Positions 1-64,000 of a DNA stretch of 64,000 nt are shown here, one piece after another. The stretch comes from an uncultured Actinomycetes bacterium (GTDB lineage Bacteria; Actinomycetota; Actinomycetes; Nanopelagicales; Nanopelagicaceae), in the NCBI GenBank assembly GCA_903895995.1, contig CAITVX010000020.1, positions 62,001-126,000 of the forward strand, given 5' to 3'. A program made the position numbers and the translations under genes. Position 1 is the first letter of the stretch. Every line of letters begins with the position of its first letter. The notes under the pieces were generated by a model. The model saw nothing but the letters and a program-made list of their open reading frames with translations. It ran no database searches and was not told the DNA's origin.

Positions 1-1008
1 AAGACCCTCGACAACATTGTCATTGAGACAGATATGGCTCACATGCCCCGCCCCAAAGACGGTGGTGAAGTTGGAACCTAACGGAGCATCTACTGCAAAG
101 CCATGGTTGTGTGCAGTTATCTCTACAGTTCCACTCTGTAGATTCTTCACCGGTTGATTGATTCCGCGATGACCGAATGGGAGTTTGTACGTATTGAATC
201 CGAATGCGCGGCCAAGAATTTGATGGCCGAAACAGATACCGAAGACCGGTTTAGATTCCACAAGGAATTCTCGAACGAGCGCAACCATCTCATCCATTGT
301 TGCGGGATCACCGGGGCCATTTGAAAGAAAGACTCCATCTGGTGAAATTGCTGAGATCTCATCGTATGTGGCAGACATTGGGAAGACGTGTACTTCGATC
401 CCACGCTCTGACATATGTCGCGGCGTTGCAGACTTGATCCCAAGGTCAATCGCGGCAACTGTAAATTTCTTCTCAACACCAGGAGGTGGGCTCACAACAT
501 ACTTCTTCTCTGTTGTTACATCCGCCGAAAGGAATGCTCCGGACATGGTTGGTACTTGGCGTACGCGGATGACCATCTCTTCACGAGTGAGTTCTGCTCC
601 TGAAAAGATTCCCACCCTCATCGATCCACGATCTCGTAGATGACGAGTAATTGCACGAGTATCAACCCCTTGAATTCCAACAACACCTGCATCGATCAGT
701 GCATCTTCAAGTGAGATTTCAGAACGCCAATTAGAAGTTCTTGGCGATGGATTACGCACCACAAAACCTGAGACCCAGATCTTTGAAGACTCCATATCCT
801 GAGTATTCATCCCTGTATTTCCAATGTGGGGTGCGGTCATCACAACAATCTGGCGGTGATAACTTGGATCGGTAAGCGTCTCTTGGTATCCAGTCATGCC
901 GGTAGAGAAGACAGCTTCTCCGAAGGTCTCACCTTCACACGCCCATGAAGATCCTTCAAAGATTGCACCATCATCGAGGACAAGAAAGGCTTTAACCATT
1001 CGAGACAT
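1..1008 (-). CDS. carA: Carbamoyl-phosphate synthase small chain (partial)
   Basis: This is the glutaminase subunit of carbamoyl-phosphate synthase. It releases ammonia from glutamine for the large subunit, feeding pyrimidine and arginine synthesis. The C-terminal end runs off the window. Translation shows the N-terminal small-chain domain ([18 protein letters not shown]) and then a class I glutamine amidotransferase domain with the nucleophile motif FGICFGHQ. I chose the ATG at 1008 because a GGGGGGAG ribosome-binding site lies just upstream; an in-frame ATG at 999 is the alternative. The gene overlaps the end of pyrC by 17 bp and is the last gene of the pyrR-pyrB-pyrC-carA series seen here. 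Confidence 0.96.
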   Translation of the reverse strand, partial: MSRMVKAFLVLDDGAIFEGSSWACEGETFGEAVFSTGMTGYQETLTDPSYHRQIVVMTAPHIGNTGMNTQDMESSKIWVSGFVVRNPSPRTSNWRSEISLEDALIDAGVVGIQGVDTRAITRHLRDRGSMRVGIFSGAELTREEMVIRVRQVPTMSGAFLSADVTTEKKYVVSPPPGVEKKFTVAAIDLGIKSATPRHMSERGIEVHVFPMSATYDEISAISPDGVFLSNGPGDPATMDEMVALVREFLVESKPVFGICFGHQILGRAFGFNTYKLPFGHRGINQPVKNLQSGTVEITAHNHGFAVDAPLGSNFTTVFGAGHVSHICLNDNVVEGL

Positions 1009-2299
1009 TCTCTCCCCCCATCACTCTCTGATCCTTCAGGACTAGAGCGCCACGATAAATTGTATGAATAACATCTCCAGTCAGAGTACTGCCATGGAAA
1101 GGTGTATTGCTACTTCGTGAGATGAGAGCTTGCTTATCTACAGTCCACTCCTTCTTTGGGTCGACGACGGTGATGTGTGCCATCGCTCCCACTTCAAGGG
1201 GCTGCCCTTGATCACCATAACCGCCAATTCGAGCGGGATTGATCGACATCACCTCAACCAATCGTTTCCAATCCATCAACCCTGTTCTAATCATTGTGGT
1301 GACAACCACACCGAAGGCTGTCTCTAACCCAACCATGCCAAAGGCAGCAGATGCCCATTCACAATCTTTATCCTCTGCCGGATGAGGGGCGTGGTCTGTG
1401 GCGACAATATCGATAGTTCCATCAGCTAACCCGGCGCGTAGGGCTACAACATCATCATTGGTTCGTAGTGGTGGATTCACCTTATAGATCGGATCGTATC
1501 CACGAACCAACTCATCAGTGAGGATCAAATGATGGGGAGTTACTTCTGCCGTCACCGATATTCCACGAGACTTTGCCCAGCGGATAAGTTCTACTGAACC
1601 CTTCGTTGAAACGTGACAGATATGAAGGCGACTCTTCACGGTCTCAGCCAAGAGAATATCTCGAGCGATGATCGATTCCTCAGCGATCGATGGCCATCCA
1701 GTTAAACCTAACTCTGAGGCGACAACTCCCTCATTCATTTGGGCATTGATAGTTAACCGAGGTTCCTGCGCATGTTGGGCAATTACACCATCAAAGATCT
1801 TCACATATTCGAGGGCCCGACGCATAAGAAGCGGATCGCTGACGCACTTTCCATCATCACTAAAGATGCGCACCTTCGCCGCGCTATCTGCCATTGCTCC
1901 TATCTCTGCAAGATGTTCACCATTAAGTCCTGCGCTCACTGCGCCTATTGGAAATACATCACACAACCCTGCGCTCTTTCCGAGCCTCAATACTTGTTCA
2001 ACAACTCCCGCTGTATCTGCGACAGGGTTTGTATTTGGCATCGCCGAGACCGCCGTGAACCCACCACGAACAGCAGAGCGCGAACCAGTCAGAACTGTTT
2101 CAGCATTCTCTTTCCCAGGCTCTCTCACATGAGTATGGAGATCGACAAAACCAGGGAGTGCCATGAGCCCCGAGCAATCTAGAACTTCACCTGTGGTCGA
2201 AAGATCTGACCCGATTGCGAAGATACGATCGCCTTTGATGTGGATATCAACCTGTGAGTTATCAGCGAGAGTGACATTCTTGAGTAAAAGTTCGCTCAT
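992..2299 (-). CDS. pyrC: Dihydroorotase
   Basis: This enzyme cyclises carbamoyl aspartate to dihydroorotate, the third step of pyrimidine synthesis. The protein has 435 residues, normal for class I dihydroorotases of the amidohydrolase superfamily. The metal-binding HTH motif is at residues 55-57 within [10 protein letters not shown], and the late catalytic motif ATDHAPH is in the C-terminal half. Its start overlaps the pyrB stop by 4 bp, so the two are probably translationally coupled. Nothing suggests inactivation. Confidence 0.97.
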
Positions 2300-3249
2300 G
2301 CTAAGACTCCTGTAGCTGCTTGATCTGGACCGGCTAATAGTTGATAAAGAACTGCCATACGCACAAGAACTCCATTCGAAACTTGTTCAAGCACAACCGA
2401 TCGCACCGAGTCAGCACTCGCTGCGCTGATTTCTAGTCCACGATTCATGGGGCCTGGATGCATGACTATTGCATGAGCCTTCAACCGCCCAAGTCTTACT
2501 TCATCTAGACCATATCCGCGTGAGTATTCGCGACCATTTGGAAAGTAGGCCTCATTCATGCGCTCGAGCTGCACTCGCAACATCATCACAACATCGAAAC
2601 TCTCTAAATCCTCATCGAGATTGAAACTATGAGCGACACCCCAACTCTCAATTCCATATGGGATAAGTGTCGGTGGCGCGATAACTGTTACATCAGCTCC
2701 TAATTTCTTAAGCAAAAGAACGTTGCTTCGAGCAACTCGAGAGTGAACGATATCCCCCACGATCGCTACCTTCAGACCGACAAAATCACTTCTTGTTGGA
2801 CCAAAATGCTTGCGAATAGTGAATGCATCCAATAACGCTTGTGTTGGATGTTCATGTGTTCCATCGCCCGCGTTGATAATGCTTGCACTCACCCAACCAC
2901 TCTCTGCAAGTCGCTTTGCAGCACCCGAAGCGCCGTGACGGATAACAATCGCATCAGCGCCCATTGCTTGGAGAGTCTGTGCCGTATCTTTAAGGCTCTC
3001 ACCTTTACTCACGCTTGAACCCTTTGCGGCAAAATTTGTGACATCTGCAGAGAGGCGTTTCGCAGCTGCATCGAAGGAGAGTCTCGTACGAGTTGAATCT
3101 TCAAAGAATAAATTGACCACAGTACGACCACGAAGTGTCGGCAGTTTCTTTACTGTGCCAGATGTCAGATTCTGAAGTTGAGCTGCTGTATCTAGAATCG
3201 AAATCGCTTCGGCTGCCGTGATGTCGTTGATTGATAGGAGATGTTTCAT
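2296..3249 (-). CDS. pyrB: Aspartate carbamoyltransferase catalytic subunit
   Basis: This enzyme condenses carbamoyl phosphate with aspartate. The 317-residue protein has the carbamoyl-phosphate loop STRTR at residues 52-56 and the HPTQ motif near residue 130, both diagnostic of the transcarbamoylase family. No pyrI regulatory subunit lies nearby, as in other actinobacteria. It overlaps pyrR by 4 bp upstream and pyrC by 4 bp downstream, so control should come from the PyrR leader ahead of pyrR. Confidence 0.97.
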
Positions 3250-3776
3250 CGTTCTCCACCTGTGATTTCAACGCAATCTTTGCCATCGATCTCTGAGAGA
3301 GAGACTTTTACCGTCTCTTTGATAGAAGTTGGAATGTTCTTTCCTACGTAATCCGCACGAATCGGCAATTCTCTATGGCCGCGATCAACGAGCACCGCGA
3401 GTTGCACAGATTGTGGACGTCCTAGCTCTCCCAACGCATCTAGGGCAGCGCGAATTGTTCTTCCAGAGAAGAGCACATCATCAAAAAGAACTACATGCTT
3501 GCCTTCAATTCCTGAAGCCGGCATTACAGTTTCTGCTAGCGGGCGCGGTGGGCGCAAACGCAGATCATCACGGTGCATCGTGATATCGAGATATCCATGC
3601 TCTATCGGACTCTCGATCGATGCGAGGATGGAGGCGATGCGAGCGGCTAAAAAGCTTCCGCGAGTGGGTATACCCATCAGCACTACAGAATCTGTGCCAT
3701 GATTATGTTCTACGATCTCATGAGAGATTCGCTTCAATGCGCGGGTGATTTCACCGCTATCTAGGACAAGGCTCAT
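3246..3776 (-). CDS. pyrR: PyrR, pyrimidine operon regulator / uracil phosphoribosyltransferase
   Basis: PyrR is a UMP-sensing RNA-binding protein of the phosphoribosyltransferase fold, often with weak uracil phosphoribosyltransferase activity. The 176-residue product has the PRPP-binding loop [13 protein letters not shown] around residues 94-106 and the family motifs MGIPTRG and [11 protein letters not shown]. It is the first gene of the pyr operon. Its Shine-Dalgarno AAGGAG lies 5 nt before the ATG and is part of a PyrR-type RNA hairpin, which implies autoregulation at translation. Confidence 0.96.
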
Positions 3777-3782
3777 TACTAC

Positions 3783-3817
3783 TCCTTCGCCGCCTCACGG
3801 GACGGTTCGTTAAAGGA
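3783..3817 (-). promoter_or_regulatory. PyrR-binding RNA hairpin overlapping the pyrR ribosome-binding site
   Basis: In the pyrR leader, read on the minus strand, TCCTT pairs with AAGGA to close a hairpin carrying the conserved elements TTTAACG, CCGTCCCGTGAGGCGG and GAAGG, which match the PyrR-binding consensus. The 3' side of the stem contains the pyrR Shine-Dalgarno sequence. No terminator follows before the start codon. Binding of PyrR-UMP would therefore be expected to hide the ribosome-binding site, as described for Mycobacterium, rather than end transcription. The mechanism is inferred. Confidence 0.8.
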
Positions 3818-3900
3818 TTTCCAGAAGGTCTGCCCTCCGGGTCTAGCAGCCGAAGGTTAGCACCTGTGGATACCTCCGCGCGAAATGGCAGGCTCTCCCC

Positions 3901-3906
3901 TACCGT
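3901..3906 (+). promoter_or_regulatory. Putative -10 element for leaderless bldD mRNA
   Basis: TACCGT is followed by exactly 6 bp and then the bldD ATG. No Shine-Dalgarno sequence is present. The same hexamer and spacing occur before the DUF3043 gene at 58651. No clear -35 box is seen. Confidence 0.5.
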
Positions 3907-3912
3907 GCCTCC

Positions 3913-4389
3913 ATGGAAAATTTTCAACGAGATGAGCTCTCAGCAATTGGGGAATCCCTTCGAAACGTCCGGCGTCAAAGAGGTCTGACCTTGCGGGATG
4001 TAGAGCGGGAATCTCAAGGGCTCTGGAAGGCGGTCGTTGTTGGCTCTTACGAACGCGGGGATCGAGCCCTCACTCTCAAAAGAGCATCTGGGCTCGCCGC
4101 TTTCTATCACGTGCCACTTGATCAGCTTCTAGGTCTGCATCATGCACCAGGTGAGAAAACAGAACGGCTGATCTTCAATCTCAGAGAGATACGCAGAATC
4201 GGGTCAGAGCTACCAGAATCGCTCTTGCGATATTTTCAAGAGATTTGCCGATTGCGTTCGGATTGGAATGGTGAAGTGCTATCACTTCGACAAGGTGATC
4301 TCATCGCAATATCGGTGATTCTCGACTGTGATGAGAGCGCTATCTACTCATGGGCATGCCAGAGAAATATTCTCGTTCTGCATCAATAA
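3913..4389 (+). CDS. bldD: BldD-like transcriptional regulator with c-di-GMP-binding signature
   Basis: This is an XRE-type DNA-binding protein of 158 residues. Residues 9-75 form the helix-turn-helix domain with the BldD hallmark SQGLWKAVVVGSYERGDRA. The C-terminal domain carries R115-S-D117, eight residues, then R126-Q-G-D129, matching the RxD-X8-RxxD motif by which Streptomyces BldD binds cyclic di-GMP as a dimer-bridging ligand. As in Streptomyces, it sits between pyrR and nusB-efp. It is divergent from pyrR. Targets are unknown here; control of cell-cycle or surface genes is only a guess. Confidence 0.88.
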   Translation: MENFQRDELSAIGESLRNVRRQRGLTLRDVERESQGLWKAVVVGSYERGDRALTLKRASGLAAFYHVPLDQLLGLHHAPGEKTERLIFNLREIRRIGSELPESLLRYFQEICRLRSDWNGEVLSLRQGDLIAISVILDCDESAIYSWACQRNILVLHQ

Positions 4390-4414
4390 ACAGGTACATC
4401 TACATTAATTGAAA

Positions 4415-4822
4415 TTAATCGAGGATAGAGGCCTTGATGGCAATAATTCTTCCGAGGACTCCATTTATATAAGCAGAGGATTCAGTGGTGGAAATTTCAC
4501 CCGCCATCTCAACGGCTTCGTTGACCGCAATCTTGTCGTCGAGTCCGCTCTCCCACAATATTTCATAGATAGACAGTCGCAAAAGGTTTCGATCGATCGC
4601 AGGCATGCGATCCATATCCCAACCTTGGGCATAGGTATGAATCAATTCATCAATCTTGGCACTATGTTCAGTAACGCCTTGTAAAAGTGTCAGGACATAC
4701 TCTTCTTGTGAGAGATCTTCAGAGGGGCGTGAATGGTAAAGATCTAAGAGGTTCGCACTACGAAGATCTGCTTCATAGAGAAAATCTAAAGCCCTCTTAC
4801 GAGCCTTGCGACGTGCACTCAC
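4415..4822 (-). CDS. nusB: Transcription antitermination factor NusB
   Basis: NusB binds boxA RNA with S10 and supports antitermination on rRNA operons. The 135-residue protein is all-helical, with the family features [18 protein letters not shown] at the N-terminus and the C-terminal block [28 protein letters not shown]. The start is a GTG overlapping the efp stop (GTGA), so it is coupled to efp. It ends convergently with bldD with about 25 bp between them; only a weak AT-rich hairpin lies there. Confidence 0.94.
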
Positions 4823-5382
4823 GAATTAGCGCGTCCGAGATATCCCCCGGTTCGTGTATCAACCAAGATCTTCTCATCTTGCTTGATAAAGAGTGGAACC
4901 TGAACGGTAATACCTGTCTCAACGGTCGCAGGCTTGTTACCACCGGACGAGCGATCTCCTTGAAGACCAGGCTCGGTGTAGGTAACAATTAACTCAACAG
5001 ATGCTGGAAGTTCAACATAAAGTGGGCTGCCTTCGTGCACTGCAACAATCGCTTCACAGTTTTCGAGCATGTAATCAACGGCATCTCCTACGACCGCAGC
5101 AGAGATACTGAGCTGGTCATAATTTTTGCTATCCATGAAGACGAAATCTTCACCATCTTTGTAGAGATACTGCATATCGCGCTTCTCGAGGATAGCGATC
5201 TCAACTTTGACTCCTGCATTGAAAGTCTTCTCAACAACTTTACCTGTCAGAACCTGCTTCATCTTGGTACGTACAAAAGCTGGGCCCTTACCTGGCTTCA
5301 CATGCTGGAACTCGATAACAGTCCAGAGCTGACCATCGATATCTAAGGTCATGCCATTCTTCAAATCATTTGTTGTTGCCAT
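4819..5382 (-). CDS. efp: Elongation factor P
   Basis: EF-P enters the ribosomal E site and relieves stalling at polyproline stretches. The 187-residue length is normal and all three beta-barrel domains appear to be present. The tip loop reads PGKGPAF (residues 30-36) with the conserved lysine K32. No EpmA-like modification enzyme lies nearby, consistent with the unmodified, proline-rich loops reported in actinobacteria. The start has GGAA 5 nt upstream. It is first in the efp-nusB pair. Confidence 0.97.
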
Positions 5383-5405
5383 CAGGATTCCATTTCATAG
5401 ACAGG

Positions 5406-5415
5406 CCCACGTGGG
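5406..5415. promoter_or_regulatory. Perfect palindrome CCCACGTGGG upstream of efp
   Basis: A 10-bp perfect palindrome with a CACGTG core lies in the 60-bp gap between aroQ and efp, about 25 bp upstream of the efp start. It could be an operator for a dimeric regulator or a small hairpin. There is no long T-run, so a terminator is unlikely. Function unknown. Confidence 0.4.
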
Positions 5416-5442
5416 GTTTTACCAAAGGTTGAAGGATACCCT

Positions 5443-5871
5443 CTAAATCAGAGCCTTGAGCGCAATCAGGGCTAAACGATAGGAATCCGGACCGAAACCG
5501 CCGATAGTTCCATGTACAACGCCAGAGATCACCGAGGTATGGCGGAACTCTTCACGAGAAAGTGGATTACTCAGATGTACCTCAATAACGGGAGCTTTCA
5601 ACATATCTACCGCATCGCGTATCGCATAGGAGTAATGGGTGAATGCAGCTGGGTTGAAAATTACGGGAGTCTTTGCATCTGCTGCCTCGTGCAACCATGA
5701 GATGAGTTGCGTTTCAGAATCTGACTGGCGCACATCGGCATCAAATCCGCTCTCTGTTGCGCTCTTTCGAATGAAATCAGCGAGGGCTGCAAAATCCATA
5801 TCGCCATAAATGGCAGAGTTGCGTAGATCCAAACGGCCTAAATTCGGCCCATTGAGCACAAGTACTTTCAT
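5443..5871 (-). CDS. aroQ: 3-dehydroquinate dehydratase, type II
   Basis: This enzyme dehydrates 3-dehydroquinate to 3-dehydroshikimate. The 142-residue length is typical of the dodecameric type II family. The N-terminus NGPNLGRLDLRNSAIYG carries the catalytic tyrosine Y22, and the motifs NPAAFTHYSYAIRDA and HLSNPLSREEFRHTSVIS supply the catalytic histidine and substrate contacts. The usual QSNHEG segment reads QSDSETQ, a mild divergence. It overlaps aroB by 4 bp and is last in aroC-aroK-aroB-aroQ. Confidence 0.94.
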   Translation of the reverse strand: MKVLVLNGPNLGRLDLRNSAIYGDMDFAALADFIRKSATESGFDADVRQSDSETQLISWLHEAADAKTPVIFNPAAFTHYSYAIRDAVDMLKAPVIEVHLSNPLSREEFRHTSVISGVVHGTIGGFGPDSYRLALIALKALI

Positions 5872-6902
5872 AGAAGAATTCTCTCATAGCTCTTCGCAGC
5901 TATTTCAGTCGGCACGCTCTCAAGCCACACAGGATTGCCTAGTGAAGAGATGCCGATAAAACGCAACTGCGCATCTCGGGCTTTCTTATCGCCCTGCATG
6001 AGCTCTAAGAGAGAGCTCCATCCAAGATCCTGCGAAGAAATTGGTAGAGAGAATTTTCTTAAAAGGGTAGAGATTCTCGTCGTAATGGTTGGATCTAATC
6101 CGCAAAGATTTTCTGAGAGATAGAGCGCATAAATCGTGCCAATAGATACACCTTCACCATGGCGTAATTGATATCCGCCCAGCTTCTCGACTGCATGTCC
6201 GAGGGTGTGGCCAAAGTTCAGGATCTCTCGGAGTTTGCCCTCTTTGAAATCTTCGCTGACAACCTTTGCTTTAACGTGAATGCTCTTCGAGATGAGTTGT
6301 GCGCTATGAGCTCGGGCGGCGGCTATATCTGCCGTCGAATCTAAGAGATCCAGGATTGAAGTATCAGCGATAATTCCAGTCTTTATGACTTCTGCTAGAC
6401 CGGCAGAATAATCACGATCAGAGAGCGTCTCTAAAAAGCTGAGATCGATGAGAACAGATGCAGGTGAGTAAAAAGCTCCAACGAGATTCTTTCCAGAAGC
6501 GGTGTTGATTCCGGTCTTGCCACCTACTGAAGCATCAACCATCGCCGCGAGCGTTGTAGGAATTGCGTACCAAGTAACGCCGCGAAGCCAGGTAGCTGCA
6601 ACGAAACCTGCAAGATCTGTCGTTGCCCCTCCACCAATTCCAACAATGGCATCTTTACGTCCAAGTTGCATCTCCCCTAAGCGATTCCAAATCTCGCCAA
6701 CGGTAACAAGAGACTTTTGATCCTCACCATCTGGCGTGTAAAAAACATCATAAGCACCTAGATCAAGTGCCGCTTTCATCGAAGCAGGAGCAACCACCAA
6801 AATCTTCTTGTGCTTTGCCGCTATATTCGTGAGTTCAACTCGCCAGTTCGTATCAATCCAGACAGTGTAAGAGCGCTCGGAGTTAACCTCTATCTCGATC
6901 AT
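5868..6902 (-). CDS. aroB: 3-dehydroquinate synthase
   Basis: This enzyme converts DAHP to 3-dehydroquinate using NAD and a divalent metal. The 344-residue protein has the NAD-binding segment GIGGGATTDLAGFVAATWLRG, the substrate motif SVGGKTGIN, and metal ligands in the blocks AEVIKTG and LNFGHTLGHAVEKLGGYQLRHGEGVSIG. Overlaps of 4 bp on both sides tie it to aroK and aroQ. Confidence 0.97.
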   Translation of the reverse strand: MIEIEVNSERSYTVWIDTNWRVELTNIAAKHKKILVVAPASMKAALDLGAYDVFYTPDGEDQKSLVTVGEIWNRLGEMQLGRKDAIVGIGGGATTDLAGFVAATWLRGVTWYAIPTTLAAMVDASVGGKTGINTASGKNLVGAFYSPASVLIDLSFLETLSDRDYSAGLAEVIKTGIIADTSILDLLDSTADIAAARAHSAQLISKSIHVKAKVVSEDFKEGKLREILNFGHTLGHAVEKLGGYQLRHGEGVSIGTIYALYLSENLCGLDPTITTRISTLLRKFSLPISSQDLGWSSLLELMQGDKKARDAQLRFIGISSLGNPVWLESVPTEIAAKSYERILL

Positions 6903-7411
6903 CGGTCCACCTTGAGCGCTGCGAGAATCTCTTCGGCTACATGATGAGGTTTCTTAGAATCAGTAGAGAAGGTGAGGTCGGCAAGAGCTGCATAAATTGG
7001 TTGACGTTCTTGCATAAGCGATAACCACTTCTGCCGAGGATTTACCAAGAGCATTGGTCTCTCAGTGTTGAATCCAATGCGCGGAGCAGCTTGAGCGATG
7101 CCTACCTCGAGGTAGACCACTGTCGCACCAGATTGTGAGATCGCCAACCGTGAAGGCTCGCTCATGACAGAGCCACCGCCCAGCGCAAGGATGCCAGCTT
7201 CTTCAACTAAGGCTTGAGCAACAACATCAACTTCTAATTCACGAAAGTGCGCTTCCCCATCGTCGACAAAGATCTCAGAAATCTTCTTTCCAGCTTTCGC
7301 TTCGATGAGTGCATCAGTATCTGAAAAGGATACTTCCATTAATTTAGAGAGCGCTCTGCCTACTGTTGATTTACCAGACCCGGGAGGACCGATGAGCACG
7401 ACCTTGGACAT
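6899..7411 (-). CDS. aroK: Shikimate kinase
   Basis: This kinase phosphorylates shikimate at the 3-hydroxyl. The 170-residue P-loop kinase has the Walker A motif GPPGSGKST near the N-terminus, the substrate-binding aspartates in FSDTDALIEAKAG, the arginine in FRELE and the glycine loop LALGGGSV. The ATG overlaps the aroC stop by one base (TAATG), and the 3' end overlaps aroB. Confidence 0.96.
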   Translation of the reverse strand: MSKVVLIGPPGSGKSTVGRALSKLMEVSFSDTDALIEAKAGKKISEIFVDDGEAHFRELEVDVVAQALVEEAGILALGGGSVMSEPSRLAISQSGATVVYLEVGIAQAAPRIGFNTERPMLLVNPRQKWLSLMQERQPIYAALADLTFSTDSKKPHHVAEEILAALKVDR

Positions 7412-8595
7412 TACTGAATATCGAGATTCTCGAGGTAGCTCAGATAATTTCGACGAGTTTCAGGAACGCTATCGCCACCAAATTTTTCAAGAACTGCATC
7501 TGCTAAGACGAGAGCGACCATTGCTTCAGCCACAATCCCTGACGCTGGAACTGCGCATACATCAGAGCGCTGATTAATCGCCTTCGCTGCTTCCCCGGTC
7601 TGTGTATCGATCGTATCAAGTGCTCTAGGGACTGTAGAGATGGGTTTCATCGCCGCACGTACTCTCAGGATCTCTCCATTAGACATGCCACCTTCGGTTC
7701 CGCCGGCTCGATCAGTACGTCGAACGATCTTTCCTGCAGCATTCTTCTCAATTTCGTCGTGTGCAACAGAGCCGCGCCTGCGAGCAGTTGTGAAACCATC
7801 GCCGATCTCAACGCCCTTAATAGCTTGGATGCCCATCATCGCACCAGCAAGTCGCGCATCTAAGCGACGATCCCAGTGAGTGTGTGAACCAAGTCCGGGC
7901 GGAAGGTTAAAGACAAGTACTTCGGTAACTCCACCGAGCGTATCGCCGGCTGAATGAGCACCTTCGATCTCTGCAACCATCGCCGCACTTGTGCGCGCAT
8001 CAAAGCAACGCACAGGATCTTCATCTACTTTATCGCGATCGGCATAGGTAGGTAGATCTGATCCTTCAGGTACTGCTACTGCGCCAATAGAAAGGACATG
8101 AGACATGATCTGTGCGCCAATACCCTGCTCAAGAAATGCTCGAGCGATGGCTCCTAGTGCAACTCGCGCCGCTGTCTCACGCGCACTCGCTCTCTCCAAA
8201 ATTGGCCGTGCATCATCAAATCCATATTTCTGCATTCCCACTAAATCTGCATGTCCAGGACGTGGCCTTGTAAGTGGAGCGTTACGAGCGAGTTGAGCAA
8301 GCTCTTCGGGATCAACAGGATTTGCAGACATCACCTTCTCCCATTTTGGCCACTCTGAGTTCCCGACAGTGAGGGCGATCGGGCCACCTTGTGAGATGCC
8401 GTGTCGTACTCCCCCAAGAATCGTGACAAGATCGGCTTCAAAGTTTTGACGTGCACCTCTACCAACACCTAAACGCCTCCGGCGAAGATCAGCATCGATC
8501 ATTGCGCTATCAATATTTACATGTGCAGGAAGACCTTCCAAGATCGCTGTCAGGGCAGGACCGTGGGACTCCCCAGCTGTTAGCCAACGTAACAT
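7411..8595 (-). CDS. aroC: Chorismate synthase
   Basis: This enzyme forms chorismate from EPSP using reduced FMN. I start it at the ATG at 8595, giving [14 protein letters not shown], which matches family N-termini; an upstream in-frame TTG at 8607 adds only four residues and lacks a well-spaced ribosome-binding site. The 394-residue protein has the family signatures [21 protein letters not shown] and the C-terminal [17 protein letters not shown]. It leads the aroC-aroK-aroB-aroQ string; a gap of about 160 bp with an 11-bp tandem repeat precedes it. Confidence 0.96.
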
Positions 8596-8698
8596 TCCAA
8601 TACCCAATTCCTGATAGAGCTAGAGAGATTCCCTAGATTCACAGGCTAATTCTTGCAGATCCAAGCTCTAACTCGCTCCACAAATCCCTCTTTCTACT

Positions 8699-8742
8699 CC
8701 CTTTCAATGCCCTTTCAATGCCGTTTCAATGCCGTTTCAACT
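8699..8742. repeat. 11-bp tandem repeat, four copies
   Basis: Four consecutive 11-bp units (CCCTTTCAATG twice, then CCGTTTCAATG and CCGTTTCAACT) lie between the prepilin peptidase stop and the aroC start. The period equals about one helical turn, which could place repeated protein sites on one DNA face. A second, unrelated 11-bp repeat lies at 39449. Confidence 0.85.
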
Positions 8743-8758
8743 CTTCATCAACGGTCTA

Positions 8759-9187
8759 TTAAAGAGATAAGAAGGCTGCTCCAATAAGAGCCGGTGCGAA
8801 TGCAATGGATCTGGGGATGCTCTTAAGGCGAATTCCCTCGATCGTAAGATGGAGAAGGCCGAAGAGTGAGGCGAGAATAAGCATCGAAAGTATATGAGAA
8901 CCACGGCCCAATAAAAGTGCCAGTGCGATGATCAATTTAATATCGCCACCACCTAATCCCTTGTGACGTAGTAAGGAGATAGGAAAGAGAAGGATCGCGA
9001 AGAGAATTGCACACGCTGTTGCGGCTAAGAATTCTGACGGTTTGAGGATGTAGACCGCCGCAGAAGCGACCGTGAAGAGGGCAATCCCCTGATTGGGAAT
9101 TCTGCGACTTCGCAGATCACTCCATGCAAGAAAGATGCCAAAACTACCCAGAACGACCGCACGAGCAATTGAAAGTGAAGTTGTCAT
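8759..9187 (-). CDS. Minimal prepilin peptidase (A24 family)
   Basis: This is a membrane aspartyl protease of the type IV prepilin peptidase family, containing only the catalytic domain (142 residues, about five or six membrane segments). The two active-site aspartates sit in SDLRSRRIPN (around residue 23) and GLGGGDIKL (around residue 81). The N-terminal methyltransferase domain of PilD is absent, as in other short actinobacterial and archaeal-type members. No pilin or Tad genes lie in the window, so the substrate is unknown. It sits between aroE and aroC, probably in the same transcription unit. Confidence 0.85.
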   Translation of the reverse strand: MTTSLSIARAVVLGSFGIFLAWSDLRSRRIPNQGIALFTVASAAVYILKPSEFLAATACAILFAILLFPISLLRHKGLGGGDIKLIIALALLLGRGSHILSMLILASLFGLLHLTIEGIRLKSIPRSIAFAPALIGAAFLSL

Positions 9188-9229
9188 ACCTGAGATTAAA
9201 AGATTTGTAGAGAGAAGATCATCGAGCCC

Positions 9230-10036
9230 TTACATCTGGGGATTGAGCTCCGATAGTGCCACACGAAGTAACTCCGAGCGCATCTCTGAGTAATCGAATT
9301 CCACCATACAGATCAGAGCGATCGCATCCAGTGCTTGTTCGACGAGCAGATCTGCCCCCGTGAGGACCTTGCCACCTAGTTCTTTCCAGGTGAAAGAGAG
9401 CTCTGTCGGCCAAGGTTTGTATAAGGATTCAAAGAGCAGGCCATCGACGTTCTCTACTCTTTGCGATAAGTGGTCCGCGACGCCTGCAGGTGATGTATTA
9501 ATAACAAGGTCATATCCGCTCAAGGAGCTATCCATTGGGATCACATTCACGTTGGCAGTCGGTGCGATCTCTTTGATGATCACAGCTCGATCAGGTGTTC
9601 GCAGAAGTAGATCGATCTTCTCTACCCGTGCAGCGATCGCTCCAACAGCGGCTCTGGCAGTCCCACCACCACCGATGATCGCCACTTTCGAAACGTCATA
9701 GGGGGCTAGCAATCTTTCAAATGCGCTCATATCTGTCGACGTCGCTCTATAGCGACTCTTCTCACGAACCAATGTATTGGCACTCTTAATTGCCTGCGAC
9801 ATACGATCAAAATCACATAGTGGTGAAGAGAAGATGCTCTCTTTCAATGGCATCGTCAGGTTAAAGCCGTTCCACTCATCTTGAATTCCTCGAGCTAAAA
9901 CCTCAGCGAGATTGAGATCGGTTGTCTCGATCGCGGTGTACTCCCCCGAAATCCCGAGAATTTCATATGCTCTGCTGTGCAAGGCAGGAGAGAGCGAGTG
10001 GGATATCGGTGAACCTAAGACCGCCGCCTTAATCAT
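9230..10036 (-). CDS. aroE: Shikimate dehydrogenase
   Basis: This enzyme reduces 3-dehydroshikimate with NADPH. The 268-residue protein has the substrate-binding N-terminus LGSPISHSLSPALHSRAYE, the motif FNLTMPLKE with the catalytic lysine, and a Rossmann loop IGGGGTARA. It overlaps the mltG stop by 4 bp. With aroC, aroK, aroB and aroQ downstream, this region encodes most of the shikimate pathway. Confidence 0.95.
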   Translation of the reverse strand: MIKAAVLGSPISHSLSPALHSRAYEILGISGEYTAIETTDLNLAEVLARGIQDEWNGFNLTMPLKESIFSSPLCDFDRMSQAIKSANTLVREKSRYRATSTDMSAFERLLAPYDVSKVAIIGGGGTARAAVGAIAARVEKIDLLLRTPDRAVIIKEIAPTANVNVIPMDSSLSGYDLVINTSPAGVADHLSQRVENVDGLLFESLYKPWPTELSFTWKELGGKVLTGADLLVEQALDAIALICMVEFDYSEMRSELLRVALSELNPQM

Positions 10037-11034
10037 TTAAAGGCTCCATTCGCAAGGTTGTTGTTATAGAGAGTAACCCAGCTTTGGAACTCCGCGAAGC
10101 TTTTAGTGAAACGTGTGTCATGTGGCTTCACCGTGATGAAATAGAGCCAATCCCCCGCTACCGGATGAAGAGCGGCCGTAATTGCGCTCGCCCCAGGATT
10201 GGAGATAGGTGTTGGCGGAAGCCCGGTGTGGAGATAGGTGTTGTACGGAGATGCAATCGTGGTGGCTTTGCGCGAAAGAGCAATGCGTCCTCGAGTGTTA
10301 TTCGCATATTGAATCGTCGAATTTAACTGCAACGGCATATTGATAGCGAGGCGGTTATAAATAACTCGAGCGGCTTTAGCAAAATCAGCGGTATCAGCCT
10401 CTATTTGAATGAGTGATGCAATAGTTAACACTTGATAGGCGTTGTATCGTTCAAAGCCCTTTGAAAGATCGAGTTTATTCGATTGCTCTGTAAACTTCTC
10501 TAACATCGATGCCACGCCACCTGACGCGGTTGCATCTTCAGGGAATGCATAAGTAGCCGGAAAGAGCAGTCCTTCAAGTGAGGTATGACCCTTTGCAAGA
10601 TTTGGAATGAGTTGCTTCCCAACTTTTCCTACAATCTTTGCCTTCTGTAACGCCTTAATAACATCAGAGTAGGTCGATCCTTCTGTCACTTGAACTAGCC
10701 CTGAGTTACGAGTTGGATCTAATAGCTCTTCCAGAGCCCGGAGACTAGTTATGTGAGTTTGGATCTTGTGGAGTCCCGGACTAATCGAGAGCGCTCTGGA
10801 ATCTTTGAGAGCAAGCTCTAGAAAAGTTTTACTCATAAGAATAACCCCACCAGTTTGGAGATCATTCGCAATCGAAGCACCAGTCTCTCCTGCTGAAACG
10901 GAGATTGCTACTTCTGGGCCTGCAGCACCATCAGGGAAATCTGTTGGTTTGCTTGTCAGAAGTAATAAACCGGTACCACCTAAGAGAATCACTACAAGAA
11001 TCACTGAAACAATCTTGACCGTTGATTTCTTCAT
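10033..11034 (-). CDS. mltG: Endolytic murein transglycosylase MltG
   Basis: MltG is a membrane-anchored lytic transglycosylase that cuts nascent glycan strands. The 333-residue protein has an N-terminal membrane anchor (residues about 6-28) and a YceG/LysM-like extracellular part with the catalytic glutamate in IASLIQIEADT, then YNRLAINMPLQLNSTIQYA and the C-terminal block YNTYLHTGLPPTPISNPG. It overlaps ruvX and aroE by 4 bp each. Confidence 0.94.
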   Translation of the reverse strand: MKKSTVKIVSVILVVILLGGTGLLLLTSKPTDFPDGAAGPEVAISVSAGETGASIANDLQTGGVILMSKTFLELALKDSRALSISPGLHKIQTHITSLRALEELLDPTRNSGLVQVTEGSTYSDVIKALQKAKIVGKVGKQLIPNLAKGHTSLEGLLFPATYAFPEDATASGGVASMLEKFTEQSNKLDLSKGFERYNAYQVLTIASLIQIEADTADFAKAARVIYNRLAINMPLQLNSTIQYANNTRGRIALSRKATTIASPYNTYLHTGLPPTPISNPGASAITAALHPVAGDWLYFITVKPHDTRFTKSFAEFQSWVTLYNNNLANGAFK

Positions 11035-11462
11035 GACCCATCACCCTCAAATCGCACTTTGTTCAGAGCCGATTCCAAAATTTCAGCTGCTGCAGCCGAA
11101 TCAATGAGGCCTTTACTCGTACGCCCATCCTTTCCAGTTGCGCGCAACTTAGCTGCTGCACTCACCGTTGATAGGCGTTCATCAATTAACGTGACATCTG
11201 TATCGGTAATTCCTGCGATCAGCGCAACGAAATCTGCGACCGCGGTCATCTTTGCGCTCTCTACTCCGGAGAGATGTTTTGGTTCCCCTACATAGATCGC
11301 GATTGGCTCATACTCAGTAAAGAGGTTGAGCAGTTTTCCGTGAAGATCTTCTCCATTGATAAGTGGCGCTACAGGGGTAACGAGTATCGAATCCATATCC
11401 GAGACTGCAACTCCGATGCGTACATCGCCATAATCAAAGGCGATACGCCGGCCCCGCTCCAT
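11031..11462 (-). CDS. ruvX: RuvX/YqgF-type RNase H-fold nuclease
   Basis: This is a putative Holliday-junction resolvase or pre-16S rRNA maturation nuclease. The 143-residue protein carries the family motifs FDYGDVRIGVAVSD, VGEPKHLSGVES and IDERLSTVSA, with the RNase H-fold acidic residues. Its ATG overlaps the alaS stop by one base. The order alaS-ruvX-mltG-aroE is common in actinobacteria. Confidence 0.92.
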   Translation of the reverse strand: MERGRRIAFDYGDVRIGVAVSDMDSILVTPVAPLINGEDLHGKLLNLFTEYEPIAIYVGEPKHLSGVESAKMTAVADFVALIAGITDTDVTLIDERLSTVSAAAKLRATGKDGRTSKGLIDSAAAAEILESALNKVRFEGDGS

Positions 11463-14146
11463 TACTTCACCAGAGTGGCTGAAAGCGCGACTCTCATCTC
11501 CTTGATTGCATCATCAATTTTTGCAGAATCCACTCCGCCTCCTTGGGCGAAATCATCTTTACCCCCACCGCCACCACCTAGGACGGTTGAACCAATCTTG
11601 ACAAGTGCACCCGCTTTAACTCCAGACGCGCGTGCATCATCAGAGACTGCAACTGCAAGCGTCACTCGATCTCCATTAACTGAAAGGAGAGCAACAACAG
11701 AGTGAGCGTTACGATTTCGCAGATCGAGCGCGATAGTTCGCAGATCATCGCCGGAAATTCCATCAGGCAAGCCGGCAAAGATTGCTGAAGTTGCCCCAAT
11801 TTTCTCGATATTGCCTAGTAGTGATGACGCGGCAGCGAGTGCTTGAGAAGACTTTATCGTCGCCAACTCTTTCTCAATGCTTCGCATCTTCTCTAAGAGA
11901 TCTGAGATTCTCTCGGGGAGTTCTTCTACGCGCGAACCCTTGATGAGATCGGTCAAAGAGTTCAAGAGAATATGCTCGCGAGCGAGGAAGTTGAAGGCAT
12001 CTGCACCGACAAGCGCTTCGACGCGACGCACTCCAGCCCCAATAGATGTTTCGCTCAGCATTTTGACAAGCCCAAGTTGAGATGAAGAGGAGACGTGAGT
12101 TCCGCCGCAGAGCTCGCGGGCCCAATCACCTACAGATACAACACGTACTCGATCGCCATACTTCTCCCCAAAGAGTGCCATCGCACCAATTGCCTTCGCT
12201 TCAGGTTGTGACATCTCCTGGGCAGTAACGGCGAGATCTTCAAGCAAGAGCGAGTTGACGCGGGATTCAACATCATGGAGAACTGAGACAGGTACTGCGC
12301 CAGTTGATGGGAAATCAAATCGGAAGCGTCCAGGAGAGTTCTCAGAACCCGCTTGTGTTGCGCTCTCCCCCAGAGCCTCTCTAAAGGCCTTGTGCACCAT
12401 ATGTGTCGCTGTATGAGCTCGTGAAATAGCCATTCTTCGTTCATTATCAATTCGAGCGAAGACGTTCTGATCTACTTCGATCGAACCTTCAGAGATACGA
12501 CCACGGTGAATGTAGAGACCAGGTACTGGGCTTTGAACATCATCGATCTCGATGCTCGCTCCATTGGAGAGAGTGATCAGACCCCCATCAGAGAGCTGCC
12601 CGCCTGCCTCTGAGTAGAACGGAGTTCTATCAAGTACCAGTTCAACTTCAGCGCCAACAGATGCTTCACGAACTTCTTTTCCATCAACAAGGATAGAGCG
12701 CAGTGCGCTCTCAGATTCTTGTTGGGTGTATCCAATAAATGAGGTCGCACCAACGCGATCAATGATCTTGCGGTACTCGCTTAGATCGGTATGGCCTGAT
12801 TTCTTTGCACGAGCATCAGCCTTTGCACGATCTTTCTGCTCCTTCATAAGACGTCTGAAACCAGTCTCATCGATCTGTAGACCTTGTTCAGTAGCCATCT
12901 CTAGAGTGAGATCAAATGGGAATCCATATGTATCGTGCAATTTAAAGACCGTGTCACCAGTCAAAAGCGGTGTCGCAGTGCTCTTCACTTCATCAACAGC
13001 GAGATCAAAGATCGAAGTTCCGCTCTTGAGTGTAGAGAGGAATGACTCTTCTTCAGCCTGTGAAACGGCGAGAATTCGACTCCGTCCTTCAACTAACTCT
13101 GGATACTGTGGTCCCATCGCGCCGATAGAAGCTGTGATGAGCTCTGCCAAGTTATGATCTGGCGCACCAAGAATGCGCATATTGCGGATCGTTCTACGCA
13201 TCATGCGGCGCAGAACATAACCACGGCCTTCATTGCCGGGTAGAACTCCATCACCAATAAGCATCATCGCTGTCCGAGCGTGATCTGCTACAACTCGAAG
13301 TGCTACATCTGATTTCTGATCCACTCCATACTTTGCACCAGAGATCTCGGATGCGCGATTGAGGATCTGCATCGTTGTATCGATCTCATAGATATTCTCA
13401 ACACCTTGAAGCAAGGCAGCCATACGTTCAAGCCCGAGTCCTGTATCAATATTCTTTGCAGGCAGTTCACCAAGGATTGGGTAGCTATCTTTGCCGCCAC
13501 CTTCGCCGCGAATGTTCTGCATGAAGACAAGGTTCCAGACTTCAAGATAACGATTCTCATCAGCGATCGGTCCACCTTCGGATCCATAGGCTGGCCCACG
13601 ATCATAATAAATTTCGGAGCAAGGTCCGCATGGTCCGGGTACACCCATCGACCAGAAGTTATCGGCCATATCGCGACGTTGAATGCGTTCGCGTGGAACA
13701 CCTATCTTCTTATGCCAGATATCGGCAGCTTCATCATCATCGAGATAGACGGTGACCCAGAGTTTCTCTTCGGGGAAACCGTAGCCCCCTTCAGATATCG
13801 GTTTTGTTAGAAGCTCCCACGCCATTGCAATGGCACCCTCTTTGAAGTAATCGCCAAAAGAGAAGTTGCCGCACATCTGAAAGAAAGAGGCGTGCCTGGT
13901 TGTTTTACCAACCTCATCGATATCGAGGGTTCGTACACATTTCTGTACAGAGGTTGCGCGCGCGTAAGGAGCTTTCACTTCGCCCAAGAAGAAAGGCTTA
14001 AAGGGGACCATTCCAGCGTTCACTAAGAGAAGATTTGGATCATCAGCAATCAGTGAGGCTGAAGGGACGACAGTGTGCTTTAAGCCCTGGCTATTTCCAG
14101 ATTCGAAGAAGCGCAACCATCGCGCTCTAATTTCAGCGGAATCCAC
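11462..14146 (-). CDS. alaS: Alanyl-tRNA synthetase
   Basis: This enzyme charges tRNA-Ala and edits mischarged serine or glycine. The 894-residue protein has the class II catalytic domain with [21 protein letters not shown], the editing domain zinc motifs HTATH and CGGTH, and a C-terminal DHHA1 domain ending with a glycine-rich [15 protein letters not shown]. The start codon is GTG at 14146, three bases after the DUF948 gene. Confidence 0.98.
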
Positions 14147-14149
14147 GGA

Positions 14150-14434
14150 TTAATCGTGATCCTTTGTAGATGAACGCTTGCGTCCCATGAAGGAGGATGC
14201 AGCACCGGTTAGTAATTTGAGAATATTTGTATTCTTATCAACGAGAGTCTCTAGCGCTTGATTGATCTTCTCTGTCGCCTTCTCAGCCGACGTAGTGATC
14301 CGATTGACGCTACGAACAGTTTTCTGGACCTCATCAATTAAGCGAGCGACTCTAAAGACGGCATAGGCGATGGCCCCTGCGATTAATAGCAGGGATGCTG
14401 AGGCGATAATCGTTGCAATGCCACCTGGACCCAT
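14150..14434 (-). CDS. DUF948 membrane protein
   Basis: This small protein of 94 residues has one N-terminal membrane helix (about residues 4-26) followed by an amphipathic helical segment (RLIDEVQKTVRSVNRITTSAEKATEKINQALETL) typical of DUF948 proteins. It is a conserved partner of alaS in actinobacterial gene order; its biochemical role is not known. Confidence 0.75.
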   Translation of the reverse strand: MGPGGIATIIASASLLLIAGAIAYAVFRVARLIDEVQKTVRSVNRITTSAEKATEKINQALETLVDKNTNILKLLTGAASSFMGRKRSSTKDHD

Positions 14435-14454
14435 ACCTAAATCCTACTAGATAG

Positions 14455-16692
14455 CTAGAAGCGAGGGATCTCGATATCGGGTTTGAGGTGACCTTTATGC
14501 GCTTTTAGGGCAGCCTCGTGATATTTCTCGATCGCCTCTCGGTTGTGATGATCCTTATACGGACGCCCATCAACTAATGGCCCAACTCCACCCTGCATCA
14601 CCGCATCGACATCTTCGCCAGAGATTGTCTTGTGGATCTCTAGCGCATGGGCCAAAGCGAGAACATCTTCTCGGTTCTTTCGGAGAATATCTTCGGCCTT
14701 CGCGAGCAGTCCACCAAGATTCTCTTCAATGCGATCTGCGAGAGCCATTCTCAATTCACGGACGCCATCATCTTTACCCTTGCCGCCGCCCGGTGCCCCA
14801 ATATCGTTACGACGATTGGATGCATGTGAACTGACTGTCGAGCCCATGCCCCAATGGCCTTCCATAAAGCTTGCAATAGTTGTGGCACTCTCAAGATCTC
14901 CTGACACTCCCGATGAATTATCTCCATCGAAGAAGATTCTCTCCCCTGCCAATGATGCGAGTGAGACCAAAATATCTGCCTCATACTCCGTTCTCCAACG
15001 AGTGAATTGATCATCTGGTGGAATTGAGGCAACCATTCCCAGGTAATCTGAACCCTTCTCAATCGTTGCGAGATCGATAGCCATATGGTGGCGAACAAGA
15101 TATGCCATCGTTCCATGACAGGCCTCGTGAACCGCAACTGCATGGCGTTCACGTTCAATATATTCAACATCTTCGGCCGGGCCAAGATCTTTCAATTGCT
15201 TCGCTTTAATAACATCAGCCCAAGTTATTGAGGTGCGCCCGTTTCTGATTGCCATGATTAAAGCTTCGTTGATCGTATCTTTTATCGATGCGCCTGTTGC
15301 ATAAGGCGTAATCGTCGCCAATTTTTCAATCTCTTCTTGGGTTAAAGAATGCGAAACCTTCTCTAAATAACCCTCGTAGGTGCGGATGCGCCCCGCTTTA
15401 CTTGGGTATCCGACGCGATACATACGATCAATACGGCCTGGGCGAAGTAACGCTTCGTCGAGGGCTTCTGGCAGATTTGTCGCCATGACAACAAGAATTC
15501 GATACTTAGGTGGATTTTTAGGTCTCATCCCCAGAGTTCTGCGCAGTACACGATTGAAGAAACCACGAGGTTTCTTTAAGCCAGAGAGTTCTGTAAGTAG
15601 TGCTTGTAAAGTTCCCATGCCACCACCTCCGCCACCACCCATGGCAGTTCCTGCGACAAATTGATCTTGGAAGACAATATTTGCCCCCGCTTGGGAGAGA
15701 TAATTTCCTCCATGGCATTGCGAACCAAATATTGCATTATCTGTTGCGCGCGCACCTGTTGTTGTGATGCCACGATTTCCTAGAGAGTCAGCTTCGTCGA
15801 AGAAGACAACGACTCCTCCATAACGTAGAGCTAACTTACGTAATTTGCGGAAGAGTGACTTGACTTTAAGTACTCCAACACCGAAGAACATATTGTTAAA
15901 AGCACCTGGGTCTACGAAGACGAATGGCTTACCAGTCTCACCGGCCATCGATTCAGCCATAAGAGTCTTACCGGTGCCTGGAGGCCCCCAGAGCAAGATA
16001 CCTCCGGGTACATAGCCGCCGTGTTCCTCAATTGCTTCAGGAGATTCAAGGAACATGAGATTTTCACGGATGCGATTGAGCACATGATCTTGCCCCCACA
16101 CATCAGTAAAACGAGTCCGAATATCATCTGGGAAATATGTATCAATTCCGCCACGGCTTAGGAACCAAAACATCGCGAAGAATTGAATGACGATGAAGAC
16201 AACTGCAAAGGCGAGTTGACCAAGCATTGGTAGGGCGCTCCAGAGAGCTTGCGGTGCAAGGAAGAGAGCTTTAACAGGAGTCTCTTTATAAATCGCACCC
16301 AATACCACGGCAAGCAGAGCGACCATAAGGAGCGCCTTTATAGCGCGAGAGAGTCGATATCTATTCCAATCGCTGATTCGATGGATCGTCTTATCAACGA
16401 AGGCGAAGTATCGCTGCCATATGCTGTGGTAACCAGCGGCCTTCTCAGCAAAGAAAAAATGGATCTGTCTAATAACTTCAACTCCAGCAAGGACGATAAT
16501 CCAGAACCGTGCATTGAACTCTGTAATTGCGGCATCGCTCAATGAGAGCAATGGATCACTCGCCATTGCAGCCCAGACCAAGATCAGGAAGACGAGGCCG
16601 AAGAGGAGAAGAAATTTGGCACGATCAAAGAGTGAGAGATGCACTCTCGTCCTGCGGTCAGAATCCCGTGGACGGCTCTCTAATTGACTCAT
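14455..16692 (-). CDS. Divergent FtsH-like membrane AAA protease
   Basis: The protein has 745 residues. Four N-terminal membrane segments (within residues about 25-185) precede an AAA domain with Walker A GPPGTGKT at 236-243, Walker B FFDEAD around 297-302, a pore-loop-like FNNMFFGVG and the second-region-of-homology block RPGRIDR. The C-terminal half resembles the M41 peptidase: HEACH at 522-526 replaces the usual HEAGH, and D599 in SGDLESAT matches the third zinc ligand. An unusual run of eight glycines interrupts the AAA domain. The four-helix N-terminus differs from the standard two-helix FtsH topology. A second, canonical ftsH may exist elsewhere. It overlaps the upstream lipoprotein gene by 4 bp. 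Confidence 0.82.
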   Translation of the reverse strand: MSQLESRPRDSDRRTRVHLSLFDRAKFLLLFGLVFLILVWAAMASDPLLSLSDAAITEFNARFWIIVLAGVEVIRQIHFFFAEKAAGYHSIWQRYFAFVDKTIHRISDWNRYRLSRAIKALLMVALLAVVLGAIYKETPVKALFLAPQALWSALPMLGQLAFAVVFIVIQFFAMFWFLSRGGIDTYFPDDIRTRFTDVWGQDHVLNRIRENLMFLESPEAIEEHGGYVPGGILLWGPPGTGKTLMAESMAGETGKPFVFVDPGAFNNMFFGVGVLKVKSLFRKLRKLALRYGGVVVFFDEADSLGNRGITTTGARATDNAIFGSQCHGGNYLSQAGANIVFQDQFVAGTAMGGGGGGGMGTLQALLTELSGLKKPRGFFNRVLRRTLGMRPKNPPKYRILVVMATNLPEALDEALLRPGRIDRMYRVGYPSKAGRIRTYEGYLEKVSHSLTQEEIEKLATITPYATGASIKDTINEALIMAIRNGRTSITWADVIKAKQLKDLGPAEDVEYIERERHAVAVHEACHGTMAYLVRHHMAIDLATIEKGSDYLGMVASIPPDDQFTRWRTEYEADILVSLASLAGERIFFDGDNSSGVSGDLESATTIASFMEGHWGMGSTVSSHASNRRNDIGAPGGGKGKDDGVRELRMALADRIEENLGGLLAKAEDILRKNREDVLALAHALEIHKTISGEDVDAVMQGGVGPLVDGRPYKDHHNREAIEKYHEAALKAHKGHLKPDIEIPRF

Positions 16693-17357
16693 TTTGGACC
16701 TCTCACGGTAAAGGATTTCATTATCTTTGCGATCTCTTTGCTATGTTTTGTGAAACAGGTAGAAGAACATCGAGCGATCATGATGTACATCGTTGAATGA
16801 TCATTAGACATCAGGGCTGCTTGATCGATTGTTTGAACCTTCCCATCAGAAGCTTTAAAGGTGAATTGTGTCTGAACGCCTCGCCCACCCTTTTCTACGA
16901 TCTCAGCATCATCAGCGATAGATAATGCTGGAGCTGTTGGGTCGTTTCCAGAGGCCCACGTCGTGATTGGTACAACGAGATTACGTAAACTGTTATATGA
17001 AACCGAGTTAATCTCATCCGGTAAGAGTGAACGCACCCTCACATAAACAACGGGCTGTTCTGGAGTATTCAAACTCAATACTTGTTCTGCTTTCAACGCT
17101 TTATCCAAGGTGTAAGCAACTTGCCAATGCACGGCTGCCAATCGGTCTGCAGCGCCTGCCGAAGTTGACTTAGCTTCGACCGAATTAATCGCAAGAGTCG
17201 AGATCTTCGTCCAACCTAGCGGAACTGTGAAGTAGACCCCATCTGCCTTATCTGTCGCATATTGCTGAGAAGGCTTCCCGCATGCAGAGAGAGCGATTGC
17301 GAGTGCAATCATTTCAATCACAATCAGGGCCTGCCTAGACCTCACTGGGAGTTTCAC
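16689..17357 (-). CDS. Predicted lipoprotein of unknown function
   Basis: The 222-residue product has a signal peptide with a lipobox (LSAC, cysteine near residue 26) and then a globular exported domain that begins GVYFTVPLGWTKIS, a style seen in actinobacterial PsbP/LpqN-like lipoproteins. No function is assigned. The start is GTG, with a possible -10 CAGAAT 7 bp before it. The 4-bp overlap with the FtsH-like protease gene suggests joint expression and perhaps a shared role at the membrane. Confidence 0.7.
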   Translation of the reverse strand: MKLPVRSRQALIVIEMIALAIALSACGKPSQQYATDKADGVYFTVPLGWTKISTLAINSVEAKSTSAGAADRLAAVHWQVAYTLDKALKAEQVLSLNTPEQPVVYVRVRSLLPDEINSVSYNSLRNLVVPITTWASGNDPTAPALSIADDAEIVEKGGRGVQTQFTFKASDGKVQTIDQAALMSNDHSTMYIMIARCSSTCFTKHSKEIAKIMKSFTVRGPK

Positions 17358-17398
17358 AGCGCCGATTCTGCCGTAGATCCTTCAATCTGTCTCGAGAA

Positions 17399-19144
17399 TT
17401 ATTTCTCGGGGACGAAATCGACGCCAGCCTCTTTACGTTGTGGCGCGGTAATAGGGGTTGGCGCTCCAGTAAGAGGATCTCCCCCGCTAGCGGTCTTGGG
17501 AAAGGCGATGACTTCGCGAATTGATTCGGCCCCAGCTAAGAGAGCACACAATCGATCCATACCCAATGCAATTCCGCCATGAGGAGGTGGGCCGTAGTTA
17601 AATGCCTCGAGTAGGAATCCGAATTTGCTCTCGGCTTCAGCAGGAGTAAGTCCGATCGTATTGAAAACTCTCTGCTGCACTTTGCGATCATGAATACGGA
17701 TTGAACCACCACCGATTTCATTGCCATTGAGCACGATGTCATAGGCGTAAGCCAGCGCATTGCCTGGATCGCTATCAAATGAACTTTCAAACTCAGGTTT
17801 TGGTCCAGTAAATGGATGATGAACAGCAGTCCAACCACTCGCTGGGTTCTCAGGATCGTTCATCTCAAACATTGGTGCATCGACGACCCAGAGGAATTTC
17901 CACTCACCAGGTGCGATCAACTTACAACGATCGCCAATTTCTAAGCGCACTGCGCCAAGAAGGTTTTGTGATGAGGTTTTATTTCCGGCTGCGAAGAAGA
18001 TCGCATCTCCGGGATGCGCGCCTGCTGCCTTCACTATGCCTGAGCTCTCACTCTCTGAAAGATTCTTTGCTACAGGGCCACCGAGTGTTCCATCGGCTTC
18101 AACCAAGATATATGCAAGACCCTTCGCTCCGCGGGCCTTTGCCCAATCCTGCCAAGCATCGAGTTCGCGGCGGGCAGATGAAGCTCCGCCTGGCATAACA
18201 ACAGCTCCGACATACTCTGTTTGGAATACACGGAAGGTAGTCTCTTTGAAAAATGCAGTCAGATCGGTTAGTTCGAGACCAAACCGAAGATCTGGCTTAT
18301 CAGAACCATAACGTCGCATACATTCTGCATAGGTGAGGCGAGGAATCGGCATCGGAATCTGGTAGTTGAGAACCTTTTTAAAGGCCGTTGTTAAAACGTT
18401 CTCTGCAACCTTGAGAACATCCTCTTGATCTACAAAGGACATCTCGATATCGAGTTGGGTGAACTCAGGTTGTCGATCAGCGCGAAAATCCTCATCACGG
18501 AAACACCGTGCGATTTGGTAGTAGCGCTCCATGCCGGCAACCATCAAGAGCTGCTTGAAGAGTTGTGGTGATTGCGGGAGGGCATACCAAGAACCCGGCT
18601 GCAGACGTACCGGAACTAAAAAGTCACGAGCGCCTTCTGGTGTAGAACGAGTTAAATATGGGGTCTCGATCTCTAAGAAGTTCAGGTTATCCATCACAGT
18701 ACGGATCGCTGATGTCACTTGTGAGCGAAGACGCAGATTGTGTGCAGGGCCTTCACGTCGCAGATCGAGATAGCGATACTTCAAACGAATCTCTTCAGAG
18801 ATGTTTGAGGTATCTCCGCTATCAACTGGGAAAGGTAGAGCCGCCGCTTCACTGAGCACTTCGAGCTTTAAGCAATCAATCTCTATCTCACCTGTCGGAA
18901 TGTTGGTGTTCTCATTACCCGCCGGACGAGCCATAACTTTTCCAGTGATAAGTACGCACCACTCCGCACGCAGAGCTCCGGCAATTTCATCTTTGATAAC
19001 TACTTGAACCGAGCCCGAGGAGTCACGTAGGTCGATAAATGCAACACCGCCATGATCGCGACGACGGGCTACCCATCCAGCAAGAGTTACCTCAGAACCA
19101 GCGTCTGCCTTACGTAAGGTTCCAGCATCATGGGTGCGTAGCAT
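17399..19144 (-). CDS. aspS: Aspartyl-tRNA synthetase
   Basis: This is a class IIb synthetase of 581 residues. It has an N-terminal OB-fold ([22 protein letters not shown]), motif 2 [20 protein letters not shown] and motif 3 GIALGMDRL, plus the bacterial GAD insertion domain. The ATG at 19144 overlaps the hisS stop by one base (TGATG); an in-frame TTG one codon upstream is less likely. It follows hisS, as in most actinobacteria. Confidence 0.97.
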
Positions 19145-20430
19145 CAACGATCTCCAATAGTCTCCGGGAAGTAATCCCTCAATTTTTCGTGCAAGGTAGA
19201 TATCTTAATGGAGCTTCCATCGCCCGTTTTCATATTTTTCAGCGTAGCTAGATCACTCGCTAACTCATCTTCGCCGATGACGATGCTAAAGCGCGCACCA
19301 CTCTTATCAGCAGCTTTCATCCCACCTTTGAGGGAACGATCCCCGTAAGCGATATCAACTTTGAGGCCGCTCTCGCGTAATCTCTCTGCTAGAAGTAAGG
19401 ACTGCGCCTTCGTCTGGATACTCATCGGAACAATAAAGAGATCCAATGTGAATGTAGAAGGTAGCGATATGCCTTCAGATTCGCAGGCGAGAACACAACG
19501 ATCTACGCCGATTCCAAATCCAATACCAGAGAGTTCTGCGCCCCCAAGTTCTGCCATCAGCCCGTCGTAACGACCACCGCCACCGATACCAGATTGTGCT
19601 CCTAATCCGTGGTGGACAAATTCAAAGGCGGTACCGGTGTAATAATCTAAACCACGAACCATTCTCTTATTGACCTCGTAGTTGATTCCGAGGGCTGTGA
19701 GGAGAGTTTTCACACGTTCAAAACTCTCTCTACTTTCGGGGGTGAGGTAATCCATCAAAGTTGGCGCAGCTTGCATCGCCGCTTTAACTTCCTCCCGCTT
19801 ATCGTCAAATAATCTCAGGGGATTAATCGCGGCGCGCTGGGCGGTCTCATCATCGAGTGAGAGCTTTGCAATATATTCACGCAAGACCTTTGTATAGGCA
19901 TCGCGGCTCGCCTTATCGCCAAGAGAGGTAATCTCTAGAGAGTAATTCTTCAGACCTAAAGCGCGAAAGGCGCGATCGGCAACTGCGATTACTTCGACAT
20001 CGATCTCGGGATCATCAAGGCCTATCGCTTCGATACCTACTTGATAGAACTGTCGATAGCGACCGGCCTGAGGGCGTTCTGCTCTAAAAAATTGTCCTGA
20101 GTACCAGACTTTTACGGGCAACTGACCACGATCTAAATTATGTTCGATAACAGAGCGCATCACTCCAGCGGTTCCTTCAGGGCGCAGCGTAATGGAGCGG
20201 CCTCCACGATCTTCAAAGGTGTACATCTCTTTGGAGACAACATCTGTTGATTCACCGACGCCGCGTTTAAAGAGTTCGGTATCTTCAAAGACAGGAAGCT
20301 CAATGAGTTGGTAACCAGAGTTCTTTGCAGACTCAATCAGGCAATCGCGCACATATTCAAAGGTATTGGAGCGGTCAGGAAAGTATTCGCTGACACCTTT
20401 AGGGGCTTGCAGTTGTTGACCTTTAGCCAC
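19144..20430 (-). CDS. hisS: Histidyl-tRNA synthetase
   Basis: This is a class II synthetase of 428 residues with motif 2 [22 protein letters not shown], the histidine-specific signatures [13 protein letters not shown] and GGGRYDGL, and a C-terminal anticodon-binding domain. The start is GTG with a GGGGAG ribosome-binding site upstream. It overlaps the end of the MBL-fold gene by 8 bp. Confidence 0.97.
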
Positions 20431-21130
20431 GCTTGCTCCCCTTTCTCATTCCCTCTAAGTACTCTGATGTTAAATATGGACTCTGCTTACGTTCACGGCC
20501 AATTGTAGTTACTGGGCCATGGCCAGGCAGGACATTTAACGCGTCATCCAACGTCAGAATCTTCTCCTGCAAAGTCGTGACCATGGCCTGATGCGAACCG
20601 GTAGGCAGATCAGTTCGCCCGATCCCATTATGAAAGAGCACATCACCAGATATTAAGTACTCCCCATTCACGACAAAGATGGCCGAACCAGCTGTATGGC
20701 CAGGCGCATGGATCGTTTCGATAGTAAAGCCCGCAAGAGTGAAGCTCTCCCCTCCAGCGAATTCACGAAGATCAGCAGGCTCAGAAAATCCAGAGACCCC
20801 TAACTGCTTCATCATCGATTGCGTATCCCCTTGTGGATCTAAGGCGAGAAGCGGATTGGCGAGTAACTTGCGATCGCGGCTCTGAATGTAGGTAGGAACT
20901 CCATACTCTTGCGAGAAGGGCAGCACAGAGAATGTGTGATCAAGATGGCCATGCGTGATGAGGGTGGCAATTGGCTTCAGGTTAAATTTGCGGAAAATAG
21001 CAGCGAGCCCTGGGACCATCGAAGGCAAGGTGATTCCCGGATCGACGATAAAGCACTCGGAGTTCTTACTGGGGGCAAATATCCAGCAGTTCGTCCCGTA
21101 AGCATCGGCAGGCAGAACCTCTAAAATCAC
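20423..21130 (-). CDS. MBL-fold metallo-hydrolase (glyoxalase II-like)
   Basis: This 235-residue metallo-beta-lactamase-fold hydrolase has the metal motif THGHLDHT near residue 80, a later histidine in HAPGHTAGS and an aspartate in SGDVLFHNGIGRTD. These fit the glyoxalase II / hydroxyacylglutathione hydrolase-like subgroup, but the substrate is unknown; actinobacteria lack glutathione, so another thiol ester is possible. Its place upstream of hisS is conserved in the phylum. Confidence 0.85.
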   Translation of the reverse strand: MILEVLPADAYGTNCWIFAPSKNSECFIVDPGITLPSMVPGLAAIFRKFNLKPIATLITHGHLDHTFSVLPFSQEYGVPTYIQSRDRKLLANPLLALDPQGDTQSMMKQLGVSGFSEPADLREFAGGESFTLAGFTIETIHAPGHTAGSAIFVVNGEYLISGDVLFHNGIGRTDLPTGSHQAMVTTLQEKILTLDDALNVLPGHGPVTTIGRERKQSPYLTSEYLEGMRKGSKRG

Positions 21131-21314
21131 GCTCGGCTCCCCCTGTTGAACTCGTTCTCACACGACTGCGAGGGGTGAGAGATGAGGTCAAATCTCACGC
21201 TTTCGTCCTCTAGAGGTTTAAGGGTACCTTTAACTCCGCAAGAATCTCTCTACCTCAGCACCCGTTAACGAAAGGTCCCACAAGGGACTTACGCGCACGA
21301 CTAAAGGAGTCACC

Positions 21315-22610
21315 ATGGATACCCCACAACCTGCTACATCGCCCGCATCAGCTCTCGTTGGAGACCCGGCAGCATTTGGCCGCGTTGCAGAAGATGGAAC
21401 AGTTTATGTTCGTACATCTTCCGGCGAGAAAGCAGTTGGTTCCTATCCTGGAAAGAGTCCCGAAGAGGCGCTCGCATATTTCGTCCGCAAATTTGAAGCC
21501 TTAGCATCTGAAGTCGTTCTACTCGCTGCACGCATTAAAAGTGGTGCGATGGTTCCCGATGATGCGCTCGCTGCAGTCTCTAAACTTCGCGAATCGATCG
21601 CAAACCTCAATGGCGTCGGAGATCTTGAGACACTCGCACAATCAGTTGAGCAGATTCCAGATCTTATCGAAGGCCATAAGGCGGCTTACGAAGAGAAGCA
21701 AGCAATTGATGCAGCCATCAAAGCAGCGAAGAGAGTCCTCTCTGTCGAAGCTAAAGAGAAGCTCGTGGTTGAAGCAGAATCTCTCGCTCTCTCTGAAAAT
21801 TGGAAAGCTACATCTGAGCGCCTGAAAGTACTTCTCGACGAGTGGAAAGCCGCTCCACGTCTCGATAAGAAGACCGACAGCGATCTATGGAAGCGCTTCT
21901 CCTCTTCGCGTAATAAATTTGATAAGCGCCGTCGTACTCACTTTGCACAACTAGAAGCAACCACTGCAGTAGTTGTCGCACGCAAGCAAGCAATTATCGA
22001 TGAAGCTCTCAAGCTTGCTACCTCCCGCGAATGGCTACCTACTGCAAATCGTTTCAAATCTCTTATGACTGAGTGGAAAGCAGCCGGTCGCGGCAAGCGC
22101 AACGTAGATACGAAGATGTGGGAGCAATTTAAAGCTGCCCAGGATCAATTCTTCGTTGCCAAGAACGCTGACCTAGAGAAGCGCCAAGGAACGATGGCTG
22201 AGAATCTCGCAAAGCGCGAAGAGCTCATCGTTGCCATCGAGGCACTCTTACCGGTCACTGATCTGAACTCAGCACGAAAGAATTTCCGCGAACTCTCTGA
22301 GAAGTGGTTCAAAATCGGCATGACCGAGCGCAGCAAAAGAGCAGCCTTTGATGCTCGCTTTGAAAAGGTTGAATCAGAGATTGCCGAACTCCAAGCAACA
22401 CATGATCGACGCACAGATCCAACGGCGATCGCACACGCAAATACCGTTGTCACTGGCCTACAGGATGCGATTGCAAACTACGAGAAGCAGGCCGCCAAGG
22501 CTGAAGCAGCTGGTGATTCCAAGAAAGCTCTTATCGCCCGCGAAGCAGCAGAAGCGCGTCGCGCATGGCTAGCCGAAGCTCAAAAGGGATTGTCAGAGTT
22601 CAGTAAGTAA
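21315..22610 (+). CDS. DUF349 coiled-coil protein
   Basis: This 431-residue charged, mostly helical protein contains several DUF349 repeats (for example around ENWKATSERLKVLLDEWKAA, REWLPTANRFKSLMTEWKAAGR and SARKNFRELSEKWFKIG). Start: ATG with AAAGGAG 5 nt upstream. A small hairpin with arms near 21274 and 21284 lies in the leader, about 25 nt before the start. Family members sit next to rel and the MBL gene in actinobacteria; molecular function is unknown. It is convergent with rel. Confidence 0.8.
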   Translation: MDTPQPATSPASALVGDPAAFGRVAEDGTVYVRTSSGEKAVGSYPGKSPEEALAYFVRKFEALASEVVLLAARIKSGAMVPDDALAAVSKLRESIANLNGVGDLETLAQSVEQIPDLIEGHKAAYEEKQAIDAAIKAAKRVLSVEAKEKLVVEAESLALSENWKATSERLKVLLDEWKAAPRLDKKTDSDLWKRFSSSRNKFDKRRRTHFAQLEATTAVVVARKQAIIDEALKLATSREWLPTANRFKSLMTEWKAAGRGKRNVDTKMWEQFKAAQDQFFVAKNADLEKRQGTMAENLAKREELIVAIEALLPVTDLNSARKNFRELSEKWFKIGMTERSKRAAFDARFEKVESEIAELQATHDRRTDPTAIAHANTVVTGLQDAIANYEKQAAKAEAAGDSKKALIAREAAEARRAWLAEAQKGLSEFSK

Positions 22611-22616
22611 TCTCTA

Positions 22617-24809
22617 TCAATTATTTGTGATGCGATAAACGTCGTAGACACCTTCGACGTTTCGGACCGCGCTCAACACTGAATCCAGGTGTGAAGCATC
22701 TGCCATTTCAAAGGTGAAGCGTGAGATGGCGACTCGATCACGGCTCGTGCTGACTGCCGCATTGAGAATATTGACGTGTTGATCTGAGAGTGTGCGGGTG
22801 ATGTCAGATAAAAGTCTGGCGCGATCTAACGCCTCAACTTGAATATTCACAAGGAAGAGCGTCTTTTCCCCAGCATTCCATTTTACTTCAACAAGACGGT
22901 CACCTTGATGCGCTTGTAGATCAACAATGTTGATGCAATCAGCGCGATGTACAGAGACTCCACTTCCGCGCGTCACGAAACCGGTGATGGCATCGCCTGG
23001 CACAGGCGTACAGCATCGTGCTAACTTCACAAGGAGATCTTCTACTCCCGCTACATCCACGCCTGATGTACTGCGCTTTGACGACGTGTCATGTGCAATA
23101 TAAATGTCATCATTAGGATCCTGAGCAAGCTCTTCATTCTCCCCTATTGCCGTTGTTAGTTTCTCGATGATTGAGGCAGCAGAGACATGTCCATTTCCAA
23201 CCGCAGCATAGAGAGATTCAATATCGGAATAATGAAGTTCATGTGCAAGTTCAAGGAGAGCGTGCCCTGCAAGAATCTTCTGGAGCGGAAGACCTGCTTT
23301 ACGCATCTGCCTTGCAATCGACTCTTGCCCTGCCTCAATCGCCTCTTCGCGGCGCTCCTTGGAGAACCACGCTTTGATCTTAGAGCGAGCCCTCGGAGAT
23401 TGAACGAAGTTAATCCAATCCCGGCTCGGCGCAGCGTTTGGATTCTTATTAGTCACTACTTCGACCACATCACCATTTGAAAGATGTGATTCCAAAGGAA
23501 CGAGTTTTCCATTGACCTTGGCACCCACACACTTGTAACCAACTTCAGTATGTACAGCAAAGGCAAAATCGACAGGAGTTGATCCGGCAGGCAGGGCAAT
23601 GACAGATCCCTTAGGTGTGAAGACAAAAACTTCAGGCGTCTGTAAGTCATAACGGAGCGTGTCGAGGAACTCCCCTACATCTTCTGTCTCTTGTTGCCAC
23701 TCATGAAGTTGTTTTAACCAAAGCATCTCAGGGCCTTCAGTCGGACCATTGCTCTTACTCTTATATTTCCAATGAGCAGCGATACCGTATTCAGCCCGAG
23801 TATGCATATCAGTCGTTCGAATCTGAATCTCAACAGCTTTACCATTTGGTCCGATGACCGTCGTATGCAGCGACTGATAAAGGTTGAACTTAGGCATTGC
23901 GATGTAATCCTTAAATCGACCTGGGATTGGATTCCACCGTGCGTGAATAGAACCGAGAACTGCATAACAGTCACGAACATTGTCTACGAGGACTCGAATG
24001 CCTACTAGGTCGTAGATATCATTAAATTCACGACCACGCAGAACCATCTTCTGATACACGCTATAAAAATGCTTCTGTCGGCCGCTCACCTTTGCAGCGA
24101 TATTTTCCTTCAGTAAATCCTCATTTACGGCTGCAATCACTTCCAGAGTGAGTGCATCTCTCGAAGGAGACCTTTCCGCTACAAGTCTCTCGATCTCTTC
24201 AAATTTCTTAGGCTCAAGACATGCAAATGAGAGATCTTCCAGCTCCCACTTGATCGCATTCATTCCAAGTCGATGGGCAAGCGGAGCATAGATATCTAGC
24301 GTCTCCCGAGCCTTGCGTTCTGCTGATTCAGTAGAAACAAACTTCCATGTACGAGCATTATGCAGGCGATCAGCTAATTTGATAACGAGAACCCGCACAT
24401 CCTTAGACATCGCGATGACCATCTTCCGCAGCGTCTCAGCCTCAGCGGTTGGCCCATAGATCAACTTGTCTAACTTGGTCACTCCATCAACGAGGCTTGC
24501 AACTTCTGGACCAAATAATTTACGGAGGTCATCAAGTGGATAGCCCGTATCTTCGACTGTATCGTGCAAGAGAGCTGCAATGATTGTTGGCTGATCCAGA
24601 CCCAATTCAGCCAAAATTTCAGCGACTGCCACTGGATGGGTTATGTATGGATCCCCAGATTTACGAAACTGCCCAAGATGCCGCTTCGAAGCCAAATCGA
24701 AAGCACCAACCAGTTCTTCAAGTGAAGATTCTCGATGGTGCTGTAAGAGTTTTTCAGCAAGCGGTCTTAGTAGTGGATCCAATTCGGAGTTCACATGAGC
24801 CGCAGGCAT
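22617..24809 (-). CDS. rel: Bifunctional (p)ppGpp synthetase/hydrolase Rel
   Basis: This is the stringent-response enzyme of 730 residues. The N-terminal HD hydrolase domain is intact (H58 in YITHP, H82-D83 in LLHDTVEDTGY). The synthetase domain has GRQKHFYSVYQKM and YQSLHTTVIGPNGKAVEIQIRT. TGS, zinc-finger-like helical and C-terminal ACT domains follow. Both activities are therefore expected. The ribosome-binding site GCGAGG lies 6 nt before the ATG. It follows secF closely and probably shares its transcript. Confidence 0.97.
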   Translation of the reverse strand: MPAAHVNSELDPLLRPLAEKLLQHHRESSLEELVGAFDLASKRHLGQFRKSGDPYITHPVAVAEILAELGLDQPTIIAALLHDTVEDTGYPLDDLRKLFGPEVASLVDGVTKLDKLIYGPTAEAETLRKMVIAMSKDVRVLVIKLADRLHNARTWKFVSTESAERKARETLDIYAPLAHRLGMNAIKWELEDLSFACLEPKKFEEIERLVAERSPSRDALTLEVIAAVNEDLLKENIAAKVSGRQKHFYSVYQKMVLRGREFNDIYDLVGIRVLVDNVRDCYAVLGSIHARWNPIPGRFKDYIAMPKFNLYQSLHTTVIGPNGKAVEIQIRTTDMHTRAEYGIAAHWKYKSKSNGPTEGPEMLWLKQLHEWQQETEDVGEFLDTLRYDLQTPEVFVFTPKGSVIALPAGSTPVDFAFAVHTEVGYKCVGAKVNGKLVPLESHLSNGDVVEVVTNKNPNAAPSRDWINFVQSPRARSKIKAWFSKERREEAIEAGQESIARQMRKAGLPLQKILAGHALLELAHELHYSDIESLYAAVGNGHVSAASIIEKLTTAIGENEELAQDPNDDIYIAHDTSSKRSTSGVDVAGVEDLLVKLARCCTPVPGDAITGFVTRGSGVSVHRADCINIVDLQAHQGDRLVEVKWNAGEKTLFLVNIQVEALDRARLLSDITRTLSDQHVNILNAAVSTSRDRVAISRFTFEMADASHLDSVLSAVRNVEGVYDVYRITNN

Positions 24810-24827
24810 AATTAACCTCGCTCTAAA

Positions 24828-25904
24828 TTAGCGGCGACGTGACTTTCGCTTTGGTTGGTTGCGTGGCCCACGCTCATTGATCTCGCGAGTGTGAGTAGAT
24901 GTGATTACTCCAGCTGAATTCTTATCGACAGTACTTTCAGGGGCTCCGCCACGTACTGCAACACGCTTAGCCAGCGCCTGCATCGCAGGCTCGCGCTCAC
25001 GAAGAGATGCAAGAAGAGGCGTTGCGATGAAGATTGAAGAGTATGTACCGGTAGCGAGACCGATAAAGAGCGCGAGGGAGAGATCCTTCAACGTTCCAGC
25101 ACCGAGGAGACCAGCGCCAACAAAGAGAATCGATGCGACTGGAAGAAGTGCAATAAGTGAAGTGTTAAATGAGCGAACCAAAGTTTGGTTAACCGCAAGG
25201 TTTGCAGCCTGTGAATAGCTCAGTTTCGCGGTCGATGTAATGCCCTTTGTATTCTCACGTACCTTGTCGAATACAACCACGGTGTCGTAAAGGGAGTAAC
25301 CCAAGATTGTTAAGAATCCAATCACCGTTGCAGGAGTGACTTCAAAGCCAACGAGCGCGTAGATACCAACAGTAATGAATACGTCATGGATCACAGCGAT
25401 AATTGCAGAGATCGCCATCTTCGGCTCAAATGCCATAGCGAGATAGAGCATCACAACGAGTAAGAATCCAAAGAGTCCGTAGATCGCCTTATGAGTGATC
25501 TCTTTGCCCCATGATGGTCCAACTGTCTGAACATCGATATCGGATGCACTGACAGCAAATTTAGCTGAGAGGGCATTACGTGCCGCAGAGACTGTTGATT
25601 GTGGAAGGTCAGTTGTTTGTAGACGCAACTTTTCTGCACCGATCTTTTGAATGATCGACTCAGTTGTAATACCGGACGCCTTGAGGGCCGCCTGTCCATC
25701 AGCAACATTTACTGAAGCTGATTTAACAGTGAAGACCGATCCACCCTTAAATTCAATACCTAGCTTGAGCCCTTGAGTACCAAGTGCGACTGCAGAGATG
25801 ATGATGAGCAAACCAGAGAAGGCGTACCAGCGCCTCTTCTTTGCAATGAAATCAATAGAGGTTTCTCCGCGATAGAGGCGGCCACCAATTCCAGAAAGAG
25901 CCAT
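24828..25904 (-). CDS. secF: Protein translocase subunit SecF
   Basis: SecF partners SecD to use the proton-motive force in protein export. The 358-residue protein has six membrane segments, the first periplasmic loop (FKGGSVFTV), and the conserved segment VGFEVTPATVIGFLTILGYSLYDTVVVFDKVREN. The C-terminal tail is arginine- and lysine-rich. Its start abuts the secD stop. Confidence 0.96.
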   Translation of the reverse strand: MALSGIGGRLYRGETSIDFIAKKRRWYAFSGLLIIISAVALGTQGLKLGIEFKGGSVFTVKSASVNVADGQAALKASGITTESIIQKIGAEKLRLQTTDLPQSTVSAARNALSAKFAVSASDIDVQTVGPSWGKEITHKAIYGLFGFLLVVMLYLAMAFEPKMAISAIIAVIHDVFITVGIYALVGFEVTPATVIGFLTILGYSLYDTVVVFDKVRENTKGITSTAKLSYSQAANLAVNQTLVRSFNTSLIALLPVASILFVGAGLLGAGTLKDLSLALFIGLATGTYSSIFIATPLLASLREREPAMQALAKRVAVRGGAPESTVDKNSAGVITSTHTREINERGPRNQPKRKSRRR

Positions 25905-27469
25905 TAGAGGTCATCCTTTCCAACGATAGTAAGAACACCCAAACTTTTAGCGGACAATCCTGAGAGAGGTCGACCTTGTGAATAGAAGGCAACTCGGGAA
26001 AGGACTGTGACAAATGGCTTAGTAAAGAAGAAGACGACGATGAGGTCCACAAAGGTTGTTAGCCCAAGTGTGAATGCAAAACCTCGTACGCCACCGACAG
26101 CGAAGAAGTAGAGAAGTGCAGCAGCGATCAGCGATACAAAGTCCGCTACAAGAATTGTTCGGCGTGCTCTCTGCCAACCGGTTTCAACCGCCGTGCGAAG
26201 AGATCTTCCATCACGAACCTCGTCACGAAGACGTTCAAAGTAAACAATGAATGAGTCTGCGGTAATACCGATCGAGACGATCGCACCTGCGATACCCGCC
26301 AAGGTCAATGTGAATCCAATCCACTTACCAAGAAGCAAGAAGGAGAGGTAAGTAATCGAACCAGCAACAACAAGTGACCCTACAGAGACAAGTCCAAGTC
26401 CACGGTAGTACATGAGAGAGTAAAGAACCACGAGGATCAATCCAATCAAGCCTGCGAGAAGTCCTGCATGCAGTTGATCTGCTCCCAATGTTGGTGAAAT
26501 TTGATTGATCTCTTGCACGGATAGTGCGAGAGGAAGAGCGCCGTACTTCAACTTATTTGAAAGATCGGTCGCATCAGTCTGGGTGAAGTTTCCAGTGATC
26601 TGGGCTGAACCAGAGTTGATTGCTTCGTTGATACGAGGTGCGCTCACGACAAGTCCATCAAGAACAATCGCGGCCTGGTTTTGTGGTGATGCAAGTGAAG
26701 TCACTCGCGTTGTTAGCTTTCCAAAAGCGTTGGTACCGGCACCGTTAAAACTTAGGAGCACGGTCCATCCATTGCCATTGGTGTTATCAAGAACTGCATT
26801 CGCCTTTGCAACTTGATTTCCTTCTACTTCTGCTGGAGCCAAGATGTACTTGGAAGATCCATCACGCGAACAAGAGATGAGTGGCGCCGCTGGGTCATCA
26901 ATGGTTCCACCCTGACGATTAGCTGGGACTGTGCAATCCAAATTCTTAAATGCTGCATCTAATTGAGCATTTACACCAGATGGGAAGGATGCAGATGCAG
27001 GAGATGCTACTTTTTTCCCAGACTTAGAAGTCGTTGTTGTAGTCGCACTTGATGTTGAAGAACTGGTCGCATTGCCAGCACCGACTGCGAGCACCTGACG
27101 GAATCGCAACTGTGCAGTCGCGCCAACGAGATCAACAACACGACTACTTGAATTGCCTGGAACAGAGACGATGATGTCTCCATTGCTCTGTGATGAAACT
27201 TCGCTCTCGGCCACACCGAGTGAGTTAACACGCTGACGAATAATCGCTACAGCCTGATCAACTGCTGACTTATCCACCTTTGCACCATTTGCAACCTTTG
27301 GCGCGAGCGTGACGCTTGTTCCCCCGCGTAGATCAAGACCTAGCTTGAGCTTTGTATCACCCTGGAAGATCGCAAGCGCCGCAAAGGCGATCAATACGAC
27401 CATGAGTGCAGCGATGGTCCGGCCGGCTTTGGCGGGCTTCTTAGTGGCTTTCGAAATATTTGCAGACAT
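25904..27469 (-). CDS. secD: Protein translocase subunit SecD
   Basis: This is the larger SecDF subunit of 521 residues. The signature LGLDLRGGTSVTL follows the first membrane helix; a large external domain contains a Ser/Thr-rich low-complexity insert around residues 138-165; five more helices follow with SIGITADSFIVYFERLRDEVRDG. It lies 11 bp after ruvB, giving the order ruvC-ruvA-ruvB-secD-secF-rel. Confidence 0.96.
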   Translation of the reverse strand: MSANISKATKKPAKAGRTIAALMVVLIAFAALAIFQGDTKLKLGLDLRGGTSVTLAPKVANGAKVDKSAVDQAVAIIRQRVNSLGVAESEVSSQSNGDIIVSVPGNSSSRVVDLVGATAQLRFRQVLAVGAGNATSSSTSSATTTTTSKSGKKVASPASASFPSGVNAQLDAAFKNLDCTVPANRQGGTIDDPAAPLISCSRDGSSKYILAPAEVEGNQVAKANAVLDNTNGNGWTVLLSFNGAGTNAFGKLTTRVTSLASPQNQAAIVLDGLVVSAPRINEAINSGSAQITGNFTQTDATDLSNKLKYGALPLALSVQEINQISPTLGADQLHAGLLAGLIGLILVVLYSLMYYRGLGLVSVGSLVVAGSITYLSFLLLGKWIGFTLTLAGIAGAIVSIGITADSFIVYFERLRDEVRDGRSLRTAVETGWQRARRTILVADFVSLIAAALLYFFAVGGVRGFAFTLGLTTFVDLIVVFFFTKPFVTVLSRVAFYSQGRPLSGLSAKSLGVLTIVGKDDL

Positions 27470-27480
27470 AGGAGCGAAGT

Positions 27481-28524
27481 CTAGGCATCAAAGGCTGGTG
27501 TGTCGAAAAGGTTTGGATTTTGAGCGGCGGCGCTCACGGGTGGGGTCAGGCCTAGATGTTGCCACCCTGCAGCAGTCGCTACTCGACCTCGGGGGGTTCG
27601 GGCTACAAATCCAGCCCTCACTAAGAATGGCTCAGCAAGAGTCTCTACAGTCTCAACTTCTTCGCCAATCGACATCGCTAGGGTCGAAATCCCGACAGGG
27701 CCTCCTGAAAATCTCTTAATTAAGATCTCGAGGAAGGCACGATCCAGCCGATCGAGGCCAATCTCATCGACCTCATACATTGCAAGAGCAGCCATCGCAT
27801 CACCGATCGTGATGGATCCATCTCCGTGTACTTGAGAATAATCCCGCACTCGTCGGAGAAGTCGATTCGCTATTCGGGGGGTTCCGCGCGACCTTGAACC
27901 GATCTCATCTACCGCTTCAGTGCTTATTCCAATACCAAGTAATTCGGCGCTTCTTTCAACGATGCGCGAGAGCTCTGCACTCTCGTAATAATCAAGTTGC
28001 GCTGTAAACCCGAAGCGATCTCGCAATGGGCTCGGTAATAATCCAGCGCGGGTTGTTGCTCCGATAAGAGTGAAGTGAGGCAACATCAATGGGATCGCCG
28101 TTGCTCCTGCGCCTTTTCCAACAATGACATCCACTCGGAAATCTTCCATCGCAAGATAGAGCATCTCCTCGGCAGGCCGTGACATCCGATGAATCTCATC
28201 GAGAAAGAGGATCTCACCTTCAGAGAGTGAAGAGAGAATTGCTGCCAAATCTCCCGCATGCTGAATCGCAGGTCCACTCGTTACGCGAATAGGAGCTTGC
28301 ATCTCTGCGGCGATAATCATCGCAAGTGTTGTCTTTCCTAAACCAGGAGGGCCAGATAGAAGAACATGATCTGCTGCAGCACCGCGTGCACGCGCTGCCT
28401 TGAGAAGAAGATCAATTTGATCCGCAACTCTCTTCTGCCCAACAAACTCACCAAGATCCTTCGGTCGAAGCGCTAACTCTTGAGAGCGCTCTTCATCATC
28501 TGATCCAGCCGCCGCAATACTCAT
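27481..28524 (-). CDS. ruvB: Holliday junction branch migration ATPase RuvB
   Basis: This is the hexameric motor of the RuvABC resolvasome. The 347-residue AAA protein has Walker [10 protein letters not shown], Walker [11 protein letters not shown], sensor 1 GATTRAG and the arginine finger region SPLRDRFG, then a winged-helix C-terminus. It overlaps ruvA by 4 bp. Confidence 0.97.
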
Positions 28525-29114
28525 GACCTACGACCCCGCATCTGAAGGGCTTGCTTTAATAGCGTTTCACGTGAAAGTGAATCTGCATCTGGGTTCTCCG
28601 AAGCCACGCCATCAACAACATCTGCTGATTCTTTTGCAGAAAAACCAAGGGTAACTAACGCATCAATTAATTCATCTTTCCACGACGAACGAGGGCGAGA
28701 GTTTGAAGAATGTGTTGGAACAACTTTCTCTTTCAACTCTAGAATCAAGCGCTGCGCACCCTTTTTTCCTAGTCCCGGGATCTTCTCGAGGATTGATGCA
28801 TCTGCATTGAAGATAGCGCTAATAAGTTGGGGGCTCTCATAGATATTGAGCGCCGATTGTGCGACCTTGGGGCCAATACCTGTCACAGTCTGGAGAAGAT
28901 CGAAGAGAACGCGCTCGTCTACGCTCTCGAAACCATAGAGAGTGAGCGCATCTTCGCGAACAAGAAGAGTTGTAAAGAGCGATGCACTTTTCCCGATCTG
29001 CATCGTGGCGGCATGACGGGGTGAAACCTGTATAAGCATCCCTACGCCACCTACCTCGATAACAACAGATGATGGTGAAATAGCTTTAACAACTCCACTG
29101 AGTGAGGCGATCAT
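28521..29114 (-). CDS. ruvA: Holliday junction DNA-binding protein RuvA
   Basis: RuvA binds the four-way junction and recruits RuvB. The 197-residue protein has an N-terminal OB-fold, two helix-hairpin-helix motifs ([11 protein letters not shown] and [16 protein letters not shown]), and a C-terminal three-helix domain ([13 protein letters not shown]). It overlaps ruvC and ruvB by 4 bp each. Confidence 0.96.
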
Positions 29115-29647
29115 CGAGCAAGCACCTTCAATCGCTGCTTCTCTTTCTTAACAGCTTCTTGCAGACGTGCATCACCGCTCCCCCGCCAGATATGACAGAT
29201 CGCAAGAGCGAGAGCATCAGTGCTATCTACAGGCTTAGGAATTGATTCCAGTTTTAAAATATTTTGAACCATGGTTGCAACCTGTTTCTTATCTGCGCGA
29301 CCCGAACCAGTCACCGCAGCTTTCACTTCGGTTGGCGTATGCATGGCAATAGGGATCCCTTTGCGCGCTGCCACGAGGAGTGCAACACCTGCTGCCTGGG
29401 CGGTAGACATCGCAGTTTTGACGTTGAGTTGTGAAAAGACGCGCTCGACAGCAATGACATCAGGCTGATGCTCGTCAATCCACAGTATTAACTGCGTCTC
29501 TAATTCAAGTAGTCGTAACTCAAGGGTGAGCTCTGGTGACGTCTTGATGACGCCAACGCCAAGCATCTCTAAATTTTGATGCGACCGACGGAGCACAATG
29601 CCAAGGCCACAACGGGTGAGACCTGGGTCGACTCCTAGAACTTTCAC
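29111..29647 (-). CDS. ruvC: Holliday junction resolvase RuvC
   Basis: This endonuclease resolves Holliday junctions. The 178-residue RNase H-fold protein has the acidic catalytic residues in GVDPGLTRCGLG, VERVFSQLN and STDALALAICH. The start is GTG at 29647; TAGGCT lies 6 bp upstream, so transcription may begin at the start codon. It heads the ruvC-ruvA-ruvB-secD-secF-rel set. Confidence 0.96.
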   Translation of the reverse strand: MKVLGVDPGLTRCGLGIVLRRSHQNLEMLGVGVIKTSPELTLELRLLELETQLILWIDEHQPDVIAVERVFSQLNVKTAMSTAQAAGVALLVAARKGIPIAMHTPTEVKAAVTGSGRADKKQVATMVQNILKLESIPKPVDSTDALALAICHIWRGSGDARLQEAVKKEKQRLKVLAR

Positions 29648-29653
29648 CTTGAT

Positions 29654-29659
29654 AGCCTA
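29654..29659 (-). promoter_or_regulatory. Putative -10 element for leaderless ruvC mRNA
   Basis: TAGGCT on the minus strand is followed by 6 bp and then the ruvC GTG. No well-spaced Shine-Dalgarno sequence is visible. Confidence 0.45.
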
Positions 29660-29687
29660 GCGATGAGCAGACTTAGTCAGGCTTCTT

Positions 29688-30443
29688 TTATCCAAGGCTC
29701 GCCATGACCTCATCGGATACATCGAAGTTGCCGTAGACATTCTGGACGTCATCAAGCTCTTCGATCGCATCGATCAAGTCAAAAACCTTCTGGGCTGTTT
29801 CTGCATCGAGAGGGATCATCAGCGATGGCAGGAATGATGAATCGGCAGATTCGTAATCCATACCCGCTTCTTGAAGTGCTGTACGTACCGATACTAGATC
29901 TGAGGCCTCACAAACAACCTGCCAGTTATCACCAAAGTCATTCACTTCTTCGACACCATGCTCGATCACGGCTTCCAAAACGGCATCTTCAGTGACTTTT
30001 CCATCGCCTTTTGAGAGCAGAACAGTTCCCTTCCGGTTAAAGAGATAGGCAACAGAACCTGGATCAGCCATATTTCCGCCATTGCGTGTTACGGCTACGC
30101 GAACTTCAGATGCAGCGCGATTGCGATTATCTGAAAGACACTCGATCATCAGGGCAACTCCACCAGGTCCATAACCTTCGTACATGATGGTCTGGTAATC
30201 AGCGCCACCAGATTCAAGTCCAGCACCGCGTTTAATTGCGCGATCAATATTGTCTGCAGGAACCGAACTCTTCTTCGCCTTTGTTACAGCATCATAGAGA
30301 GTTGGATTTCCGACCATGTCGGCGCCGCCGTTACGAGCCGCAACTTCAATTCCTTTGATTAGCTTTGCAAAATTCTTAGCACGACGCGAATCAATGATCG
30401 CTTTCTTGTGCTTGGTTGTCGCCCATTTGGAATGGCCTGACAT
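29688..30443 (-). CDS. YebC/PmpR family regulatory protein
   Basis: The 251-residue protein begins [37 protein letters not shown] and continues with the family blocks [28 protein letters not shown] and DNWQV. Members are described as transcriptional regulators and more recently as factors that help ribosomes at proline stretches. The location upstream of ruvC is the conserved actinobacterial context. Confidence 0.93.
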
Positions 30444-30494
30444 GGAACACCCGCCCTTTAATCGATTGAGTTTGCCTGAAATATGTTCAGAAGT

Positions 30495-31112
30495 TTACCT
30501 CTTAGTTGCTGTGCTTTTTGCGGCGATCTCATCGAGGAAGAACGAGTGCACGCGGAAATCATCGGTTATCTCTGGGTGAAATGAGGTCGCTAGGAGATTG
30601 CCTTGGCGAACGGCCACCGGATGGATCCCCGACTCTGAAGCTACCGTTGCAAGAACTTCAACACCGCCACCAAGACTCTCAACCCAAGGGGCTCGGATAA
30701 AGACGCCTCTGATCGCCGGTCCTGCGACTGCCCGAAATTCGATATCGCTTTCAAAGGAATCAACCTGCCGACCGAAGGCATTGCGACGGACTTTCATATC
30801 TATTCCGCCAAAACTCTCTTGTCCAAGGGCTGCACCTTCGATCTCATCAGCGAGAAGAATCATCCCTGCGCAAGATCCATAAACAGGTAGACCCGCCTTG
30901 ATAGCGCTCTGAATCGGTTCAAAGAGTCCGAAACTTCTTGCGAGTTTTGCAATCGTTGTCGACTCACCACCAGGAAGTATCAACGCATCAATTGCTTGAA
31001 GTTCTTCTGCTCGATTCAAGCCAAAAGCTTCATGGCCACAAAGTTCAACGCTACGAATGTGCTCTCTGAAATCACCTTGAAGTGAGAGAACGCCAACCTT
31101 TAAGCGAGGCAA
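30495..31112 (-). CDS. pdxT: Pyridoxal 5'-phosphate synthase glutaminase subunit PdxT
   Basis: PdxT supplies ammonia to PdxS for vitamin B6 synthesis. The 205-residue protein has the nucleophile C81 in VYGSCAGM, the oxyanion loop LPGGEST and the His-Glu pair in SFHPEIT. The likely start is TTG at 31112, immediately after the pdxS stop codon (TAATTG); no closer ATG would keep the beta strand KVGVLSLQGDF. Confidence 0.95.
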   Translation of the reverse strand: MPRLKVGVLSLQGDFREHIRSVELCGHEAFGLNRAEELQAIDALILPGGESTTIAKLARSFGLFEPIQSAIKAGLPVYGSCAGMILLADEIEGAALGQESFGGIDMKVRRNAFGRQVDSFESDIEFRAVAGPAIRGVFIRAPWVESLGGGVEVLATVASESGIHPVAVRQGNLLATSFHPEITDDFRVHSFFLDEIAAKSTATKR

Positions 31113-32012
31113 TTACCAACCGCGCTCAGCAAGTCGATGAGGTTGAGGAATATCTGCGACGTTGATGCCAACCATTGCTTCACCGAGACCGCGTGAAACA
31201 TCGGCAACAATCTTTGCATCGTTGTAGTAAGTAGTTGCCTTCACACATGCTGCTGCACGTTGTGCTGGGTTTCCAGATTTAAAGATTCCAGAACCGACAA
31301 AGACTCCATCGGCACCCAACTGCATCATCATCGCTGCATCGGCTGGAGTTGCGATTCCACCTGCAGTGAAGAGAACAACGGGAAGTTTGCCTGTTTGAGC
31401 AACCTCTTTAACAAGCTCATATGGCGCAGCCATCTCTTTTGCTGCAACATAAATCTCATCTTCGCGCATTGACGATAAGCGGCGAATCTCGCGGAACATT
31501 GTCCGAATATGTGTAGTCGCATTGGAAACATCCCCGGTACCAGCTTCACCCTTTGAGCGAATCATCGCTGCGCCTTCATTGATACGACGAAGTGCTTCAC
31601 CAAGATTTGTTGCTCCGCAGACAAATGGCACTGTGAAATTCCACTTATCAATATGGTTCTCATAGTCAGCTGGAGTGAGAACTTCAGACTCGTCGATGTA
31701 ATCCACACCGAGTGATTGCAATATTTGCGCTTCAACGAAGTGGCCAATGCGCGCCTTCGCCATGACGGGAATAGATACAGCAGCCTGAATAGCTTCGATC
31801 ATATCCGGATCAGACATACGTGAGACTCCGCCTTGCGCACGAATATCTGCAGGGACGCGTTCAAGCGCCATCACTGCTACCGCGCCAGCATCTTCAGCGA
31901 TCTTCGCTTGCTCAACATTGACGACATCCATGATGACGCCACCTTTAAGCATCTCGGCCATGCCACGCTTAACGCGTCCTGAACCGGTGACCTTCGAAGT
32001 CGAATCGCTCAT
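31113..32012 (-). CDS. pdxS: Pyridoxal 5'-phosphate synthase subunit PdxS
   Basis: This is the TIM-barrel synthase that builds pyridoxal phosphate from ribose 5-phosphate, glyceraldehyde 3-phosphate and ammonia. Family blocks include [27 protein letters not shown] and the phosphate-binding [30 protein letters not shown]. Three in-frame ATGs lie close together (32024, 32018, 32012); I chose 32012 (299 residues) because GGAG lies 6 nt upstream of it. Presence of pdxST means de novo B6 synthesis. Confidence 0.96.
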
Positions 32013-32095
32013 TCTCATCTCCATACAATCGTCGTCGAGTATTTCTATTCACTTACTTATCTATTACCTCTATTAGGGTCGAACAGGATTCAAGT

Positions 32096-33130
32096 CTACT
32101 TCTTGCTAGACGGGCTCGCAGCCGCTACCGGATAGGTGAAGCTCGGATCGGTATCCGTGAGCGCAATCCAGATCTGACCGGTAGCGAAGTGAGCGGGAGT
32201 TCCATCTTTGAGCGTCCATGAGGTCGCAACTTCAGGGCTGCTTCGATTCCAGAATATAGGAATCGCGCGGCCATCTCGCATCAGATAAGCCGTCCCTGAG
32301 CCAACAGTCTGGCTAAAGGGAGTTACTCCCCCTTCGCGATCGTGATAGATAGAAGGAGTAATCACGACTTTCTGGATGATCAACGTCGGAGAACCTAATT
32401 GCAGGCCATTTGCAGCAAGATCAGGTTTACCGTCGTAATTCATGAGCCATCTTTTTTCCACGGCTGACCATGTTGCGGAGTATCGAGATGCCGGCCATTT
32501 GATAGCGACAGAGCTGACTGCCTTTCCTCCCACCGGCGCACTTCCAAAGGTCCACCCTGGATCATTCGGTAGATCAATACTTCGCTTCTCAACATCAATT
32601 GTCTTCGTTAAAAGCAATTTCGGATGAACAATCAAATCGGTTGGTGCAGATCGAAGTGGATCCCTCGAGTAAATCGAAGCGGGTTCACGGTCTGCGCTGA
32701 TATTCTCTAGATTCGCCTCTCGAATCTTTGGGTAGAAGAGAGTCTGTGCTCCACTAAAGATAAATCCAACGTGGCCGTATTGCGCGAGAATATCTAGATC
32801 ACTGATGCGTGCCGAGCGGACCGGCCCGACTTCATCAGGAAGAGTCTTTGGATTTGAAAAGATCGAAGCGATGCGCGTAAGTCCGCCCTCGACTTGTTCG
32901 ATATAAATGACATCTGCTTTATCAAGATTCAACTGTGGGTGAGCTGGTGCAGTGTCATCGATCTTGATTGCAAGGATTGGACCGTTACCTCCGGAAAGAT
33001 TCGTATATCTGTTAGGGGTGCCAGGATCGGTCGCAGGCTTACCACTCTTACTCCCAGCTCCACCGCATCCAGCAAGCACAATGATGCTTGCGCATGCAGT
33101 TATTGCCAGAATTCTACTTCTTAAAGTCAT
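32096..33130 (-). CDS. DUF3048 (YerB-like) lipoprotein
   Basis: The 344-residue exported protein has a lipobox LAGC near residue 22 and the DUF3048 signature ILAIKIDDTAPAHPQLNLDKADVIYIEQVEGGLTR, followed by GPVRSARISDLDILAQYG and a C-terminal domain typical of YerB-like lipoproteins. Function is unknown, probably at the cell surface. It overlaps the LemA-like gene by 4 bp and ends the pgsA-patA-pimA series. Confidence 0.85.
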   Translation of the reverse strand: MTLRSRILAITACASIIVLAGCGGAGSKSGKPATDPGTPNRYTNLSGGNGPILAIKIDDTAPAHPQLNLDKADVIYIEQVEGGLTRIASIFSNPKTLPDEVGPVRSARISDLDILAQYGHVGFIFSGAQTLFYPKIREANLENISADREPASIYSRDPLRSAPTDLIVHPKLLLTKTIDVEKRSIDLPNDPGWTFGSAPVGGKAVSSVAIKWPASRYSATWSAVEKRWLMNYDGKPDLAANGLQLGSPTLIIQKVVITPSIYHDREGGVTPFSQTVGSGTAYLMRDGRAIPIFWNRSSPEVATSWTLKDGTPAHFATGQIWIALTDTDPSFTYPVAAASPSSKK

Positions 33131-33630
33131 AGCTGATCATCCTCAAAGGAATAGTGGAATGGAAGTTTCGCACGTCCTGCCAAATGGAAGAGCTTGAAGA
33201 CAAGCTTTGATCTCACATTCTCTACCGCAGAGACAGACTCAAGATGGATAGAGATAGCGATACGAATCTTCTCCGTGATATCTGTGAGTCGATCCAAAAG
33301 GCCAACTTTGATATGAATCTCTCCAGCAATCGCTGATTCACGCAGGACCTTCAGTGATTCAGATAAGAGGGACTCAGCTTCGTTGCGATCTGTCATTGGT
33401 GCTTCGCGGCTCTCATACGCCGAAGCAGTAAGGAGCATATCAAGTGATGGATCCAATTCACTTTGGTGAGCGATCTCAAGTGCAAGTGCGGCTCTTCGTT
33501 GAAGAAGAGCGTCGAGGTGTTCCCATGAAGTTTCAACTCGGTGGTGGAGTCGATCTAGACGAGACGCAGAGAATGATAAGTACCAAGCAAAAAGAAGAAA
33601 TACAAGAAGAATTACTAGGAACTTACTCAT
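33127..33630 (-). CDS. LemA-like membrane protein
   Basis: The 167-residue protein has one N-terminal membrane helix (about residues 3-20) and then a helical domain beginning RLHHRVETSWEHLDALLQRRAALALEIA, which resembles the LemA family core. Function is unknown. Its start overlaps the pimA stop by 8 bp, so it belongs to the phosphatidylinositol mannoside operon. A distant relationship rather than true LemA is possible. Confidence 0.6.
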   Translation of the reverse strand: MSKFLVILLVFLLFAWYLSFSASRLDRLHHRVETSWEHLDALLQRRAALALEIAHQSELDPSLDMLLTASAYESREAPMTDRNEAESLLSESLKVLRESAIAGEIHIKVGLLDRLTDITEKIRIAISIHLESVSAVENVRSKLVFKLFHLAGRAKLPFHYSFEDDQL

Positions 33631-34801
33631 TAGATCTAAACCTCTTCCATGGTCGATTCTCTGAAGCTAAAGAGACTCCCTTGCCTGATGCGAGTGCGAG
33701 TTCGTAGACATCGGCTATTTCAGTTGCAACGCTCTGCCACCCATATCTTTGTGCTGCCTGTAATGCCAGACCGCTCTTTACATCTCTCTCTTGCTTGCCC
33801 TGAATGACATCAATAACTGCTCTCGCTAACGAGGTCGGATCGCCCGTAGTAAACAATTTTCCGAACTCTCCATGAGAGAGCACTTCTCCAAATGCCGGAA
33901 TATCACTTGCAACGATCGCAGCACCAGCAGCCATCGCCTCTGTCAAGATTATTCCAAAGGATTCACCTCCGGTGTTCGGAGCGACATAGACACTCACAGA
34001 CCGCAGGAAATCCGCCTTTTCACTCTCCGATAACCGGCCTAAGAAAGTTATGCGTGCGCGGTACTGCTGCGGAACGGATTTAAGAATTCCATCAGGATCA
34101 CCAGGCCCTGCAACAAAGAGTTGGAACTTGGGAAGGGCCTTTGCAATCACCGGTAGCGCTGCCAGAATAACTTCCAATCCTTTGCGAGGTTCTTCAAATC
34201 GGCCGAGAAATCCAATGCTCTGTTCTGATGACCATTCTTCCCTGCTCTTTGCTCCAGAATATTTACTCAGATCAATTCCATTGGGAATTACTACAGCATC
34301 AGTTTGAAAATGTTCGCGCAAGGTGGTTCTCGCCATCTCAGAGACGGCGATACGGGCCGTCAGTTTTTCAATAATGGGTTCGAGAATTGGACCGGCTGCA
34401 GCAAGAGTTCTCTGCTTGGGTGATGCGGTATGAAAAGTTCCGACCATCGGTCCTTCGGCAGCCCAACAAGCGATGAGAGATAGAGAAGGCACTTCAGGTT
34501 GATGTAGGTGCAACAGATCAAATTTGTTACTGGCAATCCACTGACGAACTCTCGACGTTGCAACCGGACCGAAGGCCACTCGTGCAACTGATCCATTAAA
34601 AGGAACGGAGAGAGGTCGTCCAGCCGAAACTAACCATGGTTCAAGAACTACGTTCTCATCACTGACCGGAGCGATGACAGATACATCATGTCCACGCCCA
34701 ATGAAATATTCCGCTAACTCCTTGATATGGATCTGCACCCCACCAGGTGTATCCCAACCATAGGGGCAGACCATTCCAATCTTCGAGCGAGCGATAGTCA
34801 C
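33623..34801 (-). CDS. pimA: Phosphatidyl-myo-inositol mannosyltransferase PimA
   Basis: PimA is a GT4 glycosyltransferase that moves mannose from GDP-mannose to phosphatidylinositol at the inner face of the membrane. I start it at the GTG at 34801 (392 residues), which overlaps the upstream stop (TAGTG) and gives IGMVCPYGWDTPGGVQIHIKELAEYF close to known PimA N-termini; longer upstream readings run through the acyltransferase gene. The C-terminal half has FEEPRKGLEVILAALP and the donor-binding ESFGIILTEAMAAG. Confidence 0.92.
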   Translation of the reverse strand: MTIARSKIGMVCPYGWDTPGGVQIHIKELAEYFIGRGHDVSVIAPVSDENVVLEPWLVSAGRPLSVPFNGSVARVAFGPVATSRVRQWIASNKFDLLHLHQPEVPSLSLIACWAAEGPMVGTFHTASPKQRTLAAAGPILEPIIEKLTARIAVSEMARTTLREHFQTDAVVIPNGIDLSKYSGAKSREEWSSEQSIGFLGRFEEPRKGLEVILAALPVIAKALPKFQLFVAGPGDPDGILKSVPQQYRARITFLGRLSESEKADFLRSVSVYVAPNTGGESFGIILTEAMAAGAAIVASDIPAFGEVLSHGEFGKLFTTGDPTSLARAVIDVIQGKQERDVKSGLALQAAQRYGWQSVATEIADVYELALASGKGVSLASENRPWKRFRSNE

Positions 34802-35688
34802 TATGCACGCTCCACAAAATCGCCATCGATCCAAATTCTCTGCAACATATGCCAATCTTCTGTATGCAATCTGATGAGTCTTCCAAAACGATCGGCACAA
34901 CTCTGGGTCATTGCAGCGATCTTTGATGATTGATCACCCTCATCAGGGATAGGAATCTCTCCTTCAAAGATGATCCTGATACCTGAGGTTTCATATTTAA
35001 CAAATGCAGTTATTAATGGAGAACCTGTCTGAATAGAGAGAAGAGCGGGTCCAACCGGCATGCGAGATGGCCCGCCTAGGAAATTAACCTCGACACCACT
35101 TCGAGATAGATCTCTGTCGGCGACCAGTGCAATCAGGCGATTTGAGCGCAAACGCTGTGCCAAGGTGGCAAGTGCGCGAGTGTTTGCATCGAGAACTTCC
35201 ATACCGATTGATTCACGATATGCCAAGAATTTCCGAAAGAGCTTCTCTGGTTTTAAATGTTCAGCAACAGTTACAAGGGGTGCTCCGCTTGCACAAAAAT
35301 ATGCACCTGCATGGTCCCAGTTACCGGCGTGTGGCAATGAGACGATGACTCCACGCCCGGCAAGTAGCGGATCACGAAGGAAATGTTCATTCTCGACGAC
35401 AACGCTCTTCATCGTCGACTCGCGGCTCCACGAAGGCAATCTGAAAGTGTCACACCAATATCGCATATAGGAACGCACGCCTTGTTGAACGAGTGCTTCC
35501 AATTCTCTTTCATCCAGTTCTGGTCGAACTCGAGCAAAATTGCTTCGCATTCTTTTCACTGGAGAGGGATTGCGCCGGTAAACCTTCTCGCCTATCCAAC
35601 CAAAAAACGCATAGGCAGTTCGGGCAGGAAGGGCGCGCGTAATACGCCATGCACTCGAATATGCCCAATACGAGAGAAGCTCACTCAT
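34801..35688 (-). CDS. patA: Phosphatidylinositol mannoside acyltransferase (LPLAT family)
   Basis: This 295-residue lysophospholipid acyltransferase-family protein (HtrB/LpxL-like) acylates phosphatidylinositol mannosides in mycobacteria. The active-site HX4D motif reads HAGNWDHAG. It lies between pgsA and pimA as in Mycobacterium (Rv2612c-Rv2611c-Rv2610c). Overlaps at both ends indicate one operon. Confidence 0.88.
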   Translation of the reverse strand: MSELLSYWAYSSAWRITRALPARTAYAFFGWIGEKVYRRNPSPVKRMRSNFARVRPELDERELEALVQQGVRSYMRYWCDTFRLPSWSRESTMKSVVVENEHFLRDPLLAGRGVIVSLPHAGNWDHAGAYFCASGAPLVTVAEHLKPEKLFRKFLAYRESIGMEVLDANTRALATLAQRLRSNRLIALVADRDLSRSGVEVNFLGGPSRMPVGPALLSIQTGSPLITAFVKYETSGIRIIFEGEIPIPDEGDQSSKIAAMTQSCADRFGRLIRLHTEDWHMLQRIWIDGDFVERA

Positions 35689-36278
35689 CGTGAACCCTTA
35701 TAGACAATCTGCATCCGCTGAAAGACGGTTATAACCGACAGGACCAAGAGAAGCCAAAGACCAATTGAGAATATATATGGAATTCCAAGACCGCTTAGAC
35801 CTGCAGTCAGCAAAATGATGATGAGTCGTTCGGTGCGTTCGGCAATCCCGCCATCGCATTCAATATCTAGAGCCTCAGCTCGCGCTTTGATATATGAGAT
35901 GAGCGAACCGAGAATGAGAACTGAGAGGATCAATGGAACGTTGCGATCACTCGAGTGTGAAAACCAATATGCCATCGCACCCAAGATAGAAGCATCCGAG
36001 ATTCGATCGAGTGTGGAATCGAGAAGCGCTCCCCATCGTGAGGTTGATCCTGAGATTCTTGCCATCGTTCCATCAAGAAGATCGAAGAGAACAAATGAGG
36101 TCGTCACAATTGTGCCTGCCAGGAAGTGCCCACTTCCAAAGAGAAAAATTGCGGCGACCGAGGATCCAAGCCCACCGATAGCGCTCATTACATTGGGTGT
36201 GATTCCAGCCCGAAGTAACCCGCTACATAATGGCGTGATCGCTCGGGTGACAGGCGCCTTAATTGATCGTTGAAGCAT
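35685..36278 (-). CDS. pgsA: Phosphatidylinositol phosphate synthase (CDP-alcohol phosphatidyltransferase)
   Basis: This 197-residue integral membrane enzyme joins CDP-diacylglycerol with an inositol phosphate head group. The family motif is complete: D66, D69-G-x-x-A-R74, G83, D87 and D91. Operon position with patA and pimA argues for phosphatidylinositol phosphate rather than phosphatidylglycerol phosphate synthesis. A TACGAT hexamer lies 7 bp before the ATG, so the operon mRNA may be leaderless. Confidence 0.92.
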   Translation of the reverse strand: MLQRSIKAPVTRAITPLCSGLLRAGITPNVMSAIGGLGSSVAAIFLFGSGHFLAGTIVTTSFVLFDLLDGTMARISGSTSRWGALLDSTLDRISDASILGAMAYWFSHSSDRNVPLILSVLILGSLISYIKARAEALDIECDGGIAERTERLIIILLTAGLSGLGIPYIFSIGLWLLLVLSVITVFQRMQIVYKGSR

Positions 36279-36285
36279 TGATCAC

Positions 36286-36295
36286 ATCGTAGAGT
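36286..36295. promoter_or_regulatory. Overlapping divergent -10 elements (pgsA and EF-G-like gene)
   Basis: In a 25-bp gap, minus-strand TACGAT (36286-36291) lies 7 bp before the pgsA ATG, and plus-strand TAGAGT (36290-36295) lies 8 bp before the divergent gene. The two hexamers share the central TA. Both -35 regions would fall inside the opposite coding sequence. No Shine-Dalgarno sequence fits either gene. Confidence 0.5.
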
Positions 36296-36303
36296 TCGGG
36301 ACT

Positions 36304-36885
36304 ATGGCAGACCTAATTTCACACGGGCTCAACGTCCACCTAGTGGGCCAAGGGGCTATGGAGCTAGCCGTCGCGCTTGGCGTTACCAGCGCTGAGTTGG
36401 AATCTGCAGATGTAGCGGTTTTTCTCGTGAGCGCGAAAGATGGCATCGTCCGAGCCGACTCAGATAAATGGCTCGTTGCGCGAGATCTATATATTCCATC
36501 GATCGTGGTTATTACAGATCTATCTGCCACAAATGAAACTGACTTTGAAGATATGGCGGCAATCGCTGGCAGAATCTTGGATCCAGTAGTCACTCCATAT
36601 CTCGTGCTTCATCAAGAGGATGGCTCACCCATCGCGCTCATTGATCTGCTCACGCAGAATATTCGTGACTACAGCACTGGAGTCCTTGTCCATGGCGATA
36701 GCGAACACGAGCATCAAGACGTTGTCTCTGAATTTAGAGATGAGTATCAAGAATTAATCGAAGCCACCGGTGAGGAAGCTTTTGAGAATGGATTGCTCTA
36801 CCCAGCGATTCCTTGGATTCAAGGTGGAGCGATGGGGTTATTAGAAATTGCTGACTATCTAAATCGAATTCCAATTACTCGCTAG
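36304..36885 (+). CDS. Eroded EF-G-like GTPase-domain protein
   Basis: The 193-residue protein resembles the G domain of elongation factor G without its nucleotide-binding signatures. SADVAVFLVSAKDGIVRADSDKWLVARDLYIPSIVVITDLS parallels the strand before and after G4 of EF-G, but NKxD is replaced by TDLS. The later EFRDEYQELIEATGEEAFE and the end AIPWIQGGAMGLLEIADYLNRIP parallel the EF-G insert and the lead-in to domain II. No P-loop is present. It may be a non-catalytic relic or a conserved family with a new role. It overlaps the HIT gene tail-to-tail by 27 bp. Confidence 0.6.
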   Translation: MADLISHGLNVHLVGQGAMELAVALGVTSAELESADVAVFLVSAKDGIVRADSDKWLVARDLYIPSIVVITDLSATNETDFEDMAAIAGRILDPVVTPYLVLHQEDGSPIALIDLLTQNIRDYSTGVLVHGDSEHEHQDVVSEFRDEYQELIEATGEEAFENGLLYPAIPWIQGGAMGLLEIADYLNRIPITR

Positions 36886-37401
36886 ATCATCTCGCGTCTG
36901 TGAAAGAAGCTGCGGAAGAACTTTTGTCTGACCAATGATCGGCATAAAGTTTGCATCACCTGACCACCGCGGCACGACATGGTTGTGAATATGCTCAGCC
37001 ACTCCAGCACCGGATAACGCACCTTGGTTCATCCCAAGATTAAAGCCCTTCGCATTCGAAACCTTGCGTAGAACCTTCATCGCGTGAGAGGTCAGAGAGA
37101 AAATCTCATTACGTTCTTCCTCATCAAGATCAGTCAGATCTGCAACGTGACGATAGGCGCAGATTAAAAGATGGCCAGCGTTATAGGGATAGAGATTCAT
37201 CACCACATAAGCCTTCACTCCACGATGCACGATTAAACCTTCACGGTCATCCAACTTTGGGACACCGCAGAATGGACATTCAATATCGTTCTCAGGAAGT
37301 GGACGATTCTCCCCGGCTAGATAACTCATCCGATGTGGGGCCCACAATCTTGACCAGGAGTCTGGGATACCTGCTCCCCCCGTGAAGGACTCTTCGCTCA
37401 T
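36859..37401 (-). CDS. HIT-family nucleotide phosphorylase/hydrolase
   Basis: The 180-residue protein has the histidine triad HIHNHVV in its C-terminal half and the N-terminal IECPFCGVP block with the CxxC pair typical of the mycobacterial Rv2613c group (diadenosine tetraphosphate phosphorylase). It follows thrS by 2 bp with an AGG ribosome-binding site inside the thrS end. The order thrS-HIT-pgsA is conserved in actinobacteria. Confidence 0.9.
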   Translation of the reverse strand: MSEESFTGGAGIPDSWSRLWAPHRMSYLAGENRPLPENDIECPFCGVPKLDDREGLIVHRGVKAYVVMNLYPYNAGHLLICAYRHVADLTDLDEEERNEIFSLTSHAMKVLRKVSNAKGFNLGMNQGALSGAGVAEHIHNHVVPRWSGDANFMPIIGQTKVLPQLLSQTRDDLASNWNSI

Positions 37402-37403
37402 AG

Positions 37404-39395
37404 TTAAACCTGAGTGCGTTCGGTGACGACCTTCAGTACTTCTGCAATCGCTTCATCGATAGGAATTCCATTGCGCTGTTCTCCATCGCGATAGCGGAAT
37501 GAGACAGATCCTGCGTTTTGATCCTCTTCCCCGGCAATCATCATGAAGGGAATCTTCTCAAGCTGTGCATTACGGATCTTCTTCTGCATACGATCATCTG
37601 AAGTATCAGCATCAACGCGAATGCCAGCCTTACGCATCTTCGCTGCAACTTCTTGTAGGTACGGAAGGAATGTATCCGCTACTGGGATTGCGCGAACTTG
37701 AACTGGTGCAAGCCACGGAGGGAATGCTCCTGCGTAATGCTCAGTGAGAACTCCGAAGAATCGCTCGATCGAGCCAAAGAGTGCTCTGTGAATCATCACA
37801 GGTTGTTGACGAGATCCATCACTTGCCTGGTACTCAAGATTAAATCGCTGTGGAAGTTGGAAATCAACTTGGATCGTAGACATCTGCCACGTACGACCGA
37901 TGGCATCTTTTGCTTGAACAGAAATTTTTGGACCATAGAAAGCAGCACCTTCTGGGTCATCAACGAGTTGGAGATTTCTCTTCTCAGCAACTACCCGTAG
38001 CGCATCCGTCGCTGCTGCCCAATCCTCATCGGAGCCAACAGATTTCGCTGGGTTACGGGTGGAGAGTTCGAGATAGAAATCTTCAAGGCCGTAGTCGCGA
38101 AGCAAGTTGAGCACGAAGGTGAGCAATGAATCCAGTTCGCCTTGCATCTGCTCTTTTGTGCAATAGATATGTGCATCATCTTGTGTAAAGCCTCGAGCAC
38201 GAGTGATCCCATGAATTACGCCAGATTTTTCATAACGATAGACAGTTCCAAATTCAAAGAGTCGCAAGGGTAGGTCACGGTATGAACGAGGATTAGATTT
38301 GTAGATCAAGTTATGAAACGGGCAATTCATCGGCTTCATGTAGTACTTCTGGCCGGCCTTCTTTACAGTGCCGTCAGCGTGGTACTCCTCATCCATCACC
38401 ATCGGTGGATACATACCTTCTGAGTACCAATCTAAGTGGCCTGACGTCTCAAAGAGGGCAGCCTTAGTGAGATGTGGTGAGTAAACGAATTGGTAGTTCT
38501 CTTCTTCGTGGCGCTTTCGCGAATAATCTTCCATCGCCCTACGAATAATTCCACCCTTCGGATGGAAGACAGCTAGACCGCTTCCAATCTCTTCAGGAAA
38601 TGAGAAGAGGTCGAGTTCTGCGCCTAGTCGGCGATGGTCTCGCTTCTCCGCTTCTGCAAGGAGATGAAGGTAGGTATCTAACTCTTCTTGTGATGGCCAT
38701 GCAGTTCCATAAATACGTTGCAGCATTGGATTCTTCTCAGAACCGCGCCAGTAAGCACCAGCTGAACGCATTAATTTAAATGCTGGAATATGTTTTGTTG
38801 AAGGCAGATGTGGACCACGGCATAAATCTGACCAGACTGGTTCGCCATCTCGGCCTAGGTTGTCGTAGATGGTGAGCTCTGCTCCCCCAACTTCAACACT
38901 TGACTCATCATCGTGGCCAGATTTCAGGCCAATCAATTCACATTTGTAGGGCTCGCTCTTTAACTCAACGAGGGCATCTGCTTCGGTAGTAATGCGCCGA
39001 CGAAATCTCTGGCCCGCTTTGACAATTTTGCGCATCGCAGATTCAAGTTTGATTAAATCATCTGGAGTAAAAGGCTTCTCGGGATCAAAGTCATAATAAA
39101 AACCATCAGTGATTGGAGGCCCTATTCCAAGTTTTGTCTCAGGGAAAACTTCCTGCACTGCTTGCGCTAATACGTGAGCGGTCGAGTGACGCAGAACAGC
39201 AAGTCCATCAGCAGATTCAATGGTGATTGATTCAACGAGATCGCCATCAGCGAGCTCTGTCCAGAGATCTCGAATCTGCCCATTGATACGAGCCACTACG
39301 ACAGAACTTTGGTCGGCGAAGAGATGGGTTGGACGTTGGTCGGGTGCAATCTCCCGGAGGCCACCATCGACGGTGACTGTGATAGTTGCACTCAT
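37404..39395 (-). CDS. thrS: Threonyl-tRNA synthetase
   Basis: This class II synthetase of 663 residues has an N-terminal TGS domain, the editing-type domain ([12 protein letters not shown]), the catalytic zinc residues with [12 protein letters not shown], and a C-terminal anticodon domain. TAACCT lies 6 bp before the ATG, suggesting a leaderless mRNA. No T-box leader is seen. Confidence 0.97.
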
Positions 39396-39401
39396 GTGCG
39401 C

Positions 39402-39407
39402 AGGTTA
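39402..39407 (-). promoter_or_regulatory. Putative -10 element for leaderless thrS mRNA
   Basis: TAACCT on the minus strand is followed by 6 bp and then the thrS ATG at 39395. Confidence 0.5.
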
Positions 39408-39448
39408 TCAACAACTCCATCTCGATCGATTCAACTGCCTTTCCACTG

Positions 39449-39481
39449 CGGCGCTCATACGGCGCTCATACGGCGCTCATA
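39449..39481. repeat. 11-bp tandem repeat, three perfect copies
   Basis: CGGCGCTCATA is repeated three times without change in the gap between thrS and tRNA-Gly, upstream of the thrS promoter. The rest of this 158-bp gap holds no recognisable gene. Confidence 0.9.
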
Positions 39482-39553
39482 CGGTTGGCGCAGGCTGGGG
39501 TCTGTACGCTAGATTTGCCCCTCTGACTTACTGGGTAACCAGAAAATCAGTAC

Positions 39554-39626
39554 GCGGACGTAGCGCAGTTGGTAGCGCGGAACCTTGCCAAGGTTCAGGT
39601 CGCCGGTTCGAACCCGGTCGTCCGCT
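39554..39626 (+). tRNA. tRNA-Gly (anticodon GCC)
   Basis: A full cloverleaf is visible: acceptor GCGGACG paired with CGTCCGC, D arm GCGC/GCGC, anticodon stem GAACC/GGTTC with loop TTGCCAA (anticodon GCC), and T arm GCCGG/CCGGT with TTCGAAC loop. Discriminator base is T. The 3' CCA is not encoded. Confidence 0.97.
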
Positions 39627-39638
39627 CGCAGGAAAAAT

Positions 39639-39712
39639 GGTCGGATGGCCGAGAGGCGAGGCTCAGGACTGCAAATCCTGCCACACGGGTTCAAATCCCG
39701 TTCCGACCTCCA
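39639..39712 (+). tRNA. tRNA-Cys (anticodon GCA)
   Basis: Acceptor GGTCGGA pairs with TCCGACC. The anticodon stem CAGGA/TCCTG holds loop CTGCAAA (anticodon GCA), and the T arm is ACGGG/CCCGT. Discriminator T fits tRNA-Cys, and CCA is encoded, unlike in its two neighbours. It lies 12 bp after tRNA-Gly. Confidence 0.96.
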
Positions 39713-39770
39713 TTCTGCTCATTCAGTAAAATGAATGAAGTGAATAGAGGTAAGAAGTACCACCGTTCTG

Positions 39771-39793
39771 CTTCTACTAGAAATAGTAAGAAG
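39771..39793 (+). other. Hairpin with GAAA tetraloop between tRNA-Cys and tRNA-Val
   Basis: CTTCTACTA and TAGTAAGAAG can pair around a GAAA tetraloop, with one bulged base. No T-run follows, so it is not a classical terminator. It may be an RNA processing or stability element in a joint tRNA transcript. Confidence 0.35.
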
Positions 39794-39809
39794 TGAGAAG
39801 AAGTTGCAA

Positions 39810-39881
39810 GGATCGTTGGCTCAGCGGTAGAGCACCACATTGACATTGTGGGGGTCACTGGTTCGATCCCAGTACGGTCCA
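39810..39881 (+). tRNA. tRNA-Val (anticodon GAC)
   Basis: Acceptor GGATCGT pairs with ACGGTCC (one G-U pair). D arm GCTC/GAGC, anticodon stem CCACA/TGTGG with loop TTGACAT (anticodon GAC), T arm ACTGG/CCAGT with TTCGATC loop. Discriminator A; CCA not encoded. Confidence 0.97.
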
Positions 39882-40050
39882 CTTGATTGACTAGTTATGA
39901 ATAACTCGTGAACTCACTTAAGAAAATCTAGTGAAACTCTGACTGAGCCATTGCCCATTCACAGACTTTTTTAAGGGTTCGCCTCCTCTCAATCTGATCT
40001 TCAATCCATATACTGAAAATTGCATCGTCCGGTTTCTGGATTGGAGACAC

Positions 40051-41517
40051 TTGTTGAATAGGTTCACTAGAAAGAGCTCTCTCCTGGCTTGCATCATCGG
40101 GCTCTGCCTCATCTCTCCACTTTCTTCTTCGGCAAATGCGGCAGATCTATCCCAAGTAACTGTGATGAGCTCAGCGTCTGTGAGCGTTGAGAACACCCCA
40201 TCTCTTTCTAAGATGTATCTCAACTCATTCAAGCCAAATGAGACTATCTTCTTTCGAATCAACCTCAACAACAGTGCTCCAGTCACTATCTACGACGGCA
40301 ACTCCCCTTTAGCAATGCAAGCGCAAGCTTCTTTCCAATTCTCTTTAAAGTCGGGCTCAATTCTTGCAAAGAGTGCGATCGGATCACCGATCAAAACCTA
40401 TAACGATGCAAACGGGAAACCGCTCATTCAGATATTCCCGACCCCTGCAGACTTTCCTCTTATAACTCTGAAAGGCGATACATCACTTATTGCCAAGAGC
40501 GATATCTTCTCGACCCCTGTCGTTAAAGATGGAACGTATGCGATCGACTCAGTCGGAACTGGAATAAAATTTTTCACAAAGTCACCCAACAACCTCATTG
40601 GATTCCGCAAACTGAGCGATGCTCCTATCCAACCTGGAGCAGGCGGTCAGGGCGTCTATGCCTATCTCGAGCAGAAGGATCTCAGTGTCACAGCCACATC
40701 TCCTGGTGCATGGAGAATTTTAGATTCTCATTTCAATACGGTCCAAAGGATCGAGAAAGTTCAGACTCAATTCGGAAGCTACTACTCCGAAGGGCATGGC
40801 ATGACCGTCTCCCCTCAAGGAAATCCGGTCGTCATCGTTACTGTGCCAAGAAAAGTAGATAGTTCTTGGTTGAAACGCAGTTTCCTCTTACCTATATTGG
40901 ATTGCGATATTGCTGAGATTCACAATGGTAAAGCAATTGCGGAATTTAGCTTCTGGGACTGGGCAGTGAAAAATAAAACGATTGCACAGCCATTGCTCGA
41001 TGCGATGCCTCTCTTTAACGATCCTCAAGATCCAAAGACCTCTCCTATCGATACTTGTCACGCCAACTCCATGCAGTACTCGCAACAGAACCACGCATAC
41101 CTGATCAGTCTGCGAAGTGCCTCAATTCTCTTGGTTTTGAGCGCTGATTTGAAGACCGTGAAGAGCATCATCCCGACCAACGATTCATTGCAACACTTTG
41201 CGCGTTTTCTCTCTCCCACAGAGATCACTGCTCTTGGCAATTACAGCCTAGGAAAGGTTTCAAAGTTTCTGGATTTCACTCTTGTCAATGGGAAATGGTC
41301 GTTAAAGGAGACTCCCTTCCCGGTGCACGTTGTGTATTGTGGCAATACCCAAAAAATTGATGCTACTCATATCTGGCTTGGTGGGGGTTGCGGTGCTTAC
41401 ACCCCAGGAATCCTCGGCACGATCTACAGCATCAAGTCCGGAACGATGACCGAAGTTGGTTCAGTTGCCATGGAGAATTTTAACTACTCCTACAGGGCCG
41501 ATCTCGTTAAATCCTAA
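40051..41517 (+). CDS. Secreted arylsulfotransferase-like protein
   Basis: The 488-residue protein has a signal peptide ending near SANA-A (about residue 33). The C-terminal half resembles arylsulfotransferase beta-propellers: DTCHANS at 334-340, YLISLRSASILLVLSADL, then CGNTQKID, a GGGCGAY turn and NYSYRA at the end. Family members move sulfate between phenols or sit in related uncharacterised groups. Four cysteines could form disulfides outside the cell. The start is TTG with GGAG 4 nt upstream; later ATGs would remove the signal peptide. It stands alone after the tRNA cluster, a common insertion point for accessory genes. The function is tentative. Confidence 0.55.
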   Translation: MLNRFTRKSSLLACIIGLCLISPLSSSANAADLSQVTVMSSASVSVENTPSLSKMYLNSFKPNETIFFRINLNNSAPVTIYDGNSPLAMQAQASFQFSLKSGSILAKSAIGSPIKTYNDANGKPLIQIFPTPADFPLITLKGDTSLIAKSDIFSTPVVKDGTYAIDSVGTGIKFFTKSPNNLIGFRKLSDAPIQPGAGGQGVYAYLEQKDLSVTATSPGAWRILDSHFNTVQRIEKVQTQFGSYYSEGHGMTVSPQGNPVVIVTVPRKVDSSWLKRSFLLPILDCDIAEIHNGKAIAEFSFWDWAVKNKTIAQPLLDAMPLFNDPQDPKTSPIDTCHANSMQYSQQNHAYLISLRSASILLVLSADLKTVKSIIPTNDSLQHFARFLSPTEITALGNYSLGKVSKFLDFTLVNGKWSLKETPFPVHVVYCGNTQKIDATHIWLGGGCGAYTPGILGTIYSIKSGTMTEVGSVAMENFNYSYRADLVKS

Positions 41518-41543
41518 ATACTTCCATTCGATAAAAAGATAGA

Positions 41544-41549
41544 TACGCT
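41544..41549 (+). promoter_or_regulatory. Putative -10 element for leaderless oxidoreductase mRNA
   Basis: TACGCT is followed by 6 bp and the ATG at 41556; no Shine-Dalgarno sequence is present. Confidence 0.5.
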
Positions 41550-41555
41550 GACCTC

Positions 41556-42500
41556 ATGAAAGCAATCGTTATTAATGAGTTCGGCGGCCCTGAGAAGATG
41601 CAATACGTAGATCTTCCTGATCTGGTAGCTGGAGCTGACCAAGTACTGCTTAAGGTTCTTGCAGCTGGTATCAATTATGCCGACACTCACCAAATTGAAA
41701 ATTCATATCTCTCCCCACAAAAACTACCTCTGACCCCAGGGATCGAAGTTGTTGCTCTGACGCCAGATGGTAAGCGTGTGCTTGCTCCCGTTGGATCAGG
41801 TGGATATGCCGAACTCGCGATAGCTAATCCTGCATCACTCTTTCCTATCCCTGATGAAATCAGCGATGGTGAAGCACTTGCCATGATGGTGCAAGGAACA
41901 ACTGCATTCCATACATTAAAGACGATGGGCCATCTCAGAAAAGGTGAAACGGTTTTAATTCACGCACCTGTTGGCGGAGTCGGCGTAATCGCCATCCAAC
42001 TAGCGAAGCTATGGGGTGCGACTGTTATCGCATCAACCTCATCTGATGAGAAGAAGAAACTCGCTCTCGATCTTGGCGCAGATCTCGTTATCGATTCTCA
42101 AAGCCCAGATCTCAAGGCTGAGATCATGAAGGCTACACATGGACGCGGCGTAGATCTTGTACTCGAGATGGTTGGCGGAACCACTTTCGGGGCCTCTCTC
42201 GATGCCCTTGCACCTTTTGGTCGAATGATCACCTACGGAAATGCCTCGCGTTCGGCTGCCCGAGAAGTTACCGGCGGCGAATTGATGCGTGGTTCAAAGA
42301 CTGTGAGTGGATTCTGGCTATCAGATTGTTTTGCTCACCCTGCAATGCTTCGTGATGTGATTATCGAACTCTTCGGATTAATTAAATCAAAGAAGATCAA
42401 GGTTCTCGTTGGAAAAACCTATGCCTTATCGGATGCGGCACAAGCACACTCAGATCTTCGCTTACGTTCGACCTTTGGAAAGCTCGTCCTCAAGCCCTAG
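41556..42500 (+). CDS. NADPH:quinone oxidoreductase-like (MDR family) protein
   Basis: This 314-residue medium-chain dehydrogenase/reductase has an N-terminal GroES-like domain (KVLAAGINYADTHQIENSYL) and a Rossmann domain with GGVGVIAIQLAKLWGATVIA. Zinc-ligand cysteines are absent, as in quinone oxidoreductases. The substrate is unknown. It lies just upstream of, but is separate from, the FMN riboswitch. Confidence 0.88.
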   Translation: MKAIVINEFGGPEKMQYVDLPDLVAGADQVLLKVLAAGINYADTHQIENSYLSPQKLPLTPGIEVVALTPDGKRVLAPVGSGGYAELAIANPASLFPIPDEISDGEALAMMVQGTTAFHTLKTMGHLRKGETVLIHAPVGGVGVIAIQLAKLWGATVIASTSSDEKKKLALDLGADLVIDSQSPDLKAEIMKATHGRGVDLVLEMVGGTTFGASLDALAPFGRMITYGNASRSAAREVTGGELMRGSKTVSGFWLSDCFAHPAMLRDVIIELFGLIKSKKIKVLVGKTYALSDAAQAHSDLRLRSTFGKLVLKP

Positions 42501-42573
42501 CTCACCCCCAGTCAGGCACGATTCTCTTTAAAGTTGCTGGTTTAGCTCTCCCCTGCCAAAATTGGCCCACGTT

Positions 42574-42691
42574 GTTCCGGGGTCGGTGTAATTCCGAACC
42601 GGCAGTTAAAGTCTGCGACCCGTTCACATCCAGTGACCGGTGGATTTGGTGAAATTCCAGAACCGACGGTTAAAGTCCGGATGAGAGGAAC
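42574..42691 (+). ncRNA. FMN riboswitch (RFN element)
   Basis: The conserved FMN aptamer is visible: closing stem GTTCC (42574-42578) with GGAAC (42687-42691), the segment GGGGTCGGTGTAATTCCGAA, then AACCGGCAGTTAAAGTCTGC, a variable arm, GGTGAAATTCCAGAACCGAC, and GGTTAAAGTCCGGATGAGAG. The closing stem can be extended outwards with CACGT (42568-42572) to ACGTG (42692-42696). It precedes a RibM-type riboflavin transporter gene, which fits feedback by FMN. Confidence 0.96.
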
Positions 42692-42716
42692 ACGTGAAGA
42701 ACTCTCACGTGGTTTT
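42691..42716 (+). terminator. Putative riboswitch terminator hairpin
   Basis: CACGTGA (42691-42697) pairs with TCACGTG (42705-42711), followed by GTTTTCTGT. The 5' arm overlaps the last base of the aptamer stem and the possible stem extension, so the two structures compete. The T-run is short. A second perfect inverted repeat, AAATTTC/GAAATTT, follows at 42723-42739. Confidence 0.6.
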
Positions 42717-42820
42717 CTGTATAAATTTCCTAGAAATTTGCAGATGATCGCGGCGATTGGGCTTTGTGTGGGCACCCCGGATTAAGCGGATTACTAATCG
42801 CTAATAAGGGGGAACAACTT

Positions 42821-43483
42821 ATGTCAGTACTTCACTGGCTCTTTAATGCACAACTCCATTTTGGATCGAAGGCGATCTATTGGAAAGAGATCATCGGCAA
42901 TGTCTTTGGTCTAGCAAGCGCCGTCTTTGGAATGCGTCGGAAGATGTGGACATGGCCCGTTGGAATAATCGGCAATGTACTTCTCTTCACGCTATTCATT
43001 GGTGGGCTCACCGATCCGAATCAGCAGACAAAGGTCATGCTCGGCCAAGCTGGTCGACAAGTCCTCTTCGTTCTGGTCAGCCTTTACGGATGGCAGAAGT
43101 GGGTTCGTAATCGCGGTGAAGGCAATAAGCCAGTCCAGATTCGCTGGACCACAACGAAAGAGAAGCTTGTGATCATTCCTGTCACGATTGCTTTCTATTT
43201 CGTCTCTTACTTCATCATCAAGGCCCTTGGATCATGGGCACCTCGTCCAGATACCTGGATCTTTACAGGATCAGCACTTGCAACGTATGGCTTAGCTCGT
43301 GGGTATGTTGAGTTCTGGCTTGTTTGGATCGCGGTAGATGCAGTTGGAACTCCACTACTTATCAAGGGTGGTTACTACCCATCAGCTGCGCTCTACTTAA
43401 TCTATGGAGCCTTCGTTGTGTGGGGATTCTTCAACTGGCTAATCGTGGCTAAGAAGGAGAAGGCTGAGTTGGCAGCAGCCTAA
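42821..43483 (+). CDS. ribM: RibM-type riboflavin transporter (PnuC family)
   Basis: This 220-residue membrane protein of the PnuC/RibM family has about six or seven hydrophobic segments; the family block RRKMWTWPVGIIGN is near residue 40. PnuC proper carries nicotinamide riboside, but control by an FMN riboswitch marks this as the riboflavin-transporting RibM type. I chose ATG 42821, which has AAGGGGG well placed upstream and matches family N-termini; upstream in-frame codons lack a ribosome-binding site. Confidence 0.88.
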   Translation: MSVLHWLFNAQLHFGSKAIYWKEIIGNVFGLASAVFGMRRKMWTWPVGIIGNVLLFTLFIGGLTDPNQQTKVMLGQAGRQVLFVLVSLYGWQKWVRNRGEGNKPVQIRWTTTKEKLVIIPVTIAFYFVSYFIIKALGSWAPRPDTWIFTGSALATYGLARGYVEFWLVWIAVDAVGTPLLIKGGYYPSAALYLIYGAFVVWGFFNWLIVAKKEKAELAAA

Positions 43484-43487
43484 AAAT

Positions 43488-44246
43488 CTAGCTATGTGCC
43501 TCTATGAACGCCAGGGATTGGGAAAAAATCTCTGGCGCGTCATAGTCCATCGTTGAAACGTGATAGCTATTGGAAAGTTCGACGCGACTCTTCTCTTGAG
43601 ATCCAACTTCGCTCATAATGATCTCGGTATTAGAAACCGGGAGAACATGATCGTCGGTGGAATGAAAGAGCAAGAGAGGTGCTTTTACATTTTTAAGGGC
43701 TGCGCGAGTAGCTTTTAATAACTTATTGAGCTGCAAGACACCTTTTGTAGGAAGTACGTCGTAACCCCACTCCGTAACACCAGGCTTCTTAATATCATCA
43801 CCGACTGAAGCTCTCCCTGGCTGAATCATTGCAATCAATGGCGCGAACTTAATCAGCACACCAGGTATGTGAATCATTGGGTTTGCCAAGATAATCCCGT
43901 CGACCTCATTCTTGCTTGCAACATTAAGGGTAGTTCCACCGCCCATGGATAAGCCACAGATAAATACTTTTTTACACATGCTCTTTAAAGCAGCGAGTTC
44001 TTTCTCAGCTTTTGCTGGCCAGGACTCCCAACTCACGGTATTGAGATCTTGCCACTTGGTTCCATGTCCCGGAAGTTGTGGAACTCGAACCGTGTAGCCC
44101 TTCTCAGAGAAGTAATGTGCCCATGGTCGCATGGATGCCGGTGAGCCGGTGAAACCGTGCACGAGAAGAATTCCAATATCTTTTCGCGTAGTTCCGACTT
44201 GCGAATAATCCTCTAACCAACCAGCGGGTGCATTATCTGTTGCCAT
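43488..44246 (-). CDS. Alpha/beta hydrolase (carboxylesterase Est30-like)
   Basis: The 252-residue hydrolase has the oxyanion motif LLVHGFTGSP, the nucleophile elbow GLSMGGG, an aspartate in FHSTDDHVLP and the histidine in NSYHVSTMD. These fit the Est30-type carboxylesterase or monoacylglycerol lipase group; the natural substrate is unknown. It is convergent with ribM, with only 4 bp between. Confidence 0.85.
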   Translation of the reverse strand: MATDNAPAGWLEDYSQVGTTRKDIGILLVHGFTGSPASMRPWAHYFSEKGYTVRVPQLPGHGTKWQDLNTVSWESWPAKAEKELAALKSMCKKVFICGLSMGGGTTLNVASKNEVDGIILANPMIHIPGVLIKFAPLIAMIQPGRASVGDDIKKPGVTEWGYDVLPTKGVLQLNKLLKATRAALKNVKAPLLLFHSTDDHVLPVSNTEIIMSEVGSQEKSRVELSNSYHVSTMDYDAPEIFSQSLAFIEAHS

Positions 44247-44252
44247 ATCCGC

Positions 44253-44258
44253 AATCTA
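44253..44258 (-). promoter_or_regulatory. Putative -10 element directly after the EamA stop codon
   Basis: On the minus strand the stop TAA of the EamA gene is followed at once by TAGATT, 6 bp before the hydrolase ATG at 44246. The hexamer also gives a second in-frame stop (TAG) after the EamA gene. Confidence 0.5.
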
Positions 44259-45098
44259 TTACCCGGCTGAGATAAGAGCAACGCCTACCGCCGCAAAAAA
44301 TACTCCCAGATATTGAATCCTCTGCAGGCGTTCGTGTAGAAATTTATATGCAAGAAGCATCGTAACCACCGGAAATAGCGAGCCTAAGACCATGGCCACT
44401 GAGACAAGCCCTTTGGTCGTTGCTACTCCGAGAGTGAAATTCGCGAGAAAATCGGCGACGCCGATCGCGATCAACATAGGGATGGTGCTCAAGGTGAATC
44501 CCCCAATGCTGCGTGAAAAGAGAGCGATGAGGATGCAGATTCCAACGGTAAGAAATCGCATCGAGGTCATGGTCATCAATGCACTCACCTGGGATCCGCG
44601 AGCCATAAATATTAAAGCAACTCCAAACATCACCGAGGTGAGAAGACCAAGCGCAATCGGTTTTGCACTTACTCCACTTTTTAATTCAGGGCCAGAGGCG
44701 AAGAAGCAGCCGAGCAAAGCAACGACCATTCCAGCAATTTGAAATTGGGATGGCCTCTCTCCTTGAAGTAATCCATAGATCAATGGAATAACTGCACTCA
44801 ATGAGGTGATCGGGGCAATGACACCCATCTTGCCGGTAGAGAGTCCGGCGTAATAACTAACTAGACCTACAAATCCCGCGATCCCTGCAAGAACCCCGTT
44901 GAAGAGATACCCGTGCATGGTGAAATCAGGATGTAACCAACCAGAAGAGGCGGTGAGCATCGTGATGCCAGTGAGCAATCCGATAGATTGTGAAACGCCA
45001 GTGACCGCGAGGGATGGGAAACGCTTTGCGAGTTTGCCACCCAAGAAATCGGCACCGCCCCACATCAGGCTTGAGAGCAGCGCGAGTCCAGTGAACAT
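44259..45098 (-). CDS. EamA/DMT-family transporter
   Basis: The 279-residue protein has about ten membrane segments in two internal EamA repeats (for example GLALLSSLMWGGADFLGGKLA and the C-terminal VLGSLFPVVTMLLAYKFLHERL). Family members export amino acids, sugars or other metabolites; the substrate is not predictable. CATACT lies 6 bp before its ATG, suggesting another leaderless start divergent from the exonuclease gene. Confidence 0.88.
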   Translation of the reverse strand: MFTGLALLSSLMWGGADFLGGKLAKRFPSLAVTGVSQSIGLLTGITMLTASSGWLHPDFTMHGYLFNGVLAGIAGFVGLVSYYAGLSTGKMGVIAPITSLSAVIPLIYGLLQGERPSQFQIAGMVVALLGCFFASGPELKSGVSAKPIALGLLTSVMFGVALIFMARGSQVSALMTMTSMRFLTVGICILIALFSRSIGGFTLSTIPMLIAIGVADFLANFTLGVATTKGLVSVAMVLGSLFPVVTMLLAYKFLHERLQRIQYLGVFFAAVGVALISAG

Positions 45099-45104
45099 TG
45101 TTCA

Positions 45105-45130
45105 AGTATGTCAGCCTGAACTAGTACTTT
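45105..45130. promoter_or_regulatory. Divergent leaderless promoter pair (EamA and DEDDh exonuclease)
   Basis: In a 38-bp gap, minus-strand CATACT (45105-45110) lies 6 bp before the EamA ATG, and plus-strand TACTTT (45125-45130) lies 6 bp before the exonuclease ATG. Confidence 0.45.
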
Positions 45131-45136
45131 TGTGGA

Positions 45137-45829
45137 ATGACTGGTGGCAGCAAGGACTCACTCCTATCGCAGACCACCTTTGTCGTCGTCGATCTTGAGA
45201 CAACAGGTGGCTCGCCGAAGAATGGCTGCGCCATCACAGAGATAGGTGCGGTAAAGATTCGTGGAGGTGAACTCCTTGGTGAATTCCAAAGCTTCGTCAA
45301 TCCATTAGCGCATATCCCTGAATATATAACAGAGCTCACTGGCATCACCGATCTCATGGTCGCCACTGCCCCCATCATCGATGATCTTCTCCCCACTTTT
45401 TTGGAATTTACTGGCGCATCGAGCGAGAGCGTTCTCGTCGCCCACAATGCACCATTCGATATTGGATTTCTGATGGCTGCATCTGCAGAGTGCGATATTG
45501 ATTGGCCCGACTTCACCGTGATAGATACCGCTCGGCTTGCGCGAGTTTTGCTTGGGCCCGATGAAGTTCCCAATTGCAAGCTCGGTACTCTTGCAATCTT
45601 CTTCGATACGCCAGTGAAACCAACCCATCGAGCTCTCGATGATGCGCAGACAACTGTCGATGTTCTCTACGGACTCTTTGAACGTTCTGGGTCGGCTGGC
45701 GTGACGACCTTGCAAGGGCTTCTAGATATCAGCCATGCAAAGCAGAAGCGAAGAGCAAAAGTTGAGTACGGCGTTCACTGGCAGATCAAAGAAGAGTTCT
45801 CTGAGTGGGAAGTTAGGCAGAGCGAGTAG
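45137..45829 (+). CDS. DEDDh 3'-5' exonuclease (DnaQ epsilon-like)
   Basis: The 230-residue exonuclease has the motifs VVDLETTG (Exo I), AHNAPFDIGFL (Exo II) and HRALDDAQTT (Exo III), so all four acidic residues and the histidine are present. It has the exonuclease core only, with no GIY-YIG or BRCT fusion. It may proofread for a DNA polymerase or act in repair or RNA turnover. It overlaps trpD tail-to-tail by 17 bp. Confidence 0.9.
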   Translation: MTGGSKDSLLSQTTFVVVDLETTGGSPKNGCAITEIGAVKIRGGELLGEFQSFVNPLAHIPEYITELTGITDLMVATAPIIDDLLPTFLEFTGASSESVLVAHNAPFDIGFLMAASAECDIDWPDFTVIDTARLARVLLGPDEVPNCKLGTLAIFFDTPVKPTHRALDDAQTTVDVLYGLFERSGSAGVTTLQGLLDISHAKQKRRAKVEYGVHWQIKEEFSEWEVRQSE

Positions 45830-46868
45830 AAGCGATCTCCTGTGTCATCTTCGCCCAATTATTGAGAAGCGTAGTTGCCCTGCCTGAATCGATTGCCTGC
45901 GCTGCCAAGACGAGTCCATTCGCAAACTGTTGCTCAACGCTCAAAGAGAAATCACCTTTAAAAGCTGCGATACCAGCGGCTGCATTCAGTAGAACTGCAT
46001 CCCGAGGGGCGCCACGCTCTCCGGCAAAGATGCGACGGCTGACCTCTGCATTGAACTGGGCATCGCCTCCCACCAATTCAGAGATCGGTGAAGAATCAAT
46101 ATTGAGGTTACGTGGATCAAATTTCTCTTCACGGATCTTTCCATCGTGGATTTGTAAGACAGTGGTCATAGTTTCCAGTGAGATCTCATCCAGTCCATCG
46201 TCACCTCTAAAGACGAAGCCTTCACAACCTCGGTCAAGAAGCACCTTTGCCATCACCGACATCATCTTCGGATTAGCTACACCGAGTGCGATCGCTTGAG
46301 GTTGAGCTGGGTTCGCAAGCGGCCCCAAAATATTGAACATCGTCGGCACGGTGATCTCCTTGCGAGCAGGAGCTGCAAAGCGAAGAGCTGCGTGAAATTT
46401 CTGAGCGAAGCAGAAACCGATACCTAATTTGTATACGGTCTGCTCGACTTCCTTGCCATCCAAATCAATTCTCACTCCAAGAGCCTCTAAGCAATCGGCC
46501 GCACCGGATTTTGAGGTAGCCGCACGTGATCCATGTTTGACGGTGCGAGCACCTGCTGCGGTAGTGACGATCGCGGCGGTCGTTGAGATATTAAAAGTGT
46601 GTGCACCATCTCCCCCGGTTCCGACAATATCGACGGACCTCTCGGAAATGGAGATTGGCAAGGAAAATTTCATCATCTCGGAAATTGCCGCTTCAACTTC
46701 TCGTGGCGCTTCACCCTTCGCATGCATCGCCAGTAAGAAATCTTTCAGTGATTGAAGCGGAGCCTTATCAGTTAAGAGTTGATGCATCGCCCATTGCATC
46801 TGATCCGGGCGAAGATCTAGATGATCGTTGAGATCCTTATTGATCAGCTCCCACGAAAATTCTGACAT
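45813..46868 (-). CDS. trpD: Anthranilate phosphoribosyltransferase
   Basis: This enzyme attaches phosphoribose to anthranilate in tryptophan synthesis. The 351-residue protein has the PRPP/metal motif VGTGGDGAHTFNIST and the blocks KHGSRAATSKSGAADCLEALG and FNILGPLANP. It lies alone, divorced from the other trp genes, beside the cytochrome cluster as in Mycobacterium and Streptomyces. Start is 3 bp after the receiver-like gene stop. Confidence 0.96.
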   Translation of the reverse strand: MSEFSWELINKDLNDHLDLRPDQMQWAMHQLLTDKAPLQSLKDFLLAMHAKGEAPREVEAAISEMMKFSLPISISERSVDIVGTGGDGAHTFNISTTAAIVTTAAGARTVKHGSRAATSKSGAADCLEALGVRIDLDGKEVEQTVYKLGIGFCFAQKFHAALRFAAPARKEITVPTMFNILGPLANPAQPQAIALGVANPKMMSVMAKVLLDRGCEGFVFRGDDGLDEISLETMTTVLQIHDGKIREEKFDPRNLNIDSSPISELVGGDAQFNAEVSRRIFAGERGAPRDAVLLNAAAGIAAFKGDFSLSVEQQFANGLVLAAQAIDSGRATTLLNNWAKMTQEIASTRSA

Positions 46869-46871
46869 TGG

Positions 46872-47282
46872 TTAAGCAATAACTACATCTGCTTGCAGCG
46901 CAGGGCGCAGTAAGTCTGCCACTTTGCCCGCTATCGTGAATGGATCGATGGGATGAACAACCATTGCATCTGCCATGGACCACGAAGCGAGCCAAGCATC
47001 TTGAGCGCGGCCGGTGATAACAAGTGTTGGCGGGCAATTGTGAATCTCATCCTTCAACTGGCGAGCGATACCCATTCCCCCTTCAGGAGTTGCTTCCCCA
47101 TCTAAAATAAAGAGATCGATCTTCCCCTTCTGATCTAGAAAGAGGCGAAGCGCAGGCCCAGTCGCAAATTCAATAACCTTGTGTGGAGCTAGATCGGTCG
47201 CAAGTTGCGTCCCGAGGGCCCCAATCAGGGTCTGGCGGACAATCTGGTTATCGGAGTAGATCGCGATGACTGGCGTTCTCAT
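46872..47282 (-). CDS. Response-regulator receiver-like protein with altered active site
   Basis: The 136-residue protein has the length and pattern of a stand-alone receiver domain. A candidate phosphoacceptor aspartate is in DLFILDGEA, and the switch threonine is in LVITGRA. The usual acidic pair is reduced to YSDN and the conserved lysine-proline becomes HP. The fold is likely, but normal phosphotransfer is doubtful. No kinase is nearby. It precedes trpD and is divergent from ctaE, so a link to respiration or tryptophan is possible but unproven. TAGACT lies 7 bp before the ATG. Confidence 0.65.
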   Translation of the reverse strand: MRTPVIAIYSDNQIVRQTLIGALGTQLATDLAPHKVIEFATGPALRLFLDQKGKIDLFILDGEATPEGGMGIARQLKDEIHNCPPTLVITGRAQDAWLASWSMADAMVVHPIDPFTIAGKVADLLRPALQADVVIA

Positions 47283-47289
47283 AAGTAAA

Positions 47290-47393
47290 AGTCTACCTAT
47301 CTAGCCTGGAAAAACGAGGGTGATCAGTCTCACCAGCGACCTCTGTTATCCACCAGAGTCTTGGTCAGCATTTACCCTCAAATCAGGAATAAT
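47290..47393. promoter_or_regulatory. Divergent promoters in the receiver-like/ctaE gap
   Basis: The minus strand has TAGACT (47290-47295), 7 bp before the receiver-like gene. The plus strand has AATAAT (47388-47393), 6 bp before the ctaE GTG. The 117-bp gap shows no other structure. Confidence 0.4.
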
Positions 47394-47399
47394 CAACCC

Positions 47400-48020
47400 G
47401 TGAGCACAACTACCCATAAGGCCCCGAGCCGCCCGAACTTGGTGGCAGTCGGAACGATCGTCTGGCTATCGAGTGAGTTGATGTTCTTCGCAGCCCTCTT
47501 TGCCATGTACTTCACTACACGTGCCGTCCAAGGTCCAAAGCTCTGGCTCGAATCAACTGGGATGCTCAACGTTAAATTTGCAGCGGTTAACACAACCGTT
47601 CTTGTTCTCTCATCGGTCACCTGCCAATTCGGCGTCTTCGCTGCAGAACGATTCCAAGCTAGACGAACATCGACCCTCTGGAGATTCTCTAAGTGGGGAA
47701 TGCGCGAATGGTTTGCTCTGACATTTTTGATGGGCGCATTCTTTATCGGCGGCCAAGTTTATGAGTACGCGAGCCTTGTTCACGAAGGTCTCTCATTCTC
47801 ATCTCGTGCATATGGTTCAGTCTTCTATCTGACAACTGGATTCCACGGCCTTCACGTAACCGGTGGGTTGATTGCATTCCTTATCGTGATGGTCCGAGTC
47901 TTCAAGGCTCAAAAGTTTGGTCACTCGCAAGCGACCACTGCAATCGTTGTTTCTTATTACTGGCACTTCGTCGACATCGTGTGGATCGCGCTCTTCTCTG
48001 CGATCTACCTTATTAAGTAG
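47400..48020 (+). CDS. ctaE: Cytochrome c oxidase subunit III
   Basis: This is the subunit III of the aa3 oxidase, with five membrane segments and the blocks [15 protein letters not shown] and [20 protein letters not shown] chose the GTG at 47400 (206 residues), the usual family length, with AATAAT 6 bp before it; an upstream in-frame TTG at 47361 is unlikely. It is followed by qcrC, qcrA and qcrB, forming the bcc-aa3 supercomplex operon. Confidence 0.94.
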
Positions 48021-48034
48021 AGAGCAGATCGTTG

Positions 48035-48826
48035 ATGCGAATTAAGCAGTTGCGTAGGCATAAGTTTGCTGGTCCAGTCTTGGTCGTAGCAGCACTGCTC
48101 ACAATCGGCTCTGCATTCTCGATTGCCTCAGCCCTACCAAGTGCTCAGCGAAGTGAAGTCTCCGCGCAATCAACACTCGTTGATGAAGGTAAGCAGATTT
48201 TCCTCAAGGGTTGCTCCTCCTGCCATGGATTAAATGCCGAAGGTGGCGCAATTGCTCCTTCTCTTATTGGTGTTGGCGCAGCTGCAGTTGATTTCCAAGT
48301 TGGTACAGGTCGCATGCCTATGGCCGATATGAGCCAACAAGCGATGCGCAAGAAGCCTCTCTACGATGCAGCGCAGACCGCCGCACTTGCAGCGTATGTT
48401 GCATCTCTCGCCCCTGGGCCAGCCACTGTTGACCCTGCATCGCTCACATGGGAACGCGATGGCAATGTCGCACAAGGTGGTGAACTCTTCCGCACTAACT
48501 GCGCCATGTGCCATAACTTCGCTGCTCAAGGCGGAGCGCTTACCAATGGAAAGTACGCCCCTTCACTCATGGGTGTAGAAACTCAACATATTTATGAAGC
48601 GATGATTACAGGTCCTCAATCAATGCCTAAGTTCTCTGATAAGACCATCACCCCTGCTGAGAAGCTTTCAATTATTAAGTGGATCAAATCTGCCGAAGCT
48701 GAACCTGCGATCGGCGGAGCTTCCCTTGGCCGCGTTGGACCGGTAACAGAAGGTCTTCTTGTATGGACACTCGGTCTTGGATTATTAATTGGCGTAGCCG
48801 TATGGCTTGCAACGAAGGCGAGATAA
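48035..48826 (+). CDS. qcrC: Diheme cytochrome c subunit QcrC
   Basis: This is the cytochrome c subunit of the actinobacterial bcc complex. The 263-residue protein has an N-terminal hydrophobic segment, two heme sites C60-S-S-C-H64 and C156-A-M-C-H160, and a C-terminal membrane helix. Two hemes replace the separate soluble cytochrome c and carry electrons directly to the aa3 oxidase. Start at ATG 48035; a TTG one codon upstream is the alternative. Confidence 0.95.
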   Translation: MRIKQLRRHKFAGPVLVVAALLTIGSAFSIASALPSAQRSEVSAQSTLVDEGKQIFLKGCSSCHGLNAEGGAIAPSLIGVGAAAVDFQVGTGRMPMADMSQQAMRKKPLYDAAQTAALAAYVASLAPGPATVDPASLTWERDGNVAQGGELFRTNCAMCHNFAAQGGALTNGKYAPSLMGVETQHIYEAMITGPQSMPKFSDKTITPAEKLSIIKWIKSAEAEPAIGGASLGRVGPVTEGLLVWTLGLGLLIGVAVWLATKAR

Positions 48827-48830
48827 ATTC

Positions 48831-49826
48831 ATGAGCAACGAGATCAAACCCTTTCAAGATCCAGGTCTTCCAGAGCACGCGCATCGAAAGGCCGATGTTG
48901 ATGCAATCGCTGCAAACCGTGCCGAGCGACAGGTTGCAATTCTCTTCCTCTTATCTGCGGTTGGAACTATCGGAACCATCGCCTCCTATATCTTCATTGA
49001 CTCCAAGAAATTTATCTTCCTTCCACTTCTGGGTGATACCAATGCTCAACAATTAGCACTCGGAACTGGTCTTGCTGCATCACTCTTCTTCATCGGAGTC
49101 GCGGCGGTCCATTGGGCCAAGACCTTGATGCCAGATAATGAAGTCATTGCAGAACGTCATGAATTTCGTTCATCCGATGCAGATCGTGAAGATTTTGTAG
49201 CGACTGTTAAGGATCGCGCTGGTGCAGCTGGTCTTGGTCGCCGTTCTCTTATTAAGCGTTCTATGGGAGTGGCTCTTGGATTGATTGGCCTCTCACCCAT
49301 CGTCTTACTTCGTGATCTTGGTCCTCTACCAAAGAACGACTTTGCAACGACAAATTGGGCAGCTGGAGTCAGATTAGTAACGGATCCTGGCGATCGTCCT
49401 ATAAAGCCATCAGATCTTGAGATCGGCGCTGTTGCTCAAGTACTACCTGCGCTACCTGAAGGCACCGAGCGAACACTTGAAAATATCGGAAAGGATGCAG
49501 TCCTTCTCATCCGTATCCGCCCAGAAGAGTTCAATCTCAATGCAGAACGCCTTTCATGGACCCACGATGGAATAATCGCCTTCTCCAAGATCTGCACACA
49601 TATGGGTTGTGCAGTAGCGCTTTACGAGCAACAGACAAAGCACCTGCTCTGTCCTTGCCACCAATCAACTTTCGATGTGACACGAGCTGCAAAGGTGATC
49701 TTTGGACCAGCTGCAAGGCCGCTACCTCAACTCGCTTTAACACTTGATGCAGATGGATATCTTGTTGCAAAGCAAGGCTTTACCGAACCTGTTGGACCTA
49801 GCTTCTGGGAGCGAAACTCATCATGA
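48831..49826 (+). CDS. qcrA: Rieske iron-sulfur subunit QcrA
   Basis: This is the Rieske protein of the bcc complex. The 331-residue protein has three N-terminal membrane segments, as is usual for actinobacteria, then a 2Fe-2S domain with CTHMGC and CPCHQS. I start at ATG 48831, with GGCGAG upstream; the longer reading overlaps qcrC. It overlaps qcrB by 4 bp. Confidence 0.95.
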   Translation: MSNEIKPFQDPGLPEHAHRKADVDAIAANRAERQVAILFLLSAVGTIGTIASYIFIDSKKFIFLPLLGDTNAQQLALGTGLAASLFFIGVAAVHWAKTLMPDNEVIAERHEFRSSDADREDFVATVKDRAGAAGLGRRSLIKRSMGVALGLIGLSPIVLLRDLGPLPKNDFATTNWAAGVRLVTDPGDRPIKPSDLEIGAVAQVLPALPEGTERTLENIGKDAVLLIRIRPEEFNLNAERLSWTHDGIIAFSKICTHMGCAVALYEQQTKHLLCPCHQSTFDVTRAAKVIFGPAARPLPQLALTLDADGYLVAKQGFTEPVGPSFWERNSS

Positions 49827-51415
49827 AGAAAAGCGAACGCGTAGCAGGAAATGTTGCAAGCTATATCGATGACCGTACTGGCGCCGCGGGATGGGCGAAG
49901 AAGAACCTCACAAAGGTCTTCCCGGATCACTGGTCCTTTATGCTCGGTGAGATCGCTCTCTACTCATTCATTATTCTTCTCTTGTCAGGAACATTCCTAA
50001 CTTTCTGGTTTGATCCATCTCAACAAGAGGTTATCTATAACGGTTCCTACGCGCCTCTCTCTCATGTCTCGATGTCAGCTTCTTATGCGTCTACCCTTCA
50101 TATCTCCTTTGATGTGCGTGGTGGTCTCTTGATGCGTCAGATTCACCACTGGGCAGCCTTGATCTTTATGGCTGCAATTGTCGTCCACCTCCTACGCGTC
50201 TTCTTCACCGGGGCTTTCCGCAAGCCACGTGAAGCGAATTGGTTGATCGGAATTGGATTGCTCACACTTGGTATCGTGGAAGGTTTCTTGGGTTACTCAC
50301 TGCCCGATGATCTGCTTTCTGGAACTGGAATTCGTATCGCTGAGGCGATCATTCAAGCATTTCCTGTCGTGGGTTCATATCTCTCCTACTTTGCATTTGG
50401 CGGGGCATTCCCTGGCCACGTCTTCATTCCGCGTATCTACATCGTTCACGTCTTACTCTTGCCCGGCATCTTCCTTGCACTCATCACTGTGCATCTGATG
50501 CTCGTCTGGTACCAGAAGCACACGCAATATCCAGGTCCTGGCCGCACAGAGAAAAATGTGGTCGGTTACCCACTTATGCCTGTTTATATGGCAAAAGCTG
50601 GCGGCTTCTTCTTCATCGTCTTTGGCGTTACAGCTTTCCTTGGCGCCGTTGCATCGATCAACCCAATCTGGCTCTACGGGCCTTATACGCCGGGACAAAT
50701 CTCGGCCGGGTCGCAACCTGACTGGTACATGGGTTGGCTCGATGGGCTTGTTCGTATGGCTCCCCCACTTGAGACACACGCATTCGGCCACACAATCTCC
50801 TGGAACATTTTGATTCCAGGTCTCATCCTTCCTGGAATTCTCTTTACAGGAATGGCGCTCTATCCATTTATTGAATCCTGGATAAGCGGAGATACTCGCG
50901 AACACCATCTACTAGACCGTCCACGTAACGTTCCTAACCGCACTGCTCTTGGTGCTATGTCCCTGAGCTTCATGATCATTGCCTTAGCCAACGGTGGTAA
51001 CGACGTCATCGCGACGCATTTCCACCTCACCATTAATGGAATTATGTGGTTCACGCGTATTGGCCTCTTCGTAGTTCCACCTATCGTCTTCGTTATTACT
51101 AAGAGAATCTGTCTCTCCTTGCAACGTGCAGATCGAGAAATCGTGCTCCATGGCCGTGAAACAGGTCGTTTAGTGATGACACCATCTGGTGAATTCCTTG
51201 AAGTGCATGAAGAACTCACACCAGAGAAGAAGTGGACTCTTACTCAACACGAACAACCAGCTGCCCTTGCAGCACCAACAGAAGATGCACACGGCACCCG
51301 TCCAAAAGCTACTTTAAAGGGCAAGCTTCGTGCACGTATGAGTGAAGCTAATGCCGAGCAAGTTCCTGCTCCAACCTCCAGTGGGGCTCATGAGCTCGAA
51401 AGTGGCCATCACTAA
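49823..51415 (+). CDS. qcrB: Cytochrome b subunit QcrB
   Basis: This is the heme b-carrying quinol-oxidising subunit, 530 residues, with about eight or nine membrane helices. Heme ligands lie in QIHHWAALIFMAAIVVHLLRVF and the later histidine helix. The C-terminal extension after residue about 440 is hydrophilic, typical of actinobacterial QcrB. It ends with TAA, directly followed by a possible -10 for the next gene. Confidence 0.96.
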   Translation: MKKSERVAGNVASYIDDRTGAAGWAKKNLTKVFPDHWSFMLGEIALYSFIILLLSGTFLTFWFDPSQQEVIYNGSYAPLSHVSMSASYASTLHISFDVRGGLLMRQIHHWAALIFMAAIVVHLLRVFFTGAFRKPREANWLIGIGLLTLGIVEGFLGYSLPDDLLSGTGIRIAEAIIQAFPVVGSYLSYFAFGGAFPGHVFIPRIYIVHVLLLPGIFLALITVHLMLVWYQKHTQYPGPGRTEKNVVGYPLMPVYMAKAGGFFFIVFGVTAFLGAVASINPIWLYGPYTPGQISAGSQPDWYMGWLDGLVRMAPPLETHAFGHTISWNILIPGLILPGILFTGMALYPFIESWISGDTREHHLLDRPRNVPNRTALGAMSLSFMIIALANGGNDVIATHFHLTINGIMWFTRIGLFVVPPIVFVITKRICLSLQRADREIVLHGRETGRLVMTPSGEFLEVHEELTPEKKWTLTQHEQPAALAAPTEDAHGTRPKATLKGKLRARMSEANAEQVPAPTSSGAHELESGHH

Positions 51416-51421
51416 TAGACT
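51416..51421 (+). promoter_or_regulatory. Putative -10 element directly after the qcrB stop codon
   Basis: TAGACT follows the qcrB TAA without a gap and lies 6 bp before the GNAT ATG at 51428. It doubles as a second in-frame stop (TAG). Confidence 0.5.
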
Positions 51422-51427
51422 CACCTC

Positions 51428-51913
51428 ATGAAGATTCGTAGCGCTGGTCCCGGTGACGTTCAGATAATTCTGGATTTAATCCGGGACCTCGCTATTTATG
51501 AGAAGGAAGAAGATCAGGCAAAGGCGACTGCTGATCAAATTCACGAAGCCCTCTTTGCCACAGATCCAACCGCTTACTGTGAACTCGTCGAGCTCGAGGA
51601 TGGTTCAATCGCCGGCTTTGCCCTCTGGTTTAAAAATTACTCAACATGGACTGGAACTGCAGGAATTTATCTCGAAGATCTCTTCATTCGCCCGCAGTAT
51701 CGAGGTGAGGGATATGGAAAAGCGCTCCTCATCTATCTTGCAAAGAAATGCATCGACAACGGATGGAAGAGATTCCAATGGTGGGTCTTAGATTGGAACG
51801 AGCCTTCAATCGCCTTCTACAAATCTCTTGGAGCGGTCCCTATGGATGAATGGACTGTATTTAGAGTCAGCGGCGACGCCTTAGAACGATTGGCAAAAAG
51901 CTCACTTCATTAG
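51428..51913 (+). CDS. GNAT N-acetyltransferase (SSAT/thialysine acetyltransferase-like)
   Basis: The 161-residue acetyltransferase has the acetyl-CoA loop RPQYRGEGYGKALL and the SSAT-type blocks YLEDLF, VLDWNEPSIAFYKSLGAVPMDEW. The close match to the diamine/thialysine group suggests an amine or lysine-analogue substrate. It lies between respiratory genes without an evident link, and overlaps ctaF tail-to-tail by 4 bp. Confidence 0.88.
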   Translation: MKIRSAGPGDVQIILDLIRDLAIYEKEEDQAKATADQIHEALFATDPTAYCELVELEDGSIAGFALWFKNYSTWTGTAGIYLEDLFIRPQYRGEGYGKALLIYLAKKCIDNGWKRFQWWVLDWNEPSIAFYKSLGAVPMDEWTVFRVSGDALERLAKSSLH

Positions 51914-52308
51914 TGAGCTGATGCTGAAGGCTTCTCGTATTCGAGAGCGAAGCCAAAGACTGAGATAAAGAGCGCACCAAGAGCAATCGTCGTGAGCCAC
52001 CATCCAACGAGAAGACCAAGTCCTGCTGCACATGCTGAGAGCGCTACCGGTAAAGGCCACCATGAATGTGGTGAATAGAATCCGAGCTCTCCAGCTCCAT
52101 CTGCAATCTCAGCCGTCACGTTATCTTGCGGAAGAAGTCCTAAACGGTTGTTGTTAAACCAGACATAGAACCCAACAATCGCAGCTAATCCTGAGCTCAA
52201 TGAGATACAGGTGATACCTACAGCCTCACCGCCAACGAGATAGTAGATAACCGCCATCACTGCATAGAAGAGTGAGAGCCCAACAAAGAGACGATAGCTA
52301 GCTTTCAT
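51910..52308 (-). CDS. ctaF: Cytochrome c oxidase subunit IV (actinobacterial type)
   Basis: This 132-residue membrane protein has four helices and the actinobacterial subunit IV pattern, including GFYSPHSWWPLPVALSACAAGLGLLVGWWL. It is a structural subunit of the aa3 oxidase. Its ATG overlaps the ctaD stop, giving the order ctaC-ctaD-ctaF. Confidence 0.9.
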   Translation of the reverse strand: MKASYRLFVGLSLFYAVMAVIYYLVGGEAVGITCISLSSGLAAIVGFYVWFNNNRLGLLPQDNVTAEIADGAGELGFYSPHSWWPLPVALSACAAGLGLLVGWWLTTIALGALFISVFGFALEYEKPSASAH

Positions 52309-53972
52309 TAGTGCTCACCTTCCAGGTTTGCTGCTTCTGGGTGATGCAGATCAAATGCTGGGCGCTCTGAACGAATACGTGGCATTGATAAGAAATTGTG
52401 ACGAGGTGGAGGACACGATGTCGCCCACTCTAGAGATGCCCCGTAACCCCAAGGATCATCAACTCCGACCATCGGAGATTTACGAGTAATCCAGACGTTG
52501 ATAAAGAATGGAATCATTGAGAGAGCGAGAAGGAATGCTCCGACGGTAGAGACCTCATTCATGAAGGTGAAACCATCTGTTGAAAGATAGTCAGCGTATC
52601 GACGTGGCATTCCCTTAATTCCTAGCCAATGCTGGATGAGAAATGTGAGGTGGAAGCCGAAGAAGAGGGTCCAGAAGTGAATCTTCCCAAGGCGCTCGTT
52701 GAGCATCTTTCCAGTCATCTTTGGCCACCAGAAATAGAAACCTCCGAACATCGCAAAGACCACAGTTCCAAAGAGAACGTAATGGAAGTGGGCTACGACA
52801 AAGTATGAGGCTGAAACTGCGAAGTCCATCGGAGGACTAGCAAGAATAATTCCGGTCAGGCCACCGAAGAGGAATGTAATAAGGAAGCCGAGGATAAAGA
52901 GCATCGGGGTCTCAAAGGTGAGCGAGCCCTTCCACATTGTTCCAATCCAGTTGAAGAACTTAACACCTGTCGGTACTCCAATGAGGAATGTCATGAATGA
53001 GAAGAATGGAAGAAGCACTTGTCCACTTGCAAACATGTGGTGAGCCCAGACAGAGACTGAAAGCGCGGAAATACCGATGGTTGCAGCAACTAAGCCTTTA
53101 TATCCAAAGACTGGCTTACGACTGAAGACTGGCAAGATCTCTGTTGCGATTCCAAAGAATGGAAGCGCAAGGATATAAACCTCTGGGTGTCCGAAGAACC
53201 AGAACAAGTGTTGCCACAACATAGCTCCGCCATTTGCAGGATCGAAGATATGCGAGCCAAAGAGTCTGTCAGCTTCAAGAGCTAAGAAGGCGGCAGCTAA
53301 TGGTGGGAATGCGAGTAGTACGAGAATCGACGTTAAGAGAACGTTCCACGAGAAGATCGACATGCGGAACATCGTCATTCCAGGTGCACGCATAGTAAAG
53401 ATCGTCGTAATGAAGTTGACACCACCAAGGATTGTTCCAAGTCCACCAATGGCCAGCCCAATTACCCAAAGATCTCCACCAATACCCGGTGAGTACTGCG
53501 AATTAGAAAGTGGCGCGTATGCAGTCCACCCAAAGGATGCCGCTCCCCCAGGTGAAAGGAAACCACCGAAGGCCATAGTTCCACCGAAGAGGTAGAGCCA
53601 ATACGAGAGCATGTTGAGGCGAGGAAAAGCCACATCTGCAGCACCGATTTGCAAAGGCATGATGACATTTGCGAATCCAACGAAGAGTGGTGTTGCAAAC
53701 ATCAACAACATAATCGTTCCGTGCATAGTGAAAATTTGGTTGTACTGCTCTGTGCTTAAAAATTGCAAGCCTGGGCGAGCTAATTCAGCGCGGAGAAAGA
53801 GCGCGAGAATTCCTGCAATGAGGAACCATGCAAATGAGGTGATCAGGTAGAGATAGCCGATCGTCTTGTGATCGGTTGATGTAATCCATTTGACGAAGAG
53901 GCGGCCCTTCGACGCCTTTACCGGCGATGAGATGGTGCCGGCCGGCGCTGTGCGCTGGGCATACGTTGTCAT
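52308..53972 (-). CDS. ctaD: Cytochrome c oxidase subunit I
   Basis: This is the catalytic subunit of the aa3 oxidase, 554 residues, twelve membrane helices. The heme a and copper B region is intact: [34 protein letters not shown] with the His-Tyr pair, HHMFASGQ, and the late [10 protein letters not shown]. It lies one base after ctaC. Confidence 0.98.
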
Positions 53973-53973
53973 A

Positions 53974-54738
53974 TTAAGCCGCCTTCAGTGTCGAGAGGTA
54001 GGTCTGATATTCAGCTGGTGTCACAACTTTTACAGTGAAGAGCATTTGTGAATGGTTGCGTCCACAGAGGATGTTGCAGCGACCTGGGAATGTGCCAAGT
54101 TTCTGTGCTGCGAACTGCAGATGATTCTCAACGCCGGGAAGAGTCTGCATCTGAATCATGAAGGCAGGAATCCAGAAGCCATGATCAACATCATTCGATG
54201 TAAGAGTGAAGCGAACTTTCTCACCAAGTGGCAATACCAGGGTTGGTGGCTGAGCAGGGGTTCCGGTAACAGTCGTTGACGGTCCGGTACCCGCATCGTT
54301 GTAAGTAAATTGCCACGACCACTGGATGCCCTTGACTTCAATATTGTGTTGAGCTGCTGCTGCAGAGTCAACATGCGTAATCTTTGATTCTGCTCGCGCG
54401 GTGAATCCAAATAGGACTAAGACGATGATGAATGCAATCGCTGTAAGTGAAATCTCCACCTTGTTGTTATGTCGGAACTGGCGTGGGAGTTCATCACTCT
54501 TCTGACGGTTAAAGAGGATTGGATAGAAGATTGCGAGAGCTGTTAATACGCCAACAACTCCGGCGGCAATCCATGCACCTTGCCATAGTGGAAGGGTTGT
54601 GTCGTTGACTGATGAGAGACCTTTGTCGTAACCCAGACCCGAAATATTTTTTGATTGGCATCCGGTGAGCAGAAGAATGAGGCCAGAGCCCACGGTGACG
54701 AGGGCAGCCTTCTTGGCTCCAGATGGGCTCATATGCAT
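53974..54738 (-). CDS. ctaC: Cytochrome c oxidase subunit II
   Basis: This subunit carries the CuA centre. The 254-residue protein has a lipoprotein-type signal peptide (LLLTGC), two membrane helices and a CuA domain with C221, C225, H229 and M232 in [18 protein letters not shown] lies 6 bp before the ATG at 54738; a second ATG two codons on is the alternative. It is divergent from the cysteine desulfurase-like gene. Confidence 0.96.
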
Positions 54739-54744
54739 GAGGGA

Positions 54745-54789
54745 AGTTTATCGGGGGAACTCGCGCTTGCCTGCCGACGAGAGTAGCGT
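54745..54789. promoter_or_regulatory. Divergent leaderless promoter pair (ctaC and cysteine desulfurase-like gene)
   Basis: Minus-strand TAAACT (54745-54750) lies 6 bp before the ctaC ATG. Plus-strand TAGCGT (54784-54789) lies 7 bp before the ATG at 54797. The gap between the two genes is 58 bp. Confidence 0.5.
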
Positions 54790-54796
54790 TCGAACT

Positions 54797-55852
54797 ATGG
54801 GTTCAGTCACAGGCGTATTTACAAGTGAAAACCGCCTCCATCCAGCCGCCAGGCAACTCCTCAACGATGCCATCGATAAAGGGTGGGCCAGCCCAAGTAA
54901 AATTCATCACTCCTCACGAGAGCTCTCCCTACTCCTCGAGGAGTCTCGAGCGATCTTCGCCTCTCACCTTAAAGTTCCAGCTTCATCACTGCACTTCCTC
55001 GGCGAGCCAGGGCTCGGATTTCATCTCGGTGCAAATGGCCTCCTTGGAAATGGGCAGCTATCCCTGCCTGCAACCTCCAGACAAGAACTCTTAGCGATCG
55101 CTCAAGGGCACAGCAGATCGGCAGTCCTTCCTGTTGACCTTGAAGGATCGTGGCAGCTTCCCGATGGAGAGCCTGATGACCTACTCGTTTGGGCAACAGC
55201 GAATCTAGAGACAGGTGCCCATTCCCCTAACCCTTCAGATTTTGCGGGCCAGATCTTCGTTGATGCAACAGCAGATTATTCGATCCCTCTGCCAGCTCGA
55301 TGGTCTGGCGCCCTATGGGATTCTAAGAGTTGGTCCGGACCGTTAGGTCTTGGAATTCTCGCTATCTCCGAAACTGCACTCTGGAAGAACCCCCTCCCAC
55401 ATATTGATCAGAGAGTGGTTCCAGGAGATTTCAATCCCGCCCTAGTGATCGCCAGCGCGATCGCGCTGCAAGCCAATGAAGTTGAGCGAGTTGCAACCAT
55501 CACAGCACTACAAGAGATAAATTCAACTATCCGCAACTTTGTTGTAACGCAGATTGGTGATGTTGATATCGCCTCCCCTATCTCTGGGTCTGCTCATCTT
55601 CTCTCTTTCTCATTCCTCTATCTCCATGCTGAACAATTGGTAGAGAAGATGGATGCCCGAGGATTTTCACTCGATTCAGGATCTGCCTGTATTAGCGCAA
55701 ACTTGGAGCCAAGTCATGTACTGGCGGCGATGGGTCGTTTGACTCATGGCAATGTTCGGTTGCATCTCTATCCAAACAATTCTCTTGCTGAAGTCGAGAA
55801 GATGCTCGTAGCTCTCAAGGAAGTTGTTACAGAATTACGCGCAAACAAATGA
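54797..55852 (+). CDS. Divergent cysteine desulfurase-like aminotransferase (class V)
   Basis: The 351-residue PLP protein resembles IscS/NifS. The presumed PLP lysine is in DSKSWSGPLGLG, and the sulfur-carrying cysteine is kept in SGSACISANLEPSHVLAAMG. However, the N-terminal DNAATT block and the TSGGTEAN loop are not recognisable, and the histidine before the PLP lysine is serine. Activity is therefore plausible but not certain. ATG 54797 was chosen because earlier ATGs lie inside ctaC. It overlaps tusA by 4 bp, so the two probably form a sulfur relay. Confidence 0.75.
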   Translation: MGSVTGVFTSENRLHPAARQLLNDAIDKGWASPSKIHHSSRELSLLLEESRAIFASHLKVPASSLHFLGEPGLGFHLGANGLLGNGQLSLPATSRQELLAIAQGHSRSAVLPVDLEGSWQLPDGEPDDLLVWATANLETGAHSPNPSDFAGQIFVDATADYSIPLPARWSGALWDSKSWSGPLGLGILAISETALWKNPLPHIDQRVVPGDFNPALVIASAIALQANEVERVATITALQEINSTIRNFVVTQIGDVDIASPISGSAHLLSFSFLYLHAEQLVEKMDARGFSLDSGSACISANLEPSHVLAAMGRLTHGNVRLHLYPNNSLAEVEKMLVALKEVVTELRANK

Positions 55853-56055
55853 TTACCGTGGATTCTTTAGGCTCGCTCTGCCCTCAGCCGATCATCGATA
55901 TCTCTGAGCAGATCGTAAAAAATCCTCATGAATCTAAATTTGAACTTTTCAGTGATGACCCTGCCACATGGCCAGATCTACAAGCCTGGGGGCGCATGAC
56001 AGGCAGAAAAGTAAGTCAGCTTGGAGAGACGAAATTTCTCATTTGCACTTCCTGA
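55849..56055 (+). CDS. TusA-family sulfur carrier
   Basis: This 68-residue protein has the TusA motif LCPQPII with C11. Such proteins receive persulfide sulfur from a cysteine desulfurase and pass it on for tRNA thiolation or cofactor synthesis. The start overlaps the cysteine desulfurase-like stop (ATGA). The acceptor is not in the window. Confidence 0.85.
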   Translation: MITVDSLGSLCPQPIIDISEQIVKNPHESKFELFSDDPATWPDLQAWGRMTGRKVSQLGETKFLICTS

Positions 56056-56085
56056 TAACTCACTACTTTCCCACCCGCCACTGCT

Positions 56086-57075
56086 CTATCCGACGACGCG
56101 AGGCCTAATCTTTGTGGCGACCCGTGCTGCTGCATCATTGCCAAAACTCTCAGTGAATCTCGACATGAATTCGGCCTCATCAAATCGATACTCCTGGGTT
56201 CCGATCGTCTCAAGACAATAGGTTGCAAGCATCGCTCCGAGTTGTGCGCTGAGTTCATGATCAAAACCCCACGAAATGCCGGCGAGGAATCCTGAACGGA
56301 ATGCATCCCCCACACCTGTTGGATCAATCTTTGAACGCTCAATTGCGCAACCAATTTTGATCGTCGGTTTTCCATGCTCCTCAATTCGAGCCCCTTGCGA
56401 ACCTAAAGTGATTACACGAATTTCGACTTGATCAAATAGTTCGCGATCACTCCATCCGGTCTTCTGCAATGTAAGTGCGAGTTCGTACTCATTCATCAAT
56501 AGATACTTCGCCCCACGAATCAAGTTCTTTACTTCTTCACCCTCCATGCGGGCTAACTGCTGTGAAGGGTCGGCTGCGAATGGAATTCCTAGATCTCTGG
56601 CAGCTTGTGAATGGCGAAGCATCGCTTCGGGATCATCAGGAGATATCACTAAGAGATCTAATCCACCTACAGAATCGGCGATGGGGCCGATCTCAATCTC
56701 GCGTGCCTCACTCATCGCCCCTGGAAAGAAGGATGCAATTTGATTGAGCGAGCGATCAGTTGTCACCATAAAGCTCGCGGTATGGAGAGTCTTTGATACC
56801 TTGGCGTGCGCTGTATTCACACCATGGCGAGTAAGCCACGCATCGTAATCTGCCCAATCTTTTCCAACAGCGGCGATCAGAATTGGATCTAGACCTAGAA
56901 CGCCCATTCCAAATGCAATATTTCCAGCAACTCCGCCTCGGCGAATATCGAGAGAATCAACAAGAAAGGAGAGAGAAACTTTGGCGAGGGAACCTTCAAC
57001 GAGTGAGTCAGTGAAATCACCCGGGAATGTCATTAAGTGGTCGCGACCAATCGACCCTGCTACTCCAATTTTCAT
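56086..57075 (-). CDS. adoK: PfkB-family kinase, probable adenosine kinase
   Basis: The 329-residue kinase has the PfkB blocks GGVAGNIAFGMG and DPTGVGDAFRSGFLAG, the latter with the catalytic aspartate. Its position near ctaC and erpA matches mycobacterial Rv2202c, an adenosine kinase of the PfkB family. Context favours adenosine; ribokinase-like sugar specificity cannot be excluded. TACCTT lies 6 bp before the ATG. Confidence 0.8.
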   Translation of the reverse strand: MKIGVAGSIGRDHLMTFPGDFTDSLVEGSLAKVSLSFLVDSLDIRRGGVAGNIAFGMGVLGLDPILIAAVGKDWADYDAWLTRHGVNTAHAKVSKTLHTASFMVTTDRSLNQIASFFPGAMSEAREIEIGPIADSVGGLDLLVISPDDPEAMLRHSQAARDLGIPFAADPSQQLARMEGEEVKNLIRGAKYLLMNEYELALTLQKTGWSDRELFDQVEIRVITLGSQGARIEEHGKPTIKIGCAIERSKIDPTGVGDAFRSGFLAGISWGFDHELSAQLGAMLATYCLETIGTQEYRFDEAEFMSRFTESFGNDAAARVATKIRPRVVG

Positions 57076-57081
57076 GGATGA

Positions 57082-57087
57082 AAGGTA
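57082..57087 (-). promoter_or_regulatory. Putative -10 element for leaderless adoK mRNA
   Basis: TACCTT on the minus strand is followed by 6 bp and the ATG at 57075. It falls just downstream of the erpA stop. Confidence 0.45.
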
Positions 57088-57113
57088 ATCGGATTAACGA
57101 CTAGAGGGTGCGA

Positions 57114-57482
57114 TTAGTTAAAGGAATCGCCGCAGGCACAAGAGCCTTGCGCATTTGGGTTATCAATGGTGAAGCCTTGCCTCTCAATTGTGTCCAAAAA
57201 ATCAATAGAAGCACCCATAAGATAAGGAGTGCTCATCTTGTCAGTGACAACTTTTACTTCCCCAAAACTTGAAACGGTATCGCCTTCGAGTGCGCGATCA
57301 TCGAAATAGAGCTGGTAACGAAGGCCAGAACATCCACCAGGTTGCACAGCTACGCGCAATGAAAGATCGGTCCGACCCTCTTGCATAAGAAGTGCTTGCA
57401 CCTTTTCTGCCGCTACATCAGTCAGGAGAATCCCTGTGGCAGTGCTCTGGATACTGGTATCTGTCGTTGTCTCTGTGCTCAT
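57114..57482 (-). CDS. erpA: Iron-sulfur cluster insertion protein (ErpA/IscA type)
   Basis: This A-type carrier of 122 residues has the three conserved cysteines: C51 in GGCSG and C115, C117 in GSCACGDSF. It hands clusters to target proteins. I start at ATG 57482; the in-frame TTG two codons upstream would lie in the promoter. It is divergent from nadA, whose product needs a 4Fe-4S cluster. Confidence 0.93.
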   Translation of the reverse strand: MSTETTTDTSIQSTATGILLTDVAAEKVQALLMQEGRTDLSLRVAVQPGGCSGLRYQLYFDDRALEGDTVSSFGEVKVVTDKMSTPYLMGASIDFLDTIERQGFTIDNPNAQGSCACGDSFN

Positions 57483-57488
57483 AGGCAA

Positions 57489-57503
57489 ACTTTAGCCTAA
57501 GAT
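57489..57503. promoter_or_regulatory. Divergent leaderless promoter pair (erpA and nadA)
   Basis: The 27-bp gap holds minus-strand TAAAGT (57489-57494), 6 bp before the erpA ATG, and plus-strand TAAGAT (57498-57503), 6 bp before the nadA ATG. Only 3 bp separate the two hexamers. Confidence 0.55.
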
Positions 57504-57509
57504 CGGTAT

Positions 57510-58658
57510 ATGGCTTCTTCACTCACCGACCTCTTGCTCATGGGTCGAGAGAGCGACCTCACAAGCGAACGCGGGGTCTCCTGCGACGGAGAACTTCCTG
57601 CAGCTAGCGACCCTGGTCTGGTTGAGCGAGCAAGGATCGCCCGAGCAGCCTTGGGGTCACGGGCAATCATCCTGGGTCATCACTACCAACGTGATGAGGT
57701 AATCCAATTCGCAGATATCACCGGCGATTCATTTAAATTAGCCCAAGCCGCAGCTTCAAACCCTGAGGCAGAACTCGTCATCTTCTGTGGCGTTCACTTC
57801 ATGGCTGAGAGCGCAGATGTCTTAACGACTGCGGATCAGAAAGTAATCCTTCCAGATCTCGCAGCAGGTTGTTCTATGGCTGATATGGCGGCATCAAACC
57901 AAGTACATGCCGCATGGGAAGTCTTTGAACGAGTTGGCATTGCATCGAAAACGATTCCTGTCACCTATATGAACTCGACTGCCGCAATCAAAGCCTTTAC
58001 CGGTGAACATGGTGGCACCATCTGCACATCATCGAATGCTGAACGAGCAATGCGTTGGGCCTTCGAAAAAGGCGAGAAGATCTTCTTCCTTCCTGATCAA
58101 CACCTTGGGCGAAATACTGCTGTCCTCAAACTTGGACTCTCACTTGGCAATTGCGTTCTCTGGAATCCATGGAAGCCAAATGGTGGATTAACAGATCAAG
58201 AGATCATTGATGCAAAGGTTATTTTGTGGCGTGGCCATTGCTCAGTTCATGGTCGATTTACTGTAGATAACATCAACGAAGTGCGAGCACGAGTTCCTGG
58301 TGTGAAAGTCCTTGTTCACCCAGAGTGCCAACATGAAGTTGTATCGCATGCTGATGTTGTCGGAAGCACTGAATTCATTATTAAGACCATTGAAGAATCC
58401 GCTCCCGGCTCACAATGGTCGATCGGAACTGAGCTCAACCTCGTCCAACGTTTAGCCAACCGCTTCACCGATCGAGAGATCCTCTTCTTAGATAAGACCG
58501 TCTGCTACTGCTCCACTATGAACCGAATCGACCTCCCCCATCTGGTTTGGGCCATGGAGACGCTCGCTTCAGGGCGCATCGTCAACCAGATCAGCGTCGA
58601 CCCCCATATTGCACACTTCTCACGAGTTGCACTCGATCGAATGCTGGCTCTACCGTAA
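57510..58658 (+). CDS. nadA: Quinolinate synthase A
   Basis: NadA is the 4Fe-4S enzyme making quinolinate from iminoaspartate and dihydroxyacetone phosphate in NAD synthesis. The 382-residue protein has GHHYQRDEVIQFAD, FCGVHFMAESADVL, AAGCSMADM, the CSVHGRF and HPECQHEVV blocks and the late CYCSTMNRID. The N-terminal extension of about 45 residues is longer than in short NadA forms. nadB and nadC are not in the window. Confidence 0.96.
   Translation: MASSLTDLLLMGRESDLTSERGVSCDGELPAASDPGLVERARIARAALGSRAIILGHHYQRDEVIQFADITGDSFKLAQAAASNPEAELVIFCGVHFMAESADVLTTADQKVILPDLAAGCSMADMAASNQVHAAWEVFERVGIASKTIPVTYMNSTAAIKAFTGEHGGTICTSSNAERAMRWAFEKGEKIFFLPDQHLGRNTAVLKLGLSLGNCVLWNPWKPNGGLTDQEIIDAKVILWRGHCSVHGRFTVDNINEVRARVPGVKVLVHPECQHEVVSHADVVGSTEFIIKTIEESAPGSQWSIGTELNLVQRLANRFTDREILFLDKTVCYCSTMNRIDLPHLVWAMETLASGRIVNQISVDPHIAHFSRVALDRMLALP
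58651..58656 (+). promoter_or_regulatory. Putative -10 element spanning the nadA stop codon
   Basis: TACCGT covers the last sense codons of nadA and the first base of its TAA stop, and lies 6 bp before the DUF3043 ATG at 58663. The same hexamer precedes bldD. Confidence 0.45.
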
Positions 58659-58662
58659 CCTC

Positions 58663-59205
58663 ATGAGCGAGAACACAGAAGATCAGGCAGCCGGTAAAAA
58701 GGGCAAAGCAACTCCAAAGCGTAAAGATGCTGAGGCAAAGCTCAAGGTCAACTCCTTAGCGCCTTCAACGAGCAAGGCAGCGAAGAATCGTGATCGCACC
58801 TTCGATAAAGCTCGTCGCGCAGAAGCAAGAGCAGCCTTTATGCGAGGAGAAGAGAGTGCACTCCCCGCTCGCGATAAGGGACCAGCCAAGAAGTGGGTTC
58901 GCAACTACATTGATTCCCGTCGCACCATCGGCGAATATTTCTTGCCGACCATTATGGTCGTATTAGTTCTTACTGCTATTCCTGTTAAGGCAGTTCAGTT
59001 ACTTGCGATTCTCTTTATGTACGCAGCGATGCTCTACTCGCTCTTTTCAGCTTTCTTCATTGGTCGAAAGATCAAGAAATTAGTCGCAGAGAAGTTCCCG
59101 AATGAGCCACTGAAGGGAATCGGAATCTATGGATGGCTCCGTTCGACCCAGATGCGACGCATGCGCGCACCATCACCCCAAGTAAAGCGCGGAGAAAGTT
59201 TTTAA
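58663..59205 (+). CDS. DUF3043 membrane protein
   Basis: The 180-residue protein has a long charged N-terminal region rich in Lys, Arg and Ala (about 80 residues), then two membrane helices (IGEYFLPTIMVVLVLTAIP and LLAILFMYAAMLYSLFSAFFIG) and a basic C-terminus. This fits DUF3043, an actinobacterial family of unknown function. ATG 58663 is 4 bp after the nadA stop; a longer reading overlapping nadA is unlikely. Confidence 0.82.
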   Translation: MSENTEDQAAGKKGKATPKRKDAEAKLKVNSLAPSTSKAAKNRDRTFDKARRAEARAAFMRGEESALPARDKGPAKKWVRNYIDSRRTIGEYFLPTIMVVLVLTAIPVKAVQLLAILFMYAAMLYSLFSAFFIGRKIKKLVAEKFPNEPLKGIGIYGWLRSTQMRRMRAPSPQVKRGESF

Positions 59206-59223
59206 AACTATCTCTTTGGCGAT

Positions 59224-60222
59224 TTAAGAGCGTGGGTTTGGACTGACATTCTTTGAAGGATCGCGTTCTGGAAGTGATCCAAGAGCTTGATCAATAGCTT
59301 TCATCGTTGCAGCATCAAGTTTTACCCCTGAGGCCTTCACATTGTCTTTAACTTGAGAAGGCTTGGTGGCTCCCATAATTACTGATGAGACATTTTTATT
59401 GGCAAGTGCCCAAGCAAGTGCCATCTGGCCCATTGTGAGATCTATCGACTCAGCAATAGGTTTCAACTTCTGAACAGTTGTAAGAACTTCTTCACGCAAC
59501 CAGCGAGAGATCATTCCTGATCCACCCTTGTCATGAGCGCGAGAGCCAGCAGGAGCCTTCTTTCCTGGCAGATATTTGCCAGTGAGAACACCTTGAGCCA
59601 TGGGAGACCAGACAATCTGCCCGATGCCTTCTCGCTCACAGAGGGGAACAACTTCTTTCTCTATCACTCGCCATAACATCGAGTACTGGGGCTGACTTGA
59701 TACAAAGCGATCCAAGTTATTTTCTTTCTGGTAGCGCAGCGCTGCAGAAATCTGTGAAGAGTCCCATTCGGAGAAGCCAATGTAATTGACCTTGCCTTGG
59801 CGAATCAGATCATCAAAGGCGCGAAGTGTTTCATCCAATGGCGTCTCAACATCGAATCGATGTGCTTGATACAGATCGATGTGGTCGGTACCTAAGCGCT
59901 TCAGTGATGCTTCGACCGATTCCATGATGTGCTTACGCGATAGGCCACGATCATTTTTTCCAGTGCCTGTTGGGAAGTAGACCTTGGTGAAGAGCTCGTA
60001 CGACTCTCTCTTGACGCCCTTAAGGGCTTTACCCAGCACAACCTCAGCTTTTGTGCCAGCATAGACATCGGCGGTATCGAAGGTAGTAATACCCTCATCC
60101 AGCGCTGCACGTACGCAGCTAATTGCTGCGGTTTGCTCTACCTGGCTTCCGTGGGTGATCCAATTTCCATAAGAAATCTCTGACACATACATTCCGGTTC
60201 TACCAAGGCGACGATATTCCAT
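59224..60222 (-). CDS. Aldo/keto reductase (potassium channel beta-subunit-like group)
   Basis: The 332-residue NADPH-dependent oxidoreductase has the AKR blocks FDTADVYAGTKAEVVLGKAL, ELFTKVYFPTG and DHIDLYQAHRFD, giving the Asp-Tyr-Lys-His tetrad. The closest group is Kv-beta/YghZ-like. ATG 60222 gives MEYRRLGRTGMYVSEI, the family N-terminus; the longer reading adds 12 unrelated residues. TACTCT lies 7 bp upstream. The substrate is unknown. Confidence 0.9.
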   Translation of the reverse strand: MEYRRLGRTGMYVSEISYGNWITHGSQVEQTAAISCVRAALDEGITTFDTADVYAGTKAEVVLGKALKGVKRESYELFTKVYFPTGTGKNDRGLSRKHIMESVEASLKRLGTDHIDLYQAHRFDVETPLDETLRAFDDLIRQGKVNYIGFSEWDSSQISAALRYQKENNLDRFVSSQPQYSMLWRVIEKEVVPLCEREGIGQIVWSPMAQGVLTGKYLPGKKAPAGSRAHDKGGSGMISRWLREEVLTTVQKLKPIAESIDLTMGQMALAWALANKNVSSVIMGATKPSQVKDNVKASGVKLDAATMKAIDQALGSLPERDPSKNVSPNPRS

Positions 60223-60229
60223 ACGAGAG

Positions 60230-60239
60230 AGAGTACCCT
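60230..60239. promoter_or_regulatory. Overlapping divergent -10 elements (aldo/keto reductase and small membrane protein)
   Basis: In a 23-bp gap, minus-strand TACTCT (60230-60235) lies 7 bp before the reductase ATG and plus-strand TACCCT (60234-60239) lies 6 bp before the ATG at 60246. They overlap by 2 bp and share the central TA. Confidence 0.55.
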
Positions 60240-60245
60240 GCAGAT

Positions 60246-60467
60246 ATGAAGTTAGCATCTAGAACTGGCCCAAAAATTGGAGCCCTTCTCGCCGTGATCG
60301 CTTCACCAGTTTTCGCCCTTGCAGCTTTTGCCGAGGATAACGGGGCTGGCCCACGTATCGAAGAAGAGCGCCACAGCCTTGAAAGGCTACCCATTGTGAT
60401 TGTTATTAGCGCCTTGATCATTGCAGTCGGACTCGCCTATGGAATTGGGCGACGTTCCCGCAAATAA
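60246..60467 (+). CDS. Small membrane protein of unknown function
   Basis: This 73-residue product has an N-terminal hydrophobic stretch that looks like a signal peptide (ALLAVIASPVFALAAFA), a short charged loop (EERHSLERLP), a strong membrane helix (IVIVISALIIAVGLAYGIG) and the basic tail RRSRK. The clear two-hydrophobic-segment layout and the well-spaced -10 support a real gene. No family is recognised. Confidence 0.6.
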   Translation: MKLASRTGPKIGALLAVIASPVFALAAFAEDNGAGPRIEEERHSLERLPIVIVISALIIAVGLAYGIGRRSRK

Positions 60468-60523
60468 CCACCACTGCGCCCAACAAGGGTGCTAAGTTTT
60501 GCCCGCTAGCAATCTCTTAGATT

Positions 60524-60657
60524 GCAGGTGTTATTGGTTAGAGCGAAGTCCGGTGAAATCCCGGCGCTGTCCCGCAACTGTAGAAAAGTTACTCGTAACT
60601 TTTGAGCCAGGTCGCCTCTTCCATATAGCGAAGTATCCGACCTCGGAGGAAGGTCGG
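60524..60657 (+). ncRNA. Cobalamin riboswitch
   Basis: The cobalamin aptamer core is recognisable: GAAGTCCGGTGAAATCCCGG, GCGCTGTCCCGCAACTGTA, a 9-bp hairpin (AAAAGTTAC/GTAACTTTT, 60584-60603), the B12-box segment GAGCCAGGTCGCCT, and a 3' hairpin CCGACCT/AGGTCGG (60637-60657) with loop CGGAGGA. It precedes the btuF-btuC-btuD genes, fitting repression of B12 uptake when the vitamin is plentiful. Confidence 0.93.
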
Positions 60658-60705
60658 GCCTTTAAGAGCTCACCTTTGGGTAGATCTCTGAAGTCCCTAC
60701 ATTTC

Positions 60706-60732
60706 CTCCCTCAACTCTTGAGGGAGTTTTTT
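60706..60732 (+). terminator. Riboswitch intrinsic terminator that also contains the btuF ribosome-binding site
   Basis: CTCCCTCA (60706-60713) pairs perfectly with TGAGGGAG (60719-60726), followed by six T. The btuF ATG begins one base after the T-run (60734). The GGGAG in the 3' arm is also the only well-spaced Shine-Dalgarno sequence for btuF, so the hairpin can block both transcription and translation. GGAGGAA in the aptamer 3' hairpin (60645-60651) can pair with TTCCTCC (60703-60709), a likely antiterminator. Confidence 0.9.
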
Positions 60733-60733
60733 A

Positions 60734-61585
60734 ATGCGCAAGAGAAGTTCTGTAGTTCTCATAACTATCACCGCGATTGGTGCAGCGCTCACCCCATCCA
60801 TATCTCACGCTGCCACAACTTCGCCAAGACGGATCATCTCCCTTTCACCGAGTGCGACTGAAGATCTCTTCGCCATTGGTGCAGGTAAGCAAGTAGTAGC
60901 CGTCGACAGCCTCTCTAATTATCCAGCCAATGCCCCTATAACCAAGCTCGATGCTTTTACTCCGAATGTAGAAGCTATTGCAAAATACAAGCCAGATTTG
61001 GTGGTCCTGCAAAGTTCAGCAACGAAAGCCGTAGCAGTTAAAGCAGCACTAGAAAAAATGAAGATCAAAGTCTTCTTCGAAATAACCCCTTCCGATATCA
61101 GCGGTGCCTATACCGAAATTCAAGCTCTCGGAACTGCCACTGGAAAGGGAGCTCAAGCAACGAAGGTGATCACCGCAATGAAGAGTGCAATCGCTAAAGC
61201 GATAGCTTCTGGGAAACGATCGAATCCGACAGCAATTTTTCACGAGGTAGATAGCACTCTCTATTCAGCGACATCTAAGACATTTATTGGACATGTCTAC
61301 TCAGATTTCAACACTCTTAACATCGCAGATGCTGCCGATACAGCCGACTCCTTTGGTTATCCTCAATTGACTAACGAGTATCTCTTAAAGGCCAATCCTC
61401 GGGTGATCTTTATCGGCGATGAGCAAACGAGCGCGCAGGTCGCCTCTCGTGCAGGATGGAGCAGAATCGAAGCTGTCGCAAAAGAGCAGATCTTCGCTCT
61501 GCCTGCAGATATCCCATCCAGATGGGGTCCACGCCTCGTCGATTTCTATCAGTTCGTCGCCAAGTGTTTGACGTCAATTAAGTAG
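60734..61585 (+). CDS. btuF: ABC transporter substrate-binding protein for cobalamin
   Basis: The 283-residue BtuF/FecB-like protein has a signal peptide (about residues 1-26, ending SHAA) and the two-lobed fold with PRRIISLSPSATEDLFAIGAGKQVVAV at its start. It has no lipobox cysteine, unusual for a Gram-positive binding protein. The riboswitch and neighbours assign cobalamin as the substrate. The gene is followed by btuC and btuD. Confidence 0.88.
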   Translation: MRKRSSVVLITITAIGAALTPSISHAATTSPRRIISLSPSATEDLFAIGAGKQVVAVDSLSNYPANAPITKLDAFTPNVEAIAKYKPDLVVLQSSATKAVAVKAALEKMKIKVFFEITPSDISGAYTEIQALGTATGKGAQATKVITAMKSAIAKAIASGKRSNPTAIFHEVDSTLYSATSKTFIGHVYSDFNTLNIADAADTADSFGYPQLTNEYLLKANPRVIFIGDEQTSAQVASRAGWSRIEAVAKEQIFALPADIPSRWGPRLVDFYQFVAKCLTSIK

Positions 61586-61588
61586 ATT
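61583..61588 (+). promoter_or_regulatory. Putative internal -10 element containing the btuF stop codon
   Basis: The btuF TAG stop forms the first half of TAGATT, which lies 6 bp before the btuC ATG at 61595. This may allow btuCD transcription independent of the riboswitch. Confidence 0.45.
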
Positions 61589-61594
61589 GAACCC

Positions 61595-62632
61595 ATGAAA
61601 GGCGAGAAGCGAGAGAGCAGCGCGCGGATCCAGGGGATCTCTCCGATTTGGAATTGGAGAACGACCTTTATCTGCGCTGCGCTCTTACTTCTAGTTGGAT
61701 TATTGGCAATAAGTTTTGGTCCAATTCATCTGCGCTTTGGAGAGATCATCAAAACCCTGCTTGGTATGGATGGCGGCCTATCTGGTCAAGATAGAACTGT
61801 TCTCATCGATCTTCGTTTGCCGCGGGCACTTCTCGCAGCTCTCGTCGGAGCTGCACTTGCTACAAGTGGCGCGGTCTATCAGAGTGTCTTTAGAAATCCT
61901 CTCGCCGATCCTTATCTCTTAGGTGCTGCAAGTGGCGCAGGACTTGGAGCAACAATTGCCATCACCAATGCTCACGGTGATGTCTACAGTCTGCTGCCAA
62001 TCTTCTCCTTCATCGGAGGAACTTTGGCAGTTCTTACCTCCTTCTTCATCTCGGGAAAATTCTTTGCAGAGCCACAATCACTCCTCTTGAGTGGAATTGC
62101 TGTGGGATCTTTTGCAACGGCGATTCAGACATATCTGCAGCAACGGCATAGTTCATCACTTCGGCCTGTTTACTCCTGGATTTTGGGTGAACTCACAGTT
62201 GCCAATTGGCAGATCGTTACATGGTCCTCGATTTATATTCTGATCTCACTGGGAGTTCTGATCTCCATCTCAAAACAGCTAGATGGACTCATGCTCAGCG
62301 ATGAAGAATCTTTCTCGCTAGGTATCAACCCAAACCGTTTACGCATGATCGCAGTTGCTGCCGCAACCCTTGCAACTGCAACCGCTGTCTCAGCCTCTGG
62401 CCTCATTGGTTTTGTTGGAATCGTCGTTCCGCATCTAGTTCGCGGCATAACTCATCGTGTTACCAATAGAAATCTCCTCACCGTCGCGCTAGCTGGCGCC
62501 GCATTCTTAGTACTTGCAGATCTTGGAGCAAGGACACTTCTCTCCCCTGCCGAACTTCCTATCGGTGTGATTACCGCCTTTGTTGGTGCCCCATTCTTCC
62601 TAGTAGTCCTGCGTCGAAGGAGAACCCTCTGA
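61595..62632 (+). CDS. btuC: ABC transporter permease for cobalamin (FecCD family)
   Basis: The 345-residue FecCD-type permease has about ten membrane segments, the blocks RLPRALLAALVGAALATSGAVYQSVFRNPLADPYLLGAASGAGLGA and GLIGFVGIVVPHLVRGITH with the coupling region for the ATPase. It overlaps btuD by one base. Confidence 0.93.
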   Translation: MKGEKRESSARIQGISPIWNWRTTFICAALLLLVGLLAISFGPIHLRFGEIIKTLLGMDGGLSGQDRTVLIDLRLPRALLAALVGAALATSGAVYQSVFRNPLADPYLLGAASGAGLGATIAITNAHGDVYSLLPIFSFIGGTLAVLTSFFISGKFFAEPQSLLLSGIAVGSFATAIQTYLQQRHSSSLRPVYSWILGELTVANWQIVTWSSIYILISLGVLISISKQLDGLMLSDEESFSLGINPNRLRMIAVAAATLATATAVSASGLIGFVGIVVPHLVRGITHRVTNRNLLTVALAGAAFLVLADLGARTLLSPAELPIGVITAFVGAPFFLVVLRRRRTL

Positions 62633-63399
62633 TGATGATTAGCGTTCGAAATCTAGATCTCACGATCAACGGAAAAACGATCCTGAATGATATTTCTCTC
62701 GATATCCAACCAGGTCTCTGGAGTTGTTTGGTTGGGCCAAATGGGGCTGGAAAAACTACATTCCTCAAAGTGCTCCTTGGTAGCGCTCGTTACTCAGGAA
62801 GCGTGAAGAGTGATGGTGTTGAAGTATTTAGAAACCATAAACGCAATGTTGCATTCGTTCCTCAACAACCACAAATCCCACAAGGAATCTCGGTGAGTGA
62901 GTATGTTGCCCTCGGTCGATCAAAGCGAGATGGCTGGGGCAATGAAAGTTCGCAGAGTAGAGAATTTATTGCCAAGGTCTTAGAACAGACCAATCTTTAT
63001 GGAATGCAACGACAACAGATCTCTCAATTATCAGGCGGTGAGATGCAGCGAACTCTTATTGCACGAGCACTTGCACAAGAGCCCGATCTGATTCTCTTAG
63101 ATGAGCCAACAAGCGCTCTCGATCTACACCATCAGATTGAAGTGCTCAATAATCTGCAATTTCTTCAGAAGCAGGGTGTAACAATCATCTCAACCATGCA
63201 TGACATCACTCTGGCTGCGATGTATGCAGATCGCATCATCGTCATGCAAGAGGGTCGCGTACTTGCAGATGGGGCTTCCAGCGAGATTATTCACTCACCT
63301 GAATTGCGAACTGCCTTTGATAACCGCATCAATGTTTACACATTGGACTCTGGTCGCCCTGTTGTTATTGCACGCAAAGATGAGAAGGATGAGAGATAG
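62632..63399 (+). CDS. btuD: ABC transporter ATP-binding protein for cobalamin
   Basis: The 255-residue ATPase has Walker A GPNGAGKTT, the signature LSGGEMQRTLIARALA, Walker B LILLDEPTSALD and the switch histidine in STMHD. It energises the BtuC permease. The start is ATG at 62632 or the next ATG one codon on. It is convergent with gcvT, 2 bp apart, with no terminator between. Confidence 0.92.
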   Translation: MMISVRNLDLTINGKTILNDISLDIQPGLWSCLVGPNGAGKTTFLKVLLGSARYSGSVKSDGVEVFRNHKRNVAFVPQQPQIPQGISVSEYVALGRSKRDGWGNESSQSREFIAKVLEQTNLYGMQRQQISQLSGGEMQRTLIARALAQEPDLILLDEPTSALDLHHQIEVLNNLQFLQKQGVTIISTMHDITLAAMYADRIIVMQEGRVLADGASSEIIHSPELRTAFDNRINVYTLDSGRPVVIARKDEKDER

Positions 63400-63401
63400 T
63401 T

Positions 63402-64000
63402 TTAACGAACGTGTGAAGGGACAAACGGAGCCTTCACGACTTCAACTTCGCTGACTCTGCCGCGAATATCTAACTGAAGGCGATCTCCAACTTTCACAGT
63501 AGGCGGAACTAGCGCAAGTCCAATTCCAACTTTCAGTGTTGGGGAGAAGGTGCCGCTCGTGACGACGCCAATTGCTTGCCCATCACGAAGGACGGTCATC
63601 TCCCCGCGCGGGATTCCACGATCGAGAGATTTGATCGCACGCAGTGTTCGCTTTAAACCACTCTCTTTTAATGCAAGCAGTGCATCTCTACCTGCAAATT
63701 TCTCCTTGCCAAGAACAACTGCCCATGATGCTCCGGCTTCTAGCGCAGAAGTTTCTAATGAGAGCTCGTGGCCATGAAGTGGGTAGCCCATCTCAGTTCT
63801 TAAGGTATCTCGCGATCCGAGGCCGCAAACGCGTCCAGCTACCTGTGCTATCGCATCGACGAGAATCTCCCACAAGGCCTGTGTCTGATTCCAAGCAGGT
63901 ACAAGCTCGAAGCCATATTCACCCGTATAGCCAGTGCGACAGATAATCACTGAGCCTAGTTTTTCATGCCCCGGAATGACTCCCTCAGTGAAAGCCATGT
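63402..64000 (-). CDS. gcvT: Glycine cleavage system T protein, aminomethyltransferase (partial)
   Basis: Only the C-terminal part of about 199 residues is in the window; the gene continues past the right edge. The GcvT blocks CRTGYTGEYGFELVP, GLGSRDTLRTEMGYPLHGHEL and GVVTSGTFSPTLKVGIGLALV are present. GcvT takes the aminomethyl group from lipoylated GcvH and makes methylene-tetrahydrofolate. Confidence 0.95.
   Translation of the reverse strand, partial: MAFTEGVIPGHEKLGSVIICRTGYTGEYGFELVPAWNQTQALWEILVDAIAQVAGRVCGLGSRDTLRTEMGYPLHGHELSLETSALEAGASWAVVLGKEKFAGRDALLALKESGLKRTLRAIKSLDRGIPRGEMTVLRDGQAIGVVTSGTFSPTLKVGIGLALVPPTVKVGDRLQLDIRGRVSEVEVVKAPFVPSHVR

Follow-up and report, generated by a model that had tools for sequence, protein, structure and literature searches.

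The leader of btuF in an uncultured actinobacterium carries a cobalamin riboswitch followed by a hairpin that ends almost at the start codon. This arrangement raises the question of whether one RNA element can stop transcription and also close the ribosome binding site of transcripts that escape termination. The window referred to below is the whole stretch of DNA that was analysed, 64,000 nucleotides in length, and all features are given in its coordinates on the forward (+) strand. We interpret the locus as an OFF-type AdoCbl riboswitch with a dual expression platform for B12 uptake through btuFCD, a reading to which we assign a probability of roughly three in four (0.77).

Anatomy of the btuF leader

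An AdoCbl (cobalamin) riboswitch aptamer matching RF01482 occupies positions 60522-60666, directly 5' of btuF-btuC-btuD. The match spans the full length of the model and scores above the gathering threshold (cmscan 51.2 versus 50 bits, E 1.8e-6); scores in relatives reach 71.9 bits. It is the only RF01482 match in the 1.36-Mb genome. The B12 box (AGCCAGGTCGCC, 60605-60616) aligns within the match. From complementarity only, the L5 bases CCG (60572-60574) are predicted to form a kissing loop with CGG (60644-60646) in loop L13. This CGG is invariant among the 58 leaders of the alignment described below, and the same CCG/CGG pairing between L5 and L13 has been demonstrated by mutation in the metE corrinoid riboswitch of Priestia (Bacillus) megaterium (PMC10653944).

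The genes downstream of the aptamer are related to B12. The first, btuF (60734-61585), probably encodes a periplasmic B12-binding protein of 283 aa (PF01497, E 4.9e-29) and matches the vitamin B12 model BtuF NF002894 with a score under the curated cut-off. It is followed by btuC (61595-62632), a FecCD-family permease (PF01032, E 2.8e-86) whose best NCBIfam model is BtuC, also under the curated cut-off, and by btuD (62632-63399), an ABC ATPase (PF00005, E 7.3e-30). Such a combination of binding protein, permease and ATPase is consistent with BtuFCD, and the protein families together with the riboswitch suggest B12 as the transporter substrate. Just upstream of the riboswitch, a 73-aa ORF (60246-60467) with one probable membrane segment overlaps the 5' end of a divergent aldo/keto reductase ORF. 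Short sequences resembling this ORF may adjoin the riboswitch in two relatives (G008 and G030).

The P13 hairpin (60637-60657) pairs CCGACC (60637-60642) with GGTCGG (60652-60657) and closes loop L13 (60643-60651; TCGGAGGAA, or UCGGAGGAA in RNA letters). A 45-nt spacer follows P13, and then UUCCUCC, the last four bases of which (60706-60709) begin a hairpin with a 9-bp stem and a predicted stability of -12.7 kcal/mol (60706-60726; CTCCCTCAA-CTC-TTGAGGGAG, in RNA letters CUCCCUCAA-CUC-UUGAGGGAG). With its U6 tail (60727-60732), this hairpin has the shape of an intrinsic terminator. The shape is conserved in relatives, and the hairpin was recovered independently by a terminator scan.

A preliminary description of this DNA had placed the Shine-Dalgarno (SD) sequence in the 3' arm of the terminator and the end of the T-run one base before the start codon. 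Both statements are correct. The SD AGGGAG (60721-60726) lies wholly within the 3' arm (60718-60726), and a single A (60733) separates T6 from the ATG (60734). The U-tract doubles as the spacer between SD and ATG, a distance of 7 nt.

Pairing of L13 with the terminator arm

The segment GGAGGAA (60645-60651) in L13 is, as had been noted before, base for base the complement of TTCCTCC (60703-60709). Taken by itself, the window leader is weak evidence for pairing between the two because a 7-nt match to the loop arises in 764 of 5000 dinucleotide shuffles of this leader (15%). From a single sequence, chance complementarity would be a possible explanation; comparative and energetic evidence rules it out.

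A search of 100 related genomes with RF01482 gave matches in 77 of them, and 80 btuF loci were retrieved by protein from named contigs. Combined, these sources comprise 65 distinct btuF leaders from about 65 related species, all with a common layout in which P13, spacer, pyrimidine arm, SD-bearing hairpin, U-tract and start codon follow one another. The SD stands 5-9 nt from the start codon, mostly 6-7. Within the genome set, the nearest relatives of the window share its genus and family. The relatives, which carry the labels actinobacterium, Candidatus Planktophila or Candidatus Nanopelagicales, are environmental genome assemblies; some taxonomic labels, such as 'Bifidobacterium breve', are clearly unreliable. 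Judging from these record labels, the host is probably a streamlined, small-genome freshwater actinobacterium.

Fifty-eight of the 65 leaders make up the alignment used for comparative analysis. P13 is paired in 100% of its cells and the terminator in 99.4%; one pair of P13 and four pairs of the terminator have changed on both sides, five in total. For the helix that joins L13 to the terminator 5' arm, the paired share of cells is 98.7%. Its seven core pairs are kept without mismatch, and no aligned leader lacks the complementarity. When the antiterminator partner is slid by 1-3 columns, the paired share of the whole structure falls from 95% to 56-72%. Columns 111-114 (60702-60705), which are not part of the terminator stem and are required by neither the SD nor the terminator, retain their match to L13 across relatives.

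The pairing also appears to have been kept through compensatory changes near the lineage of the window. Column pair 13/114 is found as G-C, G.U and A-U, and pair 15/112 as A-U, G.U and G-C. A tree of BtuF proteins places the window in a six-member clade amid A-U and G.U relatives. Within this clade, pair 13/114 is G.U in L021 and L045, A-U in L007, L044 and L054, and G-C in the window; pair 15/112 is A-U, G.U or G-C, and all combinations are paired. These changes support the L13-arm helix but fall short of proof because independent events are few, the kissing loop and the SD also constraining both strands. That the match exceeds chance is made convincing by its conservation across relatives together with the full antiterminator helix.

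This helix is considerably longer than the seven core pairs and spans 60645-60709. The loop and the 3' strand of P13 together form the antiterminator strand, and the core is extended by pairs 60652/60702, 60653-60654/60699-60700 and 60656-60658/60695-60697, with additional inner pairs. The preliminary description had envisaged a direct switch in which L13 pairs with the terminator arm. That switch has comparative and energetic support, though in the form of a long helix and not of a 7-bp contact.

The competing structures were compared energetically in 65 leaders with the core fixed (L125 and L127 were left out), using a model that includes no kissing loop, tertiary contacts or ligand. In the nascent RNA, defined as a transcript ending before the 3' arm of the terminator, the antiterminator of the window reaches -30.9 kcal/mol versus -22.8 kcal/mol for P13. 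The antiterminator beats P13 in 65 of 65 leaders, by 6.9-11.0 kcal/mol and with a mean difference of -9.6 kcal/mol. It loses in controls whose spacers are shuffled while L13 and the arm are kept (mean +1.9 kcal/mol). Not one of 20 spacer shuffles attains the real value in 64 of the leaders, and at most one of 20 does so in the remaining leader. Once the leader is complete, the antiterminator and the P13-plus-terminator states differ by -1.7 to +2.1 kcal/mol across the 65 leaders, so that the predicted gap between the two is no more than about 2 kcal/mol. Predicted accessibility of the SD is 0.00 in the state with P13 and terminator and 0.34 in the antiterminator state, where the SD would remain partly paired.

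The ligand binding, kissing loop, termination and order of events that we infer would be as follows. In the absence of B12, the L13 loop and the second (3') strand of P13 would join the terminator 5' arm, along with the bases that directly precede this arm, in a long helix. This antiterminator would win before the 3' arm is made, blocking the terminator and freeing the SD in the 3' arm, and btuF would be transcribed and translated. In the presence of B12, the L5-L13 kissing loop would form, stabilizing P13 and withdrawing the L13 bases G60645 and G60646 from the antiterminator. Because P13 is held and L13 is barred from the antiterminator, the terminator hairpin could then form. Transcription would stop within the U-tract, beside the start codon, and the hairpin would mask the SD of any read-through RNA. 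A terminator with B12 and an antiterminator without it would give OFF genetic logic, as expected for an uptake operon.

A broader interpretation, which we advance tentatively and at somewhat less than even odds, is that these leaders constitute a lineage-wide bistable switch tuned by evolution. The same L13 bases would serve either a ligand-dependent kissing loop or the antiterminator, both states would lie within about 2 kcal/mol in some 65 species, and the few kcal/mol contributed by the kissing loop would decide termination and translation at one hairpin. If true, the leaders would amount to a set of natural replicates for the study of how transcription and translation are controlled together in Actinobacteria.

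Control of transcription, translation or both

The comparative and energetic evidence argues for the earlier proposal that a single hairpin would serve both termination and SD masking. The alternative that survives best is a switch acting on translation only. In such a switch the SD is hidden by the hairpin in the B12-bound state, the U-run is a mere spacer and any loss of mRNA is secondary, caused by Rho or by decay, as proposed for Mycobacterium tuberculosis metE. Typical B12 expression platforms have been described as translational, and intrinsic terminators as rare in mycobacteria (PMC11260477). Such terminators are likewise sparse in the genome studied here, and two lineages, L122/G026 and L121/G041, retain the SD hairpin while their U-tract is gone. 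Against this, in 58 of 58 aligned leaders the base of the hairpin is followed by at least five T residues. The pattern GGAGTTTTTN{0,3}ATG (GGAG-T5-ATG) has a single occurrence in the 1.36-Mb genome, at btuF, and the U-run is therefore not a usual spacer in this genome. Moreover, leaders L125 and L127, which sit on a long branch and have a different hairpin (CCTCCGC...GCGGAGG-T6/7-ATG, with CGGAGG in L13), again carry a T6-T7 tract before the ATG.

The frequency of hairpins with tails, estimated on 417 kb of the genome, bears on the same point. Among stems of at least 7 bp, 14 sites have a T tail versus 3 with an A tail, and among stems of at least 8 bp the numbers are 10 and 2. In a looser hairpin scan, T tails did not clearly outnumber A tails. 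Intrinsic terminators exist in this genome, though they are sparse, and intrinsic termination probably works in the lineage since strong hairpins with T tails outnumber those with A tails. We consider control of translation only to be unlikely. Within the dual platform that we favour, termination may be the lesser part because the two lineages without a U-tract keep the SD hairpin. Translational control seems to be common to all the leaders and transcriptional control to nearly all, the U-tract being present in every aligned leader yet lost in these two lineages.

Within the window, hairpins with stems of at least 7 bp and T tails occur only at btuF and at an FMN riboswitch (42569-42719), in both cases directly after the riboswitch. 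The FMN riboswitch lies upstream of a transporter ORF that is PnuC-like by resemblance, with a frame from 42764 to 43483 and a likely start near 42821. The hairpin at this site, CACGTG-AAGAACTCT-CACGTG with GTTTTCTGT, shares sequence with helix P1 of the FMN aptamer, on the 3' strand of that helix.

Far less probable is a terminator switch that acts on transcription only, the overlap with the SD being a by-product of a compact leader with no added effect. Intergenic leaders are short, and a hairpin with a U-tract fits a standard terminator. This explanation sits poorly with an SD-bearing arm that is among the most constant parts of the leader, and with two lineages that dispense with the U-tract when no riboswitch leader of the btuF type has lost the SD-masking hairpin. 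Read-through RNA would, in addition, carry an SD masked by simple base pairing. Scarcely credible, finally, is the idea that L13 is merely purine-rich like the SD (GGAGG), so that any anti-SD arm would match it unselected: the 15% of single-leader shuffles with a 7-nt match speak for it, but 60702-60705 match L13 across relatives from outside the terminator stem, a GCCC or TCCGA segment further 5' pairs with the second strand of P13, and in 64 of 65 leaders the antiterminator loses its lead when the spacer is shuffled.

Related systems and natural variants

Dual transcription-and-translation platforms are an established category of riboswitch (Barrick and Breaker 2007, PMC2258182), and, as the same source notes, AdoCbl riboswitches had already been predicted to use such mechanisms. 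As in the window, the RBS of these platforms belongs to the 3' half of a terminator that adjoins the ORF, and one hairpin possibly does two jobs. The category is a computational one, whereas the btuF platform has been traced through 65 leaders and its competing helix identified. The combined design is consequently less notable than the preliminary description held.

Mutations in P. megaterium metE have established antitermination based on P13 (PMC10653944); in the window the 3' side of P13 likewise pairs with the 5' side of the terminator as an antiterminator. The P. megaterium riboswitch is described as transcriptional, without a translational half (PMC10653944). The btuF leader differs in that L13 loop bases also join the antiterminator and in that the terminator carries the SD.

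The M. tuberculosis metE riboswitch (PMC11260477) is also actinobacterial, and there too the hairpin of the kissing loop overlaps an element that exposes the translation start in the absence of ligand, a logic that has been demonstrated for translation (PMC11260477). Correspondingly, L13 bases 60645-60651 of the window belong to the antiterminator, the strand that frees the SD. No intrinsic terminator was found in the M. tuberculosis leader (PMC11260477); the window, by contrast, has a hairpin with U6 at 60706-60732.

The Streptomyces coelicolor metE riboswitch, a further actinobacterial B12 riboswitch, has been reported to terminate transcription (PMC4365011). Its terminator is 155 nt away from the start codon, on the 5' side, and hence is not an SD-masking hairpin (PMC4365011). 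Because of this report, the premise that actinobacterial B12 riboswitches act on translation alone, from which the preliminary description had started, is unsafe and was too strongly put.

Dual platforms, P13-based antiterminators and expression platforms linked to L13 have all been published, and the window combines these known elements. It offers a compact, conserved example of a probable dual-control B12 riboswitch for Actinobacteria, in which the best-studied of the cases found, M. tuberculosis metE, is translational and without an intrinsic terminator. The locus further suggests that B12 uptake is under regulation in actinobacteria with small genomes, which probably live in fresh water.

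Natural variants of the leader, in which the U-tract is lost, loop and arm are changed together or the SD is different, could be used to separate the transcriptional from the translational half. In L004/L115, GGTCGG of P13 has become GGTTGG alongside a change from CCGA to CCAA upstream of the arm. In L121/G041, L13 reads GAGGG, the arm CCCTC and the SD AAAGGAG, and the three appear to have changed jointly. The leader L132, from a genome labelled Acidimicrobiia, lies upstream of a btuF-like ORF (match at 1462) and follows the same loop, arm and SD logic as the window. Its L13 reads GGAGGAG and its arm CTCCTCC, and the 3' arm GGAGGAG runs into a probable TTG start, which suggests that the design reaches beyond the family or arose again.

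Two further observations concern relatives with other arrangements. The btuF relative L094 (approximately 2400-2510) has a start in which a hairpin and T5 run into the ATG (CTCCTACTTTTTGGAG-AG-TTTTT-ATG), and a search with Rfam found no riboswitch there; this start is perhaps what remains of a leader that has lost its aptamer. The family-level relatives L031-L036 and L041 have a second kind of B12 riboswitch, whose P13 resembles CCACCCGYCGAGGTTTGCGGGG and which occurs mostly 5' of proteins with a GYRYWGYFQ motif. Some representatives of this kind (G036, G042, G050 and G055) apparently have a terminator followed by a separate hairpin at the SD, and they seem to achieve dual control with two hairpins.
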